Origin: an uncultured Chlorobiota bacterium
GTDB taxonomy: Bacteria > Bacteroidota > Ignavibacteria > UBA10030 > UBA6906
Assembly (NCBI GenBank): GCA_900696645.1
Contig: CAADGV010000007.1
Coordinates: 1-64,000 of the forward strand
Direction: 5' to 3'
DNA length: 64,000 nt
Shown here: positions 1 through 64,000 of the stretch, one piece after another
Layout of the letters: each line of letters starts with the position of its first letter
Position numbering within the stretch: the stretch's first letter is position 1
Notes under the pieces: generated by a model
What the model saw: the letters and a program-made list of their open reading frames with translations, nothing else
The model's database searches: none
What the model was told of the DNA's origin: nothing
Position numbers and translations under genes: made by a program

Positions 1-139
1 CAAACGAGCCAAGGTGAAGCCCAACAGCAAACAAGGACAATCTCGGGGTTGACGATGACAGTGTATTCCTTACATGGTATTACCTGTTCGCCCAACCTAC
101 CGGAAGGATTTCCTAATCGTAAGTAACTCTCGTTCAGCT

Positions 140-1018
140 ATGACGGAAAAGAATGACGGGGAGCACGGGAAGTTCGACCTGAAGAAATTGATTCGGGAGA
201 AATATCCCGCGCTTCCCGATAATCAGCGCAAAGTTGCCGATTATCTGCTTCACAATATTCGGGAAGTACCATTCCTCTCCATCATTGATATTGAACAGAA
301 GTCCGGCGCGAGCAAAGCAACCGTGGTGAGGCTGGCGCAGAGTCTTGGCCTGTCCGGCTTTCAGGAGATGCGGGAACGGTTGATGGAAGGAGTGCAATCT
401 GCAATCCGGCAGCCCGATCAGTTTTCGTTGCTTGGCGGCGCGGATCGTCAGGATACGCTGACGATCGTCGCGCGGCAGGATGTCAAGAATATCAATGAAA
501 CGATCAAGCACCTTGACAAGGAAACGTTCGGGCAGATTGCGTCGATGATTCTCAAAGCATCGCATGTGTACACAGTCGGGCTGGGGATTTCGTCCCTCAT
601 GTCAAAAATTTTCGCGTACACGCTGAATCAGGTTGCCATCCGGTCGACGTCATTCGTTCATGATTACGAGACATTTATCGAACAACTGCCGTTTGTGACG
701 CCCGATGATTTGTTGATAGCCTTTTCCTTTCCGCCGTATTCGAGGGAAACTGTTGATGCGGCGAAAGCCGCAAGCCAACGCGGCGTGCCTGTTGTAGCAA
801 TAACCGACAGAGTAACCTCGCCTGTCACGTTCTATTCACGTAAGGTTGTTCCGATCCGCAGCCAAAACATGCTGTTCACCAATTCCTTTTCAGCAATCTC
901 TGTTGTTATCAATGCTCTTGCTACCGAAGTCGCAGTGAGGAATAGAACAAAGGCAATGAAAGTGTCGAAGGAAATCGACAGGCTGATGCAAGAATCCGGT
1001 CATTATACCGAAGAGTAA
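140..1018 (+). CDS. MurR/RpiR-family transcriptional regulator
   Basis: Predicted DNA-binding regulator of 292 residues. The N-terminal third (about residues 20-95) is a helix-turn-helix of the RpiR type, seen in the stretch SGASKATVVRLAQSLGL. The C-terminal half (about 115-265) is a SIS phosphosugar-binding fold with the typical GLGISSLMSK turn and a later FSFPPYSRE segment. RpiR proteins usually sense sugar phosphates or amino sugars and control nearby catabolic or uptake genes. An upstream ATG at 74 would add 22 poorly conserved residues. The internal ATG at 140 was preferred because family members start close to the HTH; neither start has a clear ribosome site. It lies 67 bp ahead of a TonB-dependent receptor, the obvious candidate target. 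The ligand cannot be deduced. Confidence 0.85.
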   Translation: MTEKNDGEHGKFDLKKLIREKYPALPDNQRKVADYLLHNIREVPFLSIIDIEQKSGASKATVVRLAQSLGLSGFQEMRERLMEGVQSAIRQPDQFSLLGGADRQDTLTIVARQDVKNINETIKHLDKETFGQIASMILKASHVYTVGLGISSLMSKIFAYTLNQVAIRSTSFVHDYETFIEQLPFVTPDDLLIAFSFPPYSRETVDAAKAASQRGVPVVAITDRVTSPVTFYSRKVVPIRSQNMLFTNSFSAISVVINALATEVAVRNRTKAMKVSKEIDRLMQESGHYTEE

Positions 1019-1037
1019 TCGCGTTTGTGGTGTATTG

Positions 1038-1052
1038 CCGTCCGGAGGACGG
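1038..1052. promoter_or_regulatory. Short GC-rich inverted repeat between regulator and receptor genes
   Basis: Perfect dyad with 6-bp arms (CCGTCC and GGACGG) around GGA, 34 bp ahead of the receptor start at 1086. There is no T-run, so it is not a good Rho-independent terminator. An operator for the adjacent RpiR regulator, or an mRNA hairpin, is possible. Confidence 0.3.
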
Positions 1053-1085
1053 AGTGTTATTTGAAGCATACATATGGAGTTCCCC

Positions 1086-3548
1086 ATGAAACAATCCATT
1101 GCATCCATCCTGCTTCTTGCCATAATACCTGTTGCCGTGCTGGTTGCAGGAACAACGGGTAAAATAGCAGGCCGCATTACCGATAAGTCAAACGCCGAGC
1201 CGTTGCCGGGTGTGAACATTGTGGTGGCGACAACCACTCTCGGCGCATCAAGTGCAGCGGATGGGTCGTACACCATTCTCAATGTCCCGCCCGGTCTGTA
1301 CACGATTCGCGTCAGCCTCATAGGCTATGCCGCAATAACAGTGACCCACGTACGGGTGGTTGTTGATCAAACAACAACACTTCACCATTCGCTCGAACCA
1401 TCAACAGTGGAACTGGCCGATATCGTTGTGCGCGCCGAGCGTCCGGCAATTCAGCGCGATCTGACTGCGACAGTCTCGGTTCTTTCAAGCGAGCAAATCA
1501 AGCTTCTGCCGGTGAAGGATTTTGTAGAAGTGCTGCAACTGCAAGCCGGAGTGGTGGGGGAAGGAAGCAGAATCAATGTGCGGGGCGGGCGAAGCAACGA
1601 AGTTGCATACCTGATTGACGGCATGTATGTGAAGGACCCTGTTCTCGGCACGCTCGGCACTCGCATCAACAACGACGCCATTGCCGAACTGAACTTCCTC
1701 AGCGGAACGTTCAACGCCGAGTATGGGAATGCGTTGAGCGGAGTTGTCAACATCATCACCAAGGAGGGGTCAAAGGAATTTAGCGGTTTGCTGGAAGGGC
1801 GGACAAGCGAGTTCGGTGTTACCCGATACAGCAATATCCGTGAATCCCGGGTCAGCGGATCGTTGAGCGGGCCGCTCGGTGCCGAGGATTTGTCCTTCTT
1901 CCTCAGTGGCGAGCGTGACGCGCGGGGAAGCTGGCTCCCGTTCGGACACGACAAGACCATCTCTTCATTTGTGAAAATCAATTCCCGTCTTTCATCGGAA
2001 TTCAAATTAGCGCTGAGCGGTCGGTACACGGAAAACCGGCGGCAACCGTATAATCACAGTTGGAAATACATCCCGGAGCAATACATTCGTATCCGGGAAT
2101 ACAGCAGGCAAGCGACTGCAACTGTAACACACAGTGCCGCGCAAAACCTCTTCTATGACCTCCGGTTTTCCTTCTTCAATCAATCCTACTATTCGGGGGT
2201 GGACAAGGATACGTCAAAGTACATTACTGCCGCGAACAGGGAGTATCTGCCCGTCGGCACAGGCTATGAATTCTATTCACATGCTGATCCTTTGGAGATT
2301 ATCGACAACAGGACGTCAACGCTGAACTTCAAGGGCGATCTTGTCTGGCAGATCGGGAAAGCCAATGAAGTGAAATTTGGTGTCGAGTTGAAGAAACACA
2401 AGCTGAACTACTTCAATATCTACGATCCGAAGAGAAATTTCCCTTACATCACGAATTTTGAAAAGCGCCCTCTCGAAGGTGCCGCCTACATCCAGGATAA
2501 GATTGAGTTGCTGGCACTGGTCGTGAATTTGGGGCTCCGCTTTGATTACGCAAACCAGCTTACGTCGTTCCGCAGCGATCCACTCAATCCGAATTCGCTG
2601 ATTGATTCCAAGCCGAAAACGCAGGTGAGTCCCCGCCTCGGCGTGGCTCATCCCATTAGCGACAAAACGTCGCTGCATTTCTCCTACGGCCGCTTTTTCC
2701 AGAATCCGGATTACAGCAGGCTGTACGAGAACTCGCAGTACGATTTGAATGTACGCGAACCGCTGTTTGGCCAGCCGAATCTCGACGCCGAACGTACGAC
2801 AGCATATGAGGTGGGGCTTGCACATCAGTTCAGCGACTTGCTGACGGGAAGTTTCACCGCGTATTACAAAGATGTTACAGGGCTTGTGGGGACACGGTTT
2901 TCATTTCCCTTTATCGCCGGCAGATATGTTGGGTACACGCTGTATGTGAACGAGGCATATTCGAATATCAAAGGGTTCGAAGTCAACCTGAACATGCGCC
3001 GCTCCAAGTATCTTGCCGGTTCGCTGACATACACATACTCATCCGCAAAGGGGAGTGCGTCATCGGAAACGGAAGACTATCCCGGCACCACAACCTCCAC
3101 GTTACTCTATCCGCTGAACTGGGACAAGACACACATCGTGAATCTGAATGTCAGCCTGTATTTCCCCGATGGTGATGGTCCTGAACTGTTCGGCCTGCAT
3201 CCGTTCGAGAACATGTACTGGAATTTCATTTTCCGGGCAAGCAGCGGCTATCCCTATACGCCGAGCGGACGCGATGCAGGTTTTGTGGAAAAGAATTCAG
3301 CACGCATGCCGGCGACCTATTCGTTCGATGCAGAAATCAGCAAGGATTGGAGCATCTCCACCTTCACGCTTTCGGCATTTGTGGAGTTGCTCAATCTGAC
3401 CGATCGCAAGAATGTGTTCAGCGTGTACACGGATACCGGCGAACCGGACCGGACGACGATCGGAAACAACTCGCAGGAGTATGTTCAGGATCCGAGCAAC
3501 TTCGGTCCTCCACGGAGAATTCGCCTTGGTGTGCGTTTCCGGTTTTAG
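1086..3548 (+). CDS. TonB-dependent receptor with carboxypeptidase-like regulatory domain
   Basis: Outer-membrane active transporter of 820 residues. It begins with a signal peptide (MKQSIASILLLAIIPVAVLVAG). A CarboxypepD_reg-like beta-sandwich follows (about 25-110; AGRITDKSNAEPLPGVNI). Next comes a plug domain (about 125-225; INVRGGRSNEVAYLIDGMYV) and then a long beta-barrel ending in the aromatic signature RLGVRFRF, as expected for BamA-dependent insertion. The start at 1086 is chosen over the in-frame ATG at 1074 because GGAG at 1076-1079 sits 6 bases upstream and the signal peptide then begins cleanly. No SusD partner follows, so it is not a classic polysaccharide-utilisation pair. The next genes encode secreted T9SS proteins and peptidases, which hints at peptide or protein-derived substrates, but the ligand is unknown. 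Confidence 0.93.
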   Translation: MKQSIASILLLAIIPVAVLVAGTTGKIAGRITDKSNAEPLPGVNIVVATTTLGASSAADGSYTILNVPPGLYTIRVSLIGYAAITVTHVRVVVDQTTTLHHSLEPSTVELADIVVRAERPAIQRDLTATVSVLSSEQIKLLPVKDFVEVLQLQAGVVGEGSRINVRGGRSNEVAYLIDGMYVKDPVLGTLGTRINNDAIAELNFLSGTFNAEYGNALSGVVNIITKEGSKEFSGLLEGRTSEFGVTRYSNIRESRVSGSLSGPLGAEDLSFFLSGERDARGSWLPFGHDKTISSFVKINSRLSSEFKLALSGRYTENRRQPYNHSWKYIPEQYIRIREYSRQATATVTHSAAQNLFYDLRFSFFNQSYYSGVDKDTSKYITAANREYLPVGTGYEFYSHADPLEIIDNRTSTLNFKGDLVWQIGKANEVKFGVELKKHKLNYFNIYDPKRNFPYITNFEKRPLEGAAYIQDKIELLALVVNLGLRFDYANQLTSFRSDPLNPNSLIDSKPKTQVSPRLGVAHPISDKTSLHFSYGRFFQNPDYSRLYENSQYDLNVREPLFGQPNLDAERTTAYEVGLAHQFSDLLTGSFTAYYKDVTGLVGTRFSFPFIAGRYVGYTLYVNEAYSNIKGFEVNLNMRRSKYLAGSLTYTYSSAKGSASSETEDYPGTTTSTLLYPLNWDKTHIVNLNVSLYFPDGDGPELFGLHPFENMYWNFIFRASSGYPYTPSGRDAGFVEKNSARMPATYSFDAEISKDWSISTFTLSAFVELLNLTDRKNVFSVYTDTGEPDRTTIGNNSQEYVQDPSNFGPPRRIRLGVRFRF

Positions 3549-3576
3549 TTTATCCAAATAACGAGAGTAACCGACT

Positions 3577-6366
3577 ATGAGAATCCTTGCGTTTATCACG
3601 TTACTGACATTGGTTGTGCTGCCCGGCGCGGCACAAAACAGAAAGGCGCTCGAAGAACTGGAGCGGCTTTCGCTGTTGCAGAAGATCTCCGGCATTCAAG
3701 ATCGGGCGGGGGGGCTTCACAACAAGAGTAATATCGGGCAGTTCTTCGAGAACAGGGGAAAGCTGTATGCGCGTACGCGGGCACAAGGCCCTTCGGGTGA
3801 ATACCCGATTGGCAGTACACGCGAGTATATCTACCGTATCAATCCTTTGGTGGGAATTCCCGGCAACGTCATTCAAGGAAGGTACACGACAAACGAAGAG
3901 TGGGAGGCGGCAGCCGGGTATCACAATCGCGATAGTGCCAAGGTTGCTTTCTCCGATCGGCCCTATACCTGGCCTGCGTCGGGTTGGCACAAGAAGGATC
4001 AGGACGGAAACGCCATTTTTGTTTCTGATCAGGACAGCTACTGCGTGTACAACGATTCCAACAACACGCGTCAGGTGCTGGGCCTCGAAGTCCATCAAAC
4101 CGGCTACGCATATGGCCTGAAGTTGGTGAAAGATTTGATCTTCTTCCGCTACGATATCGTGAACAAATCAACCAACACCTACAATGATCTGTACTTCGGG
4201 ATGTACGTCGACTTGGATATCGGCAATGCTCCCGGAGGTGTCGCTGAATATGCCGACGACCGGCTTGGCCTGAACAGGGAACTGCGGTTGATGTATTTTT
4301 ACGATTCCGATCACTTCTCATCCGAGTGGCCGGGGAGTCCTCCGGGATACTTCGGGTATGCATTCCTCAAGACACCATCAGTCAACGGCATAGAAGTCGG
4401 CTGGACGGATTTCCACTACAACCTCTATGATGATGACCTGGACCGCGATAGCATTCAATATGGCATCATGTCAAGCGCACAATCGCTGTACAGCTCAAGT
4501 CTGGGTCCGAGATATTTTCACCTCGGGTCGAATCCCCCCAACCTGCGTTTTGACGATACGGCAACTGTCCCGCTGACGGGTCTTGACCTCGTTGCAACAA
4601 TGTCATCGGGCCCGTACTCGATTGGCCCCGGCGATACGCTGACCTTTATTACAGTCATGGTGGCCGGCCCCGATTTGCAGGGTATCGTTACCAATACTCA
4701 GCGTGCGTACGACTTGTATGCCGCGGGTTTCACAAGTCCGCGTCCTCCCGAACCGGCGCCCAAGATCACCGTTGTTGCAGGTGATGGGCGGGTCTATATT
4801 TCGTGGGATGATGCCGCGGAACGTTCGCGCGACCAACTTACAGGCCGTTTTGACTTTGAGGGATACCGTCTCTACAAAAGCATCGACTTGGGACAGCGCT
4901 GGGATAACATTGATCGGAACGCACAGCCCAACGTCGGTCCCGATCCTGTACCTCTTGCTGAGTTTGACAAGATTAATGGCATCGGAGCAGACAAAGGACT
5001 GCAATACAGCTACGTGGACAGCAATGTTATCAACGGGCTGGAGTATTGGTACTCGATTACCGCGTATGACACGGGGGATTCGCTCGTCGCAAGTCTTGAG
5101 AATCCTCGCGGAAATAATGCAGAGGCGCCGAATCTCGGCATCGCGATTCCTCGTTCAACCGCGTCGGGAAGAACTCCGGTCGCCGCAACGGTACCAACGC
5201 AAACCGGAACGGGCAACTCCAATGTCGTGTTTGCCGTGCAACCGGCGGATATTCCCGATGCAGGCGACCGAGCGTACGTCATCTCGTTCTCCCCAAAAGT
5301 CTCAATAGAGAATGGCAATCTGAGGACGATTGCACAGGCTGCGGTACATTCTGCCGGAGCTTCGACTGCGCACGATTTCAGCTTGACATTTCTTTCTCCC
5401 ACTACTTATCGGCTTAGGGACTTGACGGCGAACTCTGTGCTGGTTGCAAATGGTACGTACACATCTGGAACCCCCATAGCCTTTGCGGGAGTGTTGTTGA
5501 CGCTGACGGATACGTCTTCATTCCCTGATCAACGACCTGAAGCGGGAGATTCAATTGTTGTAAGCCCGGGTATGGCAATTACTTCCAACGGCGTGGAAGT
5601 GATGCCGTTACGAAGGCTGAGATACAGCACGAGAATGTCAACAGTAAACGGCATCGTAGTTACAGTGACGCCCAACAATCCCATTCAGAGTATTCAACAA
5701 ACAACGGGGACACATCCGCTTACCGTCATCGGCAAAGTCACGAATGCAGGAATTGTGCCCGACGAGACGTTCCGCCTGACTGTTGTTTCGGTGATTACTG
5801 ATTCCGGAAGGACCTTCGCAAAAGTAGAACTGAAGAATGCCGCGGATTCCCTCATTGCACGGCGCGATTCATTGAAATCCGGCGATGTACTTGCCGTAAT
5901 CGGCTTCACGCTGGAAGTCCGGTTCGATGCAGCACGGCCTCCGTTGGCCGGTACCGTCGTGGAAATCAGGACAGTCCGGCAACACTTGATTACCTACGCC
6001 GATCAATTCACGTTTAGCACCACGGGGGCCCGCGTAGACCTGAATGCAGCTGCATCGGGATTGGAGCGTGTGAAAGTTGTTCCGAATCCATACCTGATTT
6101 CGTCGCTGTACGAGCGGGAGTTCGGCGCATTGCGTCGTGAGCCAATCCGGCAATTGAAGTTCAACAACCTCCCGCCGAAGTGTACCATCTACATTTTCAC
6201 CATTGCAGGTGACAAGGTGCAAACCATTGAACATGACAGTGACAACGGTACAGCGACTTGGGATTTGCGCGGGGCAGGGGGGCGCGTAATTGCTCCCGGC
6301 ATATACCTGTATCTTGTCAAGGCTGAAAGCGGTGAGAAACTTGGCCGTTTCGCGGTGATAAAATAG
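3577..6366 (+). CDS. Large secreted protein with T9SS-type C-terminal sorting domain
   Basis: Secreted protein of 929 residues without a recognisable enzyme domain. It has a signal peptide (MRILAFITLLTLVVLPGAAQ). A long N-terminal region follows, rich in Tyr/Asp and with a repeated-strand character. A fibronectin-like segment (about residues 395-510: APKITVVAGDGRVYISWDD and later YWYSITAYD) comes before beta-rich domains. The C-terminal 90 residues (VVPNPYLISS, APGIYLYLVK, GRFAVIK) are a T9SS-type sorting/anchoring tail. It lies 28 bp after the receptor gene and 9 bp before the PorV-like gene, so the three are probably cotranscribed. A surface-attached partner for the receptor is plausible; no function is claimed. 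Confidence 0.85.
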   Translation: MRILAFITLLTLVVLPGAAQNRKALEELERLSLLQKISGIQDRAGGLHNKSNIGQFFENRGKLYARTRAQGPSGEYPIGSTREYIYRINPLVGIPGNVIQGRYTTNEEWEAAAGYHNRDSAKVAFSDRPYTWPASGWHKKDQDGNAIFVSDQDSYCVYNDSNNTRQVLGLEVHQTGYAYGLKLVKDLIFFRYDIVNKSTNTYNDLYFGMYVDLDIGNAPGGVAEYADDRLGLNRELRLMYFYDSDHFSSEWPGSPPGYFGYAFLKTPSVNGIEVGWTDFHYNLYDDDLDRDSIQYGIMSSAQSLYSSSLGPRYFHLGSNPPNLRFDDTATVPLTGLDLVATMSSGPYSIGPGDTLTFITVMVAGPDLQGIVTNTQRAYDLYAAGFTSPRPPEPAPKITVVAGDGRVYISWDDAAERSRDQLTGRFDFEGYRLYKSIDLGQRWDNIDRNAQPNVGPDPVPLAEFDKINGIGADKGLQYSYVDSNVINGLEYWYSITAYDTGDSLVASLENPRGNNAEAPNLGIAIPRSTASGRTPVAATVPTQTGTGNSNVVFAVQPADIPDAGDRAYVISFSPKVSIENGNLRTIAQAAVHSAGASTAHDFSLTFLSPTTYRLRDLTANSVLVANGTYTSGTPIAFAGVLLTLTDTSSFPDQRPEAGDSIVVSPGMAITSNGVEVMPLRRLRYSTRMSTVNGIVVTVTPNNPIQSIQQTTGTHPLTVIGKVTNAGIVPDETFRLTVVSVITDSGRTFAKVELKNAADSLIARRDSLKSGDVLAVIGFTLEVRFDAARPPLAGTVVEIRTVRQHLITYADQFTFSTTGARVDLNAAASGLERVKVVPNPYLISSLYEREFGALRREPIRQLKFNNLPPKCTIYIFTIAGDKVQTIEHDSDNGTATWDLRGAGGRVIAPGIYLYLVKAESGEKLGRFAVIK

Positions 6367-6375
6367 GAGATCGCC

Positions 6376-7434
6376 ATGAACACTACATACATGAACGCTA
6401 CGATAACAGATTATAGTACCGTGATAAGAAAGCGACGCCGAACAAGCCTGCTCTTGATCGCGCTCCTCCTTTCCAATACGCCAAACCTCTTCGCGCAAAA
6501 TCCGAATCTTGGAACTTCAGGTGCACAATTCTTGAAAATTCCTGTCGGCGCCAGAGCTTCGGCAATGGCGGGAGCGTACATTGCTCATGCGCAGGATGCT
6601 ACGGCATTATTCTGGAATCCGGCGGGCATTGTCAATGTCCGCTCAAATGACCTTGCCGTGTCGCACACGGAATGGTGGGCAAGCCTTGCACTGAACCATG
6701 CCGCATTTGTGCATTCGATCCGGGATGTTGGCTCGCTTGGCGTTTCCGTTTCCGTTCTGACGATGGACAAGATGGAGGTGACAACGGAGCTGCAGCCGGA
6801 AGGGACAGGAGAGTTCTTTGATGCCCAGGACCTGATGTTTGGCGTTAGTTATGCCCGCAGGCTGACCGATGATTTCAGCGTGGGGTTGACGGCAAAATAT
6901 GTGCAGCAGCGCATTTGGAACGAATCTGCATCCGGGTTTGCGTTCGACGTCGGAACACAGTACAGGATCGGGTTTCGCGACCTGACCATTGCAATGAGTA
7001 TGACAAACTTCGGCGGCGATATGAAATACAGCGGAAGGGATCTGCGTGTCACGTACGATCGGAATTCCCAGATCACGTACAACAGACTGTCGCCATCGGA
7101 GCTTTCAACGGAAGAGTATCCTCTGCCCCTTCATTTTCAGGTCGGCCTTTCGATGACTGCATTCAGCACCGAGGATGTAAGCATGCTTGTTGCTGTCGAT
7201 GTCACGCATCCCAATGACAATAGCGAGCACGTGAATGTGGGAGCCGAGATTCAGGCATTCGAGCGAGCGTATCTTCGCGGAGGGTACAGGTTCGGATACG
7301 ACATCGAGCGGGCAACCTTCGGGGCCGGCGTGGTAGCGCCGCTCGGTGACTTGATGCTGCGGTTTGACTATGCATATGCAACGTACAACCTGCTTCCGAA
7401 CATCAGCAGGTTCTCACTCGGCGTTCAATTCTAA
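6376..7434 (+). CDS. PorV/PorQ-family outer-membrane protein
   Basis: Outer-membrane beta-barrel of 352 residues from the PorV/PorQ (UPF0164) family. In T9SS bacteria these proteins carry or hand over secreted cargo to the surface-attachment machinery. Visible features are a signal peptide (ending NLFAQNP), the family start GTSGAQFLKIPVGARASAMAGAY written here across residues 47-70, the block ATALFWNPAGI, and a barrel ending FSLGVQF. GGAG at 6366-6369 lies 6 bases before the ATG and overlaps the stop codon of the preceding gene, so translation is likely coupled. Its position directly after a T9SS cargo gene supports a dedicated cargo-carrier pairing. Confidence 0.88.
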   Translation: MNTTYMNATITDYSTVIRKRRRTSLLLIALLLSNTPNLFAQNPNLGTSGAQFLKIPVGARASAMAGAYIAHAQDATALFWNPAGIVNVRSNDLAVSHTEWWASLALNHAAFVHSIRDVGSLGVSVSVLTMDKMEVTTELQPEGTGEFFDAQDLMFGVSYARRLTDDFSVGLTAKYVQQRIWNESASGFAFDVGTQYRIGFRDLTIAMSMTNFGGDMKYSGRDLRVTYDRNSQITYNRLSPSELSTEEYPLPLHFQVGLSMTAFSTEDVSMLVAVDVTHPNDNSEHVNVGAEIQAFERAYLRGGYRFGYDIERATFGAGVVAPLGDLMLRFDYAYATYNLLPNISRFSLGVQF

Positions 7435-7446
7435 TCCGGCGAGCTC

Positions 7447-9531
7447 GTGAAGCGACGACATTGGCGGCCTGCCGGAACCGTGTTGGTGTGTCTCTTGTCC
7501 CTCCGCGTTGCGGCAGTCGGGCAGGGGTATATTTGCGCGATCGGAGGGGGGAGTGAAGACTACAATTCGTGGTCTGATGCACCGTATCGGTGGATTGTGC
7601 AGAGAGCCGACAGTCAGCACATTATCGTTCTGGCAACAAGCACCCAAACCACCTGGATTCCCACCTACTTCATGTCGCTTGGTGCGTCTTCGTCAACAAA
7701 TTACATTGTTCCTTCAGTCGCGGTTGCCAACGATTCCGCGACCTATCATGCCATCCGGCAGAGTCGCGGCGTATTCATTAAAGGCGGGGATCAGTGGCTG
7801 TATGTAAGCAGATGGCGCGGGACGCTTGCTGAACAGGCAATTCGGGAAGTCTTCCTTTCCGGCGGCGTTGTGGCAGGAACAAGCGCAGGCGCGATGGTAT
7901 TGAGTGAAATTGTTTCCGATGCTCAATTCGGCACCGCGGTTTCACGGTCGGCGTTGCGCAATCCTCGGTCGGCCAATCTGAGTCTCACAACTGATTTTCT
8001 GCAACTCGTTCCGAATACGCTTATCGATACACATTTTCACGAACGAGGAAGATTTGGCAGATTGCTGGCATCGGTGGGCAAGTACTTCGTTGACACCGGA
8101 AGGCGAATCATCGGTATCGGAATTGAAGATCTGACGGCATTGTGCATCTCTCCCAACGGCAGTGCGGAGGTGATGGGTTCAGGGTCCGTCAACTTTTACT
8201 ATCCTTCAACCAACTCAACCGTCCGGGCTACTTCGAATGAACCGCTTGTGTTTACGAACGTGCAGTTTGACGCTCTTGTTGCCGGATTTGCGTACAACCT
8301 CAACACACGGACTGTTTCGTATATCCCACCAACTGCAACAGCACCGCTTCCCGGAACTTCCGATCCTGCTGTCAATTCCATCAGCCTTTTCGGTGATGCC
8401 TTCCCTTCGCCAGACGGCCTGACGCAGTTTGCACAAGCTGCAGGCGGCACGACATCACGCGTTGCGGTTGTCTGTTTGCCGGGTTCTTCAAGCGCAGGAC
8501 AGCGATACGTTGACTCACTGATGGGAAGGGGTATTGTCAATGCCTCGCTCGTTCTTTTGGATCAAGCGAGTGCAAATAACGCAACCATGGCCGGTACTGT
8601 TGCGCAATCGCAGGGAATCATCTTCACATCAAATCTGTCCGAGACGTTTCCGAGTTACACCGATTCAACAACATTGGTCGGACAGGCATTGCGTGCCCGG
8701 CTGCAATCCGGAATTGCAGTCGCCTACGCGCACCAGGATGCAAAGCTTGCCGGTAGTAGAATCGTGTTCCGGACTGAACTGGAAGAGTTTGCCGCGTATC
8801 GGGGCAAACTCATTCTTGGCAATGGCATGAAGGCATTAAGAAACCTTCTCGTCATGCCTCTCATTTTTGAATCATCAGTGTACGATGAGAACCGGTCAAC
8901 CGGACTGACGTGGGGTATGGCAAAGAGTGAATGCAAAACCGGCATCTATCTTGACGAAGGCGGTTACGTAACGATTTCGCCTTCGGGTCTTGTTCAATCC
9001 ATCGGCCCCACGCCTGTTGTGCTTGTCGATGCGCGCAATGCTACTCACGTTGATTTTTCAACGTATCGGGCACCGTCAAGTGTCGGACCCCGCCAGTCCG
9101 CAGCGATTGTCGGCGGAAAAATTCAGGTGCTGGACGGCGACGTCCGGTACAATGCTTTGACAGGACAGGTGATTACATCAGTGCAAGAAGATCACAATGA
9201 GATTCCGGTCAGAAGGACACTGGTGGATAGCTATCCTAACCCCTTTAATCCGACGACAACAATTCGATACTCGTTGCCGCTCAACGTGCATGATCGGGCG
9301 CGAGCTTTTCACGTAAGGCTGACGGTTTACGATGTGTTGGGTCGGGAATTGGCGACTCTCGTGAATGCTGTTCAGGAGCCGGGACAGAAATCTGTGCATT
9401 TCGATATTCGCATAGCCGGCATGCCTTCAGGATTGGCAAGCGGCGTATTGTTTTACCGGCTTTCGGTAAGTTCTTCGGATCGGGTCGGCAACAATGCTGT
9501 GGTGGTCGGCAAGATGCTTCTTCTTCGGTAA
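7447..9531 (+). CDS. Cyanophycinase-like (peptidase family S51) protein with T9SS sorting domain
   Basis: Secreted peptidase of 694 residues starting at GTG. The signal peptide ends near AAVGQG. Residues about 25-270 form an S51 domain: FIKGGDQW, the nucleophile elbow GTSAGAM with Ser146, THFHERGRFG (His196/His198) and GIGIEDLTAL. These are the landmarks of cyanophycinase, which cuts the Asp-Arg polymer cyanophycin, although S51 also contains other dipeptidases. Residues about 300-590 look like a second, degenerate copy of the fold in which AYAHQDAK replaces the GTSAGA elbow. The end (SYPNPFNPTTTIRY to GKMLLLR) is a type A T9SS sorting domain, so the enzyme should be exported and surface-linked. 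It overlaps no neighbour and lies 12 bp after the PorV-like gene. Confidence 0.85.
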   Translation: MKRRHWRPAGTVLVCLLSLRVAAVGQGYICAIGGGSEDYNSWSDAPYRWIVQRADSQHIIVLATSTQTTWIPTYFMSLGASSSTNYIVPSVAVANDSATYHAIRQSRGVFIKGGDQWLYVSRWRGTLAEQAIREVFLSGGVVAGTSAGAMVLSEIVSDAQFGTAVSRSALRNPRSANLSLTTDFLQLVPNTLIDTHFHERGRFGRLLASVGKYFVDTGRRIIGIGIEDLTALCISPNGSAEVMGSGSVNFYYPSTNSTVRATSNEPLVFTNVQFDALVAGFAYNLNTRTVSYIPPTATAPLPGTSDPAVNSISLFGDAFPSPDGLTQFAQAAGGTTSRVAVVCLPGSSSAGQRYVDSLMGRGIVNASLVLLDQASANNATMAGTVAQSQGIIFTSNLSETFPSYTDSTTLVGQALRARLQSGIAVAYAHQDAKLAGSRIVFRTELEEFAAYRGKLILGNGMKALRNLLVMPLIFESSVYDENRSTGLTWGMAKSECKTGIYLDEGGYVTISPSGLVQSIGPTPVVLVDARNATHVDFSTYRAPSSVGPRQSAAIVGGKIQVLDGDVRYNALTGQVITSVQEDHNEIPVRRTLVDSYPNPFNPTTTIRYSLPLNVHDRARAFHVRLTVYDVLGRELATLVNAVQEPGQKSVHFDIRIAGMPSGLASGVLFYRLSVSSSDRVGNNAVVVGKMLLLR

Positions 9532-9549
9532 CAAACTCTCAGGCGCATA

Positions 9550-11037
9550 ATGATGTTCATATCTCGTTTCATCTTCTCCATCTTGTTGTTCGTAGTTACG
9601 CATGCAACAGGTAACAGCCAACTTCTTTCTCCAGCGGAAGAACGCAATTTCTCGATTCTTACGTCTTACAACGAACTGCAGAACTTTCTTGCGCGTGTCT
9701 CGAAGAAGCCGGGCGTTGAAGTCACGCACATTGCGACATTAGAGAGTGGAAGAAGTGTCTCCGCGGTTTTGTTGACGAACTCGCCACCATTTGGCAGCGA
9801 TACTGCGAAAGTCAGGGTTCTTCTCTTCGCGCAACAACATGGCGATGAGCCATCCGGCAAAGAAGCGCTTCTGACGCTGCTCGCCAAAGCCGCCAACGGT
9901 GACATGAACAGCATCCTGAGATATGTTGACGTGATCGTGATTCCGCAGATGAACCCTGACGGTTCAGAATTGCAGCAACGCCGCACAGCGGACACCGTGG
10001 ATCTGAACCGTAATCACGTTCTGCTTTCATCGCCCGCCGTCAAGGCATTGCATGATGTATATTTTCGATGGTTGCCGCATGTGACTTTGGATATTCACGA
10101 ATACGGGTCATTCAGCACATCGTGGAGTGATTCGGGCTTTATCAAGACGGGCGATGTTCAGTTGGGGATGTTGACGAATCCTAATACCTCCCCGGCCATC
10201 CGAAGTTACCAACATGATCGAATATATCCTTTCCTCTCTGAAAGGATGAAGCGTACAGGATACTCCTTTCATGAGTACATCGTTGGCTCACCGCGCGATC
10301 GGATTCGTCACAGCACGACTGAAATCAATGACGGCAGACAGAGCTTCGGAATTCTCGGCTCGCTGTCGTTTATTCAGGAGGGGAGAAAGTGGAAGACAAT
10401 CGATGAGCAACTTGAGCGAAGGGCCAGATCTCAGCTTGCCGCTGTGGAAGCGTTGCTTGAGTTTGTCGCAAAGAGTGTAGCCGAAATCCGCCTGCTCGTA
10501 AACAACGAGCGCCAGCGTCTCATGCAACTTCCGGGAACCGACGTCGTGGTCAGGATGGATCATTTCGCCGGTGATGATTCGTTGAAGATCCCTGTCCATT
10601 GGCTCTCCAACGGCCGGGATACATTGTGGACAGTAAAGCCGTATCATAGTGTAGCTAAACCTTTGGTAACCGTTCGGGCGCCGCGTGTTTATCTTGTGCC
10701 CGCCTCGAACAAAGACCTCATCCTGCTGCTCGAACGGCACAACATACCTATGAAGCCGATGCTGAAACGGAACATAGAGAACGTCGCAGAATATCTTATT
10801 GAAAATGTTGGCGAAGAGATTCTTGAAGAAGATACGCTCCCGGTACCCGTGATCAAGCATCATCCGACGCGATTGGCCTTGCAGGCGGGAACCGTTGTTG
10901 TTCCGATTGGTCAACTCCATTCTCTCTTTCTTGTTACACTCCTCGAACCGCAATCAATGTGGGGACTGGCGAAGTATCCCGCGTTCGAGTCCTACCTGAG
11001 ACAAGCTTCGTGGCCGATACTCAGGATTGAGAAGTAG
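9550..11037 (+). CDS. Zinc carboxypeptidase of family M14, secreted
   Basis: Predicted metallocarboxypeptidase of 495 residues with an N-terminal signal peptide ending near THATGNS. The M14 zinc site is visible: HGDE gives His97 and Glu100, and DIHEYG gives His183. Substrate-side landmarks are MNPDGSE and DTVDLNRN, and FIQEG (Glu277) is a candidate for the general base. The C-terminal 180 residues form an extra domain without a recognised family. There is no T9SS tail, so it is probably periplasmic. Two consecutive ATG codons open the frame. The gene follows the S51 peptidase by 18 bp, which suggests the two act on the same peptide material, with this enzyme trimming products that reach the periplasm. 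Confidence 0.88.
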   Translation: MMFISRFIFSILLFVVTHATGNSQLLSPAEERNFSILTSYNELQNFLARVSKKPGVEVTHIATLESGRSVSAVLLTNSPPFGSDTAKVRVLLFAQQHGDEPSGKEALLTLLAKAANGDMNSILRYVDVIVIPQMNPDGSELQQRRTADTVDLNRNHVLLSSPAVKALHDVYFRWLPHVTLDIHEYGSFSTSWSDSGFIKTGDVQLGMLTNPNTSPAIRSYQHDRIYPFLSERMKRTGYSFHEYIVGSPRDRIRHSTTEINDGRQSFGILGSLSFIQEGRKWKTIDEQLERRARSQLAAVEALLEFVAKSVAEIRLLVNNERQRLMQLPGTDVVVRMDHFAGDDSLKIPVHWLSNGRDTLWTVKPYHSVAKPLVTVRAPRVYLVPASNKDLILLLERHNIPMKPMLKRNIENVAEYLIENVGEEILEEDTLPVPVIKHHPTRLALQAGTVVVPIGQLHSLFLVTLLEPQSMWGLAKYPAFESYLRQASWPILRIEK

Positions 11038-11237
11038 TTGAGAATGCGTATCGGCTTGCCCCACCTCTTCTGATCTCAGAAAAGTCGGCTCGCAGTATGC
11101 GATTCGATTTTGATTGAATTGTGAGGGAAATTTTCTGAACTTAATGCTGTACGAAAGCTGACCCGAGTCTGCATGTGTGCTTGACTCATTCCGAACGCTC
11201 GAATCCAAGGCATCTAAGAAACGAAAGGACCATCATT

Positions 11238-13346
11238 ATGAAATGGAATATCCTTCTCACTCTAACGCTGATCATCGTTGTGATCGGCCCGACTTCCGCC
11301 TCTCAGCCGTTCACACCGGAAGACGTGATGAACACAAAGCGGGTGACTGCTGCAGCAATAAGTCCGGACGGAAACTGGGTTGCTTATACAGTAGAATCGC
11401 AACGGGAGGCGAACGAAGAGGCGGGCACGGCATATCTTGAGTTGTACCTTGTTTCCACATCGACAAAAGAAATCCGCCCGCTTCTTACAGGGAAAGAGAG
11501 AGCCTCTTCGATAGCATGGCGTCCCGATATGTCTGCAGTGTCGTTCCTTTCAAGGCGCGGCGCCGAAAAACAAACGCAAGTGTGGATGGTGGCGGTTGCC
11601 GGCGGCGAACCGCGCAAGATCACAGATGCCGCAACATCAATAACGACATACAAATGGAGTCTCGACGGAAAACGACTGGCGTATGTGGCGCCTGCTCCGC
11701 CAACACAGCGTGAAAAGAGCCTGAAGGACGCAGGATATGAGTTTGTGTACTTTGAGGAAAACCTGAAACATCGCAATCTCTATCATATCGAAGTGGATGG
11801 TGAAGGGAAATCGGGCAAGCCGGAACAACTTACGGATGATATAACTGTCTGGTCGTTTGAATACTCGCCGGACGGGGCATCGATTGCGTTCGGCGGCAGT
11901 CCCCAGAACCTCGTCGATCACGAGTACATGTTCCAAAAAATATATATTCTCGACATTGGATCGAAAGCGAAACGGTTGCTCACGGACAATCCGGGCAAAG
12001 TGGGCAACTACGCCTTCAGTCCCGATGGCAAGCATCTCGCATACAACGCGGCCTTGACGCGAAACGACCACAAGGAGAGTCAAGTGTTTGTCATTCCGGT
12101 TGCGGGAGGAAACGCCGCAAACTTGACGCCGCCGAAATTCCGCGGCCACGTCAACTGGGTCGGATGGAAAGATAGCAAGACTGTGGCGTACCGTGCCGGA
12201 GAAGGAATTCAGACAACGCTGAACACCGTACCCCTCGGCGGGAAGCAGCGCTCTGTGGTTCTGCACTCGGAGAACGCCGGAGTTGTTTTCGACAGGATTT
12301 CCTTCACACGCGGAATGAAGCAGATTGCCTGCGTTGGCGAATCGCCATCATCACCCGGCGAAGTGTACTTTTGGAAAGGCAAATCCCTCGAACGGCTCAC
12401 ATCGACGAATCCCTGGTTGCAGGAACGGACTCTCGGCAAGCAGGAGTTGGTGAAGTACAAAGCGCGGGATGGAGTTGAAATTGAAGGGCTTGTTGTCCAT
12501 CCTGTCGGATACAGAAAGGGACAAACCTATCCCCTTATCGTTGTTGTGCATGGCGGGCCGGAGGCGCATTACTCGAACGGATGGCTGTCGACCTACGGCG
12601 CGCCGGCGCACGTGTATGCCAACAAAGGCTACGTCGTGTTCTACCCCAATTATCGGGCAAGCACAGGGTACGGCGTTGAGTTTGCCGCTATGGGTTACGG
12701 CGATGCGGCAGGAAAGGAATTCGATGACATCGCCGACGGCATCAACTATCTGGCTGATCAGGGTGTTGCCGACAGGAACCGTGTCGGGTTGGGAGGTGGG
12801 TCGTACGGTGGATTTGCATCGGCATGGTTCGCAACCTATTATACATCGCTTGTTCGTGCTGTCTGCATGTTCGTCGGCATCAGCAACAACATCAGCAAGG
12901 TGGGAACAACGGATATTCCATGGGAAGAATACTATGTTCATGCGGGAAAACATATCGAAGAAATGTGGAACGAAGCACTTGCGCGAAGCCCGATTTATCA
13001 TGCTCACAAAAGCAAAACCGCAACATTGATTATGGGAGGGTTGGCGGATACACGTGTTCACCCGACGCAAAGCATCGAGTTGTTTCGAAGGATGAAAATG
13101 AACGGACACCCTGCTATACGGTTAGTTCAATATCCCGGCGAACAGCATGGCAACGCAAAGCAACCCGGCCGCATCGATGTGATGCATCGAACACTTGATT
13201 GGTACGACTGGTACGTAAGGGATCTGAAACCTCTTGACGGACCCATGCCGCCGCTGGATATCAGCCAGAAATACGGTTTGAAGGTTTTGCAGAGTGCCGG
13301 GCAGCCGGGAGACGGCAACGGCTCAACGGAAAGTACGGATCATTGA
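11238..13346 (+). CDS. S9 family (prolyl oligopeptidase / dipeptidyl peptidase) serine peptidase
   Basis: Exported serine peptidase of 702 residues. It consists of a signal peptide (MKWNILLTLTLIIVVIGPTSA), a WD-like beta-propeller (about 30-430, repeated SPDG blocks) and an alpha/beta-hydrolase domain. The catalytic triad can be read as Ser522 in GGSYGG, Asp604 in LADTRVH and His637 in EQHGN. S9 enzymes of this layout release dipeptides or act on acylated N-termini of short peptides. AAAGGA at 11224-11229, 8 bases before the ATG, supports the start at 11238; an upstream in-frame ATG at 11175 lacks this. It completes the peptide-degrading set begun by the S51 and M14 genes, but a 200-bp gap suggests its own transcript. 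A terminator follows at 13350. Confidence 0.92.
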   Translation: MKWNILLTLTLIIVVIGPTSASQPFTPEDVMNTKRVTAAAISPDGNWVAYTVESQREANEEAGTAYLELYLVSTSTKEIRPLLTGKERASSIAWRPDMSAVSFLSRRGAEKQTQVWMVAVAGGEPRKITDAATSITTYKWSLDGKRLAYVAPAPPTQREKSLKDAGYEFVYFEENLKHRNLYHIEVDGEGKSGKPEQLTDDITVWSFEYSPDGASIAFGGSPQNLVDHEYMFQKIYILDIGSKAKRLLTDNPGKVGNYAFSPDGKHLAYNAALTRNDHKESQVFVIPVAGGNAANLTPPKFRGHVNWVGWKDSKTVAYRAGEGIQTTLNTVPLGGKQRSVVLHSENAGVVFDRISFTRGMKQIACVGESPSSPGEVYFWKGKSLERLTSTNPWLQERTLGKQELVKYKARDGVEIEGLVVHPVGYRKGQTYPLIVVVHGGPEAHYSNGWLSTYGAPAHVYANKGYVVFYPNYRASTGYGVEFAAMGYGDAAGKEFDDIADGINYLADQGVADRNRVGLGGGSYGGFASAWFATYYTSLVRAVCMFVGISNNISKVGTTDIPWEEYYVHAGKHIEEMWNEALARSPIYHAHKSKTATLIMGGLADTRVHPTQSIELFRRMKMNGHPAIRLVQYPGEQHGNAKQPGRIDVMHRTLDWYDWYVRDLKPLDGPMPPLDISQKYGLKVLQSAGQPGDGNGSTESTDH

Positions 13347-13349
13347 TCA

Positions 13350-13385
13350 ATGATAGGGGAAGAGACTTATCCCCTCATCATTTTT
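13350..13385 (+). terminator. Rho-independent terminator of the S9 peptidase gene
   Basis: Stem ATGAT-AGGGGA pairing with TCCCCT-(bulged C)-ATCAT, 9-base loop, followed directly by a T-run. It begins 4 bp after the stop codon at 13346 and overlaps the 3' end of the convergent gene on the minus strand. Confidence 0.6.
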
Positions 13386-13627
13386 CCTTCATACTCCGGA
13401 AAGTAGTTGCGGATCACGGGCAAATCAAACGAGCGGAGAATGCTTGTGTTGGGCTCCCGCTCAAGAAGAAACTCGAATGATTTGCGGATGAGTTCTTCCG
13501 GAGTGGCTTGCCCGTTTGTGAGTTTCTGATAGTACTGTGTAGACAACGTAACGATATGTGTTGTTTGCGTTCCGTTGTCTACAGCTACTTCAAACGTTGT
13601 TGCGTTGATTTTCTTCACGCTAATCAT
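13367..13627 (-). CDS. Small protein of unknown function, last gene of the purine operon
   Basis: Predicted 86-residue cytoplasmic protein. I do not recognise a family. It opens ISVKKINATTFEVAVDNGTQ, which suggests a small beta-sheet, followed by a helix-rich part (TPEELIRKSFEFLLERE), and has no signal peptide. The ATG at 13627 overlaps the stop of the acetyltransferase gene by 8 bases (ATGATTAG), which argues for a real, translationally coupled gene. A longer in-frame start at 13699 lies wholly inside the upstream gene and is unlikely. No clear link to purine breakdown. Confidence 0.65.
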   Translation of the reverse strand: MISVKKINATTFEVAVDNGTQTTHIVTLSTQYYQKLTNGQATPEELIRKSFEFLLEREPNTSILRSFDLPVIRNYFPEYEGKMMRG

Positions 13628-14066
13628 GGAGCATCTCGATGTGATGGATGCCGTCTTCAAGATAGATGTCGCTTGCCTGCCTGAACCCGAATGATTCATA
13701 GAAGCTCTTCAAATACAACTGGCAGCCCATCCGGATCGGCACATTGCCGAGTAATGCATACAGTCGTTCGATAGATATCCTCATCAGTTCTTTCCCGACT
13801 CCCGATCCCCGTACGCGCATCGACGTCACAACTCTGCCGATTGATGCTTCAACGTACGAAACACCCGGAGGAAGAATGCGGCTGTATGCAACCAACACAC
13901 TGCCGTCCCAACCCAACACGTGCCAACCCGCCTGATCTTTGTTGTCGGCGTCCTGAAACACGCAATGCTGTTCTACCACAAACACTTCGTTGCGCAAGCG
14001 CAATGCGGCGTAGAGTTCAGCCGGCGTAAGTCTGTCGAAATGTTTGCACTCCCAGACTAAGTTCAT
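13620..14066 (-). CDS. ElaA-like GNAT-family N-acetyltransferase
   Basis: 148-residue acetyltransferase resembling ElaA. Its N-terminus has the ElaA-type pattern ALRLRNEVFVVEQHC. The acetyl-CoA-binding motif appears as GRVVTSMRVRGSGVGKEL, and the C-terminal part has FYESFGFRQASD. GNAT proteins of this group transfer acetyl groups to small amines or proteins; the acceptor is unknown. The ATG at 14066 shares a base with the stop of the mocA-like gene (TGATG), so coupled translation is likely; a GTG one codon earlier is possible. It may be a passenger in the operon. Confidence 0.82.
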   Translation of the reverse strand: MNLVWECKHFDRLTPAELYAALRLRNEVFVVEQHCVFQDADNKDQAGWHVLGWDGSVLVAYSRILPPGVSYVEASIGRVVTSMRVRGSGVGKELMRISIERLYALLGNVPIRMGCQLYLKSFYESFGFRQASDIYLEDGIHHIEMLHD

Positions 14067-14662
14067 CACGCTTCATTCGTTGCCGATGAGACAACATCAC
14101 CGGAGAATCGTTTCGTCACGGCATCGTAATCACTCATCGAATCAATATCCAGGAGGATGTGTTCACTCTGTACAGGAACGAGTTCACAACTTTTTCGTTG
14201 GATTACTTGTCGCAACGTGGAATTATCGGGTTCCGCAAGAATATCATTGATGATTGTCCGGCTCAGCAAAATCGGATGTCCTTTCCTGCCGTTGAACGAA
14301 GGAATAACAATCCCGGCTTGATGCCTTGCCAATTCATCATACACTTTTTGGGGGACAAGCGGAATATCGGCAGGTAGCAAGAAGAACCTATTAGTGGTGA
14401 TGTGTCGTACTCCGGCCTTCACGGAACTGAACATCCCATCTTGCCAGTTCTTGTTCCCGACAAGTTCAACTTTAGAATAGCATGAAAGCAATTGGCGGAT
14501 TCGCTCAATGCGATATCCTCCAACAACAATAATGCGCGAGCAGACCTCATACATCCCCTCAATACTGCGTTCAATCAGCAATTTGTTCCCAAGCGGAAGT
14601 TCCATCTTGAAGCATCCGGCCCGTGAGGATGACCCTGCTGCGAGAACAATGCCTTCTAACAT
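14066..14662 (-). CDS. mocA: MocA-like molybdenum cofactor cytidylyltransferase
   Basis: 198-residue nucleotidyltransferase of the MobA/MocA group. It opens with the nucleotide-binding signature VLAAGSSSRAG, followed by the family Lys in FKMELPLGNK, and has the metal-binding PADIPLV and the GRKGHPIL loop. MocA attaches CMP to molybdopterin to make the cytosine dinucleotide cofactor of xanthine-dehydrogenase-type enzymes. The three-subunit molybdenum hydroxylase in the same operon is the natural recipient. In E. coli the equivalent gene (ygfJ/mocA) also sits in the purine-catabolism island. MobA (GMP transfer) cannot be fully excluded from sequence, but context favours MocA. Confidence 0.8.
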   Translation of the reverse strand: MLEGIVLAAGSSSRAGCFKMELPLGNKLLIERSIEGMYEVCSRIIVVGGYRIERIRQLLSCYSKVELVGNKNWQDGMFSSVKAGVRHITTNRFFLLPADIPLVPQKVYDELARHQAGIVIPSFNGRKGHPILLSRTIINDILAEPDNSTLRQVIQRKSCELVPVQSEHILLDIDSMSDYDAVTKRFSGDVVSSATNEA

Positions 14663-14699
14663 CTACACTTCTCAAGTCTGAGGAAGCGGATAGGTTTGG

Positions 14700-15701
14700 T
14701 CACATCGTCAACGCCATAATTGCTTTCGCGGTATGCAGACGGTTTTCGGCTTCAGGAAAGACACGGGATTGCGGCCCGTCGATCACGGAATCCACCACTT
14801 CGTAACCGCGATCTGCAGGGAGGCAGTGCATGTAGATCGAATTCTTTTTCGTCAGCTTCATTCTCCGCTCGTCGCAAATCCAGTCTTTGTACTTCTTCGA
14901 GATTTCCAGCGCTTCGTTTGGATTATGAAAAAGAGACTCGATGCCCCACGACTTCGGATACACAATATCCGCATCTTTGAAGGCTTCATCCATATTGTCA
15001 ACGATTTCGAACTTCGTTCCGTTTTCCGCCGCCGCTTTTTTCGCGTACTCAACTTCGCTTTTCATTAATGTGTACTCAGGCGGATGGGCGAGCACGACAT
15101 CCAGTCCGAAACGCGGCATCAGCGTAATCAATCCCTGCGGCACTGACATCGGCTTGGCGTAACTTGGCGCGTATGCCCATGAGACAGCTATTTTCTTCCC
15201 GCGCAAGTTCTTCCCGAATTCTTCCCGGATCGTCATCAAGTCTGCGAGCACTTGAAACGGATGGTCAATGTCGCATTGCATGTTCAGTACCGGTACTGTA
15301 GCGGCATCGGCAACTCTGCGCATATAGCTGTTTCCCTCTCCCGGAACAAGATCATGCCGGATTGCTATAGCATGGCCGTAGCTTGACAGAATGATTCCCA
15401 TATCCTTCGGCGACTCCCCGTGTGCAACCTGCGAAGTCTCCGACGAGATGAAATGTGCATGCGCACCGAGTTGTGTGGCTCCCGCTTCAAACGAGTTTCG
15501 TGTTCTGGTGGATTTGTCGAAGAAGAACAGAAACACTGTCTTGTCCGGTAGATAGCGATGCGGCTTTCCTTTCTTGAACATCTTCTTCAACTCGCCTGCC
15601 GTCTTCAGCGCGAGTTCGATTTCTTTCACCGACCAGTCTTTTGTTTCGATATAGTCTTTTCCCCGGACTGTGTTCGGCAACTTCTGTAGTTTAGTGGGCA
15701 T
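14700..15701 (-). CDS. ygeW: Knotted carbamoyltransferase, YgeW type
   Basis: 333-residue member of the aspartate/ornithine carbamoyltransferase superfamily. Visible motifs are KSTRTRNSFE (carbamoyl-phosphate site), QCDIDHPFQVLAD, and YMHCLPAD near the C-terminus. The blocks SVPQGLITLMPRFGLDV and EAFKDADIVYPKSW match E. coli YgeW as I remember it. YgeW-type enzymes occur in purine-degradation clusters and are thought to move a carbamoyl group from a ureido intermediate to phosphate, yielding carbamoyl phosphate for ATP. It is about 60 residues shorter than the E. coli protein, mostly at the C-terminus. AGGA 7-10 bases before the ATG supports the start. The gap to the upstream ygeY holds a dispersed repeat. 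Confidence 0.87.
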   Translation of the reverse strand: MPTKLQKLPNTVRGKDYIETKDWSVKEIELALKTAGELKKMFKKGKPHRYLPDKTVFLFFFDKSTRTRNSFEAGATQLGAHAHFISSETSQVAHGESPKDMGIILSSYGHAIAIRHDLVPGEGNSYMRRVADAATVPVLNMQCDIDHPFQVLADLMTIREEFGKNLRGKKIAVSWAYAPSYAKPMSVPQGLITLMPRFGLDVVLAHPPEYTLMKSEVEYAKKAAAENGTKFEIVDNMDEAFKDADIVYPKSWGIESLFHNPNEALEISKKYKDWICDERRMKLTKKNSIYMHCLPADRGYEVVDSVIDGPQSRVFPEAENRLHTAKAIMALTM

Positions 15702-15761
15702 GTGTCTTCCTCTCGTTAGTAAGTAATCACTTCAACCTTCAAAAGCTTGGCACGCTCAAAA

Positions 15762-15794
15762 GCCACTTCGTGCCTTCGCGTCTTCGTGGTTGTC
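15762..15794 (-). repeat. Dispersed CACGAAGG-type repeat in the ygeY-ygeW spacer
   Basis: Read on the minus strand this segment is built of ACCACGAAGACGCGAAGG and GCACGAAG units. It resembles the short tandem-like repeats scattered through many environmental FCB genomes. Related copies lie at 32199-32224 and 37328-37396. It explains the unusually wide 119-bp spacer inside an otherwise tightly packed operon. Confidence 0.6.
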
Positions 15795-15820
15795 TTTCAT
15801 TTCTGTCACACCGACGCGAG

Positions 15821-17017
15821 CTACTTTCCAATGTATGTCTTTGGAAACGATGCGTACCAAGCGGTTGCCTTCACCAGATGCTCGATTGGAATCTGTTCCG
15901 TTGCCATGTGTGCATAGATTTCGTTGCCCGGTCCAAATCCGATACAGGGAATTCCATGCATTCCCATCACGGCGACACCGTTCGTGCTGAACACCCAGCG
16001 TCCGACGTTCGGCTTCTCGCCGAACAGATTCTCAAATGTCTTCACGCCACTTCCCAACAACGGATGGTTTTCCGGCAGCAGCCATGTTGGGTAATACTTC
16101 TTCGTCGGATAGGTAAGCCCGCGCCAACTCGGCACCGCGTAATCAAGCACGACAACTTCCGCGTCCGCTTTCTTCACGCTCGGCAATTCCTGAATCTCTC
16201 GCACTGCCGACTCAAGCGTATCGGTCGCAGCAAGACGACGGTCGAGATGAATTGTAGAAGAGTCGGCAACGGCACAAAGCGAAGGCGATGTTGAACGTAT
16301 TTCGGAAATCGTCACTGTCCCTTTGCCGAGGAACGGTTCGCCCGTCAGTCGCTCGTTCAGTTTCTCGATGTCTTGTACAATCGGCGCCATCTTGTACACG
16401 GCATTCACGCCTCGCTCGGGCGCTGAGCCGTGACACGAAATGCCTTTCGTTCGGACCTCGATTTCCATTCTCCCCCGATGGCCGCGGTAGATTGCGAGAT
16501 TCGTCGGCTCGGTAATGACCACGACTTCAGGCCGCAGCTTGTCTTCGTTGATGATATATTGCCAGCATAACCCGTCGCAATCCTCTTCCTGCACGCTGCC
16601 GACTACATACAGCGTGTAGTCGTCTTCAAGTTCAAGTTCTTTGATAAGTTTACCGCCATGAACAATTGAAGCAAATGCGCCTTTCATATCGCAAGCTCCG
16701 CGTCCGTAAATGATGCCGTCCTTCACGGCTCCTTTGAACGGATCGATGTTCCAGTTTGCAGGATTGCCGACATCAACAGTATCAACGTGCGCATCAAAGG
16801 CAATGATATGCTTCCCCTTCCCGATGCGTCCCAGAATATTTCCCATCGGGTCGATGGCAATTTCATCGAACTTGCATTTTTCCATCTCCTCTTTGATGCG
16901 ATAAATGACCCGCTCTTCCTGGGAACTTAGCGATTTGATGCTGATGAGGTCGCGAAGGAACTGAGTCACCTGAGGCTCATTTGTTTGAGCCGCCTTGAGT
17001 ATTTCTGAGTAGTCCAT
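15821..17017 (-). CDS. ygeY: YgeY-type M20 hydrolase of purine catabolism
   Basis: 398-residue metallohydrolase of the M20 deacylase family. Metal and catalytic residues are in FDAHVDTVD, GACDMKGAFA and VQEEDCDGLCW. The dimerisation domain contains SCHGSAPERGVNA. The phrase QEEDCDGLCWQYII is nearly identical to E. coli YgeY, giving a specific family call. YgeY is associated with anaerobic purine breakdown, where it is thought to hydrolyse ureido groups from 2,3-diureidopropionate-like intermediates; that substrate comes from the literature as I recall it, not from this sequence. It lies 21 bp after the PLP-enzyme gene and 119 bp before ygeW. Confidence 0.9.
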   Translation of the reverse strand: MDYSEILKAAQTNEPQVTQFLRDLISIKSLSSQEERVIYRIKEEMEKCKFDEIAIDPMGNILGRIGKGKHIIAFDAHVDTVDVGNPANWNIDPFKGAVKDGIIYGRGACDMKGAFASIVHGGKLIKELELEDDYTLYVVGSVQEEDCDGLCWQYIINEDKLRPEVVVITEPTNLAIYRGHRGRMEIEVRTKGISCHGSAPERGVNAVYKMAPIVQDIEKLNERLTGEPFLGKGTVTISEIRSTSPSLCAVADSSTIHLDRRLAATDTLESAVREIQELPSVKKADAEVVVLDYAVPSWRGLTYPTKKYYPTWLLPENHPLLGSGVKTFENLFGEKPNVGRWVFSTNGVAVMGMHGIPCIGFGPGNEIYAHMATEQIPIEHLVKATAWYASFPKTYIGK

Positions 17018-17038
17018 CGTATTCTCTTTCAGTCCGAT

Positions 17039-18499
17039 TTATGTTGTTGTTCCAATCTCTGTGTTGAAATCCGTAATCATCCGGTCGAACACTCTGACCT
17101 CATCCTCGAACATCTCTCGCCAAAACTCCGGCTCCCACAGTGCGTTAAGTTCCTCGACTGTCCGACCCTGCTGTTCAACCCATGTAAAATACTTCAAGTT
17201 ATGGAGTGACTTACGGTCGTAGTACGAGAGTTCTTTGAAATACTCGATGCCCTGATGTTCAATTGCAGCTGCATGATCCTTTGCCGCCTGCACAACAGTG
17301 TAGTCGCCAATTTCATCTCTCAATTCTTCGAGACGTGATTTATACAAGTCCGTCGAATCAGTGAAGATGGTAAAGATGACGTCGTTCTCATTCATCTCAA
17401 AATACTTCGCCGTCTTGATGGCCGCCAGCAGGTTGCCGATGCTCGAAATGCCGAGTAACGGCAGATTGTTAATCACATGCTTGTTGACAGCACAGAAGCC
17501 GAGATACTCCCGCCCCGCCGGTTCATTGAACAGTCGCAACACACGCATGCAGTCCTCGTCATCGATGGCGGTAACGGCATCCGTGTTGCGTACGTTATGC
17601 ACCCACGGCACATGCTTGTCGCCGATGCCTTCTATGCGGTGGCCGCCGAAGCCATTCATCAATAATGTCGGACATTGCATCGCTTCGCTCGCAACAATCT
17701 TGAGATGGGGATATTTCGTTTTGAGATAGTCGCCCGCGGCAATCGTCCCCGCAGAGCCGGTCGCCGATATGAATGCGGCTGCACGCTTCGTTTCCAGATC
17801 AAGCCCGTTGAACATTTCTTCGATCGCCGGACCCGTTACATTGTAATGCCAGATGGGATTGCCGTACTCTTCAAATTGGTTGAAGATGATGTTGTTCGGG
17901 TCTTTCTTCAGTTCCCAGCATTTGTCGTAAATCTCCTTGACGTTGGATTCACAGCCCGGCGTGGCAATAACTTCGGCACCGATTTCCTTCAGCCATGCAA
18001 AGCGTTCCTTCGACATTTCTTCGGGGAGAATGGCGACGGCGGTGCAATCAAGCAGAGCGCAATCGAATGCGCCGCCTCGACAGAAGTTGCCGGTTGAAGG
18101 CCATACGGCCTTATGCCGGGTCGGGTCGAATTCACCGCTGACAAGTCGTGGAACGAGACAACCAAATGCGGCTCCGACTTTGTGCGCCCCCGTCGGAAAG
18201 TATTTGCCGACCAACCCTATGATTCGGGCTTTCACTCCTGTAATGCATTGTGGAATTTCAAGGTAGTTCACACCGCCGAAAAGTCCCGTCCTCACATCAT
18301 TCTTCCATGTGATGCGGAAGAGGTTCAGAGGGTTGATATCCCACAGTCCGATCTTCGAGAGGCCGTCTTGAATGTTTTGCGGAATAAGGCTCGGGGTTCG
18401 GAGTTGAGCGAATGTTGGAATGAGAATTCCGCGTTCACGGCAGCGCGTTGCTGTTTTCTTGATAACGTCGTGATCGAGGTGTTTGATGATAGATGACAT
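17039..18499 (-). CDS. PLP-dependent fold-type II enzyme in the YgeX (diaminopropionate ammonia-lyase) position
   Basis: 486-residue PLP enzyme of the cysteine synthase / tryptophan synthase beta superfamily. The Schiff-base lysine is probably Lys107 in PTGAHKVGAAFG. The substrate loop is PSTGNFCRGGAF and the phosphate-binding glycine loop is TGSAGTIAAGDYL. It is about 90 residues longer than E. coli YgeX and does not match it closely in the blocks I can recall, yet it occupies YgeX's place beside ygeY and ygeW. The expected reaction is release of ammonia from 2,3-diaminopropionate to give pyruvate, but a different substrate is possible. AAAGGA 4-9 bases before the ATG supports the start. Confidence 0.75.
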   Translation of the reverse strand: MSSIIKHLDHDVIKKTATRCRERGILIPTFAQLRTPSLIPQNIQDGLSKIGLWDINPLNLFRITWKNDVRTGLFGGVNYLEIPQCITGVKARIIGLVGKYFPTGAHKVGAAFGCLVPRLVSGEFDPTRHKAVWPSTGNFCRGGAFDCALLDCTAVAILPEEMSKERFAWLKEIGAEVIATPGCESNVKEIYDKCWELKKDPNNIIFNQFEEYGNPIWHYNVTGPAIEEMFNGLDLETKRAAAFISATGSAGTIAAGDYLKTKYPHLKIVASEAMQCPTLLMNGFGGHRIEGIGDKHVPWVHNVRNTDAVTAIDDEDCMRVLRLFNEPAGREYLGFCAVNKHVINNLPLLGISSIGNLLAAIKTAKYFEMNENDVIFTIFTDSTDLYKSRLEELRDEIGDYTVVQAAKDHAAAIEHQGIEYFKELSYYDRKSLHNLKYFTWVEQQGRTVEELNALWEPEFWREMFEDEVRVFDRMITDFNTEIGTTT

Positions 18500-18520
18500 T
18501 TATTTCCTTTGCAATAGTAG

Positions 18521-19771
18521 TCAGCCCGTATAATTGACTGTAGAGAATTCTTGAGGAGCGCGCATCTCGATGCATCCCTCCACCGGACATACCAACTCGC
18601 ACAAACCGCAACCAACGCATCGTTCTTCCGACACGATGGGAATCTTGCTCGGTCGCCGGTCAATCGCTATATGCCCGCCGTCGCGGCAAGCGACGTAACA
18701 TACTTCACATTGAATACACAGCGCGTCGTTGATGTGACTGCGTACACTGCATCGAGGCAAATCATCATGCGTTACGAGATGCGGCAATGCCCTTCGATGA
18801 ATGTTTGTCACCGAAGTAAAATTCATGTCGTCAAGATAATGAGATAGGCCGCTCTTCAAGTCATCGATAATGCGGAAACCATGATGCATCACTGCCGTGC
18901 AGAATTGAACAACGCCGGCACCGACCGCCGTGAATTCCACTGCATCACTCCACGTCGAAGCACCACCCGTTCCGAGAATCGGGATATCGACATTCCGCGC
19001 AATTTCCGAGATAGTCTTGAGTGTTATCGGTTTGATTGCCGGTCCGGTCAGACCGCTATGTGTTGAGCGGCCGTTGAGTTGCGGATACGGCACGAACGTT
19101 CTGATGTCAATTCCCATCAACGCCTGCAGTGAGTTCGAAGCGGTAATGGCATCGGCTCCGCTTCGCTTCACTGCTCGCGCAATCTCGAGGATATCCGTAA
19201 CGTGCGGTGTGATTTTTATGGAGATTGGAATTCGCTTTGCCGCTTCCTTAACCCATCGGGCTGTAAGTTCTGTTGCGACAACGCTTTGCGCCAGCATCTT
19301 GCCGGGGTCTTCACCAATGTTTCCCTGCGGACACGAAAAACTGCATTCGATGAAATCTACTCCGGCGGATTCGAGACGCTCGACGAGGTGTTGCCAATCT
19401 TCTTTTCGACCTGCCATGATACTTGCGCCCACGATCTTCTCAGGGAATTCTTTCTTCAACATCCTCACATTGTTCTCGACCTTGTCAACGTGATGTTCGG
19501 AAATCAGGTCGATATTTCCCATGCCGAACAACTTCTTCCCGTCGTGATTGAACGTGCTCATCATCGGGTAGGCAAGATCGACACGAGTTCCTTCAACTGA
19601 TGTAGTTTTTAAGATTGCGCCAGCCCATCCCATGTGGAATGCGCGGCGAACCATCTCAAGATTGTCCGTCGAAGGTGCGGCGGCGAGAATGAATGGATTC
19701 TCGAATCGCAAGCCCAGGAAATCGTACGATAAATCCCTTGTAGTGTAGATATCAATATCTCTGATGTTCAT
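18521..19771 (-). CDS. PreA-like flavin/iron-sulfur subunit (dihydropyrimidine dehydrogenase family)
   Basis: 416-residue protein matching the C-terminal half of dihydropyrimidine dehydrogenase (DPD). Residues about 14-320 form an FMN-binding TIM barrel: FENPFILAAAP, CSFSCPQGN, SIKITPHVTDI, GLTGPAIKPI, GTGGASTWSDA. Two 4Fe-4S clusters follow (CIQCEVCYVACRDGG and CVGCGLCELVCPVEGC). With PreT it should make an NAD(P)H-linked reductase. In human DPD the catalytic loop after SCPHG carries a cysteine; the equal-length loop here appears to have Leu at that place, so it may not reduce pyrimidines. In this operon it could provide the reductive step assigned elsewhere to YgfK. Its ATG overlaps the preT stop (ATGA). 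Confidence 0.85.
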   Translation of the reverse strand: MNIRDIDIYTTRDLSYDFLGLRFENPFILAAAPSTDNLEMVRRAFHMGWAGAILKTTSVEGTRVDLAYPMMSTFNHDGKKLFGMGNIDLISEHHVDKVENNVRMLKKEFPEKIVGASIMAGRKEDWQHLVERLESAGVDFIECSFSCPQGNIGEDPGKMLAQSVVATELTARWVKEAAKRIPISIKITPHVTDILEIARAVKRSGADAITASNSLQALMGIDIRTFVPYPQLNGRSTHSGLTGPAIKPITLKTISEIARNVDIPILGTGGASTWSDAVEFTAVGAGVVQFCTAVMHHGFRIIDDLKSGLSHYLDDMNFTSVTNIHRRALPHLVTHDDLPRCSVRSHINDALCIQCEVCYVACRDGGHIAIDRRPSKIPIVSEERCVGCGLCELVCPVEGCIEMRAPQEFSTVNYTG

Positions 19772-21036
19772 CTCTGTGCCCTCCTCGTCTCTGCGGTGAG
19801 GTAGTCATGCATAGCATGAGCCGCCGCTTTTCCGTGCGCGACAGATTGCACGATTGTTCCTTCTCCCTGAATAGCATCTCCGCCCGCAAACACTCCGTCA
19901 AGCGAAGTACGATAACTGTCATCTACCCTGATGAACCCCTGGGAAGTTCTTTCAAAGAGAGAAACGAAATCTGCCTGAATGACCTGTCCGATAGCAACAA
20001 TGATGCAGTCGGCATCGAGATCGAAATCCGATCCGGGAACCTCAAACGGAACTGGCCTGCCGGAGGCGTCGTGCTGATCGGAAAGCCTCGTCCTGCGGCA
20101 GCGAAGTCCGGTCACGCCATCGCTACCGACAATCTCAATAGGGATTGTCAGGAATTGGATTTGCACGCCACGCTTCTTGGCTTCTTCAAGTTCGCTTTTC
20201 CATACCTTCATCTCCGTCTCGCTTCTTCTGTAGATCAGGATGACTTGGCTTGCGCCGAGATGTGTGGCTGTTGCCGCGGCATCGAGAGAGACATTGCCGC
20301 CGCCAACAATCACAACTTGCTTGCCGATGTAAGCAGTGTTCATCTTCGCACGCCCGAGAAACCGGAGAACGGGCAGAACCCCGGGGAGATGTTCACCGGG
20401 AATGCCGAGCGGCTTGTCGAGGCCCAGACCTATTCCGACGAATACCCCGTCGTGCTGCTCGCGAATTCTCGCGAATGCTTTGGTGTCTACCAGCCTCTGA
20501 TGAGAGTGAACGAAAGGGGAGAGAAACTCGATGTCACTGCGGAGTTCATCATTGCTGAGACGAAACGACGGAATGCTGTTACGCGGAACGCCGCCGAATC
20601 CTTTCGCATCGTACACATGAACAGCGTAGCCCATCTTGACCAACTCAAACGCGCAGCCAAGCCCCGCCGGTCCTCCGCCGATGACAGCAACCGATCTTCC
20701 ATTCTTGGGAAAAGCCGGTGTGATAGAGTAGCCCCGTTTCCATTCCTGTTGCGTTGCGAAGAGATGCAGTTCACGAATTCGAATTGGCGAATCCTGTTTC
20801 GCCCGGTTGCAGGCAGACTGGCAAAATATCTCCTCGGGGCAGACTTTGCCGCAGATGTTTGCCAAAGCGTGCGATGTCTTGACAACTTCCGCCGCTCCGA
20901 TAACATTCCCTGATTTGATCATCGCAATGAACTTCGGAATGTCAATGTGAACGGGACAGGCTTGAGTACATGGCGCATCAAAGCAATACAAGCAGCGTTC
21001 AGCTTCGGTACAGGCTTGTTGGTGTGTCAATTGCAT
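19768..21036 (-). CDS. PreT/GltD-like NAD(P)H-dependent flavoprotein subunit
   Basis: 422-residue electron-input subunit. The N-terminus binds iron-sulfur clusters (CLYCFDAPCTQACPVHIDIP and a second set around CGKVCPEEIFCQSACNRAK). An FAD site (VAVIGGGPAGLGCAFEL) and an NAD(P)H site (VVIVGGGNVSLDAAATA) follow, with the closing FAGGDAIQGEG. It corresponds to E. coli PreT and the N-terminal half of eukaryotic DPD, and should pass electrons to the adjoining PreA-like subunit. The last ten residues (LTAETRRAQR) and the stop codon are encoded by a dispersed repeat at 19772-19800, making it about ten residues longer than PreT. It follows the 2Fe-2S subunit gene by 38 bp. Confidence 0.88.
   Translation of the reverse strand: MQLTHQQACTEAERCLYCFDAPCTQACPVHIDIPKFIAMIKSGNVIGAAEVVKTSHALANICGKVCPEEIFCQSACNRAKQDSPIRIRELHLFATQQEWKRGYSITPAFPKNGRSVAVIGGGPAGLGCAFELVKMGYAVHVYDAKGFGGVPRNSIPSFRLSNDELRSDIEFLSPFVHSHQRLVDTKAFARIREQHDGVFVGIGLGLDKPLGIPGEHLPGVLPVLRFLGRAKMNTAYIGKQVVIVGGGNVSLDAAATATHLGASQVILIYRRSETEMKVWKSELEEAKKRGVQIQFLTIPIEIVGSDGVTGLRCRRTRLSDQHDASGRPVPFEVPGSDFDLDADCIIVAIGQVIQADFVSLFERTSQGFIRVDDSYRTSLDGVFAGGDAIQGEGTIVQSVAHGKAAAHAMHDYLTAETRRAQR
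19772..19800 (-). repeat. CGCAGAGACG-type dispersed repeat forming the 3' end of preT
   Basis: On the minus strand this reads CACCGCAGAGACGAGGAGG followed by GCACAGAG, the form of a very common short repeat family in environmental bacterial genomes. It is translated as TAETRRAQR at the end of preT and runs up to the overlapping preA start codon. Confidence 0.6.
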
Positions 21037-21074
21037 TTAGTAGAAACGCGATCGTTGTTTGTTTACTTCACAGT

Positions 21075-21557
21075 TTAGGGTTTACGCTCAGGTTTGTTCG
21101 CCGAAGCAGCCTGAATTGCCTCCACAATCTGCACATAGCCTGTGCAGCGACAGAGGTTTCCGGAAATCGCGAATCGGATGTCCGTTTCTGGCGGGTTGGG
21201 ATTCTCATCCAATAATTCCTTTGCGCTCAGCAACATGCCGGGTGTACAGAATCCGCAGTGAACAGCTTCATGCTCGAGGAATGCTTCCTGCAATGAATGA
21301 AGTTGCTCTCCGACTGCCAATCCTTCAACAGTAAGAATCTCTTGTCCTTCAATTTGAGGCGCGAGAACGAGACAGGCGTTCACTGCCCTTCCATTCATCA
21401 AGACTGTACACGCCCCGCACTCTCCAATCTCACAGCCTCGCTTTGTCCCTGACAATCCAAGTTCTTCTCTCAGAATATCAAGAAGAGTCTGATTTGGATT
21501 GATGCAGAGAGTATAATTGCGACGGTTGATTGTCGTTGTGATAGTGAGTGTGTTCAT
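21075..21557 (-). CDS. Molybdenum hydroxylase (xanthine dehydrogenase family) 2Fe-2S subunit
   Basis: 160-residue electron-transfer subunit with two [2Fe-2S] sites. The plant-type N-terminal cluster ligands are in CEIGECGACTV plus the later Cys in NACL. The second cluster ligands are in HCGFCTPGM and NLCRCTGY. It accepts electrons from the molybdenum subunit and passes them to the FAD subunit. The ATG at 21557 overlaps the FAD-subunit stop as ATGA and was chosen over an ATG at 21566. Small subunits of XDH, nicotinate or CO dehydrogenases look alike; the operon points to a purine hydroxylase. Confidence 0.93.
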   Translation of the reverse strand: MNTLTITTTINRRNYTLCINPNQTLLDILREELGLSGTKRGCEIGECGACTVLMNGRAVNACLVLAPQIEGQEILTVEGLAVGEQLHSLQEAFLEHEAVHCGFCTPGMLLSAKELLDENPNPPETDIRFAISGNLCRCTGYVQIVEAIQAASANKPERKP

Positions 21558-22411
21558 CTGCAGCATTGCTCCAACGCTCGTTGCACAAGCACGGCAATGA
21601 CCGGCTCTTTGTATTCGGTTGACCAGCGGTGGCCCGTTTCTGCGATCATCAATTCTGAAACTGTGTCACCCGCTGCCCGGAACAGCTCTGCCGATGCTTT
21701 TTCTCCGACCAGAAGTTTCTCGGCTTCAACGACTCGTCGCCATCGGGGGAATGTTGCACCGGGAACGATTCGCGCATTTGTAATAACGCCCGCCTCATCC
21801 CGTGCAACGACAGCAGCAACACTGAGTCGCGAGATCGAAAGGGCATTTCGTCTTCCCAATTTTATGAATGAGGAACGGGCCTTCACCGGCAGTTTCTCGA
21901 ACCGGATCTCACACAGAATCTCGTCGGGCCGCGCTACAGTCTCGTACGGTTTCAGGAAAAGCTCATGTAGAGGCAACGTCCGTCTTTCGCTTTCGGATTG
22001 AAGAACGACTTCGGCATTAAGTGCAATCAGCGGGGGAACAGTGTCAGCACACGCGGCGGCATTCATGATATTTCCGCCCACTGTTCCGCGGTTTCGGATT
22101 TGCGGAGAGCCAATCACGGTAGCAGCAACAGAGAGAAGAGGGGCGGATTCAATAATAGCCTGAGATTTCAATATCTGTGCATGTGTCGTTAACGGTTTAA
22201 GGACGATGCGGCCGTTGCCCGACTCAATTCCTTTCATCTCGGTGAGAGCGGAAATGTCGATAACGTTTTCAGGCGTGCATGCTGATGGGCGACGCCATTC
22301 AATCAGCAAATCCGTTCCTCCCGCAAGCAGGCAAACGTTCGGGGTGTGATGCGCCAGCAAGCCGATGGCTTCATGGAGATTTGTTGCACGCATGTAGTTG
22401 AACGGCTTCAT
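21554..22411 (-). CDS. Molybdenum hydroxylase FAD-binding subunit
   Basis: 285-residue middle subunit of a xanthine-dehydrogenase-type enzyme. FAD-binding signatures are LLAGGTDLLIEW (about 29-40) and RNRGTVGGNIMNAAACADTV (about 106-125), followed by the CO-dehydrogenase flavoprotein C-terminal domain. It relays electrons from the iron-sulfur clusters to NAD+ or another acceptor. Its ATG overlaps the stop of the large subunit by 4 bases, and its stop overlaps the 2Fe-2S subunit start, so the three subunits are translationally coupled. Confidence 0.92.
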   Translation of the reverse strand: MKPFNYMRATNLHEAIGLLAHHTPNVCLLAGGTDLLIEWRRPSACTPENVIDISALTEMKGIESGNGRIVLKPLTTHAQILKSQAIIESAPLLSVAATVIGSPQIRNRGTVGGNIMNAAACADTVPPLIALNAEVVLQSESERRTLPLHELFLKPYETVARPDEILCEIRFEKLPVKARSSFIKLGRRNALSISRLSVAAVVARDEAGVITNARIVPGATFPRWRRVVEAEKLLVGEKASAELFRAAGDTVSELMIAETGHRWSTEYKEPVIAVLVQRALEQCCR

Positions 22412-24870
22412 TCGTCGGTTGCCTTATGACGGATTTTGCATGATGCGTCGGTCCACGTTTCTGCTGCAGATTTCCTGACTGAGCCGCGTTCACCTTTTCG
22501 CGTAAGCTTGTGTCCTAACAACACTCGCTCGAGGTTTGCTGGAAGTTCGTACACGCGTTGTCCGGTTGCGTTGAAGATTGCGTTCACGATTGCCGGAGCC
22601 GCAATCTCGTTTGCGGGTTCGCCGATGGATTTTGCTCCGAACGGACCGGCAGCGTCTTCGTTCTCGACAATGATTGCTTTGACAGGGGGGACATCCATCG
22701 AAGTTGGAATCAGGTACTCATCGAAGTTGAGATGCTTGGGAACTCCGTCTTCAAAATCAAATTCTTCCAGCAATCCGTACCCCAGTCCCATTGCCACCCC
22801 GCCGTAGATTTGTCCTAACACGCCGCCCCGGCTGATTGCCTTGCCGACGTCGTGAACGGATGTGAACTCAACGACATCGACTTTGCCTGTTTGGGTGTCA
22901 ACTTCAACTTCAGCAACGTTGCAGCCGTAGACGAAAGTGAAATATGCTTCGCCTTGTCCCTTTTCTTCATCCCAAGAAGTTTTGGGAGATTTGAACCAGC
23001 CGAAGCCGTACATCGGTTTGCCGCGCCGGAATGTTTCGGCGGCGAGTTCGGTGAATGAGGCGAGCCGCTTACAGCGCCTGCTGGTCGAGTCTCCCGACTC
23101 GACTCCCGGCGGGACGGGTGTCTCGCCCAACGTGTGCACCAAATAATTCTCTCTCAAATCCAACGCCTCGGCTGTTATACCCGTCATCTTAGAACCAACA
23201 TCCAGTAGTGTTGCACGAACAATCTCCGCTGCACGTTTTGCCGCCGATCCGCCCATGATCGTCCCGCGGGAAGCAACTGTGGGTCCTGAATCGGGGACGC
23301 GGCTGGTGTTTGTATTAAGGAACTGAATTCGGTCGAGTGAAATCCCCAACACCTCGGCTACGATATGCGACATTGCAGATTGGGCGCCTTGTCCCATATC
23401 GGTGATCCCGGAGGAGACAATCATGCTTCCGTCTGTTTGCACCGAAACGATCGTGCCCGCCGCATCCGTTCCTTCGGCACCCAAAGAGACACCGCGGTAG
23501 CTGCACGCGATCCCGATGCCGTTCTTCTTCGGTGATGGCGGCTGGTGGCGGTAATCATTCCATTTTTTAGCGAAGCTACTTGAGTGTGCAGCTTTCGTCA
23601 GTACTTCCTTCAGACTCACGTTATGCTCGAGTTTCTGCCCCGTTGCAGTAACAGCTCCGCGCTCGAATCCATTCTGCAAACGAATCTCAAGAGGATTCTT
23701 TCCAACTTTCTCTGCAAGCTCATCCATCATCGACTCAATGGCGAAGTTGACTTGCGGGGAGCCGAAGCCGCGCATTGCGCCTGTGTAGTTGTTGTTTGTG
23801 TACACGGCATAGACGTCAGTCTTCACATTCTCGCAATGGTAGGGACCAGTTGCCTGTACGACAGAGCGCCACGTGACGAAGGGACTCATTGAAGCATAGG
23901 CGCCACCGTCAGCGATGCAACGCTGTTCCATTGCGGTAATGCGTCCGTCTTTCTTCACGCCCCATTTGTAGTACATAACGTAGGGGTGACGCTTGTAGCT
24001 CTCAAGCATTGACTCTTCACGTGAGTTCACCATCTTCACGGGTTTGCCCGTCTTCAACGCGAGCAGCGCGGAGCGGCAGCACATTGCGGTCATCACTTCA
24101 TCTTTCCCGCCGAAGGAACCGCCGAGTGTAGTCTGAATAATCTCGACTTTGTTGAGATCAAGATTCAAGAAAGTGGCAACGGAGCGCCTTGATGAGAAAA
24201 GATTTTGTATCGAACCGGTGATCTTCACGCCACCTTGCTCGGAGGGTTCTGCGAGAACAGCTTCCGGTTCAAGATACGAGTGTTCGATGAACTGTGTTTT
24301 GAATCTTCTCTCAATGACAAAATCCGCTTCGGCAAATCCCTTTTCAGTATCTCCCTTTCGGACTTTGTGATGAACGAATGTGTTTCTGAATTCGTATTCG
24401 GGAGAATCGTCGTGAATGCGGGGTGAATCCGGCTGCATCGCTGTCTCAGGGTCGGGTAGAACCGGGAGTGGCTCGTAGTCAACGTTAATCAGCGTGATTG
24501 TCTTTTCAGCAATCTCTTTTGAAACTGCGGCAACAAGAACAACGCCGTCGCCAAGGTAACGAACCTTCTCTTCAGCCAGAATTGCCTGGTTTTTCACGAC
24601 TATACCGAACACTTTGCTGCCGGGAATATCCTTTGCCGTTAGCACGGCCTCGACACCGGGCAACTGAGCAGCCTTGGATGTGTCAATGCGGAGGATGCGG
24701 GCATGCGGATACTTTGAACGCAGTACCTTGCCGTACAGTTGGTGTGCGACGTTGTAGTCCTCGGCGAACTTCGCTTTGCCTGTTACCTTCCCCCAGGCGT
24801 CAACGCGACGTTGTTGAGTGCTGACTATGTTGTGTTCCTTTTCCACTATCTTTGCGTTACTCTTTTCCAA
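22408..24870 (-). CDS. Molybdenum hydroxylase large (molybdopterin-binding) subunit, XDH family
   Basis: 820-residue catalytic subunit. It opens with RVDAWGKVTGKAKFAEDY, the usual XDH large-subunit start. Cofactor-binding blocks are TTLGGSFGGKDE, GAMRGFGSPQ and MGQGAQSAMSH, and the active-site glutamate lies in FGAKSIGEPANE. In this operon it probably hydroxylates or, running in reverse, reduces purines. Residues about 580-605 (PPGVESGDSTSRRCKR) are encoded by a palindromic segment that looks like an in-frame repeat insertion and contributes to the large size. The frame opens with TTG at 24870; a GTG at 24846 overlapping the ssnA stop (TAGTG) is an equally good start and would remove eight residues. 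Confidence 0.9.
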   Translation of the reverse strand: MEKSNAKIVEKEHNIVSTQQRRVDAWGKVTGKAKFAEDYNVAHQLYGKVLRSKYPHARILRIDTSKAAQLPGVEAVLTAKDIPGSKVFGIVVKNQAILAEEKVRYLGDGVVLVAAVSKEIAEKTITLINVDYEPLPVLPDPETAMQPDSPRIHDDSPEYEFRNTFVHHKVRKGDTEKGFAEADFVIERRFKTQFIEHSYLEPEAVLAEPSEQGGVKITGSIQNLFSSRRSVATFLNLDLNKVEIIQTTLGGSFGGKDEVMTAMCCRSALLALKTGKPVKMVNSREESMLESYKRHPYVMYYKWGVKKDGRITAMEQRCIADGGAYASMSPFVTWRSVVQATGPYHCENVKTDVYAVYTNNNYTGAMRGFGSPQVNFAIESMMDELAEKVGKNPLEIRLQNGFERGAVTATGQKLEHNVSLKEVLTKAAHSSSFAKKWNDYRHQPPSPKKNGIGIACSYRGVSLGAEGTDAAGTIVSVQTDGSMIVSSGITDMGQGAQSAMSHIVAEVLGISLDRIQFLNTNTSRVPDSGPTVASRGTIMGGSAAKRAAEIVRATLLDVGSKMTGITAEALDLRENYLVHTLGETPVPPGVESGDSTSRRCKRLASFTELAAETFRRGKPMYGFGWFKSPKTSWDEEKGQGEAYFTFVYGCNVAEVEVDTQTGKVDVVEFTSVHDVGKAISRGGVLGQIYGGVAMGLGYGLLEEFDFEDGVPKHLNFDEYLIPTSMDVPPVKAIIVENEDAAGPFGAKSIGEPANEIAAPAIVNAIFNATGQRVYELPANLERVLLGHKLTRKGERGSVRKSAAETWTDASCKIRHKATDE
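23084..23103. repeat. Hairpin repeat inside the molybdenum-hydroxylase large subunit gene
   Basis: Perfect 8-bp arms GTCGAGTC and GACTCGAC around TCCC. Flanking bases (CGAGACACCCGTCCCGCC on the minus strand) have the look of a mobile palindromic element. The reading frame passes through unbroken. Confidence 0.55.
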
Positions 24871-26210
24871 AGCTTTGATGCAACCAATGCTGCCTCTTTC
24901 ATCACCTTTTCTTCATCAATTCCAACCAATTGACGATTGAACATTGCCCATTGCCCGTTGACCATTGAGTGTACAACCATTCTTGAATTTATCCCAAAAA
25001 GGAAATGGCCAGCCAGATTGTTTGCGTGCAACGGAGTCGGAGGAAGGTAGTCGAGCACAATCAAATCTGCCGCCGAGCCGACAGCGAGAGTTCCGAATTC
25101 TTGTTGAAAGAATGAGCCTGCGAGACGCTGTCCGGCATGAAGCATGTCGGGAAGCCGGTCGAAAGCAACGCGGTGGCCTGACTCTTGATTGCGGAAGAAT
25201 CCCATTCTGCATTCTTCAAACATATCTGCAGGGAAGCCATCCGTGCCCAGGGCGGCCTGTTCCCCGAACCATTGCAGCGGCGCATAGCCGACGGCATTAT
25301 TCATGTTCGAGCGGGGGTTGTGCACGAGCCATGCACCGGCTGCTTCAATGCGTTTCAACTCAGACTGACTCAGATGAACACCGTGCGCGAGAATGGATTG
25401 GGGAGACAACAACCCGAAGCGTTCGAGTCGTTTCACCAAGTGGCTGGAGACCGTTGAAACGGTTCGGGGATTACGCTTGACGTGTATCTTCCCACGACTG
25501 AAGTCGTGTGCTGTGAGGGATCTCCTTGGCGCGTCGAGAACGTCGGCTTTATCTTCGGCGACGTGGATGTGCACGCCGCAATCATACCGTCGCGACATTT
25601 CGCCGAGGGTCTGCATGGTGTCATCGTTCAGCGTAAGCGATGCGTGTGCGCCGACTATTCCGCGCAGCAATGCGTGATTCCGATACCGATTGAGGAACCT
25701 TTCATTCTCGTCAAGTCCCGCATCACGACGTTTCCGTCCGCCTCTGTCGGTTGTTTCGTAACAGAGAATGCCCCGAATTCCCACGCGCAACATCGCGTCA
25801 GCAATGGCATCGAGTGATTCCATGATGTAGTTCGGAGAGGAATGATGGTCTATGAGCGTTGTTGTCCCGTTCCTGATTGCATCCATGCTGCCGACCAACG
25901 CGCTATAGTAAATACTCTCCTCATCCAGTGACTCATCCAACTTCCACCAAATCTTCTTGAGAATTTCAAGGAAGGTTTCGGGAGATTGTTTTGGAGCGGG
26001 CATACCTCTCGCCAACGCGGAATACAAATGCGTGTGGGCGTTCACCATGCCGGGCATGATGAGTCTGTCCGAAAGGTCAACCGTTTCTTCGCCCTTCATC
26101 GGGCGAAGTGTTTTCGCTTTTGCTACGACACTTCTTCCACGAACGCGTAAATCCACACGCTCAATGCGAGAAGGGGAGAGAATTAGAGTTGTTCCGTTTT
26201 TGAGAAGCAT
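24846..26210 (-). CDS. ssnA: SsnA-like amidohydrolase of purine catabolism
   Basis: 454-residue metal-dependent amidohydrolase. Metal ligands appear in NAHTHLYSALARG, the His of HIHVAED, AHGVHLS and LGTDGFPADMFEE. WWKLDESLDEESIYYS, IDHHSSP and NARSNMNN-like NPRSNMNNAVGY closely track E. coli SsnA. The family resembles guanine deaminase and atrazine chlorohydrolase and is found in purine-degradation clusters; the natural substrate is unsettled. Between HIHVAED and LVKRLERFG it carries about 23 extra residues (including AHDFSRGKIHVKRNP) encoded by a two-hairpin repeat. The ATG at 26210 aligns with the E. coli start; a TTG at 26249 would add 13 residues. Confidence 0.9.
   Translation of the reverse strand: MLLKNGTTLILSPSRIERVDLRVRGRSVVAKAKTLRPMKGEETVDLSDRLIMPGMVNAHTHLYSALARGMPAPKQSPETFLEILKKIWWKLDESLDEESIYYSALVGSMDAIRNGTTTLIDHHSSPNYIMESLDAIADAMLRVGIRGILCYETTDRGGRKRRDAGLDENERFLNRYRNHALLRGIVGAHASLTLNDDTMQTLGEMSRRYDCGVHIHVAEDKADVLDAPRRSLTAHDFSRGKIHVKRNPRTVSTVSSHLVKRLERFGLLSPQSILAHGVHLSQSELKRIEAAGAWLVHNPRSNMNNAVGYAPLQWFGEQAALGTDGFPADMFEECRMGFFRNQESGHRVAFDRLPDMLHAGQRLAGSFFQQEFGTLAVGSAADLIVLDYLPPTPLHANNLAGHFLFGINSRMVVHSMVNGQWAMFNRQLVGIDEEKVMKEAALVASKLWKRVTQR
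25450..25508. repeat. Two-hairpin BIME-like palindromic element inserted in frame in ssnA
   Basis: Two palindromes about 30 bp apart: ACCGTT-GA-AACGGT at 25450-25463 and CACGACT-GA-AGTCGTG at 25493-25508. Both have the same GA centre. Pairs of this kind (AACCGTTTCAACGGTT-like and CACGACTTCAGTCGTGG-like) are recalled as REP-type elements of Bacteroidota/Chlorobiota genomes. The whole unit is translated as part of SsnA. Confidence 0.7.
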
Positions 26211-26282
26211 CTCAAGAAAATCTTCGTATTTTCGAGCATTCTTCGACAAAGGCGCATCGGCCTGCGGCTGAGTGGTTTTCTT

Positions 26283-27512
26283 CTATTTGCGCAATGCCCG
26301 TTGCAGAGCTTCCAACTTCGGCTCAATATCAATCGCTTGCCCGGCAGCTTGTTTCGCAGATTGAATGTCCTTCAATCCGTTGCCCGTGATGACAACAACC
26401 GCCGATTCGTCCGGTTTCACAATTCCTGTTGAGATCGCCTTCTTTAGTCCCGCAACGCCTGCAACCCCAGCCGGTTCGCCGAACACGCCGCCGAGACGGG
26501 CAGTCAATCGCATAGCGTCAAGAATCTCCTCGTCTGAAACGGCGATCATATCACCGGTCGAGGCTTTGACCTGCTGAATTGCACGGCGCCAGTTGCGCGG
26601 CGTACCAACTGCGATGCTGTCGGCAACTGTGTTGGTTCCGGTAGGAACCAAATCCTTTCGGCTTTTGAATGCTTCAAGAACAGGCTTTGCTCCTTCCGCC
26701 TGAACGCCGAGCAATCGTGGAACTCGATCAAGAACGCCGGGCCGCTTCATTTCCTGCAAGCCCTTCCCGATTCCGCCGATTGTGCATCCATCTCCAACGG
26801 AGACGACTACCCAATCGGGAATGTTCTTTCCAAACTGTTCGGCGATTTCGAGTCCCGCTGTTTTCTTTCCTTCTACCAGGAATGGATTGATCCCGCTGCT
26901 GCGGTTGTACCACCCGAACTCCTCACACGCTTGTGTGCAGAGATCAAATGCCTGCTCGTAAGTCCCTTGCACTCTCATAACTGTTGCACCGAAAATCAGA
27001 AGCTGTGTTACTTTTGGCTCAGGTGCTCGCTGCGGCACGAAGATGTAGCTCTTCAATCCAATTGCTGCGGAAAGTCCGGCAAGTGATGACGCAGCATTTC
27101 CCGTCGAGGCACACGCAATCGTATCAAAACTAAACTCCCTTGCCTTCATCACTCCAACAGCGCTTGCTCGATCTTTGAAAGAGTTGGTTGGATTTCTTCC
27201 ATCATCTTTCAAGAATAACTTTGAGATCCCGACTGCTTTTGCGAGTCGCGGTACGTCGTAGATTGGAGTCCAGCCGATATGCAGAGGCGGAAGGGGAACG
27301 TCAGACGAAACCGGAAGGAAATCACAGTAGCGCCAGATGTCCCGCTGCAACGAATCCCGCCGGGTTTGTGTGAACCGGGCGGCGAGACAATCGAAATCGT
27401 ACTCAACATCGAGGATGCCTTGCTCGCCGCATTTCGGACACGTGAGTATGTTCTTGTGCGCGTGAGTAGCGCCGCACACAAGACACCTGAGTCCGGTTAC
27501 GAGTGTGGCCAT
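26283..27512 (-). CDS. Threonine-synthase-like PLP enzyme, first gene of the purine operon
   Basis: 409-residue fold-type II PLP enzyme. A zinc-ribbon-like N-terminus (Cys10, Cys13, Cys25, Cys28) precedes the catalytic domain. The Schiff-base lysine is Lys113 in NPTNSFKDRAS. The substrate loop is ASTGNAASSLAG and the phosphate loop is VSVGDGCTIGGIGKG. Threonine synthase converts O-phosphohomoserine to threonine, but relatives eliminate amino or phosphate groups from other beta/gamma-substituted amino acids. Its place 33 bp (or 72 bp with the shorter start) before ssnA suggests either a housekeeping gene captured at the operon head or a role on a purine-derived amino acid. No homoserine-pathway gene is nearby. 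Confidence 0.82.
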   Translation of the reverse strand: MATLVTGLRCLVCGATHAHKNILTCPKCGEQGILDVEYDFDCLAARFTQTRRDSLQRDIWRYCDFLPVSSDVPLPPLHIGWTPIYDVPRLAKAVGISKLFLKDDGRNPTNSFKDRASAVGVMKAREFSFDTIACASTGNAASSLAGLSAAIGLKSYIFVPQRAPEPKVTQLLIFGATVMRVQGTYEQAFDLCTQACEEFGWYNRSSGINPFLVEGKKTAGLEIAEQFGKNIPDWVVVSVGDGCTIGGIGKGLQEMKRPGVLDRVPRLLGVQAEGAKPVLEAFKSRKDLVPTGTNTVADSIAVGTPRNWRRAIQQVKASTGDMIAVSDEEILDAMRLTARLGGVFGEPAGVAGVAGLKKAISTGIVKPDESAVVVITGNGLKDIQSAKQAAGQAIDIEPKLEALQRALRK

Positions 27513-27848
27513 GAGGAGTTCTATCCGCGAGTAACGTGAAAATCCACATAGTTGAGGCTCACACTGTATGCCAGCCGGAAGTGCCGTTTCTACAAGTATT
27601 TACAGATTAAATCGGAGGGTGAGATGGCTCTATTCGAAAAAATGAGAGAATGTCGCAGGATTGGGAACGCAGCGTCTGGGTTCAACTCTCCCCGACAAAA
27701 TGTCGCTTGAGCGGATGGATGCAGGTGAATTCAACACCGGCCTCGTGTCAGCCAGGTTCGAAGGCGGCTCGAAGCTTCGTTGACTTTCAGACCATGTTTT
27801 GGTAACTTTGTGCGTGTTTTCCCCTCATTTCCCTAAGGAATTCTGCTG
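27513..27848. other. Divergent intergenic region between the purine operon and psd
   Basis: 336 bp that must hold the promoters for the minus-strand purine operon and the plus-strand phospholipid genes. No convincing -35/-10 pair, operator dyad or riboswitch was seen. It contains one possible tiny open frame at 27624-27710. Confidence 0.5.
27624..27710 (+). CDS. Possible 28-residue small ORF with strong ribosome-binding site
   Basis: ATG at 27624 is preceded by GGAGG with 5-base spacing (TCGGAGGGTGAG), the strongest Shine-Dalgarno seen locally. The product would start MALFEKMRECRRIGN and end at TGA 27710. It lies 138 bp ahead of psd. It could be a leader peptide or chance; no similarity is recognised. 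Confidence 0.25.
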   Translation: MALFEKMRECRRIGNAASGFNSPRQNVA

Positions 27849-28499
27849 TTGATCACAAAATATGGCTATGATGTCTTTTTCACCATTACCGCAGTTGTCA
27901 TCATCGGCTGTTTGTTGAGTTGGTATCTGATTGAACTGAAGCCCCTCAAGTTTGGTCTCATCGGCATTCTGCTTGCTTTTTTCCTCTTCACGCTGAATTT
28001 CTTCCGTGACCCTGACCGGACAACGCCCCAAGGAGGCAATCTTGTCATCTCTCCGGCTGACGGCAAGGTTGTTGTCGTTAAGGAGGTTTTTGAAGATGAG
28101 TTTCTCAAGAGTGAAGCCATTCAGGTTTCCATCTTCATGTCGCCTCTCAACGTTCACGTCAACCGCTATCCGATCAACGGAAAGGTTGCCTACTTCAAGC
28201 ATATTCCGGGCGAATATCTTGTTGCATACGATGAGAAATCATCTCTCAGAAATGAACGGACGCATATCGGAGTCGAAAATGAGAAGCACAAGGTTTTCTT
28301 CAAACAGATTGCCGGATTTGTGGCGCGTCGCATCGTTGCCCCGATTCAAGTCGGTGATGAAGCCGTTGCAGGAGAACGCTTCGGCATGATTAAGTTCGGC
28401 TCGCGTGTGGATGTATTTGTTCCCAAAAATTCAGAAATCAAGGTGAAGGTGGGCGACACAACCGCTGCAGGTGAAACCGTGATCGCAGTGGTTTCCTAA
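27849..28499 (+). CDS. psd: Phosphatidylserine decarboxylase proenzyme
   Basis: 216-residue short-form phosphatidylserine decarboxylase, which makes phosphatidylethanolamine. Two N-terminal membrane segments (about 9-25 and 33-50) anchor it. The self-cleavage site that creates the pyruvoyl group is FGSRVD near residue 185, preceded by ERFGMIK. PVNV-like catalytic histidines are in MSPLNVHVNRYP. The frame opens at TTG 27849 with AAGGAA 8 bases upstream (27835-27840). It lies 18 bp before pssA, whose product makes its substrate. Confidence 0.92.
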   Translation: MITKYGYDVFFTITAVVIIGCLLSWYLIELKPLKFGLIGILLAFFLFTLNFFRDPDRTTPQGGNLVISPADGKVVVVKEVFEDEFLKSEAIQVSIFMSPLNVHVNRYPINGKVAYFKHIPGEYLVAYDEKSSLRNERTHIGVENEKHKVFFKQIAGFVARRIVAPIQVGDEAVAGERFGMIKFGSRVDVFVPKNSEIKVKVGDTTAAGETVIAVVS

Positions 28500-28517
28500 T
28501 CAACGCACAATGATAGC

Positions 28518-29285
28518 ATGAGAATTACACGCGCAGTTGTTCCAAGCCTGTTCACCGTCCTCAACATGTTTTGCGGATTCAACTCCATTCTCTACGCGGC
28601 ACGGGAAGAATTTGTGGCGGCAGCATGGCTGATCTTTCTCGCGGCGGCCTTTGACTCGCTTGACGGGGTGATGGCCCGGCTTACAAAATCTTCCTCCGAA
28701 TTTGGTGTTGAAATCGATTCTCTTTCCGACGTGATTTCTTTCGGGGCTGCGCCGGCGTTTCTCGTCTACAACATGTCGTTGTACACGATGGAGACGGCGG
28801 GAATTCTCATCAGTTCACTGCTGATGGTATTCGGCGGCCTGCGGCTTGCGAGATTCAACACACAACTTGTCGGGTTCGACAAGGATCATTTCGTCGGACT
28901 TCCGATACCCGCAAGCGGACTTACCGTGGCAGCGTTCGTCATCAATTACTGGAGCCCCGTTTCCGGGCTCGACCCGACTGCGGCGAAGTTTCTGCCGTGG
29001 ATATGCGTGATTCTTGCGCTTCTCATGGTCAGCAAGGTCAAGTACGACACGCTTCCGAAAATCTCTGCACGGGCAATCAAGAAAGAACCGTGGAAATTTG
29101 TGTTTGCTGTTCTGGCTATCGTCGTCATTGCGATAACAGGCGGTACGGCTATCCTTCCATTGTTCGGCTTGTTCATTTTCCTCGGTATCATTCGCCATCT
29201 TGTTACGACTATCAAACACCTGATGCGTCACGAGGAGAAGCTCGACGACGAAGACGCTATTGAACCTACGAACGCGGACATCTGA
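28518..29285 (+). CDS. pssA: CDP-diacylglycerol--serine O-phosphatidyltransferase
   Basis: 255-residue integral membrane enzyme that makes phosphatidylserine from CDP-diacylglycerol and serine. The CDP-alcohol phosphotransferase motif is present as DSLDGVMARLTKSSSEFGVEIDSLSD, given here as residues about 46-71 with all its aspartates. Several hydrophobic helices follow (about 78-225). A short acidic tail (LDDEDAIEPTNADI) ends the protein. With psd it forms the phosphatidylethanolamine route; purS starts 2 bp after its stop. Confidence 0.93.
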   Translation: MRITRAVVPSLFTVLNMFCGFNSILYAAREEFVAAAWLIFLAAAFDSLDGVMARLTKSSSEFGVEIDSLSDVISFGAAPAFLVYNMSLYTMETAGILISSLLMVFGGLRLARFNTQLVGFDKDHFVGLPIPASGLTVAAFVINYWSPVSGLDPTAAKFLPWICVILALLMVSKVKYDTLPKISARAIKKEPWKFVFAVLAIVVIAITGGTAILPLFGLFIFLGIIRHLVTTIKHLMRHEEKLDDEDAIEPTNADI

Positions 29286-29287
29286 TT

Positions 29288-29536
29288 ATGTTTCACGCAA
29301 AAGTACGCATCACATTGCGCAAATCAATTCTCGACCCGCAAGGGAAAGCCGTGGAGCACGCCATCGGCACTCTCAATGTCGGTACCATTCATGACGTTCG
29401 GGTCGGGAAGTTCATAGAAATGAAAGTTGATGTGCAGGATGAGGCCGGGGCACGTGCTGCCACCGAAGAAGTATGCAAGAAGTTGCTTGCCAATCCTGTG
29501 ATGGAAGACTACTATATCGAGCTTGAGAAAGCATGA
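29288..29536 (+). CDS. purS: Phosphoribosylformylglycinamidine synthase, PurS subunit
   Basis: 82-residue PurS. It forms a dimeric bridge between PurL and the glutaminase PurQ in step 4 of purine synthesis. Family marks are [20 protein letters not shown] at the start and GKFIEMKVD in the middle. Its stop overlaps the purQ start by 4 bases. The small PurL that must complete the complex is not in this window. Confidence 0.95.
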
Positions 29537-30276
29537 GCAGCAAACTGAAGTTCGGCGTTGTTGTATTCCCGGGGTCGAATTGTGACCACGATGCGTATCA
29601 CGTGTGCAAGCATGTGATGCAGCAGAATGCCGAGTTTCTCTGGCACAAGGAAGCCGATTTGAAGGGTGTTGACGTTGTCATCCTGCCGGGCGGATTTTCG
29701 TACGGTGACTATCTGCGCTGCGGCGCCATTGCCCGGTTCTCTCCTGTGATGAAGGAAGTAGTCCGGTTTGCCGAACGGGGCGGAACCGTGCTTGGCATTT
29801 GCAACGGTTTTCAGATTCTGGTTGAGGCGGGACTCCTGCCGGGAGTTCTTCTCAGAAATACATCTTTGCGGTTTGTGTGCAAGTTCGTGCGTCTTCGGGT
29901 CGAAAACCCCGACACCCGTTTCACGAACCAATGCCGGGCGGGAGAAGTTCTGCATATCCCGATCGCCCACGGCGAAGGCAATTACTTCACGGACCCTGAA
30001 ACCCTTCAAAGACTTGAAGGCAACAATCAAATAATTTTCCGATATTGTACACACGAGGGAGAAGTGACGGAGGAGGCGAACCCGAATGGCTCTCTCTCGA
30101 ACATAGCCGGCATCATTAACGAAGGCGGAAATATATTGGGCATGATGCCGCATCCCGAACGTGCCGCCGATCCGCTGTTGCGGCACACAGACGGGCAGAA
30201 AATTTTCAAATCAATTATCGAACATTACCTGATGGGCGAGCGCGAGCCCGTGCTTGCCGAATCGGGAAGGAGATGA
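29533..30276 (+). CDS. purQ: Phosphoribosylformylglycinamidine synthase, glutaminase subunit PurQ
   Basis: 247-residue class I glutamine amidotransferase that feeds ammonia to PurL. The nucleophile is Cys90 in [18 protein letters not shown]; the oxyanion and triad partners are in [12 protein letters not shown] and MMPHPERA. Translation is coupled to purS through an ATGA overlap. tatA follows after 4 bp, an arrangement that probably reflects a shared transcript rather than function. Confidence 0.96.
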
Positions 30277-30280
30277 GTCA

Positions 30281-30472
30281 ATGGGCAATTTAGGCGCAAC
30301 AGAAATTATCCTGATCGTACTGGTGATTCTGGTGTTCTTCGGAGCGAAAAAAATTCCGGAACTGGCCAAGGGCCTCGGCCAAGGTATACGCGAATTCAAG
30401 AAAGCCACGAAAGATGTCTCGAATGGCGTTGAAGAAGAAGTGAAAAAAATTGACGACAGTGTGAAGAAGTAG
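30281..30472 (+). CDS. tatA: Twin-arginine translocase subunit TatA/TatE, first copy
   Basis: 63-residue TatA-type protein. It has one transmembrane helix ([20 protein letters not shown]), the FG hinge, an amphipathic helix ([15 protein letters not shown]) and a charged tail. It forms the pore-side component of the Tat system that exports folded proteins. The start at 30281 is supported by GGAG just upstream, overlapping the end of purQ. No TatC gene is in the window. Confidence 0.92.
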
Positions 30473-30488
30473 GCTGCGGGGTTGAGCC

Positions 30489-30680
30489 ATGCTTGAAAAC
30501 ATCGGTGGCACGGAACTGCTCGTTGTTCTGCTTGTGATTTTCATTTTCTTCGGACCGAAAAAACTTCCCGAGATCGGCAAGAGTTTGGGGAAGGGAATGG
30601 GCGAATTCCGGAAAGCCATGCGCGGAATTCAAACCGACATCGAGAACGCCACAAAATTCGACGACGTGAACAAGAAGTAG
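30489..30680 (+). CDS. tatA: Twin-arginine translocase subunit TatA/TatE, second copy
   Basis: 63-residue paralogue of the preceding gene. It has the same layout: [20 protein letters not shown] membrane helix, [18 protein letters not shown] amphipathic helix, charged tail. The FFGPKKLP hinge has the proline typical of TatA, while the first copy has FFGAKKIP. Tandem copies may make mixed pores. A hairpin terminator follows at 30716. Confidence 0.92.
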
Positions 30681-30715
30681 TGCAAGCCTGTCGGGAGTCG
30701 TTCGAGTAGCACAGG

Positions 30716-30742
30716 AAAGCCGCTGGGGAATACGGCGGCTTT
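30716..30742 (+). terminator. Probable terminator after the tatA pair
   Basis: Stem of 8 bp (AAAGCCGC with GCGGCTTT), 11-base loop, TTT at the end of the stem followed by ATGTTTA. The T-run is weak. It separates the psd-to-tatA genes from gatA. Confidence 0.45.
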
Positions 30743-30771
30743 ATGTTTATCCTCAAGAATGCATCAGCAAA

Positions 30772-32196
30772 GTGATAGTGAACGGGAAGTCCACATTCGA
30801 TGCCACGCGCAAGGCAGTCGAAACGGGAGCGAGTACGGTCGAGCGTGTCACCGGAGAATTTCTGGAAGGGATCGAGAAGAGGAAACGCCTCAATGCGTTT
30901 CTTTCCGTTTTTCATGAGAAGGCGCTCGCACAGGCCCGCGTCATCGACAAGAAAATAGCCGAAGGCCGGGCCGGCATGCTTGCAGGGATGGTCGTTGCAA
31001 TCAAAGACAACCTCTGCATCAAAGACGAAGTCGTCACGTGCGGCTCGAAGATGTTGCAGAACTTCGTTTCGCTGTATGACGCAACTGCCGTGAGGCGATT
31101 GCGTGATGACGATGCAGTGATTATCGGTAAGACGAATCTTGATGAGTTTGCGATGGGATCGTCGACCGAGAATTCAGCGTACGGTCCCGTTCTCAATCCT
31201 GTGAATGAGACGAAGGTCCCCGGCGGCTCGAGCGGCGGCTCGTGTGTTGCCGTCGCGGCGGCAATGTCGCACACGGCATTGGGAACCGATACGGGAGGCT
31301 CAATTCGTCAGCCTGCATCATTTTGTGGAATCGTCGGATTGAAACCGACGTACGGAAGAGTGTCGCGGTACGGCCTTGTTGCTCTCGCATCATCGTTCGA
31401 TCAAATCGGCCCGTTTGCCAACTCCGTTGCGGACGCGGCGAGGGTGTTGCAGGTGATTGCGGGACATGATGAGATGGATTCGACTTCAGTCGACGTTCCG
31501 GTTCCCGATTATCTTTCCTTTCTGAACAAAGATGTGAAAGGACTGAAGATCGGGTTGCCGCGTGAAGCCTTTGGCGAAGGACTGCATGACGTAGTGCGTT
31601 CTGCTATTGAAAAGGCTGTTGACAAGTTGCGGGAATGTGGAGCAGAGATTGTTGAAATCGGGTTGCCGCATTCGGAATATACCATCTCGACATACTATAT
31701 TCTCATGACGGCGGAAGCATCGTCGAATCTTGCACGCTACGACGGCGCCCGGTACGGCTACCGCTCGCCGGGCGTCAAGGACTTGACAGAGATGTATGTG
31801 AAGTCGAGAAGCGAGGGGTTCGGCGAGGAAGTGAAGCGGCGCATCATGCTCGGAACGTATGTTCTCTCGGCCGGGTACTATGATGCGTACTACCGCAAGG
31901 CACAGAGAGTCCGGCGGCTGATTCAGAATGATTTCCTGAATGCTTTCAAAACGGTGGATTGCATCCTGATGCCAACTGCTCCGACAACGGCATTCAATGT
32001 CGGCGAAAAGGCAAATGATCCGCTGGCGATGTATCTCTCGGATGTGTATACAGTCTCGGCAAATCTTGCGGGCATTCCGGCTATCAGCGTCCCATTTGGA
32101 ACTGACAACAAAGGATTGCCTATTGGCGTGCAATTGCTTGGCAAACAATTTGATGAAGGGACGATTTTGCGGGTGGGAGATTTCTTGGAGGAATGA
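30772..32196 (+). CDS. gatA: Asp-tRNA(Asn)/Glu-tRNA(Gln) amidotransferase subunit A
   Basis: 474-residue amidase subunit of the GatCAB complex, which converts misacylated Glu-tRNA(Gln) or Asp-tRNA(Asn) to the correct amides. The Ser-cisSer-Lys triad is visible: Lys78 in VVAIKDNLC, then GGSSGGS and [11 protein letters not shown]. The frame opens at GTG 30772. The protein ends at [10 protein letters not shown], about a dozen residues earlier than most GatA proteins; a dispersed repeat begins right at the stop, so the original tail may have been lost. gatB and gatC are not adjacent. Confidence 0.93.
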
Positions 32197-32198
32197 TA

Positions 32199-32224
32199 AC
32201 CACAAAGACACCACGGTACGAAGG
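32199..32224 (+). repeat. Dispersed CCACAAAGACAC-type repeat after gatA
   Basis: The segment reads ACCACAAAGACACC then ACGGTACGAAGG. It belongs with the copies at 15762-15794 and 37328-37352. It begins 3 bases after the gatA stop and ends just before the next start codon. Confidence 0.5.
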
Positions 32225-32226
32225 TT

Positions 32227-32442
32227 ATGAATGAAACGCGGAAGAAGAAAAGACAAATCACGCCGGTCTATCGCGTCATCAAACGTGGCGAAGAAGACAA
32301 AACGGACCTCGAGTACTGGCTTTCACGGCCGATTCAAGAGCGCCTCGCGGCGCAAGAGGAGATCCGTCGGGAGTACAACTCTTGGCGGTATGGCACTAAG
32401 CAAAGATTTCAGAGAGTTTATCGCGTCATTAAACGAACATGA
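32227..32442 (+). CDS. Small charged protein paired with a nucleotidyltransferase
   Basis: 71-residue, highly charged protein. Its centre, DLEYWLSRPIQERLAAQEE, resembles small proteins that often precede nucleotidyltransferase genes. The peptide VYRVIKR occurs twice, at residues about 14-20 and 64-70. The second copy lies in the region that overlaps the start of the next gene. It may be the antitoxin-like or regulatory partner of the downstream nucleotidyltransferase; this is inference. Confidence 0.6.
   Translation: MNETRKKKRQITPVYRVIKRGEEDKTDLEYWLSRPIQERLAAQEEIRREYNSWRYGTKQRFQRVYRVIKRT
32266..32435 (+). repeat. Direct repeat bracketing the small-protein gene
   Basis: A 20-bp unit (GTCTATCGCGTCATCAAACG) at 32266-32285 recurs at 32416-32435 with two changes (C to T at the third and fifteenth bases). 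The offset is 150 bp, exactly 50 codons, so both encode VYRVIKR. Confidence 0.7.
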
Positions 32443-32854
32443 TGTTCGATATCTTGTCATCGGCGGCATTGCCGTTGCAGCGCACGGGCATCCGCGCTAT
32501 ACAAAAGATATGGACATCTGGTTGTGGCTCGACAGAGGGAATGCCGAGAAGTTTGTTGCGGCCCTTCGCGACTTTGGGTTTGGTTCGCTTGGAAAAAGGC
32601 CGGAGGATTTCTTGAATCCCGATGATGTGCATCAGTTTGGAGTAGAGCCCAACCGCATTGATGTACTCACGGATCTTGGCGGCATCAGCTTCGAAGAGTG
32701 CTATACAAGGAGGGTTGTCGTAAAGGAGCGCAATGTTAAAGTGTGCCTTATAAGCAAGGAAGACCTGTTTCGAGTAAAGCAATCGACGGGCAGACTGCAG
32801 GACTTGGCGGATATCGAGCAGTTGGGAAAGAAGATACAATCACAGAAAGAGTGA
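32390..32854 (+). CDS. Nucleotidyltransferase-fold protein (MNT / AbiEii-like)
   Basis: 154-residue minimal nucleotidyltransferase. The catalytic signature is visible as VIGGIAVAAHGHPRYTKDMDIWL, residues about 21-43, with GG and the paired aspartates DMD. A third acidic site is likely in NRIDVLTDLGG. Such proteins are often toxin-antitoxin or abortive-infection partners. The ATG at 32390 is inside the small upstream gene (53-bp overlap), so the pair is a coupled unit. No HEPN partner is visible. Confidence 0.78.
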   Translation: MALSKDFREFIASLNEHDVRYLVIGGIAVAAHGHPRYTKDMDIWLWLDRGNAEKFVAALRDFGFGSLGKRPEDFLNPDDVHQFGVEPNRIDVLTDLGGISFEECYTRRVVVKERNVKVCLISKEDLFRVKQSTGRLQDLADIEQLGKKIQSQKE

Positions 32855-32899
32855 ACACTCAATCTTGAACAAAAAAATCCAACTTAGAGGACAATTAGA

Positions 32900-33910
32900 A
32901 TGAGCGTACTCGTCAACAAGAAAACAAAAGTCGTTGTGCAGGGGATTACGGGAGGCGAGGGAACATTTCACACGTCGCAGATGCTGGCGTACGGCACGAA
33001 CGTCGTTGCCGGCGTAACGCCGGGCAAAGGCGGCACAATGTACAAAGGCAACGAGAAAGACAAATTCGACCGGGAGGTGCCGGTCTTCAACACGGTGGCC
33101 GACGCGGTAAAGGCGACCGGCGCTGATTGTTCGGTAATTTTTGTCCCGGCAGCATTTGCTGCGGATGCGATCATGGAGGCAACATCGGCAGGCATCAAGG
33201 TCATTGTGTGCATCACCGAAGGTATTCCCGCAAAAGATATGGTGAAGGCATACGAGTTTGTGAAGAAGAACGGAGCCGTCTTGATCGGCCCCAACTGCCC
33301 GGGCATTATCACGCCGGGTGAATGCAAAGTGGGCATTATGCCGGGCTTCATTCACAAGAAGGGTCGCGTTGGCGTTATCTCCCGCAGCGGAACGCTGACC
33401 TATGAAGCCGTCGGACAACTCACGGCACTCGGCATCGGGCAGTCAACGTGCATCGGTATCGGCGGCGATCCGGTGATCGGGACGCGGTTCATCGATGCGA
33501 TCAAGTTGTTCAACGAAGACAGCGGCACCGATGCGGTGATTATGATTGGTGAGATTGGTGGGACAGCGGAAGAGGAAGCTGCAGCGCACATCAAGAAACA
33601 TGTCAAGAAACCCGTTGTAGGATTCATTGCCGGACGTACCGCGCCGCCCGGTCGGCGCATGGGGCACGCCGGCGCAATCATCGCCGGCGGAAAGGGAACC
33701 GCACAGGAAAAAATGGCAGCAATGAAGAAGGCGGGAATTCATGTGGTTGACACTCCGGCTTTGTTGGGCGAAACCATGCTGAAAGCTCTCATCAAAGCAG
33801 GAAAGATTAAAGCAAAGTCAAACGGCGCTGCAAAATCAAAGAAGAAGACAAACCCTCTAAAGTCGAAAAAGAAATCAGTCAAGAAAGTTGTGAAGCGTAA
33901 GAAGCGGTAG
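32900..33910 (+). CDS. sucD: Succinate--CoA ligase alpha subunit with basic C-terminal tail
   Basis: 336-residue alpha subunit of succinyl-CoA synthetase, the TCA-cycle step that makes ATP or GTP. CoA-binding and phosphohistidine regions are visible: [31 protein letters not shown] and [19 protein letters not shown] (active His). Residues about 303-336 form an extra tail in which half the residues are Lys or Arg and none is acidic ([21 protein letters not shown]). Most SucD proteins end near residue 290-300. sucC is not adjacent. GAGGA 8 bases upstream supports the start. Confidence 0.93.
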
Positions 33911-33985
33911 CCCGAACACCGAAACGAATTGTCGGATGAAGAGGCGGGAAGAAAACCATATCCCCAACAATAGAAAGGTGTACCA

Positions 33986-34558
33986 ATGAAAAACGCTCTG
34001 ATTGGTTCGCTCGTTGCAGCGGTCATCATTTTCTTGTATCAGTTCCTTTCGTGGACTGTCTTGGGCATTCACGACACGTCGTTGAAATACACCCCCCAGC
34101 AGGAGGCAATTGCCGCGGCACTTTCGGAAAACCTCACGGAACGCGGCATGTACGCAATTCCCAATCTTGCTCCCGGCAGTTCAAGAGAGCAGCATGAAGC
34201 ATTTGAACAGAGTATGGTCGGGAAGCCGTGGGCAATTGTTCAGTACGATCCGCAATACGGCGGAATGATGTCGTCGCAAATGGTGTACGGGTTCATCCTG
34301 AACCTTGTGGCGGCGTTTGCCATTGCGTACGTCATGTCGGCGGGCGGCGAGAAGTTCGCATCGTTCGGATCAAAACTCATGCTCGTCGTCGGGTTCATTG
34401 TGTTTCTCGTTTTCCAGAGCTCATTGATGATGGCGAACTGGTGGGAGACGCCGTGGCACTATCTCTCGGGCGAAATCACCGACCACGTTGTTGGTTGGCT
34501 GCTCGGCGGCATCTGGCTTTCGTGGTGGATGGGAAGGCAACAAAAAGCAACAGCATAA
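33986..34558 (+). CDS. Membrane protein of unknown function
   Basis: 190-residue protein with four predicted membrane helices: about 5-25 ([20 protein letters not shown]), 98-118, 128-150 and 165-183. The loop between helices 1 and 2 (residues 30-95) is probably outside the membrane. No family is recognised with confidence. It has a clear start with AAAGG upstream, and ndk begins 27 bp after its stop. Confidence 0.75.
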
Positions 34559-34584
34559 CATATCATAGAAAGGTAATCGCATAC

Positions 34585-35004
34585 ATGCCAGTTGAACGCA
34601 CACTTGCAATTCTCAAACCGGATTGTGTCAGAAAGAATCTTCAAGGCGAAGTGATCGCACGGATTCAGAAAGCCGGATTCAAGATTCTCGGCATGAAACA
34701 GATTCGTCTCACAAAAGAAATAGCGGGCGCTTTCTACGCTGTACACAAAGGGCGTCCGTTTTATGACGGATTGGTTGAGTTCATGACGAGCGGGCCGGTT
34801 GTGCCGATTGCGTTGGAGAAGGAAAACGCCGTCGCCGATTACCGCACGCTTATTGGCGCAACCGATCCGAAAGATGCGGCAGAAGGAACTGTCCGGAAGC
34901 TCTATGCCGATAATAAAGGGGAGAATATCGTGCACGGGTCCGATTCGGCGGAGAATGGCAGAATTGAGGTAGCGTTCTTTTTTGGCGAGTCAGAGCTCGT
35001 TTAG
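34585..35004 (+). CDS. ndk: Nucleoside diphosphate kinase
   Basis: 139-residue enzyme that balances nucleoside triphosphates by phosphate transfer through a histidine. It starts [16 protein letters not shown] and carries the active-site motif [12 protein letters not shown] with the phosphorylated His. Length is typical. AAAGG upstream supports the ATG at 34585. A 28-bp palindrome lies 30 bp downstream. Confidence 0.96.
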
Positions 35005-35033
35005 ACGTTTTCTAGATGAAATAGAAAACACCT

Positions 35034-35061
35034 GTAGAGACGTTCAATTGAACGTCTCTAC
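35034..35061. repeat. Perfect 28-bp palindrome between ndk and the NUDIX gene
   Basis: GTAGAGACGTTCAA followed at once by its exact reverse complement TTGAACGTCTCTAC. Closely similar palindromes (GTAGAGACG...CGTCTCTAC) are familiar as high-copy repeats in cyanobacteria and FCB genomes. No T-run follows, so termination is not its evident role. Confidence 0.8.
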
Positions 35062-35077
35062 GCATTTTGAGACACAA

Positions 35078-35617
35078 ATGGCACTCAAACGCTGGAAGAA
35101 ACTCTCGGAAGAGATTGTCCACAAGAACAACTGGTGGACGTACAAGCGGGATACATTCGAGCTTCCCAACGGGAAAGTCGGGGAGTACAACTACGTTCAC
35201 ATCGGCGGCTCGGCGATGGTCGTTCCGATCATGAAAGATGGACGCGTGCTGCTCGTTAATCAGTACCGCTATCTTAATGAGAAGGAGAGTTTTGAGTTTC
35301 CGTGCGGAAGTGTGAAAGACGGGATGTCGCACGATGAAACCGCATGGCGCGAGTTGGCGGAAGAAACGGGCTACTCATCCAGCAGGTTCTTTCTCGCCGG
35401 CGAATTCAACCCGTACAATGGTGTGACCAACGAAATCTGCAAAGTGTACATCGCCCGCGAACTGCAACATGTCGGCGGCGAGCCTGATGAAACGGAAGAA
35501 TTCGAACTGCTGCCCCTCACTGCCGATGAAATTGATGGCAAGATTCGTGACGGAGAGATTTGGGATGGGATGACGATAGCTGCTTGGACTATTGTCAAGA
35601 CGAAGATTGATATTTGA
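35078..35617 (+). CDS. NUDIX hydrolase, ADP-ribose pyrophosphatase type
   Basis: 179-residue NUDIX protein likely to hydrolyse ADP-ribose or another nucleoside diphosphate sugar. The NUDIX box is GSVKDGMSHDETAWRELAEETG (22 residues in the protein near 69-90; core WRELAEETG). The first glutamate of the consensus is replaced by Met, while the REL-EE core is intact. The start at 35078 follows the palindrome; a longer frame from 34982 overlaps ndk and is rejected. Confidence 0.88.
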   Translation: MALKRWKKLSEEIVHKNNWWTYKRDTFELPNGKVGEYNYVHIGGSAMVVPIMKDGRVLLVNQYRYLNEKESFEFPCGSVKDGMSHDETAWRELAEETGYSSSRFFLAGEFNPYNGVTNEICKVYIARELQHVGGEPDETEEFELLPLTADEIDGKIRDGEIWDGMTIAAWTIVKTKIDI

Positions 35618-35660
35618 TCAAGTGTGCGAACTTGGTTCAACCCCCTGTCTTTGTACCTTC

Positions 35661-35682
35661 CGCCGAAGGCGTCCCTTCGGGA
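35661..35682. repeat. Paired mini-hairpins between convergent NUDIX and prfC genes
   Basis: CGCC-GAA-GGCG at 35661-35671 directly abuts TCCC-TTC-GGGA at 35672-35682. They sit in the 69-bp gap between two convergent stop codons. The look is of a REP-type element; it may also act as a weak bidirectional terminator. Confidence 0.45.
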
Positions 35683-35686
35683 GTGG

Positions 35687-37294
35687 TTATTCTTTCTCCT
35701 GCAACGTCTTGAACGGCAACTCGCTCAACTCAATTCCTTCATTCTTATCCAGAAAGTAATTCAACGCCCAGTCGCCGGGGAAGAGGATCGCAAGTTGTCC
35801 GTGTGAGTCCTCGGCAAGCGCAACATCGCTCGGAACCATCATTGACTTGATCTTCTCTTCCGGCGTTTCGGGAGAGAGCCACCGCAGAAATTTCCATTCT
35901 GTTTGCTCGATGCGCGACGGGGCGCCGTACTCACTCTCCAATCGATACTGCACAACTTCGAATTGCAGCGGCCCGACGGCAGCAAGTATCGGCACTCGGG
36001 CGCCCGAGTTAACCCGATAGAATACCTGAACAACTCCTTCCTGCGTCAGTTGATCGACGCCGTCGCGGAACTTCTTGTAATTTGCCGGACTCGGATTGTG
36101 CAGTATGACGAAATGCTCGGGAGGAAACCGCGGAATTTCATCGTACACAATCGTCGGGTCTTCCGTCAATGTGTCGCCGATGTGAAACTCGGATTGTCCG
36201 ATAAACCCTACGATATCGCCGGCATACGCCTCATCAACCGTTTCGCGTGACTGTCCAAACATTTTCTGGGAGTTCGCCAGCCGGACTTTTTTCGCTGTGC
36301 GGGCATGTGTAACATACATATCGCGCTCAAACTTTCCTGAACAGACCCTCAGAAACGCAATTCTGTCGCGATGCCGAGGGTCCATGTTTGCCTGAATCTT
36401 GAAGATAAATCCTGAAAACCGTTCGTCATCCGGTTGAATGAATTGTTCGCCCGAAACGTGCGGTGCCGGTGGGGCGGCGTGCTCCAAAAATCCGTCAAGT
36501 AGAAGTTGAACGCCGAAGTTGTTTTTTGCACTTCCGAAAAAGACGGGCGTGATCTTTCCGTTGAGCACGGCGCTTGAATTGTACGTCGATCCGGCGATAT
36601 CCAGCATTTCAATTTCTTCACGAAGTCGAGCATGCGTGTTGTCGCTCAGCTTGCCTTTCACACTCGGATCATTAAGTGAGGCAATAGCCTCCGGCGCACG
36701 GTACATCCCGCCGACGGTTCGTTCGTAGAAATGAACTTCTTTTGTTTGGCGATCATACACGCCGAGAAACTCATCGCCCGTGCCGAGCGGATAATTCATC
36801 GCAAAGGCGCCGATGCCGAGAACTTCTTCCAACTCGTCAATCAACGCCAGTGGGTCGAGCGTTGGCCGGTCGCATTTGTTCATGAATGTAAAGATGGGAA
36901 TGTGGCGACGGCGGCAGACTTCAAACAGCTTCTTCGTCTGGCTTTCAATACCTTTACCCGCGTCTATCACCATGATGACGCCGTCAACGGCAGTGAGCAC
37001 GCGATACGTATCCTCGGAGAAATCCTGGTGGCCCGGCGTATCGAGCAGGTTAATCCTGTATCCACTGTAATCGAATTGCAGCACGGTTGAGCTGATGGAA
37101 ATTCCCCGCTTTCGTTCCAACTCCATCCAATCGCTTGTGGTTTGCCGCTGCTGCTTTTTTGCAGTGACAGAACCGGCAAGTTGTACGGCGCCTCCGTAGA
37201 GAAGGAACTTCTCTGTAAGCGTGGTTTTGCCCGCGTCAGGATGGGAGATGATGGCGAACGTGCGGCGCTTTTGGATTTCTTCTTTGATGCCCAT
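35687..37294 (-). CDS. prfC: Peptide chain release factor 3
   Basis: 535-residue GTPase that recycles RF1/RF2 from the ribosome. GTP-binding motifs are SHPDAGKTTLTEK (G1), DTPGHQDFSEDT (G3) and NKCDR (G4). ERKRGISISS is the switch I region that separates RF3 from EF-G. Length is normal (about 530). The ATG at 37294 starts MGIKEEIQKRR; a longer in-frame start at 37435 runs through a repeat and is unlikely. Confidence 0.95.
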   Translation of the reverse strand: MGIKEEIQKRRTFAIISHPDAGKTTLTEKFLLYGGAVQLAGSVTAKKQQRQTTSDWMELERKRGISISSTVLQFDYSGYRINLLDTPGHQDFSEDTYRVLTAVDGVIMVIDAGKGIESQTKKLFEVCRRRHIPIFTFMNKCDRPTLDPLALIDELEEVLGIGAFAMNYPLGTGDEFLGVYDRQTKEVHFYERTVGGMYRAPEAIASLNDPSVKGKLSDNTHARLREEIEMLDIAGSTYNSSAVLNGKITPVFFGSAKNNFGVQLLLDGFLEHAAPPAPHVSGEQFIQPDDERFSGFIFKIQANMDPRHRDRIAFLRVCSGKFERDMYVTHARTAKKVRLANSQKMFGQSRETVDEAYAGDIVGFIGQSEFHIGDTLTEDPTIVYDEIPRFPPEHFVILHNPSPANYKKFRDGVDQLTQEGVVQVFYRVNSGARVPILAAVGPLQFEVVQYRLESEYGAPSRIEQTEWKFLRWLSPETPEEKIKSMMVPSDVALAEDSHGQLAILFPGDWALNYFLDKNEGIELSELPFKTLQEKE

Positions 37295-37327
37295 TGAGGA
37301 GTTCTTTAATCGAAAACAAAAAGAATT

Positions 37328-37396
37328 GCCACAAGGCGCAAAGACACGAAGGTTTTGCGAAGAAAAGAATTCTCTGTGTCTCGGTGACTCTGTGGC
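37328..37396. repeat. MITE-like element with CCACA/TGTGG ends upstream of prfC
   Basis: The segment starts GCCACAAGGCGCAAAGACAC and ends CTCGGTGACTCTGTGGC, so its ends are inverted (GCCACA/TGTGGC). Internal units (AAGACACGAAGG, TCTGTGTCTC) match the dispersed repeats elsewhere in the window. It contains no gene. Confidence 0.55.
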
Positions 37397-37468
37397 GGAC
37401 AAAATATACGGAAAAACGGTGGGGCGAACAAACAACCGGCATCATTTCCAGTGAATGGAGCGGTGCGG

Positions 37469-38848
37469 TTACGGAAGGTCGCGTTCGATGTTATGTTCTT
37501 TGATCTTATCGAACAGAGACCGTCGATTGATCTGGAGGATCTCCGCCGCCTTTGTTCGATTCCAGTTTACCTGACGCAAAGTTTTGAGAATGATCTCACG
37601 CTCGATATCTGCAAGGATTCTCTTGAGAGGGATGCCGCTCTGCCAGACCAGCTCCTTCGGGATCAGGTCTCCTTCAGCTTTGACTGTCAGAGGCAAATGG
37701 TCGAGCGTGATAACACTTCCGGTTGCAAGTACGAGGGCACGCTGAATGACATTCTCTAACTCGCGAATGTTGCCCGGCCACGAATAGCGCTGCAAAACGG
37801 CAAGGGATTCGGCGGAGATGAGAATCTTTCGATGGTTGCCGTACTTTGCTATGAAGTGTTCAACAAGTTCAGGAATATCCTCCGGTCGCTCCCGCAAGGG
37901 CGGTACGACGATAGGCATCACGTTGAGTCTGTAGTACAGGTCATCACGGAATCGCCCGGCTTTCATCTCCGCATCAAGATTCTTGTTCGTTGCAGCGATT
38001 ACCCGGACATCAACAGTAATGGTTTCTTTCCCGCCAACCCGCTCAAAGCTTCTTTGCTGCAGCACGCGCAAAAGTTTCGTCTGCAACTGTGGCGTCATGT
38101 CGCTGATTTCATCGAGAAAGATTGTGCCACCGTCTGCAAGTTCAAAGCGTCCCTTGCGCTCGGCGATAGCTCCTGTAAAGGCGCCGCGGGCATGGCCGAA
38201 GAGCTCACTCTCTAAGAGAGTCTCAGGGAGCGCTGCACAGTTGACTTTTACGAAGGGCTTGTCGCTGCGCCGGGAATGTCGCTGGATAGCATTGGCAATC
38301 AACTCCTTGCCGGTGCCGCTCTCTCCCTGAATCAGAACAGTTGCATCTGTAGGGGCCGCCTTTCCGATGAGTTTGAAAATATCCTGCATGCGCCCGCTGC
38401 CAGCAACCAGCTCCGCTGACGGGGAGACTGTTTCCCTTGGCTGAACTGCCCGTAATTCGTTCACCTCATTCAAAAGTGTGCTGTAGCCCAGTGCCCGCTT
38501 GACGACCAGCAGAAACTCATCAAGCTTGAAGGGTTTTTCGAGATAGTCGTATGCCCCGAGTTTCATTGCCTCGATCGCGCGCTCGCTTGTCCCGTGTGCT
38601 GTGAAGACGATGACGGGAACATCCGGCAGCAAGGCCTTTATTTCCTTCAGTGCCGAGAGACCATCCATTTTGGGGAGTTTGATATCCAGCAGAATGAGAT
38701 GCGGCCGCATTGTCTGTGCGTATTCAATTGCTGTAAGCCCGTCGGTGGCCTGCAGCAATCCATATCCCTCCTCGGAAAGAAGCTCCACGAGGTTCTTACG
38801 CATCGGAGCTTCATCGTCAACGATCAATATGGTTTTAAGGTTGTTCAT
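37469..38848 (-). CDS. Sigma-54-dependent response regulator, NtrC family
   Basis: 459-residue transcriptional activator. A receiver domain (about 5-120) has the phosphorylated Asp55 in LILLDIKLP. The AAA+ domain has the Walker A GESGTGKE, the sigma-54-contacting GAFTGA loop and the arginine-finger region. The C-terminal Fis-type HTH is RTKAAEILQINRRSLFDKI. It activates promoters read by sigma-54 RNA polymerase. The gene overlaps the histidine-kinase stop (ATGA), marking them as a cognate pair. The intergenic region upstream of the kinase contains sigma-54-like sites and dyads, its probable targets. Confidence 0.94.
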   Translation of the reverse strand: MNNLKTILIVDDEAPMRKNLVELLSEEGYGLLQATDGLTAIEYAQTMRPHLILLDIKLPKMDGLSALKEIKALLPDVPVIVFTAHGTSERAIEAMKLGAYDYLEKPFKLDEFLLVVKRALGYSTLLNEVNELRAVQPRETVSPSAELVAGSGRMQDIFKLIGKAAPTDATVLIQGESGTGKELIANAIQRHSRRSDKPFVKVNCAALPETLLESELFGHARGAFTGAIAERKGRFELADGGTIFLDEISDMTPQLQTKLLRVLQQRSFERVGGKETITVDVRVIAATNKNLDAEMKAGRFRDDLYYRLNVMPIVVPPLRERPEDIPELVEHFIAKYGNHRKILISAESLAVLQRYSWPGNIRELENVIQRALVLATGSVITLDHLPLTVKAEGDLIPKELVWQSGIPLKRILADIEREIILKTLRQVNWNRTKAAEILQINRRSLFDKIKEHNIERDLP

Positions 38849-40398
38849 GAATTCCGATGTGACACTCCGTTGGTAGCAGGAAGAGTTATCTGGCACAAGG
38901 AACCAACCTGTTGGGGAAAAATAAATCGAATGTCACCACGATGCGCTTGTACAATTTCATAAGCAATAGAAAGACCCAAACCGGCACCATGTTCTTTAGT
39001 TGTGAAGAACGGGTCGAATATCCGTTCCGCGATATCCGGCGATATCCCGGTTCCGGTATCTTGTATAGAAACAACAACTTCGTCATTCTTGGGGTGATAT
39101 TCAGTCCTGACTTGAAGTTCGCCCCCCTCTGTCATCGAATCCAGTGCATTTGTGCACACATTGAGCAGCACTTGTTCGATTCCCTCCGGGTCGAGTTGCA
39201 ATGGCGGAACACGGCTGTCAAAATGCGTCGAGATATCGACTTGAGATTCGTCGGCCCGGTCCTGAATCAGCTCCAATGCCTGAGACACTACCTGGTGGAG
39301 GTTGGAGGGTCGAAAGTGTGAAGACACAGGTTTGGAAAACACCAAGAGGCGTTTCACCAACTCCGAGAGCCTGTCGATCTCGCTGATCACCATGGTCATG
39401 GAGTCTTCAGTGACTATCTCAGCGGTAGCATGCGGGCCGTTTTTCAGACGGAGTTTGCGCTGCCACATTTCGATACGTGTTCGTATTGTGGCTAAGGGAG
39501 TTTTTACTTCGTGTGCGACACCTGCAACAAGGTTTCCCAAGGCCGCCATTTTTGCCCGCTGTTGAAGTTCTTGTTCGAGCTTTCGCTTTGTGCTCTGATC
39601 GGCAGCGCGGGCTTCGACCATTTCGTTGATAGCTCCTGTAATGGACCCGAGTACACCCCTTCGGGCGGGGAAACGGAATAAGTCGTCGCGCCGCAGAGTT
39701 TCCAGACCGACCTTGATTTCCTCCACCCGTTTTCGCAAGAGCCAAGAGACATATATTGCGACGAGGATTCCCAACAACGACGCGACTGCCACAATGTTCA
39801 GAGTGTTGGAAAGCCGTTGAAGGGGCAGCAGTGACTCCACCCTCATCATCGTCCACACCGCGCCCACAACTTCTCCCCGTGCAAAAATAGGTCTTGTGGC
39901 AAGAGGAAACGTGGTCTGGGGCAATTCGCTGACTGTCACCAACTCACATTGTTCGGCAACAGTTCTGATTACCTGATCATGAATCAGATTGAATTCCCGC
40001 GGTGGCGGGCCGTACACCGGTTGGGGATACTTCTCCGTCGGAAAAGCAAAGCCTGCGAAGAAGTCGCCGGAAGAAAAGAAGAACCCGCCCTCAATGCCGT
40101 TGAACATTAGCAAGTACTTCCTGGATATCTGTGACAGAGAAGAGTCGATCTCCCGATGTTCCTCAATCGTTAGTTTCGGAGCCCTATGCAACAGTGTTGC
40201 CCAGATGCTGTCAATCGTTGGCTGACCTGCGTTTGCGAGTTGCTGGGCCGCAAGTAGTGTATGTCTGCTGGTATTCCGAAGAATCTGTTCCTTTGACTTC
40301 TCCACGTTAAGGAGAGTGAATACCACAAAACCGACTACAATAACTGTGATCGAAATGCCCAAAAAGAGGGCTTTGGTGCGAAGACTCGGTTCTTTCAT
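38845..40398 (-). CDS. Membrane sensor histidine kinase
   Basis: 517-residue two-component sensor. Transmembrane helix 1 (about 10-30) and helix 2 (about 199-221) flank a 165-residue outer sensor region. A HAMP-like linker follows (about 222-270). The phosphorylated residue is His296 in GVAHEVKTPLATIRTR. The ATP-binding domain has NVCTNALDSM, DTGTGISP and GAGLGLSIAYEIV. It pairs with the adjacent sigma-54 activator. What it senses is unknown, but divergence from a secreted cytochrome gene suggests an electron-acceptor or redox cue. Confidence 0.93.
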   Translation of the reverse strand: MKEPSLRTKALFLGISITVIVVGFVVFTLLNVEKSKEQILRNTSRHTLLAAQQLANAGQPTIDSIWATLLHRAPKLTIEEHREIDSSLSQISRKYLLMFNGIEGGFFFSSGDFFAGFAFPTEKYPQPVYGPPPREFNLIHDQVIRTVAEQCELVTVSELPQTTFPLATRPIFARGEVVGAVWTMMRVESLLPLQRLSNTLNIVAVASLLGILVAIYVSWLLRKRVEEIKVGLETLRRDDLFRFPARRGVLGSITGAINEMVEARAADQSTKRKLEQELQQRAKMAALGNLVAGVAHEVKTPLATIRTRIEMWQRKLRLKNGPHATAEIVTEDSMTMVISEIDRLSELVKRLLVFSKPVSSHFRPSNLHQVVSQALELIQDRADESQVDISTHFDSRVPPLQLDPEGIEQVLLNVCTNALDSMTEGGELQVRTEYHPKNDEVVVSIQDTGTGISPDIAERIFDPFFTTKEHGAGLGLSIAYEIVQAHRGDIRFIFPQQVGSLCQITLPATNGVSHRNS

Positions 40399-40479
40399 TG
40401 AAAGTCATTCCCAGCGAGCAGTGGCATAAATGAATATAGCGATTCGTGCAAAGATATTCATCGCTGGCAATCAGGAAGG

Positions 40480-40494
40480 CCAAAAGTAGTGCCA
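40480..40494 (-). promoter_or_regulatory. Sigma-54-like promoter for the kinase/regulator operon
   Basis: On the minus strand: TGGCAC-N5-TTGG, matching the -24/-12 consensus TGGCAC-N5-TTGC except for the last base. It lies about 82 bp before the kinase ATG. The operon encodes a sigma-54 activator, so autoregulation is plausible. Confidence 0.4.
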
Positions 40495-40586
40495 CTACGT
40501 TTTCTCCCGTTTTTGTTGTCGGATACTTGGCTGTCGTCGGTCATGGGTGATGCTTGCTCGAACAGAATGGGCGACATCTGCCCACT

Positions 40587-40656
40587 GTTGAAGAATGCAA
40601 CGCCCTGTTGAGTGAATTTCAACATTTGGTGTGGCATAATTGTTGGGCTATTCAAC
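40587..40656. promoter_or_regulatory. Three GTTG-N7-CAAC dyads, probable activator sites
   Basis: Dyads with the same arms and 7-base spacing lie at 40587-40601, 40607-40623 (extended to GTTGA/TCAAC) and 40642-40656. The first two are offset by exactly 20 bp, about two helical turns. They sit in the divergent region between the sensor kinase operon and the cytochrome gene, and resemble upstream activator sites of a NtrC-type protein. Confidence 0.5.
40632..40646 (+). promoter_or_regulatory. Sigma-54-like promoter for the cytochrome gene
   Basis: TGGCAT-N5-TTGG, one base from the -24/-12 consensus at the last position and one in the first box. It lies 86 bp before the cytochrome ATG at 40732. 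The third dyad overlaps its -12 side, so it could also be repressed. Confidence 0.4.
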
Positions 40657-40731
40657 AGTGTTATCGGCGCAACGTGCATGTGTCGAAAGAATCTCAACCC
40701 ACTGGCACATCAAATTTCAAATGAGGTAGCT

Positions 40732-43599
40732 ATGACAAGAAGAATACTGTCCATCGCGGTGGTAGTCGCACTGTGCATCACTGCAATTGTACTTCACGGA
40801 GATACACAGGCTGTAACGGCACTAACCGTGAAGATAGAAAGAATGCATTTTGTAGGAACGATCAAGTCTCCGACAGTTGTTGCAGTCGTTCAAAACGACT
40901 CGGTGTACATCAAGGAACTTGAGTTGAAAGGAACCTGGAAGACTCCCGAAAGTGGTATCGCTCCTTTTCCGGCACAAGCGTATGCTTGGTTCAGAGATGT
41001 GGGTGACGATCACCCGCTACGCCAACTCAATTGGACGGGGGTGGTGCTTGATACAACCTGGATAAAATCCATCATCGCCCCGGACACCGGACGTTATGTT
41101 CTTGACAAGACCCTTAAAGCCGAGTATAAGAACAGTAAATGGACACTCTCGGGCGGGGCAGCCGCCAATGCGGGTTGGATGGATACGACAGGCCAATACT
41201 TCGTGGATGTGTATGTAGTGCGAAGCGCGGGCGGCGATTCGCTGTACAAGACACTGACGTTCCAAGGCGCCCCCGGCGGGACGAAGAATTTCACGGAAAC
41301 AGTTTTCGAGGTGAAGTACAAAGCCGACGGTCGCCGTCTTGGCGACACGCTTGCACCTTCACCTACATATCTTGTAAGCGGAGAGGCATCTGCAAAGATT
41401 CAATTCAAAAACGGAGCGGCAGTGCTCGCATTCCCGGTGTACGGCAACGCTGATAGTCTGCGATTCGTCTGGCGAAATGTTTCCGGCGCATTCTACACCG
41501 AAACTATCAACATTGACTTTCCGGCGGCAAACACTCTCGGGCTTGCTCCATCAGTTGAAGTCACGAACGTTCCCGGGGCGGGTTTCTTCGCTTCGGGTGA
41601 CACCATGAGTGTTGTCATTACCACTCGTAGCGATAGCGGTCTTGTGCTTGATTGGACAACGGCAGCACAATCTCTCGGAATCCAAAAGATCGAACTGATA
41701 TTCAGCGGCCCTAAGCGAGACTACATGCGGGCGATGCCACTGTACAACATCGTCAACAACTACGTCGTGCAGAAGTACCCGCGAGCGCCCTGGGCAGGTC
41801 GCGATTCCGGCGTTACCTTTACGAATCCTATCCGAGTGAAGGTGCCCGTTGATTCCATTGCCAAGTTCGGGACAGGCACGTACACTGTGTGGATTTCAGC
41901 CAAGCGTATATTCGGGGCAACTACCGAAAAGGCCGCTTCATTTGACGTTCAGATAGGGACAACTTCACGCGATTCTGTCCCTATGTCGTCGCGCATTGCC
42001 GGGCAATCCTGCGCAACATGCCACGGCCTCAACGGTCCGACAAAACACCACGGAGCACAGGGCGTTGAAGACTGCCTGCCGTGCCACACAGATAACATGA
42101 GCAAGCCGATGGTTGATCTGTACCATGTGAAACATTTTAAGAGCACCGCGTATCTACCCGGACAAGGCTTGTTCGCAGGGTGTACCCCTTGCCACCTGAA
42201 CAATTCCCACGACCGATTCACCAGTGATGCTAACAAAGTCTGCAAGCAATGCCACGTACAGGTGCCGTATTTCCCATCGGATCATGCTGCTTCGGTGCCT
42301 CTGTATGCTGAAACAGGCCTGTCGTGTGCAACTGCCAATTGCCACGTTGGTGGCGGGCTCGGTAATTTCCAAACCATTGCCATGACCCACGCAGCAATAG
42401 GTTCGAAATATGTCGGTGGCGGGTTCAACGCATACTATTCTGAGGATGCGCCCGTGATTGATGGTGTTATCGATCCTCTCTGGCAAACGGCTGATTCCAT
42501 AACAACCGTCAACGGAATCAAAATCAAAGCTCTGCACGATTCCACGAACGTGTATCTTCTGGCCCGCTGGGTTGATGGTCACAAGATGTACGGCGCAGAC
42601 TCTGCGGCTTCGAAGAGTGTCTATCGAAGGATCTGGAAATTCGACGGAACGAACTGGTCCAAATCGCAAGATGAAGACAGGCTCGGGATTGTTTGGCGGA
42701 TAGATGATTCCTTCGATGCATCATGTGCGCGTACCTGCCATAATGAAAAACCCGTACACGCAACAAACAACGGCAAGATGGATTTCTGGCATTGGAAGGC
42801 AACGCGTACGAACCCGGTTGGCTACTCTGATGACCAAGTGGCCACGCCTACCGGCAGGGTGAACGATGCGAAAATATCGGGTACCTTCGGGATAGATAAT
42901 CAGGATAGTGCCGGGACACTTCCACGGTTCATGAGGCCATCTGGCGCTCCTCCGTCCGATTTTCTCTTCATGAGTACAGCCATTCCGTTTGTCAACTCGG
43001 GCTGGTCTGCTGGCGACATGATTCCGGGCTACGTTGTGAACGATACTGCAGCAATTCCTGTGGTCGGCAGCCAAGGTGACATTAAAGCAAAAGGTGTGTT
43101 CTATCCGGCTACTGGCGAATGGGTCGTCGAATTTATGCGCGCCATGAATACCGGCAATGCGGACGACGCTCAATTCGTTGTCGGCCAAACTGCCACCTTC
43201 ACAGTCGCCAAGTTCAACAACACAGGCAGCGGTCACCCTGCCCAAGGATTCGATATCGGTATCTATCGTGTGACCTTTGAAGGAAGTACGACGGGAGTTA
43301 GTGGGAGCGGCGAAAAGCCTTTGGAGTTTGCTCTCAAACAGAATTATCCGAATCCGTTCAACCCTTCAACGAGCATAAGCTACGCCGTTCCACAGAAAGG
43401 GCTTGTCCGCCTCGAGATATTCAGTGTGACCGGACGCTTGGTGGCAACGATAGTTAACGAAGTAAAAGAAGCAGGTAGCTACTCCGCGAGTTGGCACGGT
43501 ATCGACCGCTCCGGATACCAAGTCGCCAGTGGCGTCTATGTGTACAGGTTGCAATCAGGGCCAAATGTAGCAGCAAGAAAAATGCTTCTCATCAAATAA
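40732..43599 (+). CDS. Secreted multihaem c-type cytochrome with EB_dh-like domain and T9SS sorting tail
   Basis: 955-residue exported protein. A signal peptide (MTRRILSIAVVVALCITAIVL) precedes about 400 residues of beta-rich repeats. A haem block follows: CATCH (about 426), CLPCH (448), CTPCH (484) and CKQCH (504). Two spaced variants come next, CATANCH (532) and CARTCH (665). Residues about 560-880 resemble the haem-binding domain of ethylbenzene-dehydrogenase-type gamma subunits (APVIDGVIDPLWQTAD). The end (NYPNPFNPSTSISY to KMLLIK) is a type A T9SS sorting domain, so the cytochrome should reach the cell surface. GAGG 7 bases before the ATG supports the start. Probably involved in extracellular electron transfer. 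Confidence 0.88.
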   Translation: MTRRILSIAVVVALCITAIVLHGDTQAVTALTVKIERMHFVGTIKSPTVVAVVQNDSVYIKELELKGTWKTPESGIAPFPAQAYAWFRDVGDDHPLRQLNWTGVVLDTTWIKSIIAPDTGRYVLDKTLKAEYKNSKWTLSGGAAANAGWMDTTGQYFVDVYVVRSAGGDSLYKTLTFQGAPGGTKNFTETVFEVKYKADGRRLGDTLAPSPTYLVSGEASAKIQFKNGAAVLAFPVYGNADSLRFVWRNVSGAFYTETINIDFPAANTLGLAPSVEVTNVPGAGFFASGDTMSVVITTRSDSGLVLDWTTAAQSLGIQKIELIFSGPKRDYMRAMPLYNIVNNYVVQKYPRAPWAGRDSGVTFTNPIRVKVPVDSIAKFGTGTYTVWISAKRIFGATTEKAASFDVQIGTTSRDSVPMSSRIAGQSCATCHGLNGPTKHHGAQGVEDCLPCHTDNMSKPMVDLYHVKHFKSTAYLPGQGLFAGCTPCHLNNSHDRFTSDANKVCKQCHVQVPYFPSDHAASVPLYAETGLSCATANCHVGGGLGNFQTIAMTHAAIGSKYVGGGFNAYYSEDAPVIDGVIDPLWQTADSITTVNGIKIKALHDSTNVYLLARWVDGHKMYGADSAASKSVYRRIWKFDGTNWSKSQDEDRLGIVWRIDDSFDASCARTCHNEKPVHATNNGKMDFWHWKATRTNPVGYSDDQVATPTGRVNDAKISGTFGIDNQDSAGTLPRFMRPSGAPPSDFLFMSTAIPFVNSGWSAGDMIPGYVVNDTAAIPVVGSQGDIKAKGVFYPATGEWVVEFMRAMNTGNADDAQFVVGQTATFTVAKFNNTGSGHPAQGFDIGIYRVTFEGSTTGVSGSGEKPLEFALKQNYPNPFNPSTSISYAVPQKGLVRLEIFSVTGRLVATIVNEVKEAGSYSASWHGIDRSGYQVASGVYVYRLQSGPNVAARKMLLIK

Positions 43600-43644
43600 C
43601 CGAATGAGCGGTCGCGACTCAAGGTGGAGGCTCTTGGGTCCGAA

Positions 43645-43685
43645 AACGGAGCGGCTATCGCAAAATGGCCGCTCCGTTCTTTTTT
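43645..43685 (+). terminator. Strong Rho-independent terminator after the cytochrome gene
   Basis: Perfect 11-bp stem (AACGGAGCGGC with GCCGCTCCGTT), 12-base loop, followed by CTTTTTT. It starts 45 bp after the stop codon. Confidence 0.9.
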
Positions 43686-43709
43686 AGAGCTGGCGAGAAC
43701 CTGAAAGGA

Positions 43710-43739
43710 TTGAACAGAAAGACATTTTTTGTGTACATT
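43710..43739 (+). promoter_or_regulatory. Probable housekeeping promoter of tex
   Basis: TTGAAC and TACATT separated by 18 bp, about 44 bp before the tex ATG. Both boxes match four to five of six consensus positions for the main sigma factor. Confidence 0.4.
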
Positions 43740-43783
43740 AGAATTACTTGAGGTTTCATCACAGTCAGATTTTGTGAAGATCT

Positions 43784-46093
43784 ATGCTTAACATCCCCGA
43801 ACTTCTCGCAAAAGAGCTTTCCCTCAAACTCACCAATGTTCAGAACGCCCTCCAACTTCATATAGAGGGGGGAACGATTCCGTTCATCGCCCGCTATCGA
43901 AAAGAACGGACGGGAGAGATGGACGAAACACAACTTCGTAATCTCTTCGATCGATTTGTCTACCTCACCGAGCTCGAAGATCGGAAAGCTACCGTTCTCA
44001 AATCCATTGAAGAGCAGGGAAAGCTGACAGGCGAGCTTCGTGCAAAGATTGAAGCGACTCTCCAGAAAACCGAGCTTGAGGATTTATATCTCCCCTACAA
44101 ACCGAAGAAACGAACCCGCGCAACGGTTGCAAGGGCGAAAGGACTTGAACCGCTGGCGGAGTTCATCAAGTCGCTCAACATTCCGGAATCGCCGCAGGCA
44201 TCGCTCGAAGACGAGGCTGCGAAGTATGTATCGGAGGCAAAGGGTATTGCCTCGGCTCAAGATGCTTTGGCAGGCGCCTCGGATATTCTCGCCGAAGAGG
44301 TATCCGAAAAGGCCGAATTGCGTGCCCACATTCGTGACTACTTCTTGAAGGAAGGCGTGTTTGTCTCGAAGGTGAAGGAGGAGTTTCCGGCGGGAACCAC
44401 CAAGTTTGAAATGTATCGGGAATACAAAATCCGTGTCAAGGATATACATCCTCACAATATGTTGGCGCTTCGCCGTGGCGAGAATGAAGGCGTGCTGAGT
44501 TTCGAACTGCAATTCGATGAGGCCGTTGTGCTGGGCTATCTTGAAGGGAAGGAAATCCACACAAAGGCTCCGAACGTTGTTGATTTTTACAAGGCGATGC
44601 TGAAAGATGCATTTGATCGCTTGATGCGATTCTCGCTTGAGACGGATGTCCGGGTCGAGAAGAAAATTCAGGCCGATGAAGTTTCCATCCGGACGTTTGA
44701 AGAAAACTTGCGAGAGCTGCTGCTGTCGAGTCCGGCTGGGATGAAACCGACAATCGGCATCGATCCCGGATTCCGGACGGGCTGCAAAGTGTGTGTGATT
44801 AGCGAGACGGGCAAGTTTCTTCACTACGAGGCAATCTTTCCGCATCAGTCCGATGCGCAACGTGAGAAAGCTGCACAGGTGTTGCTTGATCTGATCAAGA
44901 ACAACAACATCGAATTGATAGCCATCGGCAACGGGACTGCCGGAAGGGAAACGGACGAGTTTGTCGGCGAAACAATCAAGAATCTCGAAAAGCCTCCGGT
45001 GAAAGTCATGGTGAATGAATCGGGCGCTTCTGTGTATTCGGCGAGTCATGTCGCAAAAGAAGAATTTCCCGAACTCGATGTGACTGTCCGGGGCGCCATC
45101 AGCATTGCACGCCGGTTGCAGGATCCACTTGCCGAGCTTGTGAAGATTGACCCGAAATCCATTGGCGTTGGACAATATCAACACGACGTTGATCAGAAAC
45201 TGCTGAAGAAGAAACTGGAAGAGACCGTCGAGAGTTGCGTCAACTATGTTGGTGTTGATTTGAATCTGGCGTCGGCGGAATTACTCAAGTACGTCTCCGG
45301 CCTGAACCGGACGGTAGCGAAGAACATTGTGAAGTACCGCGAAAATCACGGGGCATTCCGCAATCGCCAGCAGTTGAACGAGGTGCCAAAGTTCGGCCCG
45401 AAGGCATTCGAGCAAGCGGCGGGTTTCTTGCGGATTCATAGCGGGGATAATCCACTCGACAACTCTGCGGTTCATCCCGAGAGCTATGAAGTTGCAGAGG
45501 CAATTCTGAGGGATCTCGGTGTTCCCCTCAACGAGGTTCCGAAGGCGGCAGACAAATTGAAATCTCTTGACCTCAAGAAATACATCAACGACACAATCGG
45601 CGAACCGACGCTGCGAGATATTATCAAAGAACTGCAGAAACCGGGCCGTGACCCGCGTGCGGAATTCAAGTACGCACATTTTCAGGAAGGGGTGAAGGAA
45701 ATCAAGGATTTGAAGCCCGGCATGCAACTCGAGGGTGTTGTGACGAATGTAGCGAACTTCGGGGCGTTTGTGGATATCGGCGTTCACCATGACGGACTTG
45801 TGCACGTCTCGCAACTTGCAAACAGATATGTTCAGGACCCGATGAAAGTTGTGAAGGTCGGGCAGATCGTGAAGGTACGAGTGCTGGAGGTGAACGAAAC
45901 ACTCAAGCGCATTTCGCTGACCATGAAATCCCAGGATGCGCCGCCGCCGAAACAGAAAGCCCAGCAACGACCGGAACGGCGGCATGATGAGAAGGGGAAG
46001 AAGAAACCCGCAACGCAACAACGGAAGCATGAAGAGAAAGATGAACGCCACTTCACGCTGGAAGATTTGAAAGCAAGGTTCAACAAGCAATGA
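43784..46093 (+). CDS. tex: Tex-family RNA-binding transcription accessory protein
   Basis: 769-residue nucleic-acid-binding protein. It has a helical N-terminal Tex domain (about 1-190) and a YqgF-like RNase H fold (PTIGIDPGFRTGCKV at about 325). Two helix-hairpin-helix motifs (YVSGLNRTVAKNIVKYRENHG and following) and a C-terminal S1 domain (LEGVVTNVANFGAFVDIGVH) complete the core. Tex binds RNA and affects transcript fate. An extra basic, Gln-rich tail of about 50 residues (PPPKQKAQQRPERRHDEKGK) follows the S1 domain. The next gene overlaps its stop by 4 bases. Confidence 0.95.
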   Translation: MLNIPELLAKELSLKLTNVQNALQLHIEGGTIPFIARYRKERTGEMDETQLRNLFDRFVYLTELEDRKATVLKSIEEQGKLTGELRAKIEATLQKTELEDLYLPYKPKKRTRATVARAKGLEPLAEFIKSLNIPESPQASLEDEAAKYVSEAKGIASAQDALAGASDILAEEVSEKAELRAHIRDYFLKEGVFVSKVKEEFPAGTTKFEMYREYKIRVKDIHPHNMLALRRGENEGVLSFELQFDEAVVLGYLEGKEIHTKAPNVVDFYKAMLKDAFDRLMRFSLETDVRVEKKIQADEVSIRTFEENLRELLLSSPAGMKPTIGIDPGFRTGCKVCVISETGKFLHYEAIFPHQSDAQREKAAQVLLDLIKNNNIELIAIGNGTAGRETDEFVGETIKNLEKPPVKVMVNESGASVYSASHVAKEEFPELDVTVRGAISIARRLQDPLAELVKIDPKSIGVGQYQHDVDQKLLKKKLEETVESCVNYVGVDLNLASAELLKYVSGLNRTVAKNIVKYRENHGAFRNRQQLNEVPKFGPKAFEQAAGFLRIHSGDNPLDNSAVHPESYEVAEAILRDLGVPLNEVPKAADKLKSLDLKKYINDTIGEPTLRDIIKELQKPGRDPRAEFKYAHFQEGVKEIKDLKPGMQLEGVVTNVANFGAFVDIGVHHDGLVHVSQLANRYVQDPMKVVKVGQIVKVRVLEVNETLKRISLTMKSQDAPPPKQKAQQRPERRHDEKGKKKPATQQRKHEEKDERHFTLEDLKARFNKQ

Positions 46094-46476
46094 AGCGTAG
46101 TGTAGCGTACACACTGACGTTGCTCGGGTTGCTTGTAGCCGGATGCAGGGAAACGGGAATAAACAACGGCAGCATCTGTACAACCGAGGCGAGGGCCGGA
46201 ATACAAATCAATATCCGTGATGCTCTCACGGGACAACCTGCCGCAAACGGCGCCACCGTGATTGCCCAGCACAACACGTACATCGATACTCTGCGCGGAT
46301 TTCCGTTAGCGGATTCGTTGACTGTTACAGGTGCATATGAACGGCCCGGCATCTACACAATTGTTATTACGAAGTCCGGCTACATCGATTGGATTCGCCC
46401 CGATGTTGTCGTCAACAGAGACGAATGCCACGTGATCACGGTTCAACTGGAGGCCCGCCTCGAGCGGGTACCGTGA
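46090..46476 (+). CDS. Small lipoprotein with carboxypeptidase-like regulatory domain
   Basis: 128-residue predicted lipoprotein. The signal peptide ends in the lipobox LVAGC, giving an acylated cysteine at residue 19. The mature part is a beta-sandwich like the CarboxypepD_reg fold (IQINIRDALTGQPAANG, GIYTIVITKSGYIDW). The domain usually assists folding or binding. It has no enzyme signature. The ATG overlaps the tex stop (ATGA). Confidence 0.78.
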   Translation: MKRSVAYTLTLLGLLVAGCRETGINNGSICTTEARAGIQINIRDALTGQPAANGATVIAQHNTYIDTLRGFPLADSLTVTGAYERPGIYTIVITKSGYIDWIRPDVVVNRDECHVITVQLEARLERVP

Positions 46477-46544
46477 CTGTCTTTCTTCTTCATCACAAAA
46501 TCATATCCACGTACAATCAGCTACATCTCAAAAAGGAAAATCTC

Positions 46545-48617
46545 ATGAAGTTCTACATTTCAATACTCCTGTCGTTCTTGTTCATTAGCCCGCTACCCGC
46601 CCAGAAGAAGGCATTCACAATTGCCGATCTCTACAAACTCAAAACTGTTGATAGTCCACAATTCTCTCCCGACGGGAAGCACATTGCTTTCACGGTAAGA
46701 GAGGATTTTCTTGAAACAGGAAAAAGCAATACAGAGATCTACCTGATGAATGCCGACGGAAGCAACATCCGAAGGCTGACTGACAATCCTGCAGCAGATA
46801 CAAGACCCCGCTGGTCGCCGGACGGGAAGTCCATTCTCTTCACATCTAATCGTAAGGATGGATCGCAAGCGTGGTTGCTGCCGCTGGACGGAGGTGAAGC
46901 GAGGCAGTTAACTTCATTCAAGATGGAAGTTGACAATCTCGATTGGCTGCCGGGCGGAAAGCTGATGACATTTTCGACACTTGTGTTTCCGGAATGTGGT
47001 GCCGACAATGATTGCAATAGCAAGAATGAAGACGGATTGAACGACGGCACGGTGCAGGCACACATGGCGGACAAGCTGTTGTACCGACATTGGACGTTCT
47101 GGAAAGACGGTAAGCGGGCGCATACGTTCCTCTACAATCCCGAAACAAAGAAGTACGTTGACCTGACGCCGGGTGATTTTGACTGGCCTTCATTCTCAAC
47201 GGGCGGAGGAGGATTTGCTTTTTCGCCTGACGGCGCCGAGTTGTGCGTCACTTCCAATCACGACCCGGATGAAGCATCCACCACCAACAAGGATCTCTGG
47301 ATCATTCCCGCATCGGGCGGAACGCCCAAGAACATCACCGCAGCCAACAAAGCGTACGACGGCGAACCGGAGTATTCACCGGACGGCAGATACATTGCCT
47401 TCAAGATGCAAACGATTCCGACATTTGAGGCCGATCGTTTCAGGCTTGCGTTGTATGAAAGGCGGACGGGCGCCATCACGGTGCTGACTGATGCTTTTGA
47501 TAATTGGGTGGAGAATTTTTGCTGGTCGCCCGATTCGAGAAGCATCTGTTTTACGGGACAGGTACGCGGGCACGTGCCGTTGTTCCGTGTTGACATTGCG
47601 TCGAAGAAGATTGTCGAAATTGTCAACGTGAAAACAATTGACGCATTTGATGTTTCGCCCGACGGAAAGTCTATCGTGTTAGTTCGCCGATCAGTCGGTG
47701 AACCGAGAGAAATCTGGAGAGTTGATTCGGATGGAAAGAATTTGAAACGGTTGACCTTCTTCACAAAAGAAGTTGCCGATGCGGTGGATATCCGCCCTGC
47801 AGAGGAACTCTGGATCCCATCACCGACGGGAAAAAAGATTCACACATTTGTCGTGAAGCCTCACAATTTCGATCCCAACAAGAAATATCCGCTTATTCTG
47901 AACGTTCACGGCGGGCCGCAATCGCAATGGGCTGATGCGTTTCGCGGTGATTGGCAAGTCTATCCGGGTGCAGGCTACATTGTCGCATTCCCGAATCCGC
48001 ACGGCTCGACGGCGTACGGACAGGAATTCACCAACGCAATTTCCAAAGACTGGAACGGCAAAGTGTATCAGGACGTCATGGCGGTAGCCGATTCGCTGGA
48101 GAATCTGCCGTTTGTTGACAGGAACCGTATGGGCGCAATGGGCTGGTCGTACGGCGGTTACATGATGATGTGGATGCAGGGGCATACCGATCGCTTCAAA
48201 GCCATCGCATGCATGATGGGCGTGTACAATCTTACGGCGATGTACGGCGCGACCGAAGAGTTGTGGTTTCCCGAGTACGATTTGGGAGGAATGCCGTGGA
48301 CATCGGATTTGTACGAGAAACATTCGCCGCATAATTTCGTACCGAACTTCAAAACGCCATGTCTCGTCATCACCGGGGAGCGTGATTATCGGGTGCCGTA
48401 CACGATGAGTCTTGAATTCTTCACCGGCTTGCAGAAGATGGGCGTGCCTTCACGCTTGATTGTGTTCAAGAACGACGGCCATTGGCCGAGTCATGTCAAG
48501 TCCATGCCGCTGTACTATAACGCGCATCTCGACTGGTTTCACAAGTATCTCGGCGGCGACCCTGCACCGTATGATATGACGAAGATGGTTCGCAATCTGG
48601 TTTTCGATTCAAAGTAA
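46545..48617 (+). CDS. S9 family peptidase, acylaminoacyl / dipeptidyl peptidase type
   Basis: 690-residue exported serine peptidase. Signal peptide MKFYISILLSFLFISPLPAQ, seven-bladed-propeller-like region with TolB-type SPDGK repeats (about 30-430), then an alpha/beta hydrolase. Triad candidates are Ser535 in MGWSYGGYMM, Asp614 in GERDYRVPY and His646 in NDGHWPS. HGGPQSQWADAF is the oxyanion segment. It is a paralogue, not a copy, of the S9 gene at 11238. The start at 46545 is preceded by AAAAGGAAAA. Confidence 0.92.
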   Translation: MKFYISILLSFLFISPLPAQKKAFTIADLYKLKTVDSPQFSPDGKHIAFTVREDFLETGKSNTEIYLMNADGSNIRRLTDNPAADTRPRWSPDGKSILFTSNRKDGSQAWLLPLDGGEARQLTSFKMEVDNLDWLPGGKLMTFSTLVFPECGADNDCNSKNEDGLNDGTVQAHMADKLLYRHWTFWKDGKRAHTFLYNPETKKYVDLTPGDFDWPSFSTGGGGFAFSPDGAELCVTSNHDPDEASTTNKDLWIIPASGGTPKNITAANKAYDGEPEYSPDGRYIAFKMQTIPTFEADRFRLALYERRTGAITVLTDAFDNWVENFCWSPDSRSICFTGQVRGHVPLFRVDIASKKIVEIVNVKTIDAFDVSPDGKSIVLVRRSVGEPREIWRVDSDGKNLKRLTFFTKEVADAVDIRPAEELWIPSPTGKKIHTFVVKPHNFDPNKKYPLILNVHGGPQSQWADAFRGDWQVYPGAGYIVAFPNPHGSTAYGQEFTNAISKDWNGKVYQDVMAVADSLENLPFVDRNRMGAMGWSYGGYMMMWMQGHTDRFKAIACMMGVYNLTAMYGATEELWFPEYDLGGMPWTSDLYEKHSPHNFVPNFKTPCLVITGERDYRVPYTMSLEFFTGLQKMGVPSRLIVFKNDGHWPSHVKSMPLYYNAHLDWFHKYLGGDPAPYDMTKMVRNLVFDSK

Positions 48618-48635
48618 AATCGCAAAGGAAGAATC

Positions 48636-49349
48636 ATGGCAAAGGGAATTCCCGTTGAAGAAGAATTCTATCCGCCGTTCGAAGGTTTTCCGAAATCAGG
48701 GATTGACTTTCTGAAGAGGCTGAAGAAGAACAACAGCCGGGAATGGTTCCAGAAACACAAAACCGAATATGAAGAGAACGTGAAGTTCCCGATGCAATGT
48801 CTGATTGCAGGCCTGCGCGACAGGTTGCGTGACGAGATTCCCGAACTCGACTTCAATCCGAAGCGCTCGATTTTCCGGATTTATCGTGATGTACGGTTCA
48901 GCAAGAACAAAGCGCCGTACAAGACGAACATTGCCGCCTCGTTTGAATTGAAAGGGAAAAAGAAAACAACGGACACGCCGGGTTTGTACGTCGGCATCGA
49001 ACCCGGTTCCGTTTTTGTCGGCGGGGGAATGTATATGCCGGGCGGAGAACAGTTGAAAGCTATCAGGAAAGCGATCGTTGAGCATCCTGACGAATTTCTT
49101 GCTGTCGTGGAGGACAAGCGCTTCAAGAGAACATTCGGGGGCATCATGGGCGAGAATCTGCAAAAGGCGCCGCTCGGATTTCCAAAGGATCATCCGATGA
49201 TTGAACATCTGAAACACAAACAATGGTTTGTCGGGAAGGAGTGGGAAAGCGAATCGGTGTGCTACACGAAGAAGTTTGAGAAAACCGCCGCGGATCTCTT
49301 GCTCGAAACAATGCCGCTTATTCGTTGGTTAATCAACGTAACTGTGTAA
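48636..49349 (+). CDS. DUF2461-family protein
   Basis: 237-residue cytoplasmic protein of the DUF2461 family. Typical blocks are FLKRLKKNNSREWFQKHK, FRIYRDVRFSKNKAPYKTNI and GGGMYMPGGEQLKAIR. The family is widespread but its role is not established. The C-terminus ends IRWLINVTV. Its stop overlaps the next start by one base. Confidence 0.9.
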   Translation: MAKGIPVEEEFYPPFEGFPKSGIDFLKRLKKNNSREWFQKHKTEYEENVKFPMQCLIAGLRDRLRDEIPELDFNPKRSIFRIYRDVRFSKNKAPYKTNIAASFELKGKKKTTDTPGLYVGIEPGSVFVGGGMYMPGGEQLKAIRKAIVEHPDEFLAVVEDKRFKRTFGGIMGENLQKAPLGFPKDHPMIEHLKHKQWFVGKEWESESVCYTKKFEKTAADLLLETMPLIRWLINVTV

Positions 49350-50122
49350 TGGAGTATCTCGTTGTTTCCGTTGCCGCGCTTCTTACATCCGGGCTTACGC
49401 TGTTTTCCGGTTTCGGCCTTGGCACACTGTTGCTGCCGGCGTTTCTCATTTTCTTTCCCGCAGAGATTGCCGTCGCGATGACGGGTATTGTACACTTCCT
49501 CAACAATCTCTTCAAACTTGTATTGCTGGGCCGTCACGCAAATTGGAGTGTTGTGTTGCGGTTCGGCATTCCCGGGGTGATTGCTGCGTTCGGCGGAGCG
49601 GCACTGTTGTTCCTTATCTCCAACGTTGAACCGCTTGTCACGTACGAAATCGGCGGGAGGACATTCTCGATAACGTCAGTAAAATTGCTGATGGCGTTGC
49701 TGATTGTTTCGTTCGCCATTCTTGAGTTGGTTCCGGCTGCGAGATCGCTTGAGTTTGACAAGAGATATCTTTCTCTCGGCGGTGTATTCAGCGGATTTTT
49801 CGGTGGGCTTTCCGGACATCAGGGAGCCTTGCGCAGTGCGTTCCTGATCCGGGCAGGACTTTCGAAAGAAGCGTTCATCGCCACCGGCGTTGTGGTTGCT
49901 TGCCTGATCGATGCGACGCGATTGAGTGTCTATGCACAGCATCTTGTGGTCGGGGGGATTCAAGAAAACGCTGCTCTGCTGGTTGTTGCAACGCTAAGCG
50001 CTTTTCTCGGCGCGTATGTCGGCAATTCGTTTGTGAAGAAGGTGACGATGAAGTCTATGCAGTCGGTTGTTGCTGTTTTGTTGTTCATTATTGCCATCCT
50101 TCTCGGTGCAGGCTTGATCTAA
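49349..50122 (+). CDS. TauE/SafE-family membrane permease
   Basis: 257-residue polytopic membrane protein with about eight helices in two similar halves, as in TauE/SafE sulfite or sulfoacetate exporters. Marks are LTLFSGFGLGTLLLPAF near the start and GGVFSGFFGGLSGHQGALRS before the second half. Transported ion unknown. The ATG shares a base with the DUF2461 stop (TAATG). Confidence 0.87.
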   Translation: MEYLVVSVAALLTSGLTLFSGFGLGTLLLPAFLIFFPAEIAVAMTGIVHFLNNLFKLVLLGRHANWSVVLRFGIPGVIAAFGGAALLFLISNVEPLVTYEIGGRTFSITSVKLLMALLIVSFAILELVPAARSLEFDKRYLSLGGVFSGFFGGLSGHQGALRSAFLIRAGLSKEAFIATGVVVACLIDATRLSVYAQHLVVGGIQENAALLVVATLSAFLGAYVGNSFVKKVTMKSMQSVVAVLLFIIAILLGAGLI

Positions 50123-50301
50123 ATCGGTTCATTGCTGAGTGTTCACCTTCGGAATGTGACGCAGCGCTTCACTTTTCGCAGATTTTTCGCTATCCGTATC
50201 CGCTTCTGTAAATTATCACTCCGTTGAGTTGTTTCCTGTTGACATCTCCGCCACGTGACGTTACATTTTAGTAGAACAGAATATCTCTCTACGAGGAAAC
50301 C

Positions 50302-50781
50302 ATGTTTACGTTCGAATGTCTTTCATACAAAGACAAAGAGATGATACCGACGAAGTACTGCCACACGTCGGTAGTTGGGGGACGCAACATTTCGCCCGGC
50401 TTTGAGTGGCGCGAACCTCCGATTGCAACAAAATCTTTTGCGCTGACAATCGTCGACCCGCATCCGGTTGCGAAGAATTGGGTACACTGGTTTCTCATCA
50501 ACATCCCTTTTTATGAGAGAAGACTCGTCGAAGGCGTGTCGCGCAGCAAGACTCTGCCTCCCGGCGCAAAGGAACTCATCAACAGCTTCAACGAGTTGGG
50601 CTACGGCGGGCCCGCACCGCCCAGAGGGTCGGGACAGCATCCCTACGTTGCGACATTGTACGCGTTGAATGTTGAGTCAATAAAAATGGGAGTGAGTACA
50701 TCGCTGAGGCAATTCCTGAACACGATTGAAGGGAGGATTGTCGCTGAAGTATCTGTGACCGGGTATTACGAGAGGAAGTAG
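50302..50781 (+). CDS. YbhB/YbcL-type phosphatidylethanolamine-binding-like protein
   Basis: 159-residue cytoplasmic PEBP-fold protein. It has the ligand-pocket motifs NISPGFEWREPP, TIVDPHP, WVHWFLINIP and GYGGPAPPRGSGQHPY, which define the bacterial YbhB/YbcL branch. Biological role is uncertain. It stands alone with a 180-bp upstream gap in which no clear promoter was recognised. Confidence 0.9.
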   Translation: MFTFECLSYKDKEMIPTKYCHTSVVGGRNISPGFEWREPPIATKSFALTIVDPHPVAKNWVHWFLINIPFYERRLVEGVSRSKTLPPGAKELINSFNELGYGGPAPPRGSGQHPYVATLYALNVESIKMGVSTSLRQFLNTIEGRIVAEVSVTGYYERK

Positions 50782-50787
50782 AGACCC

Positions 50788-51903
50788 CTACGTTTTCAAT
50801 ATCCTATAAACGTACTTTGCAATCGCCGGGGAAGCAGTCAGCCCCGGCGATTCAATTCCGATGAGATTGATCAATCCGCTCAAGCCCCTGTCTGCTTCAT
50901 GACGAATGATGTAGTCGCGAACAGGCTCTCCCGGCGCTTGCAGTTTCGCACGAATGCCGCTGTAGTCCGGCGATAAGTCATCATCTTCTATTGAGGGGAG
51001 AATCTCCCTGACGGATTCCGCAAAGGCATGCCGCTTCGATTCATCAACAGCGTAATTGTATGATCGTTCAGAGAGGTATTCCACATCAGGACCGAACTTC
51101 AATCTTCCTCCCAAATCTATCAATGCGTGAACACCAAGAGATTCCTTCGACGGAATCGGGTAGACAAGGTGGGAAACGAGATTGCGCTTTGCGTTTGGGA
51201 TGGCGAAGTAGCTTCCCTTGCAATGATGGAGCCTGTAACCTGCGGCATCAACATCAATTCCCGCCAATGCCGCAACGGTATCGCTTTCAAGTCCCGCGGC
51301 ATTGATGACGATTTCGGAAGTGAATGTCGTACGGGTTTCGTTCTCTTCTATTGTTATGCTGAAATCAGAACCTCTTTTCTCCAATCCAACGACATTGCAG
51401 TGTGTCTGAATCTCCGCCCCGTTGTTTTTGGCGGAGTGGTAGAAGAAATCCATCAGCCCGTGAGCGCTGATAATGCCGGTCGTTGGCGAGAAGATGCCGC
51501 CGACTGAATTGATATGCGGTTCCAGGGCATGAACCTGCTGTGCCGACATCATTTCAAGCTGCACGCCGTTTCCGCGTCCGTGATTGTACAAGCTCTCCAA
51601 CGCGGCAAGATCATCCTTCCTTGTTGCAGTGATAATCTTGGTGATTCTTCGGAAGGAGATGTCGTGTTTCTCACATAAGGTGTAGAGAATGTCTCTTCCT
51701 TCTACGCACAGTTTTGCCTTCAGCGAGCCGTGCGGGTAGTAGATACCCGCATGAATTACCTCGCTGTTGCGGCTGGATGTTTCGGTTCCGTACTTTGCGT
51801 GACGTTCAAGCAGAAAGAGGGGAGAGTAATGCGGCGAAAGTTCTGCAGCAATCGCAAGTCCCACAACGCCGCCACCAACGATTGTGACCGCTGCATCAGC
51901 CAT
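50788..51903 (-). CDS. L-2-hydroxyglutarate oxidase-like FAD-dependent oxidoreductase
   Basis: 371-residue flavoenzyme of the DAO family. FAD binding: VTIVGGGVVGLAIAAEL at the N-terminus. The signature SSRNSEVIHAGIYYPHGSLKA is typical of L-2-hydroxyglutarate oxidases/dehydrogenases (LhgO). It would oxidise L-2-hydroxyglutarate to 2-oxoglutarate, a metabolite-repair reaction. The ATG shares a base with the upstream HAD-gene stop (TGATG), suggesting a two-gene repair operon. Confidence 0.85.
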   Translation of the reverse strand: MADAAVTIVGGGVVGLAIAAELSPHYSPLFLLERHAKYGTETSSRNSEVIHAGIYYPHGSLKAKLCVEGRDILYTLCEKHDISFRRITKIITATRKDDLAALESLYNHGRGNGVQLEMMSAQQVHALEPHINSVGGIFSPTTGIISAHGLMDFFYHSAKNNGAEIQTHCNVVGLEKRGSDFSITIEENETRTTFTSEIVINAAGLESDTVAALAGIDVDAAGYRLHHCKGSYFAIPNAKRNLVSHLVYPIPSKESLGVHALIDLGGRLKFGPDVEYLSERSYNYAVDESKRHAFAESVREILPSIEDDDLSPDYSGIRAKLQAPGEPVRDYIIRHEADRGLSGLINLIGIESPGLTASPAIAKYVYRILKT

Positions 51904-52817
51904 CACGCATGCTCCGGATTGTCGAACGAAGGTTTCTCGACAACAATCCACGACTCATCCTGCTCGATTGCTGCCGACTTGAAGAATGTGTAGGAAGTTT
52001 CCATCCGAGAGTTGATCAGGATTTTCTTACCTGATGCATAATTGAACAACGGTACATCATAGATTGAGTCGCTCACGACGATGAGTGGAGGATGTGATGT
52101 GTATATCTGTAATGCTTCGACTTTTCCCTCCAACACCGGGATCGGAGTCTGCACCTTTGGGCTAAGCGTATTGCTTGCAGTCTGCAAGTCAATTCCGATG
52201 ATATGATCGTTAGGAATGCCAAGCGGCGCGAACACCGGCTGCACGCTCCATTTGTTGCTGCCCGAAATCGCCCAGATATCAAACCGTAGCTGTTGAAGTT
52301 CCTTCAGAAGGGCCACAGACTCGCTGATGTACCGGATTCCTCGTGGCACTGTGATCTTGCCGAATTTTTTCACGGTGAGCGGCGAGACAAGTTCTTCGTT
52401 GTACGTGGCGAGGGCTATGTGCTGAACCTCAGCTTCCGAGAATTTGCCGAGAAGCTTCACAATGTCACTGCACGCCTTCTCGGTTTTTCCTTCTGCAAGC
52501 TGATCAAAATACCATTCCAACAACATCTCGGCGAACGACACATATCGGCGATCCTGGGTTCTTCGTTCAGGGGGAAGGGAGGAGAGAAGCGTGTAGAGAT
52601 TGTCGAGTTCCTCGCGCTTCGGGTGGTCGAGCCAGATGTTTGCCGGGTTGACGCGAAGCAGGAAGTGTTCGATTTGATAGTAGAACATCGCCTCGCCGAT
52701 GTCGCCTTTGATGATCGTGCCGTCACAATCGAACACAGCGACCCGCGGCTCGGAAGTCGGGATTGATGAGACGTGTCTGAGATATTCTTGAAGCTCGGGG
52801 GAGAAGGTAATCGGCAT
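51903..52817 (-). CDS. HAD-family phosphatase
   Basis: 304-residue haloacid-dehalogenase-fold hydrolase, subgroup near phosphoserine phosphatase. Motif I is VFDCDGTIIKGD with the nucleophilic Asp, motif II is AISGSNKWSV and motif IV is VSDSIYDVPLF. A helical cap lies between motifs I and II. Substrate unknown. The start MPITFSPELQ at 52817 was chosen over a longer hydrophobic extension from 52919. Confidence 0.82.
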   Translation of the reverse strand: MPITFSPELQEYLRHVSSIPTSEPRVAVFDCDGTIIKGDIGEAMFYYQIEHFLLRVNPANIWLDHPKREELDNLYTLLSSLPPERRTQDRRYVSFAEMLLEWYFDQLAEGKTEKACSDIVKLLGKFSEAEVQHIALATYNEELVSPLTVKKFGKITVPRGIRYISESVALLKELQQLRFDIWAISGSNKWSVQPVFAPLGIPNDHIIGIDLQTASNTLSPKVQTPIPVLEGKVEALQIYTSHPPLIVVSDSIYDVPLFNYASGKKILINSRMETSYTFFKSAAIEQDESWIVVEKPSFDNPEHA

Positions 52818-53123
52818 CGTGACTACGTGGATTCGGGGATTATCATGGAGTAAGATACAAAGAGGTAGAAACAGGGGCAAGGCAGTGGGACGGAAGATTC
52901 CGGTCTTTCTACAGGGCAAAGCAACGACTTGATTCCATCACCCGAAATTTGTACACTCATCCACGTTTCAGCAAGAGGGTTCGAATTACTTTGACGCGCA
53001 ATTCCGGAAATCGATGTGCAATGAGTCCTCCGCAATTTCTCTCCCAAAGACTCCCTACGTTGCATACTGCTGTTCTCATTCATCATCAAATACCATCACT
53101 CATAATTCATTAAGGAGGTACTT
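52818..53123. other. Divergent intergenic region without recognised elements
   Basis: 306 bp between the HAD phosphatase (minus) and the subtilase (plus). It should contain both promoters, but no confident -35/-10 pair, dyad or repeat was found. AAGGAGGT at the right end is the ribosome-binding site of the subtilase gene. Confidence 0.5.
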
Positions 53124-54536
53124 ATGGACGCATGTCGTGTGCGCGCCAGATCGCAGGTGTTTCCTGTATTGATGTTTGCGCTCTTCACTCTTGTTGGATG
53201 TCAGGAGAGCGAACAAACCGTGGAATATTTAGGCGAGGAGACTGCAACGTTTGAAAAGGCTGCCGTTTTCGGTGGAGGAATTCAGTACGTGCCGGGCGAA
53301 GTGCTGGTCAAGTTTTCCGGTGACGTGGAGGCCGCTCAACGTGCCTCGGCACTTCAATCCGTGAGAGGCGAGATCGTCGAAACCATCCACACGCATGCGA
53401 TGGAAGGCGCGGGCGAAAAGGGGAATCTCGTGCTGGTGAGAACTCCTTTGTCGGTGGAGGCTGCAATCAGTGCATTGCGCAGTTCGGTCAATGTCGAGTA
53501 TGCCGAGCCGAACTATATCTACACTCACTTCGCAACATCGAACGACACATATTACACGAACGGTTCATTGTGGGGAATGTACGGTGATGCAACGTCACCG
53601 GCTAATCAATACGGAAGTCAGGCGGGTGAAGCTTGGGCGACAGGGAATACAGGCTCTAGCACGGTGTGGATTGGAATTATAGATGAGGGCTACATGTACA
53701 CGCACGAGGATCTTGCGGCAAATGCCGGGCGGAATCCGGGTGAAATTGCCGGGAACGGGATTGATGATGACGGCAACGGATACAAAGACGACGTGTACGG
53801 TTGGGATTTCGATGGCAACAACAACACGGTGTTCGACGGCACGGCTGACGATCATGGCAGTCACGTGGCCGGCACAATCGGTGGCGTAGGCGGCAACGCA
53901 AAGGGTGTTGCAGGTGTATGCTGGAATGTGAAATTGATGAATGCAAAATTTCTTGGAAGTCGTGGCGGCACGACAGCTAACGCGATCAAGGCGGTGGATT
54001 ATTTCACAGATTTGAAAACCCGCCACGGATTGAATCTCGTGGCGACGAATAATTCCTGGGGCGGAGGCGGCTATTCGCAGGCGCTCTACGATGCTATTCA
54101 GCGCGCCAATAATGCGGGGATACTGTTCATTGCCGCCGCAGGAAACAACAGCTCGAATAATGATGCCTCGCCGTCGTATCCTGCGAGCTACAGCAATGCA
54201 AATATCATTGCAGTTGCTTCCCTGACAAGCACGGGGGCGCTGTCGAGCTTCTCGAATTATGGAGCGACAACTGTTGACTTGGGCGCACCGGGCTCGAGCA
54301 TTTGGTCAACAATACCAAAATCAAGTAAAGGAAAAATCGTTTCCGGCTACGCGAGCTACAGCGGCACGTCGATGGCAACGCCGCATGTAACAGGAGCGGC
54401 CGCTCTCTATGCGGCTTCTCATCCCGGAGCCTCGATGTCGTCAATCAAGAATGCCATCCTTGGCTCTGTCGTTGCCACGGCATCACTGAGCGGAAAGTGT
54501 GTCACAGGCGGACGATTGAACGTCAGCGCATTCTAA
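53124..54536 (+). CDS. Subtilisin-like serine peptidase (S8), putative lipoprotein
   Basis: 470-residue secreted peptidase. It has a lipobox (TLVGCQ) and an inhibitor-like propeptide (VPGEVLVKFSGD). The catalytic domain has Asp187 in GIIDEGYMYTHEDL, His244 in DDHGSHVAGT, Asn in AAAGNNSSN and Ser416 in SGTSMATPHVTGAAA. In the Asp motif the usual T or S after Asp is Glu. There is no T9SS tail and the protein ends shortly after the catalytic domain. A near-perfect AAGGAGGT precedes the ATG, so strong translation is expected. A long hairpin terminator follows. Confidence 0.92.
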   Translation: MDACRVRARSQVFPVLMFALFTLVGCQESEQTVEYLGEETATFEKAAVFGGGIQYVPGEVLVKFSGDVEAAQRASALQSVRGEIVETIHTHAMEGAGEKGNLVLVRTPLSVEAAISALRSSVNVEYAEPNYIYTHFATSNDTYYTNGSLWGMYGDATSPANQYGSQAGEAWATGNTGSSTVWIGIIDEGYMYTHEDLAANAGRNPGEIAGNGIDDDGNGYKDDVYGWDFDGNNNTVFDGTADDHGSHVAGTIGGVGGNAKGVAGVCWNVKLMNAKFLGSRGGTTANAIKAVDYFTDLKTRHGLNLVATNNSWGGGGYSQALYDAIQRANNAGILFIAAAGNNSSNNDASPSYPASYSNANIIAVASLTSTGALSSFSNYGATTVDLGAPGSSIWSTIPKSSKGKIVSGYASYSGTSMATPHVTGAAALYAASHPGASMSSIKNAILGSVVATASLSGKCVTGGRLNVSAF

Positions 54537-54563
54537 TCTCTGTAAAACAGAAGAATAGAGAGT

Positions 54564-54602
54564 AAGGCTCCGACGGCGGAGTGCTGCCGTCGGGGCCTTT
54601 GC
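54564..54602 (+). terminator. Terminator of the subtilase gene
   Basis: 14-bp stem from AAGGCTCCGACGGC to GCCGTCGGGGCCTT (one G-T pair), 8-base loop, then TGCGTT. Strong stem, short T-run. It separates the subtilase from lepA. Confidence 0.75.
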
Positions 54603-54623
54603 GTTCTAAGCAAAATCATCAGA

Positions 54624-54652
54624 TTGCAACTCGTTCGCCAAAGCAGTATATT
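54624..54652 (+). promoter_or_regulatory. Probable housekeeping promoter of lepA and downstream genes
   Basis: TTGCAA, 17-bp spacer, TATATT, about 120 bp before the lepA ATG. Spacing is ideal and the -10 box matches five of six positions. Confidence 0.5.
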
Positions 54653-54771
54653 ATTCAGCAATTTAGTCAAGAGCCGAGTCAAGTCCGTCCCGTCCCGACA
54701 GAGTCGGTGCGGCGTCGGGCTTTTGTATTACTGGCCTGTGAATCCCGAAGGGCAGGAGCCAAGCAGTTCTG

Positions 54772-56571
54772 ATGAATCAAATCCGCAATTTCTGCATCAT
54801 TGCGCACATCGATCACGGCAAATCCACCATTGCCGACCGTTTGCTTGAACGGACGGGCACCATTACCGCTCGCGAAATGAAATTCAATCAGGTTCTTGAC
54901 GATATGGACCTGGAACAGGAACGCGGCATCACCATCAAGCTGCACGCTATTCAAATGCTGTACAAGGCGATGGATGGCCAGGAATACACGCTGAACCTCA
55001 TCGATACTCCCGGCCACGTTGATTTTTCGTACGAAGTCTCCCGCTCGCTTGCGGCATGCGAGGGGGCGTTGCTTGTCGTCGATGCTTCACAAGGTGTCGA
55101 GGCGCAAACCATCAGCAACCTCTATCTCGCGATCGATGCCGGACTCGAGATTATTCCTGTGATCAACAAGATCGATTTGCCGAGCGCTATGATCGATACC
55201 GTGAAGCATCAGTTGAAAGATCTTATTGGTTGCAATGATGACGAGATCATTCCGGCGAGTGCAAAAGCAAATATCGGAATCGATGAAATTCTTGAGGCAG
55301 TTGTCCGGCGGATTCCCCCTCCGAAGGGGGACGTACATGAGCCGCTACGTGCCCTCGTGTTCGATTCGGTGTTTGATATTTATCGCGGCTCGATTGTGTA
55401 TCTGCGTGTTGTTGACGGAACGTTGAGAGAGGGAGAAAAGGTCAAGTTCTTCCACAACGGGAAAGTCTACGAAGCGGAAGAAGTCGGTACGCTCGGCTTG
55501 AAGAAAGTCCGGACGGGCGTATTGACTGCCGGCAATGTGGGCTACCTGATCGCAGGAATCCGGGATGTTCACGACACGAAAGTCGGCGATACCATAACGA
55601 CGGCAACGAACTCTGCAGCCGAACCGTTGCCCGGTTACAAGGATGTGAAGCCGATGGTGTTCAGCGGCGTGTACCCGACGCAAGCCGAGGATTTTGAAGA
55701 CTTGCGTACGGCGATCGAAAAGCTTCAACTCAACGATTCGGCCCTGATTTTCGAGCCGGAATCTTCAACAGCATTGGGCTTTGGTTTCCGATGCGGCTTC
55801 CTCGGGTTGCTGCACATGGAAATTGTGCAGGAACGTCTTGAGCGCGAGTATAATCAGAATATTATCAACACGGTTCCCAACGTCGAGTACCGTGTGACAA
55901 AAACAAACGGGGAAGTGGTTCTGGTTGACAATCCGTCGTACATGCCCGGCATTGGCGAGATCGAGAAAGTCGAGGAGCCGTTTATCAAGGCGCAGATTAT
56001 TGTTCCGACGGAATATCTGGGCAACATCATGAAGCTTTGCATGGATCGCCGCGGCATCTACAAGAATACGACGTACCTTGATCCGACCCGTGCGGACATC
56101 CAATACGAAATGCCGCTTTCCGAAATCATCTTTGATTTCTACGACAAGCTGAAATCCACAAGCCGGGGGTATGCGTCATTCGATTACGATATTCTCGACT
56201 TCCGTGAATCGGATTTGGTCAAGCTCGATATTCTCCTGAACGGTGAGTCGGTGGATGCGTTCTCGACCATTGTTCACCGCGACAAAGCGCATGAATGGGG
56301 AAAGAGACTATGCGTTAAACTGCGGAAGCTCATTCCCCGTCAAATGTTCGAGGTGGCAATTCAGGCGGCAATCGGAAATAAAGTGGTTGCCCGCGAGACT
56401 ATTTCTGCTATGCGAAAGAACGTCCTTGCGAAATGCTACGGCGGCGATATTTCCCGGAAACGCAAACTGCTGGAGAAACAGAAAGAGGGGAAGAAACGTA
56501 TGAAGCAGGTAGGCCGCGTTGAAATACCGCAAGAAGCGTTTCTTGCAGTTCTTTCGATGGATGAAGAATAG
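54772..56571 (+). CDS. lepA: Elongation factor 4 (LepA)
   Basis: 599-residue translational GTPase that can reverse or stabilise stalled translocation on the ribosome. GTP-binding motifs are [26 protein letters not shown] and NKIDLP. The LepA-specific C-terminal domain (about 490-599; [36 protein letters not shown]) is intact. In many bacteria lepA precedes lepB, as here, where lepB starts 59 bp downstream. Confidence 0.97.
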
Positions 56572-56630
56572 ATGTGATCGTCCGGCAATCGGGTGATCAA
56601 AAACCGGTAATACTGAAAAGGGAATAACGT

Positions 56631-57554
56631 ATGGCAAAGGAAGTAACCGAGAAGAGCAAAGTATCCGCATCAACTGCGGTCGGGAAGACAAAAGATTTCT
56701 TCAAGGATTTCGTGTTTGTCTTGGGTGCATTCCTCATCCTGAACAGCATGGTGCTGGCGGCATTTGAAGTGCCGACCGGCTCGATGGAAAATGAGATCAT
56801 GGCCGGGGATTTCCTTTTTGTCAACAAGTTCATTTACGGCGGCAGCACGCCACGAACAATTCCTCTCACCAATATCAGGGTTCCGTGGTTTCGCGTAACG
56901 GATGTGGTTCCGTTTCTTAAATGGCGGGATGTTGAACGCGGCGACGTGATCGTGTTCGAGTTTCCGGGACAGCGGGATGAGGCGGAATCTCCGGAATTCA
57001 TGTTCTATCTGAAACGTTGCATCGCATTGAGCGGAGATACAGTGCTTATCCGCGACAGGCATGTCTATGTAAACGGAAAGCATGTTGATTTCCCGAGGAA
57101 TGTCAAGTTCAACAGTCCCCGTATCATTCCCGCAGGAGTTGCAGACCCGCGGATTTTTCCGAAGGGTGAGGCATTCAATGAAGACAATTGGGGGCCGGTG
57201 ATCGTTCCGTCAAAAGGCGACGTCATAACGCTTTCACGCGAGACGCTTGATCGCTGGAAGACGTTTATCGAGCGGGAGGGAAGCAAAGTTGGTTTCGACG
57301 GAGAAGGGAGAATAACGATTGACGGCACACCCACACAGCGTTACGTTGTGAAGCGTGACTATGCGTTCGGGATGGGAGACAACCGCGACAACAGTCTCGA
57401 CGGAAGATTCTGGGGCTTCATTCCTAAAGAGAGTATCGTCGGCTCGCCGTTGATTGTGTACTGGTCGTGGAATCCCGACTTCTCAATTTTCTCCGATCCG
57501 ATCAACAAGCTTGCCACCATCCGGTTCAACAGGATCGGGATGCTGATCAAATAA
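56631..57554 (+). CDS. lepB: Signal peptidase I, first copy
   Basis: 307-residue membrane serine peptidase that removes signal peptides. One N-terminal membrane helix (about 26-46) is followed by the catalytic serine Ser51 in VPTGSMENEI and the lysine base in YLKRCIALSGD. The conserved MGDNRDNSLDGRFWG box is complete. It has a long insert in the middle (about 115-215) typical of FCB enzymes. Its stop overlaps the second copy. Confidence 0.94.
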   Translation: MAKEVTEKSKVSASTAVGKTKDFFKDFVFVLGAFLILNSMVLAAFEVPTGSMENEIMAGDFLFVNKFIYGGSTPRTIPLTNIRVPWFRVTDVVPFLKWRDVERGDVIVFEFPGQRDEAESPEFMFYLKRCIALSGDTVLIRDRHVYVNGKHVDFPRNVKFNSPRIIPAGVADPRIFPKGEAFNEDNWGPVIVPSKGDVITLSRETLDRWKTFIEREGSKVGFDGEGRITIDGTPTQRYVVKRDYAFGMGDNRDNSLDGRFWGFIPKESIVGSPLIVYWSWNPDFSIFSDPINKLATIRFNRIGMLIK

Positions 57555-58462
57555 TGCATGAGTTGTCCGGCATGAACGAGGTTGCTTCACGAGAAGTCGA
57601 AGCTCCCTCCCTGCGCAGGCGGGATTACGTCCAGATACTCATCCTTACAATTCTGATTGCCGTTTTTCTGAAAACATGTGTTGTGGAGGCGTATCGTATC
57701 CCCTCAGCATCGATGGAGAACACATTGCTTGTCGGGGATTTCCTCCTTGCCAACAAATTCATCTACGGTGCGCAATCGCCGAAGTACATTCCCTTTACCC
57801 GTATCGAACTTCCTCAACTACGGCTTCCTGCAATCGCGGTGCCGCGCAGGGGCGATGTTCTTGTGTTCAGGCTTCCGGAATATGCGCAAGAACGATATCC
57901 CTCCTTTTCGACAAGCTACGTCAAGCGTTGCGTTGCATTGCCGGGCGACACGATTTCCATCGTGAACAGGAAAGTGATGGTAAACAGCGATGCGATTGCA
58001 CAGCCGAAGTACGCGAAGAAAGGAACACGCAGCATTTTCCCGGAGGGTTACGGCGATTCACGGATTTTCCCCAAGGGCTCCAAATACAACGAAGACAATT
58101 ACGGTCCCCTTGTAGTGCCGAGGCAGGGCGACACGTTATATCTTGACCACGATACGTTTATGGCAGCAAGGGGCGTTGTTGAGCACGAGGGACATGATAT
58201 CCGGCTGGGCCCGGAAAACCACGTCACGATTGACGGCATTGTGCAGGCACGGTATGTTGTGCAGAAGAACTACTACTTTGTCATTGGCGATAATCGGGAC
58301 AATTCGCTTGACAGCCGGTTCTGGGGTTTTGTTCCGGAAGATTTCATTATTGGAAAAGCGTTTCTTATCTATTGGTCTTGGGATGAAGGAAGTACTGCAA
58401 GCTCATTTTGGTCCCGACTCGGGAATGTCCGTTGGGACAGATTAGGGATGATTGTCCGGTAG
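57554..58462 (+). CDS. lepB: Signal peptidase I, second copy
   Basis: 302-residue paralogue of the previous gene. Membrane helix at about 25-43, Ser53 in IPSASMENTLLVGDF, Lys in YVKRCVALPGD, and the GDNRDNSLDSRFWG box are present, so both copies should be active. The ATG at 57554 shares one base with the stop before it (TAATG); a second ATG lies six codons inside. Two enzymes may divide the load or differ in substrate preference. Confidence 0.93.
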   Translation: MHELSGMNEVASREVEAPSLRRRDYVQILILTILIAVFLKTCVVEAYRIPSASMENTLLVGDFLLANKFIYGAQSPKYIPFTRIELPQLRLPAIAVPRRGDVLVFRLPEYAQERYPSFSTSYVKRCVALPGDTISIVNRKVMVNSDAIAQPKYAKKGTRSIFPEGYGDSRIFPKGSKYNEDNYGPLVVPRQGDTLYLDHDTFMAARGVVEHEGHDIRLGPENHVTIDGIVQARYVVQKNYYFVIGDNRDNSLDSRFWGFVPEDFIIGKAFLIYWSWDEGSTASSFWSRLGNVRWDRLGMIVR

Positions 58463-58469
58463 AATTACG

Positions 58470-59600
58470 ATGGCTTCGTTATATCTTCATATTCCGTTTT
58501 GTGAAAAGAAGTGCATCTACTGTGACTTCTATTCAATCGAGAATTCTTCCCCGATGGAAGAATTTCTTTCTGCATTGCATGTCGAGATTGATGCGTATGC
58601 CGAATTTGGAAAGCAAGAATCATTCGAGACGATCTTCTTCGGCGGAGGAACGCCATCGCTTCTTTCCCCCCAACAACTGGAGTCGATTCTCTCGCATCTT
58701 CATCACACATACTCAATCGAATCGGATGCTGAAATCACGGTTGAAACCAATCCCGGAACTGTAACTCGAGAAAAGTTGACCGCGTATCGAACTCTCGGAG
58801 TGAACAGACTCAGTATTGGCATTCAGTCATTTCACGAGGATGAACTGCGGTTCCTGAGCAGGATTCACGATAGCGCCCAAGCACTTGACTGCATCCGCTC
58901 TGCCCGTGAAGCAGGATTCGACAATCTGAGTATCGATTTGATTTATGCTTTGCCTGATCAGACGAAAGAACGTTGGGAAGCAAACCTGCAGAAGGCAGTG
59001 GCGCTTTCTCCCAATCATATTTCCGCATACGGTTTGATCGTGGAAGACAATACACCGTTGTCGAGAATGGTACGATCGCGGCTTGTGTCGCCGAAGCCGC
59101 CGGACGAGGAGGCCGAGTTCTACGAAATGACAATGTCGTATCTTGACGCGCACGGATTTGAGCATTATGAAGTCTCGAATTACGCAAAACCGGGTTTCCG
59201 TTCGCGGCACAACTATAACTACTGGAAACATGAAAACTACCTCAGCTTCGGCCCTTCTGCACATTCATTCCGGAGGGAAGCCGGTGAATCAAGACGCTGG
59301 TTTAACATTGCCAACCTCTCGCACTATTGTTCTGCATTGCAGGAGGGAAGACTTCCGCTGCTGACTGAAGAAAGGCTTTCGTTAAGCCAACTCCGCACTG
59401 AACGAATTCTGCTCGGCTTGCGGAGTGACGGATTGGACGTCAAACGGCTGGATAGCGAATTACCATCCTCCACAACATCGCGGGTTCAAATGATTCATGA
59501 CCTGGTTGAAGCCGGTTCGGCAACATTTGACGGCAATGTCCTTCGTCTCACACAAAAGGGCTATCTGATCTGTGACGAAATCTGTGCCCGACTCATGTAG
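58470..59600 (+). CDS. hemW: HemW-like radical SAM protein
   Basis: 376-residue radical SAM protein. The 4Fe-4S motif is PFCEKKCIYCDF. GGGTPSLL and ETNPGT bind S-adenosylmethionine, and YEVSNYAKPGFRSRHNYNYW is characteristic of HemW/HemN. HemW is now viewed as a haem chaperone; it lacks the extra N-terminal region of true coproporphyrinogen oxidase. The ATG at 58470 is preferred because it starts MASLYLHIPFC. Confidence 0.9.
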   Translation: MASLYLHIPFCEKKCIYCDFYSIENSSPMEEFLSALHVEIDAYAEFGKQESFETIFFGGGTPSLLSPQQLESILSHLHHTYSIESDAEITVETNPGTVTREKLTAYRTLGVNRLSIGIQSFHEDELRFLSRIHDSAQALDCIRSAREAGFDNLSIDLIYALPDQTKERWEANLQKAVALSPNHISAYGLIVEDNTPLSRMVRSRLVSPKPPDEEAEFYEMTMSYLDAHGFEHYEVSNYAKPGFRSRHNYNYWKHENYLSFGPSAHSFRREAGESRRWFNIANLSHYCSALQEGRLPLLTEERLSLSQLRTERILLGLRSDGLDVKRLDSELPSSTTSRVQMIHDLVEAGSATFDGNVLRLTQKGYLICDEICARLM

Positions 59601-59618
59601 CGCATCCCCTGATTTTCA

Positions 59619-59647
59619 TTGAAACTCAACCGTTTTTCGCCTATCTT
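59619..59647 (+). promoter_or_regulatory. Probable housekeeping promoter of the DUF2723 gene
   Basis: TTGAAA, exactly 17-bp spacer, TATCTT, about 54 bp before the ATG at 59701. Matches five and four of six consensus positions. Confidence 0.45.
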
Positions 59648-59700
59648 AAGTACGTTTATCACTCACCAAATCTGTAGTTTTTCCGAATAATCGAGGGTTT

Positions 59701-63359
<3,659 letters not shown>

Positions 63360-63361
63360 CG

Positions 63362-64000
63362 ATGCGTGTTCTGATTACGGGCATTGACGGATTTGTCGGG
63401 AGCCATGCAGCAGACCTGCTGGTAGCAGAAGGAGCGGAAGTACACGGAACCATCCTTCGTTTCGACGAGTTGAGGAATATTGCCCATCTCAAGTCATCAC
63501 TTATACTTCATCAGGCGGACATTACGAATCCCGGTCGAGTTGATGAGCTTGTGCAGACTATCCGTCCCGAGCGAATTCTTCACATTGCAGGCCAAGCGTT
63601 CGTGCCCGCCTCGATGAGCAACCCGATGGAGACGTTCCAAGCAAATCTCATTGGAGGATTGTCGATTCTTGATGCCGCCCGAAAGACGAAAACGGCCACC
63701 GGAACGCCCGCTGTGCTTGTTGTAACCAGCGGTGAGACGTACGGCCGCGTAGCGCCCGACCGTTTGCCGATCACGGAGGATCATCCTTTCTCGCCAACAA
63801 CACCCTACGCCGCAAGCAAAGCAGCACTGGATATCATCGCTCATCAATATGCCTCCTCCTTTGGTGTCGATGTCATTGTTGTCCGTCCGTTCAACCATGC
63901 GGGACCAAGACAGAATCCTTCATTCGTCGTTTCAGATTTTGCCAGACAGTTTGCAGAAATCTCGCTGAGGAAACGCCGTCCCGTTCTACACGTTGGCAAC
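63362..64000 (+). CDS. rmd: NAD-dependent epimerase/reductase, likely GDP-6-deoxy-D-mannose reductase (partial)
   Basis: First 213 codons of a gene that runs off the window end. NAD(P) site: LITGIDGFVGSHAADLL. Catalytic Ser-Tyr-Lys in VVTSGETYG and YAASKAALDI. VRPFNHAGPRQ is a mark of the RMD branch, which reduces the GMD product to GDP-D-rhamnose. GDP-L-fucose synthase is the main alternative but usually has a different active-site block. Begins 2 bp after gmd. Confidence 0.85.
   Translation, partial: MRVLITGIDGFVGSHAADLLVAEGAEVHGTILRFDELRNIAHLKSSLILHQADITNPGRVDELVQTIRPERILHIAGQAFVPASMSNPMETFQANLIGGLSILDAARKTKTATGTPAVLVVTSGETYGRVAPDRLPITEDHPFSPTTPYAASKAALDIIAHQYASSFGVDVIVVRPFNHAGPRQNPSFVVSDFARQFAEISLRKRRPVLHVGN

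Follow-up and report, generated by a model that had tools for sequence, protein, structure and literature searches.

The locus described here resembles the reductive urate pathway but carries no YgeX, in whose stead two uncharacterised PLP enzymes seem to act. This pathway, published in 2025 from gut bacteria, consists in E. coli of XdhD-YgfM, YgfK, SsnA, HyuA, YgeW, YgeY and YgeX, with SsnA opening the ring and YgeX acting as the last enzyme (PMC12507026).

Organization of the operon

The window, i.e. the whole stretch of 64,000 nucleotides that was analysed, comes from a member of the class Ignavibacteria, a more exact placement than the FCB group named in a preliminary description of this DNA. 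It contains a genuine operon of 12 minus-strand genes (13620-27512), most of which overlap or lie less than 40 bp apart (Table 1); from PALP1 to GNAT the intergenic gaps are 33, -25, -4, -13, 38, -4, 21, 21, 119, 37 and -4 bp, so that the single minus-strand run with overlapping genes described earlier is borne out. The two PLP enzymes were said to bracket the set, but only PALP1 stands at an end; PALP2 sits between PreA and YgeY. A 110-aa ORF at 13367-13699 was rejected as an operon gene: it has no family match, and a frameshift affects it in the sister genome.

Table 1. Genes of the operon in gene order, PALP1 first; positions are those of the window.
Gene product	Position	Strand	Basis and remarks
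PALP1, ThrC-like fold-II PLP enzyme	26283..27512	-	292.7 bits to NF006050, cut-off 303
SsnA amidohydrolase; predicted role, opening of the purine ring after its reduction	24846..26249	-	456 bits, NF005540 cut-off 444
XdhA, molybdopterin subunit, XDH family, predicted urate-to-yanthine reductase	22408..24870	-	family matches
XdhB, FAD subunit	21554..22411	-	family matches
XdhC, 2Fe-2S subunit	21075..21566	-	family matches
PreT-like FAD/NAD(P)H subunit, predicted to pass electrons to PreA	19768..21036	-	Fer4_20 + Pyr_redox_2
PreA-like FMN/Fe-S reductase, predicted yanthine reductase instead of YgfK	18521..19771	-	427.9 bits, NF006183 cut-off 335
PALP2, CysK/CBS-fold PLP enzyme, proposed diaminopropionate ammonia-lyase	17039..18499	-	486 aa, C-terminal helical extension
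YgeY, M20 hydrolase, predicted ureido-group hydrolase	15821..17017	-	579-585 bits against a cut-off of 321; 54% identity with E. coli YgeY
YgeW-like carbamoyltransferase, short form, 333 aa	14700..15701	-	42% to E. coli YgeW; KPxSVPQG; below YgeW cut-off
MocA-like molybdenum cofactor cytidylyltransferase	14066..14662	-	145 bits to TIGR03310, cut-off 186
GNAT acetyltransferase	13620..14069	-	same position only in sister genome; pathway role doubtful

Gene content compared with the E. coli pathway

Like the E. coli pathway, the operon encodes an XDH-family enzyme, SsnA, YgeY, a YgeW-like carbamoyltransferase and MocA, and the Ignavibacteria genome has a HyuA-type hydantoinase; it differs in having a separate PreT and PreA for YgfK, PALP1 and PALP2 for YgeX, a three-subunit XDH and a short YgeW-like protein, with HyuA outside the operon. 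The families given in the preliminary description for YgeY, SsnA, the molybdenum hydroxylase (now seen to have three subunits), PreA, the PreT-like protein, MocA and the two PLP enzymes were confirmed, and the link that it drew to anaerobic purine/urate breakdown is supported by a gene set that fits the published reductive urate pathway (PMC12507026). Its YgeW holds in part: the protein has the KPxSVPQG segment of YgeW and not that of OTC, but scores 252-265 bits against curated cut-offs of 453-500. The YgeW-like enzyme was also considered, and rejected, as the host's only OTC; three further carbamoyltransferases are encoded on contigs C32, C21 and C45, and a carbamate-kinase-like ORF adjoins the OTC on C32.

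SsnA is 37% identical to its E. coli counterpart and falls slightly under the cut-off of TIGR03314 (431 bits, cut-off 455.5); its start is uncertain, with an alternative ATG 13 codons in. HyuA is indeed missing from the operon, as claimed earlier, but not from the genome, where a D-hydantoinase is encoded at C9:94596-95957 (530 bits, cut-off 393). In the relative G074 a hydantoinase gene lies divergently adjacent to PALP1.

The operon XdhA is distinct from a classical XDH encoded in the same genome (C7:244k), and in profile searches it scores below every xanthine-specific cut-off. Residue E606 of XdhD was considered as a marker of urate reduction and is uninformative here, since it falls in an insertion and the alignment gives no equivalent column in the operon XdhA. 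An allantoinase and an allantoicase accompany the classical XDH in the genome, which therefore has another possible urate route; a search for an NCS2 purine permease found none. In the relative G168 a classical XDH is encoded immediately upstream of the operon, and in several relatives one is found beside PALP2.

A PreA-type reductase as the predicted stand-in for YgfK

The reported absence of YgfK proved to be real in a search of the whole genome, in which nothing exceeds the cut-off and the only matches are homologues of the YgfK FAD domain; with PreA over its own cut-off, the earlier proposal that PreA/PreT take the place of YgfK is supported. The operon PreA keeps the reductase fold, the Fe-S clusters and the catalytic Cys, and has no hydrolase domain. 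In the alignment, the uracil-binding Asn (equivalent to DPD Asn668, before the SCP loop) is Ser in operon-type PreA, whereas both E. coli PreA and the pyrimidine PreA that the host encodes on C9 retain the Asn. The reductive pyrimidine (Pyd) cluster on that contig (PreT-PreA-hydantoinase) resembles the present system in combining a PreT/PreA pair with a dihydropyrimidinase-type hydantoinase; the operon PreA is nonetheless a separate paralogue (38% identity), and the operon PreT-like protein is 38% identical to the PreT of the cluster.

Replacement of YgfK by a PreA-type reductase is not new, as UacX, a PreA/PydA homologue, already has this role in C. difficile (PMC12507026). The two systems share a dearomatising step by such a reductase; the Ignavibacteria operon differs in providing PreA with a PreT partner, which suggests NAD(P)H rather than ferredoxin as the electron source, in having a YgeW-like enzyme and not UacY for ureido removal, and in lacking YgeX.

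Two PLP enzymes as probable stand-ins for YgeX

What sets the operon apart is its pair of PLP enzymes, which occupy the place of YgeX, a point missed in the preliminary description. Like YgeX, both are fold-II PLP enzymes beside YgeY and YgeW, but PALP2 gives no BLAST match to YgeX, PALP1 is 21% identical to it, and Asp120 of YgeX is Thr in both. The published neighbourhood map scored any PF00291 protein as YgeX (PMC12507026) and was thus unable to separate PALP1 and PALP2 from it.

PALP2 belongs to a family of about 485 residues that has no curated counterpart. Its predicted fold matches CysK, beta-cyanoalanine synthase and CBS (Z 31-35), although it scores only 110 bits against the cysK cut-off of 351; diaminopropionate ammonia-lyase is not among the matches listed in this structure comparison, which excludes nothing. 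In profile searches with models of the latter enzyme neither PALP1 nor PALP2 reaches the cut-off, and PALP2 gives no match. The N-terminus of PALP1 is Cys-rich and zinc-ribbon-like. A role for PALP1 as the genome's threonine synthase was rejected, a separate ThrC adjoining a homoserine-kinase-like ORF on C5.

Distribution of PALP2 and YgeX

An association of PALP2 with YgeY is evident from the phylum sample of 296 genomes: PALP2 is present in 24 of the 25 that have YgeY and in 0 of the remaining 271, positives and negatives being mixed within families f2, f3 and f5. YgeX was found in 5 of these 25 genomes and was not found in 19 of the 24 with PALP2, all 24 of which have a hydantoinase match, whether in the cluster or not. 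Among 50 named PALP2 genomes from many phyla, SsnA is present in 48 and YgeX in 4; these genomes were picked by PALP2, hence the count is biased as a measure of mutual exclusion between PALP2 and YgeX. PALP2 and PALP1 recur in related loci beside SsnA, YgfK/PreA, Xdh, YgeW, YgeY and HyuA, PALP1 in 43 of them; PALP2 stands apart from the cluster in 23 of 60 PALP2 loci of at least 10 kb. The counts of locus content come from tblastn, because a greedy choice of ORFs gave wrong assignments in some GC-rich loci. The present genome does have an unlinked YgeX (C32:1597-2664; 370 bits, cut-off 276), and PALP2 and PALP1 are therefore not strictly needed in this host.

Proposed pathway and alternatives

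We consider it likely that the operon encodes most of a reductive urate pathway in which PALP2, probably with PALP1, replaces YgeX at the last step; all substrates and reactions, and above all the PALP2/PALP1 step, are assigned from genomes. XdhABC would convert urate to 2,8-dioxopurine (yanthine), PreT/PreA would reduce the pyrimidine ring of yanthine with NAD(P)H, and SsnA would open the reduced ring; the D-hydantoinase from C9 could then turn the hydantoin into 2,3-diureidopropionate. The YgeW-like enzyme would take off one ureido group as carbamoyl phosphate, with the carbamate kinase on C32, and YgeY the other, giving 2,3-diaminopropionate. On the genomic associations, PALP2, perhaps with the ThrC-like PALP1, probably takes over from YgeX the breakdown of diaminopropionate into pyruvate and ammonia. 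More tentatively, at slightly less than even chances, PALP2 may represent an unrecognised family of diaminopropionate ammonia-lyases, not orthologous to YgeX, that ends the pathway in many environmental phyla; PALP2 and PALP1 may divide the job of the non-stereospecific YgeX, either with one enzyme per stereoisomer or as racemase and lyase.

The same pathway could instead end in this host with the unlinked YgeX, PALP1 and PALP2 acting otherwise on diaminopropionate or albizziin, e.g. by racemisation or by a replacement reaction in which sulfide displaces the amino group and cysteine results. The presence of a YgeX over cut-off, the likeness of PALP2 to CysK and beta-cyanoalanine synthase, which are beta-replacement enzymes, and the fact that one elimination needs fewer than two PLP enzymes are all in keeping with this; we nevertheless think it unlikely, given the lack of a YgeX match in 19 of the 24 PALP2-positive genomes of the phylum sample and in 46 of the 50 named ones. 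Less probable again is that the operon breaks down not urate but another N-heterocycle or hydantoin-like compound by like chemistry: the combination of SsnA, YgeY and a YgeW-like enzyme matches the published urate pathway (PMC12507026), and a classical XDH neighbours the operon in G168 and PALP2 in several relatives, as against the missing purine permease, the separate oxidative purine set and the XdhA score under all xanthine-specific cut-offs, which would suit another substrate. The earlier suggestion that PreAT itself opens the ring and makes HyuA dispensable agrees with an operon devoid of HyuA but is otherwise unsupported, and we regard it as very improbable: enzymes of the PreA/YgfK type reduce the ring, PreA retains its reductase features and has no hydrolase domain, the ring-opening amidohydrolase SsnA is present, and hydantoinase matches accompany PALP2 in every PALP2-positive genome of the phylum sample.

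Together, these results locate what is new at the end of the pathway, where PALP2 goes with the pathway in place of YgeX. They extend the reductive urate pathway, probably with a different last enzyme, to Ignavibacteria and to environmental bacteria of many further phyla, and make PALP2 a conserved, testable candidate for its last step.

The probable reductive urate operon and its host

In gene content, the operon represents a variant of a pathway already described. As demonstrated in vitro for each step of that pathway, urate is reduced to yanthine (2,8-dioxopurine) by XdhD-YgfM; yanthine is reduced by YgfK or the PreA homologue UacX; SsnA opens the ring, giving ureidomethyl-hydantoin, and HyuA then opens the hydantoin; one ureido group is removed by YgeW or UacY and the other by YgeY; and YgeX converts diaminopropionate to pyruvate (Li et al. 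2025, PMC12507026; commentary, PMC12990295). The preliminary description had the twelve-gene layout largely right. Intergenic gaps are -25 to 38 bp except for 119 bp ahead of the YgeW-like gene. The reading given there, in which PreAT may open the ring, stands in part: the predicted YgfK stand-in is PreA-type, but ring opening is SsnA's step (PMC12507026). A thirteenth ORF (110 aa) has no family match, and its frame is shifted in a sister genome. Just downstream of the operon, on the opposite strand, a cyanophycinase-like, an M14 carboxypeptidase-like and an S9 peptidase gene lie in a row.

Features with coordinates (C7, contig whose positions 1-64000 are the window; C9, another host contig; L numbers, fetched loci)
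Feature	Location	Strand
Operon: PALP1, SsnA, XdhA, XdhB, XdhC, PreT, PreA, PALP2, YgeY, YgeW-like, MocA, GNAT	C7:13620-27512	-
110-aa ORF	C7:13367-13699	
Cyanophycinase-like, M14 carboxypeptidase-like and S9 peptidase genes	C7:7447-13346	+
Oxidative purine set (L020), beyond the window	C7:238015-247982	
D-hydantoinase	C9:94596-95957	
PreT-PreA fusion, 831 aa	L030:9404-11899	
PreT-PreA fusion	L083:3-2240	
PreT-PreA fusion	L095:3-2252	
Partial-YgfK protein	L023:920-2947	
Partial-YgfK protein	L028:12183-14444	
PALP2 region, Spirochaetota	L094:4249-12497	

The host, a member of the class Ignavibacteria, has a 4.2 Mb genome rated 100% complete. HyuA, described as missing, is absent from the operon, but searching the whole genome turned up a D-hydantoinase that scores over cut-off; it adjoins an NCS1 transporter and another PreT/PreA pair in a canonical pyrimidine cluster. 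No YgfK in the genome passes its cut-off. Hydantoinase matches occur in each of the 24 genomes of a phylum sample that carry PALP2. They are of a divergent type encoded in the cluster or are D-hydantoinases (15 genomes have one over cut-off), for the most part encoded outside it; in one relative (G074) the gene is divergently adjacent to PALP1. We infer that the C9 hydantoinase serves the host's purine route.

The same genome holds an oxidative purine set of classical xanthine dehydrogenase, allantoinase, allantoicase and a PF22484 protein, so the host may use urate by both routes. In another relative (G168) classical xanthine dehydrogenase lies directly upstream of PALP1-SsnA, an arrangement that connects the operon with xanthine-derived urate. 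Contig C32 carries a YgeX gene beside unrelated secreted proteins, and an OTC next to a carbamate-kinase-like ORF.

The PreA-type reductase

The window PreA shares 76-88% identity with the operon PreA proteins of the same order, but only 38% with either E. coli PreA or the PreA of the host's pyrimidine cluster, and in alignment it retains the catalytic Cys. Three residues before this Cys, at the position of Asn668 (pig numbering), which binds uracil in dihydropyrimidine dehydrogenase, operon PreA and the PreT-PreA fusions of other clusters have Ser, E. coli PreA and the host's pyrimidine PreA have Asn, and YgfK, with a GCP loop, has Met. The Ser substitution is consistent with an altered substrate. 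The fusions with this Ser (L030, L083 and L095) lie in reductive-urate-type clusters.

Full-length YgfK is retained in this cluster by relatives that belong to other families within the class. A third reductase form is found in same-order clusters without PreT/PreA (L023 and L028), as 675-753 aa proteins matching only YgfK's first 400 residues. Two same-order genomes (L025 and L028) have an E. coli-type YgeW (62-65% identity, 396 aa) in place of the short YgeW-like form.

PALP2, a candidate for the last step

Two PLP enzymes are encoded in the operon, the ThrC-like fold-II PALP1 and the 486-aa PALP2. PALP1 is only 21% identical to E. coli YgeX, and PALP2 gives no BLAST match with that query, nor any curated family match apart from the general PLP fold. 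The PALP2 family is tight (60-76% identity across phyla over about 480 residues). In its predicted structure (mean pLDDT 89.6, pTM 0.92), roughly residues 36-410 match CysK, beta-cyanoalanine synthase and CBS (Z 31-35), and a helical C-terminal part is modeled beyond.

An association with YgeY is evident in 296 genomes of the phylum drawn independently of PALP2 status: PALP2 occurs in 24 of the 25 YgeY-bearing genomes and in 0 of the other 271, with positive and negative genomes intermixed inside three families (f2, f3 and f5). YgeX occurs in 5 of these 25, the host included. In a multi-phylum set of 50 genomes picked for carrying PALP2, YgeX is present in 4, and SsnA is matched at E <= 1e-60 in 48, of which 27 are over cut-off. 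The weakest SsnA matches could be related deaminases, given the 179 bits scored by the 5'-deoxyadenosine deaminase of the host itself. The published survey lists SsnA in Pseudomonadota, Bacillota, Chloroflexota, Actinomycetota, Spirochaetota and Elusimicrobiota, and counts every PF00291 protein as YgeX (PMC12507026).

At seven Elusimicrobia loci (L086, L088, L092, L102, L113, L120 and L131) PALP2 lies apart from the cluster, adjoining a CpXC protein and a poly(A)-polymerase-like nucleotidyltransferase, with SsnA elsewhere in the genomes checked. In a Spirochaetota locus (L094) it is flanked on one side by an alanine racemase and on the other by an oligopeptide-type solute-binding protein, after which come ORFs that look like the latter's ABC transporter.

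A CysK-like enzyme tied to this pathway would most likely act on albizziin or diaminopropionate, because these are the amino acids of the published pathway that combine a free alpha-amino group with a substituent at the beta position. PALP1 falls inside the retrieved sequence at 30 of 60 long PALP2 loci (10 kb or more). Of the two enzymes, PALP2 is the stronger candidate for an essential lyase, since it is near universal, whereas several retrieved clusters (L031, L034 and L039) showed no PALP1, though it may sit elsewhere in those genomes; as the host also has YgeX, PALP2 may not be needed there. In YgeX, Asp120 probably serves the D-substrate and Lys77 the L-substrate. The residue at the Asp120 position is Thr in PALP1 as well as in PALP2, so each may be stereospecific, which, speculatively, would account for there being two.

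Because UacX, a PreA homologue, acts on yanthine, the exchange of YgfK for PreA has published precedent (PMC12507026). We found no description of PALP2/PALP1 in place of YgeX in the literature searched; gene content suggests that this replacement has occurred across many phyla.

Follow-up and report, generated by a model that had tools for sequence, protein, structure and literature searches.

A kinase-regulator operon and a divergent surface cytochrome gene probably share one pair of activator sites flanked by two sigma-54 promoters, in an arrangement whose spacing is nearly constant among relatives

In Escherichia coli, the NtrC-class regulator of ZraSR binds the spacer shared by zraP and zraSR and regulates both itself and its neighbour (PMC8249747), and RpoN holoenzyme binds the same spacer (PMC8743547). 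The locus described here is similar to zraP/zraSR in that a kinase-regulator operon, with the same gene order, faces away from the gene of an exported protein, but it differs in its target, which is a cytochrome and not ZraP. The locus was also considered as ZraSR itself and rejected, because both proteins fall below the curated cut-offs (ZraR 414.8 bits versus 760, ZraS 183.8 bits versus 479). Reportedly, going by the title of a 2011 study by Fievet, sigma-54 and a cognate regulator jointly control the two divergent ORP operons of Desulfovibrio vulgaris; the arrangement proposed here is similar, but the genes are different.

A further parallel is found in Desulfovibrio, where the sigma-54 activator gene DVU3142 is divergent from the ohc octaheme cytochrome operon, to which the account of this operon in PMC4641369 assigns a sigma-54 promoter and predicted activator sites. 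As far as that account goes, DVU3142 is grouped among the one-component activators, unlike the locus here, and DVU3142/ohc is described without a sensor kinase and without a paired promoter toward the regulator (PMC4641369), whereas the locus here has a kinase gene and a predicted promoter of that kind. What the two share, within the same account, is the gene of a sigma-54 activator that points away from the gene of a multiheme cytochrome. The circuit type is known already; the geometry at the present locus is unusually well conserved and nearly symmetric. For a lineage that has been studied little, the locus offers a sigma-54 circuit that can be put to the test, with exact predicted activator sites and two predicted starts, and with a surface multiheme cytochrome as its proposed output.

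The whole stretch of DNA analysed, hereafter the window, is 64 kb long, and the genes of the circuit within it are the following.

37469..38896, minus strand: NtrC-class response regulator with receiver, sigma-54 AAA+ domain with GAFTGA, and Fis-type HTH (Pfam matches, GAFTGA)
38845..40398, minus strand: membrane-bound sensor histidine kinase whose extracytoplasmic domain is PAS/Cache-like (Pfam HisKA and HATPase_c; predicted sensor fold)
40732..43599, plus strand: surface c-type cytochrome with four CxxCH, an EB_dh domain and a T9SS type A sorting tail

The regulator had been placed in the sigma-54 class on account of its GAFTGA by an initial annotation made from the DNA sequence, and the domains that we found bear this out. 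The genome has one rpoN gene (Sigma54_DBD match 3.1e-56) and 18 strong sigma-54 activator genes. The sensor region of the kinase has no Pfam match; its predicted fold (pLDDT 83, pTM 0.81) resembles PAS/Cache extracytoplasmic sensors, among them WalK and a chemoreceptor domain that binds formate, at a TM of about 0.5. The same sensor domain (39799-40311, minus strand) carries an EGGFY...FPT.P.P..GPPPR motif that is strongly conserved in all close relatives. The start codon of the cytochrome, ATG 40732, has GAGG ahead of it, and the T9SS type A sorting domain of this protein (TIGR04183) scores 31.7 bits, above the curated cut-off of 23. At the other end of the operon, a peptide release factor 3 gene (35687-37435, minus strand) shares the strand of the regulator, starts 33 bp 3' of it and may belong to the same transcript.

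Sigma-54 promoters have GG at -24 and GC at -12 with N10 between, the consensus ending in TTGC. Two elements related to this consensus face away from each other in the spacer between the kinase and the cytochrome.

40480..40494, minus strand: predicted kinase-facing sigma-54 promoter, TGGCACTACTTTTGG (conserved pair and spacing in relatives; predicted start near 40468)
40632..40646, plus strand: predicted cytochrome-facing sigma-54 promoter, TGGCATAATTGTTGG (conserved pair and spacing in relatives; predicted start near 40658)

Both had been described, as TGGCAC-N5-TTGG toward the kinase and TGGCAT-N5-TTGG toward the cytochrome, and both are present. They are the only matches to TGGCAY-N5-TTGS in the 64 kb, where 0.7 would be expected and 14 of 100 shuffles reach two. 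The GG at -24 and the N10 spacing are those of the consensus, while -12 reads GG, not GC. Genome-wide, the -24/-12 pattern shows no enrichment (38 matches versus 31 for the reversed control). Because both elements end in TTGG and the pattern is not enriched, the promoters are unconvincing by sequence alone, and we therefore preferred a comparison with relatives to evidence from a single genome.

Kinase orthologs with an adjacent regulator came from several families within the class; neither of the two genomes from the same genus yielded a match over the full length. The same divergent promoter pair recurs in 13 related kinase-regulator loci, in a test that was not blind, the promoter patterns having been loosened at -12 once the relatives had been inspected. 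Both promoters match the strict patterns in nine of the 14 spacers tested (the window included), at TGG-to-TGG distances of 138 (five times), 136, 148, 159 and 168 bp, and no strict divergent pair arose in 1000 shuffles of each spacer. Over the 14 loci, again with the window, the TGG-to-TGG distance is 136-138 bp in nine, and elsewhere mostly one to three helical turns longer. Where the top-scoring kinase-facing element was used, the distance is 151 bp at locus L189, 138 bp at L193, 137 bp at L195 and 176 bp at L098. L200, the one other locus whose target is the cytochrome, fits less well: CGG stands in both of its elements, and the kinase-facing one, which is weak, was chosen by its position at 137 bp. 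L202 has no recognisable promoter pair, and neither do the distant kinase homologs L203-L206, which have another sensor region. Collectively, conservation of the pair and its spacing across several families lends strong support to what had been proposed for the window, namely divergent sigma-54 promoters through which the activator would drive its own operon and the neighbouring gene.

Thus the layout and its spacing change little from relative to relative, even when another gene takes the controlled position. The target is a cytochrome in the window and at L200 (57% identical). A comparison built mainly on cytochrome orthologs was set aside, because only two matches over most of the length turned up in 391 genomes; the L210 sequence begins 278 bp ahead of its cytochrome, and this locus was left out of the promoter comparison. 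In many other loci the target is an operon headed by a glutamate-racemase-like protein (TIGR00067, below cut-off), behind whose gene lies a repeat lipoprotein; an outer-membrane barrel is likely also encoded there, as a guess from sequence. Such a protein heads the target operon at L191, L193-L196, L198 and L199, in several cases with a signal-like N-terminus, and it may be an unusual exported relative of the cytoplasmic enzyme. At L189 a TonB-dependent receptor comes after the target, a secreted protein with a T9SS tail. Several targets are exported, which fits an envelope sensor. Since spacing stays near-constant while targets are exchanged, these loci amount to a natural experiment in which the promoter-pair geometry is kept and the output changed; the spacing comparison covers the window and its relatives.

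Side-by-side reading of the spacers first revealed palindromes midway between the promoters, a pair that was missing from the initial annotation. A palindromic motif search by expectation-maximisation, trained on 11 relatives with the window left out, learned a 17-bp palindrome TG.GC-N7-GC.CA (TG.GC..A.T..GC.CA), of which each spacer carries two sites at a distance of about 24 bp. The training score was 91 for the real set, in which ten of the 11 pairs lie 21-25 bp apart, versus 25-33 for shuffled sets, which lacked a fixed spacing. At L098, which comes from another collection and stood outside the training, the pair forms the two best matches between both promoters, 35 bp apart. The motif then gave two candidate sites in the window.

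40544..40560, no strand: candidate activator palindrome 1 (weaker), TGGGTGATGCTTGCTCG (second best motif match in the spacer, at -88, 24 bp from palindrome 2)
40568..40584, no strand: candidate activator palindrome 2, TGGGCGACATCTGCCCA (best match in the 64 kb, motif trained without the window)

The right-hand site is the top of 63,984 places scanned; the left-hand one, next best within the spacer, is imperfect, and 41 places in the 64 kb score equally high. On either side, the distance from palindrome to -24 element is near 48 bp (46-50 bp) in most loci, and otherwise mostly near 37, 59 or 69 bp. These steps are about one helical turn; common descent of the loci inflates the statistic for this periodicity. 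Measured from each of the two predicted starts, the centres of the palindromes are about 82-108 bp upstream, near the 100-150 bp at which a review places activator sites at sigma-54 promoters (PMC7057263). Furthermore, the HTH region of the regulator is also conserved among the relatives. TGRGC-N7-GCYCA occurs at 11 places in the whole genome, most of them within open frames, and the regulon therefore looks local. Activator sites common to two divergent sigma-54 promoters, as at zraP/zraSR, are thus indicated here by sequence and conservation, and the central palindromes are most likely these conserved sites.

Very probably, then, the regulator binds the central palindrome pair and activates its own operon and the divergent cytochrome gene through the two sigma-54 promoters. 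In this model the sensor kinase would phosphorylate the NtrC-class regulator from the same operon, and regulator dimers would bind the two 17-bp palindromes midway between the promoters. By looping, the bound regulator would then activate both, leftward for its own operon and rightward for the surface cytochrome, so that autoregulation would be positive. We infer that the regulator is the palindrome-binding protein, and likewise the sigma-54 dependence of both promoters, the phosphorylation and the sign of regulation.

The two sides of the spacer differ at -12, where C is found in 12 of 15 kinase-facing versus two of 14 target-facing elements (Fisher 7e-4; 0.012 without three close relatives), a count biased by the first step of the kinase-side search, which admitted only C or G at this position; the asymmetry is for this reason a lead and not a result. 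It could mean that sigma-54 dependence is confined to the kinase side, the cytochrome-facing element being a decayed copy and the cytochrome using another kind of promoter. However, the -24 part, the TTG and the palindrome distance of the target-facing element are kept in nearly all relatives, with different targets, and because decay would not preserve such features we regard this explanation as highly improbable. It is conceivable, if rather unlikely, that the locus is a portable near-symmetric cassette, in which the kinase, the regulator and a two-faced, helically phased enhancer stay while the target is swapped, and in which the off-consensus -12 of the target promoter makes the two sides respond differently.

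Three dyads lie between the right-hand palindrome and the cytochrome start.

40586..40602, no strand: GTTG dyad 1, TGTTGAAGAATGCAACG (GTTG-N7-CAAC at 40587-40601; not conserved; no activator-motif match)
40606..40624, no strand: GTTG dyad 2, TGTTGAGTGAATTTCAACA, with an N9 spacer (dyad 40607-40623; not conserved)
40641..40657, no strand: GTTG dyad 3, TGTTGGGCTATTCAACA (GTTG-N7-CAAC at 40642-40656; covers the -12 element and reaches the predicted start; not conserved)

The initial annotation had described all three as GTTG-N7-CAAC, which holds for the first and third and not for the middle one; it was right that two of them begin 20 bp apart (40587 and 40607) and that the third overlaps the cytochrome promoter. 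The three lie within 71 bp, and the cluster is beyond chance, since three such dyads within 60 bp were seen in none of 300 simulated windows. This clustering and the overlap would suit a reading along the lines of that annotation, in which the regulator binds all three, two serving as enhancer and the third setting the level of the cytochrome promoter. Yet relatives keep the same regulator and promoters without the dyads, whose conservation had been proposed as a check; their scores against the conserved activator motif are -6 to -13, and dyads 1 and 2 are nearer to the cytochrome promoter than is usual for enhancer sites. Scoring as non-sites and absent from relatives, they have most likely been wrongly taken for the activator sites, and binding of the regulator to them is, in our view, highly improbable.

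The dyads may instead serve a second regulator. A tentative but quite possible reading keeps the conserved circuit and adds an unlinked protein, probably a repressor, that would act on the dyads and gate the cytochrome side here. It agrees with the central-palindrome circuit, it accommodates the clustering, and a repressor would act just where the dyads are, beside the cytochrome promoter and over it. Against it, there is no candidate protein, no further clustered copy was found among the fetched loci of the pattern, and the dyads are absent from L200, the other cytochrome locus. The dyads were rejected as a regulon, the remaining fetched copies of the CTGTTGA pattern all sitting in open frames of at least 100 codons, and within the sample they occur in this genome alone. 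There, the dyad patterns outnumber their reversed controls by about two to one, TGTTG-N7-CAACR having 102 copies, many of them in open frames, versus 48.
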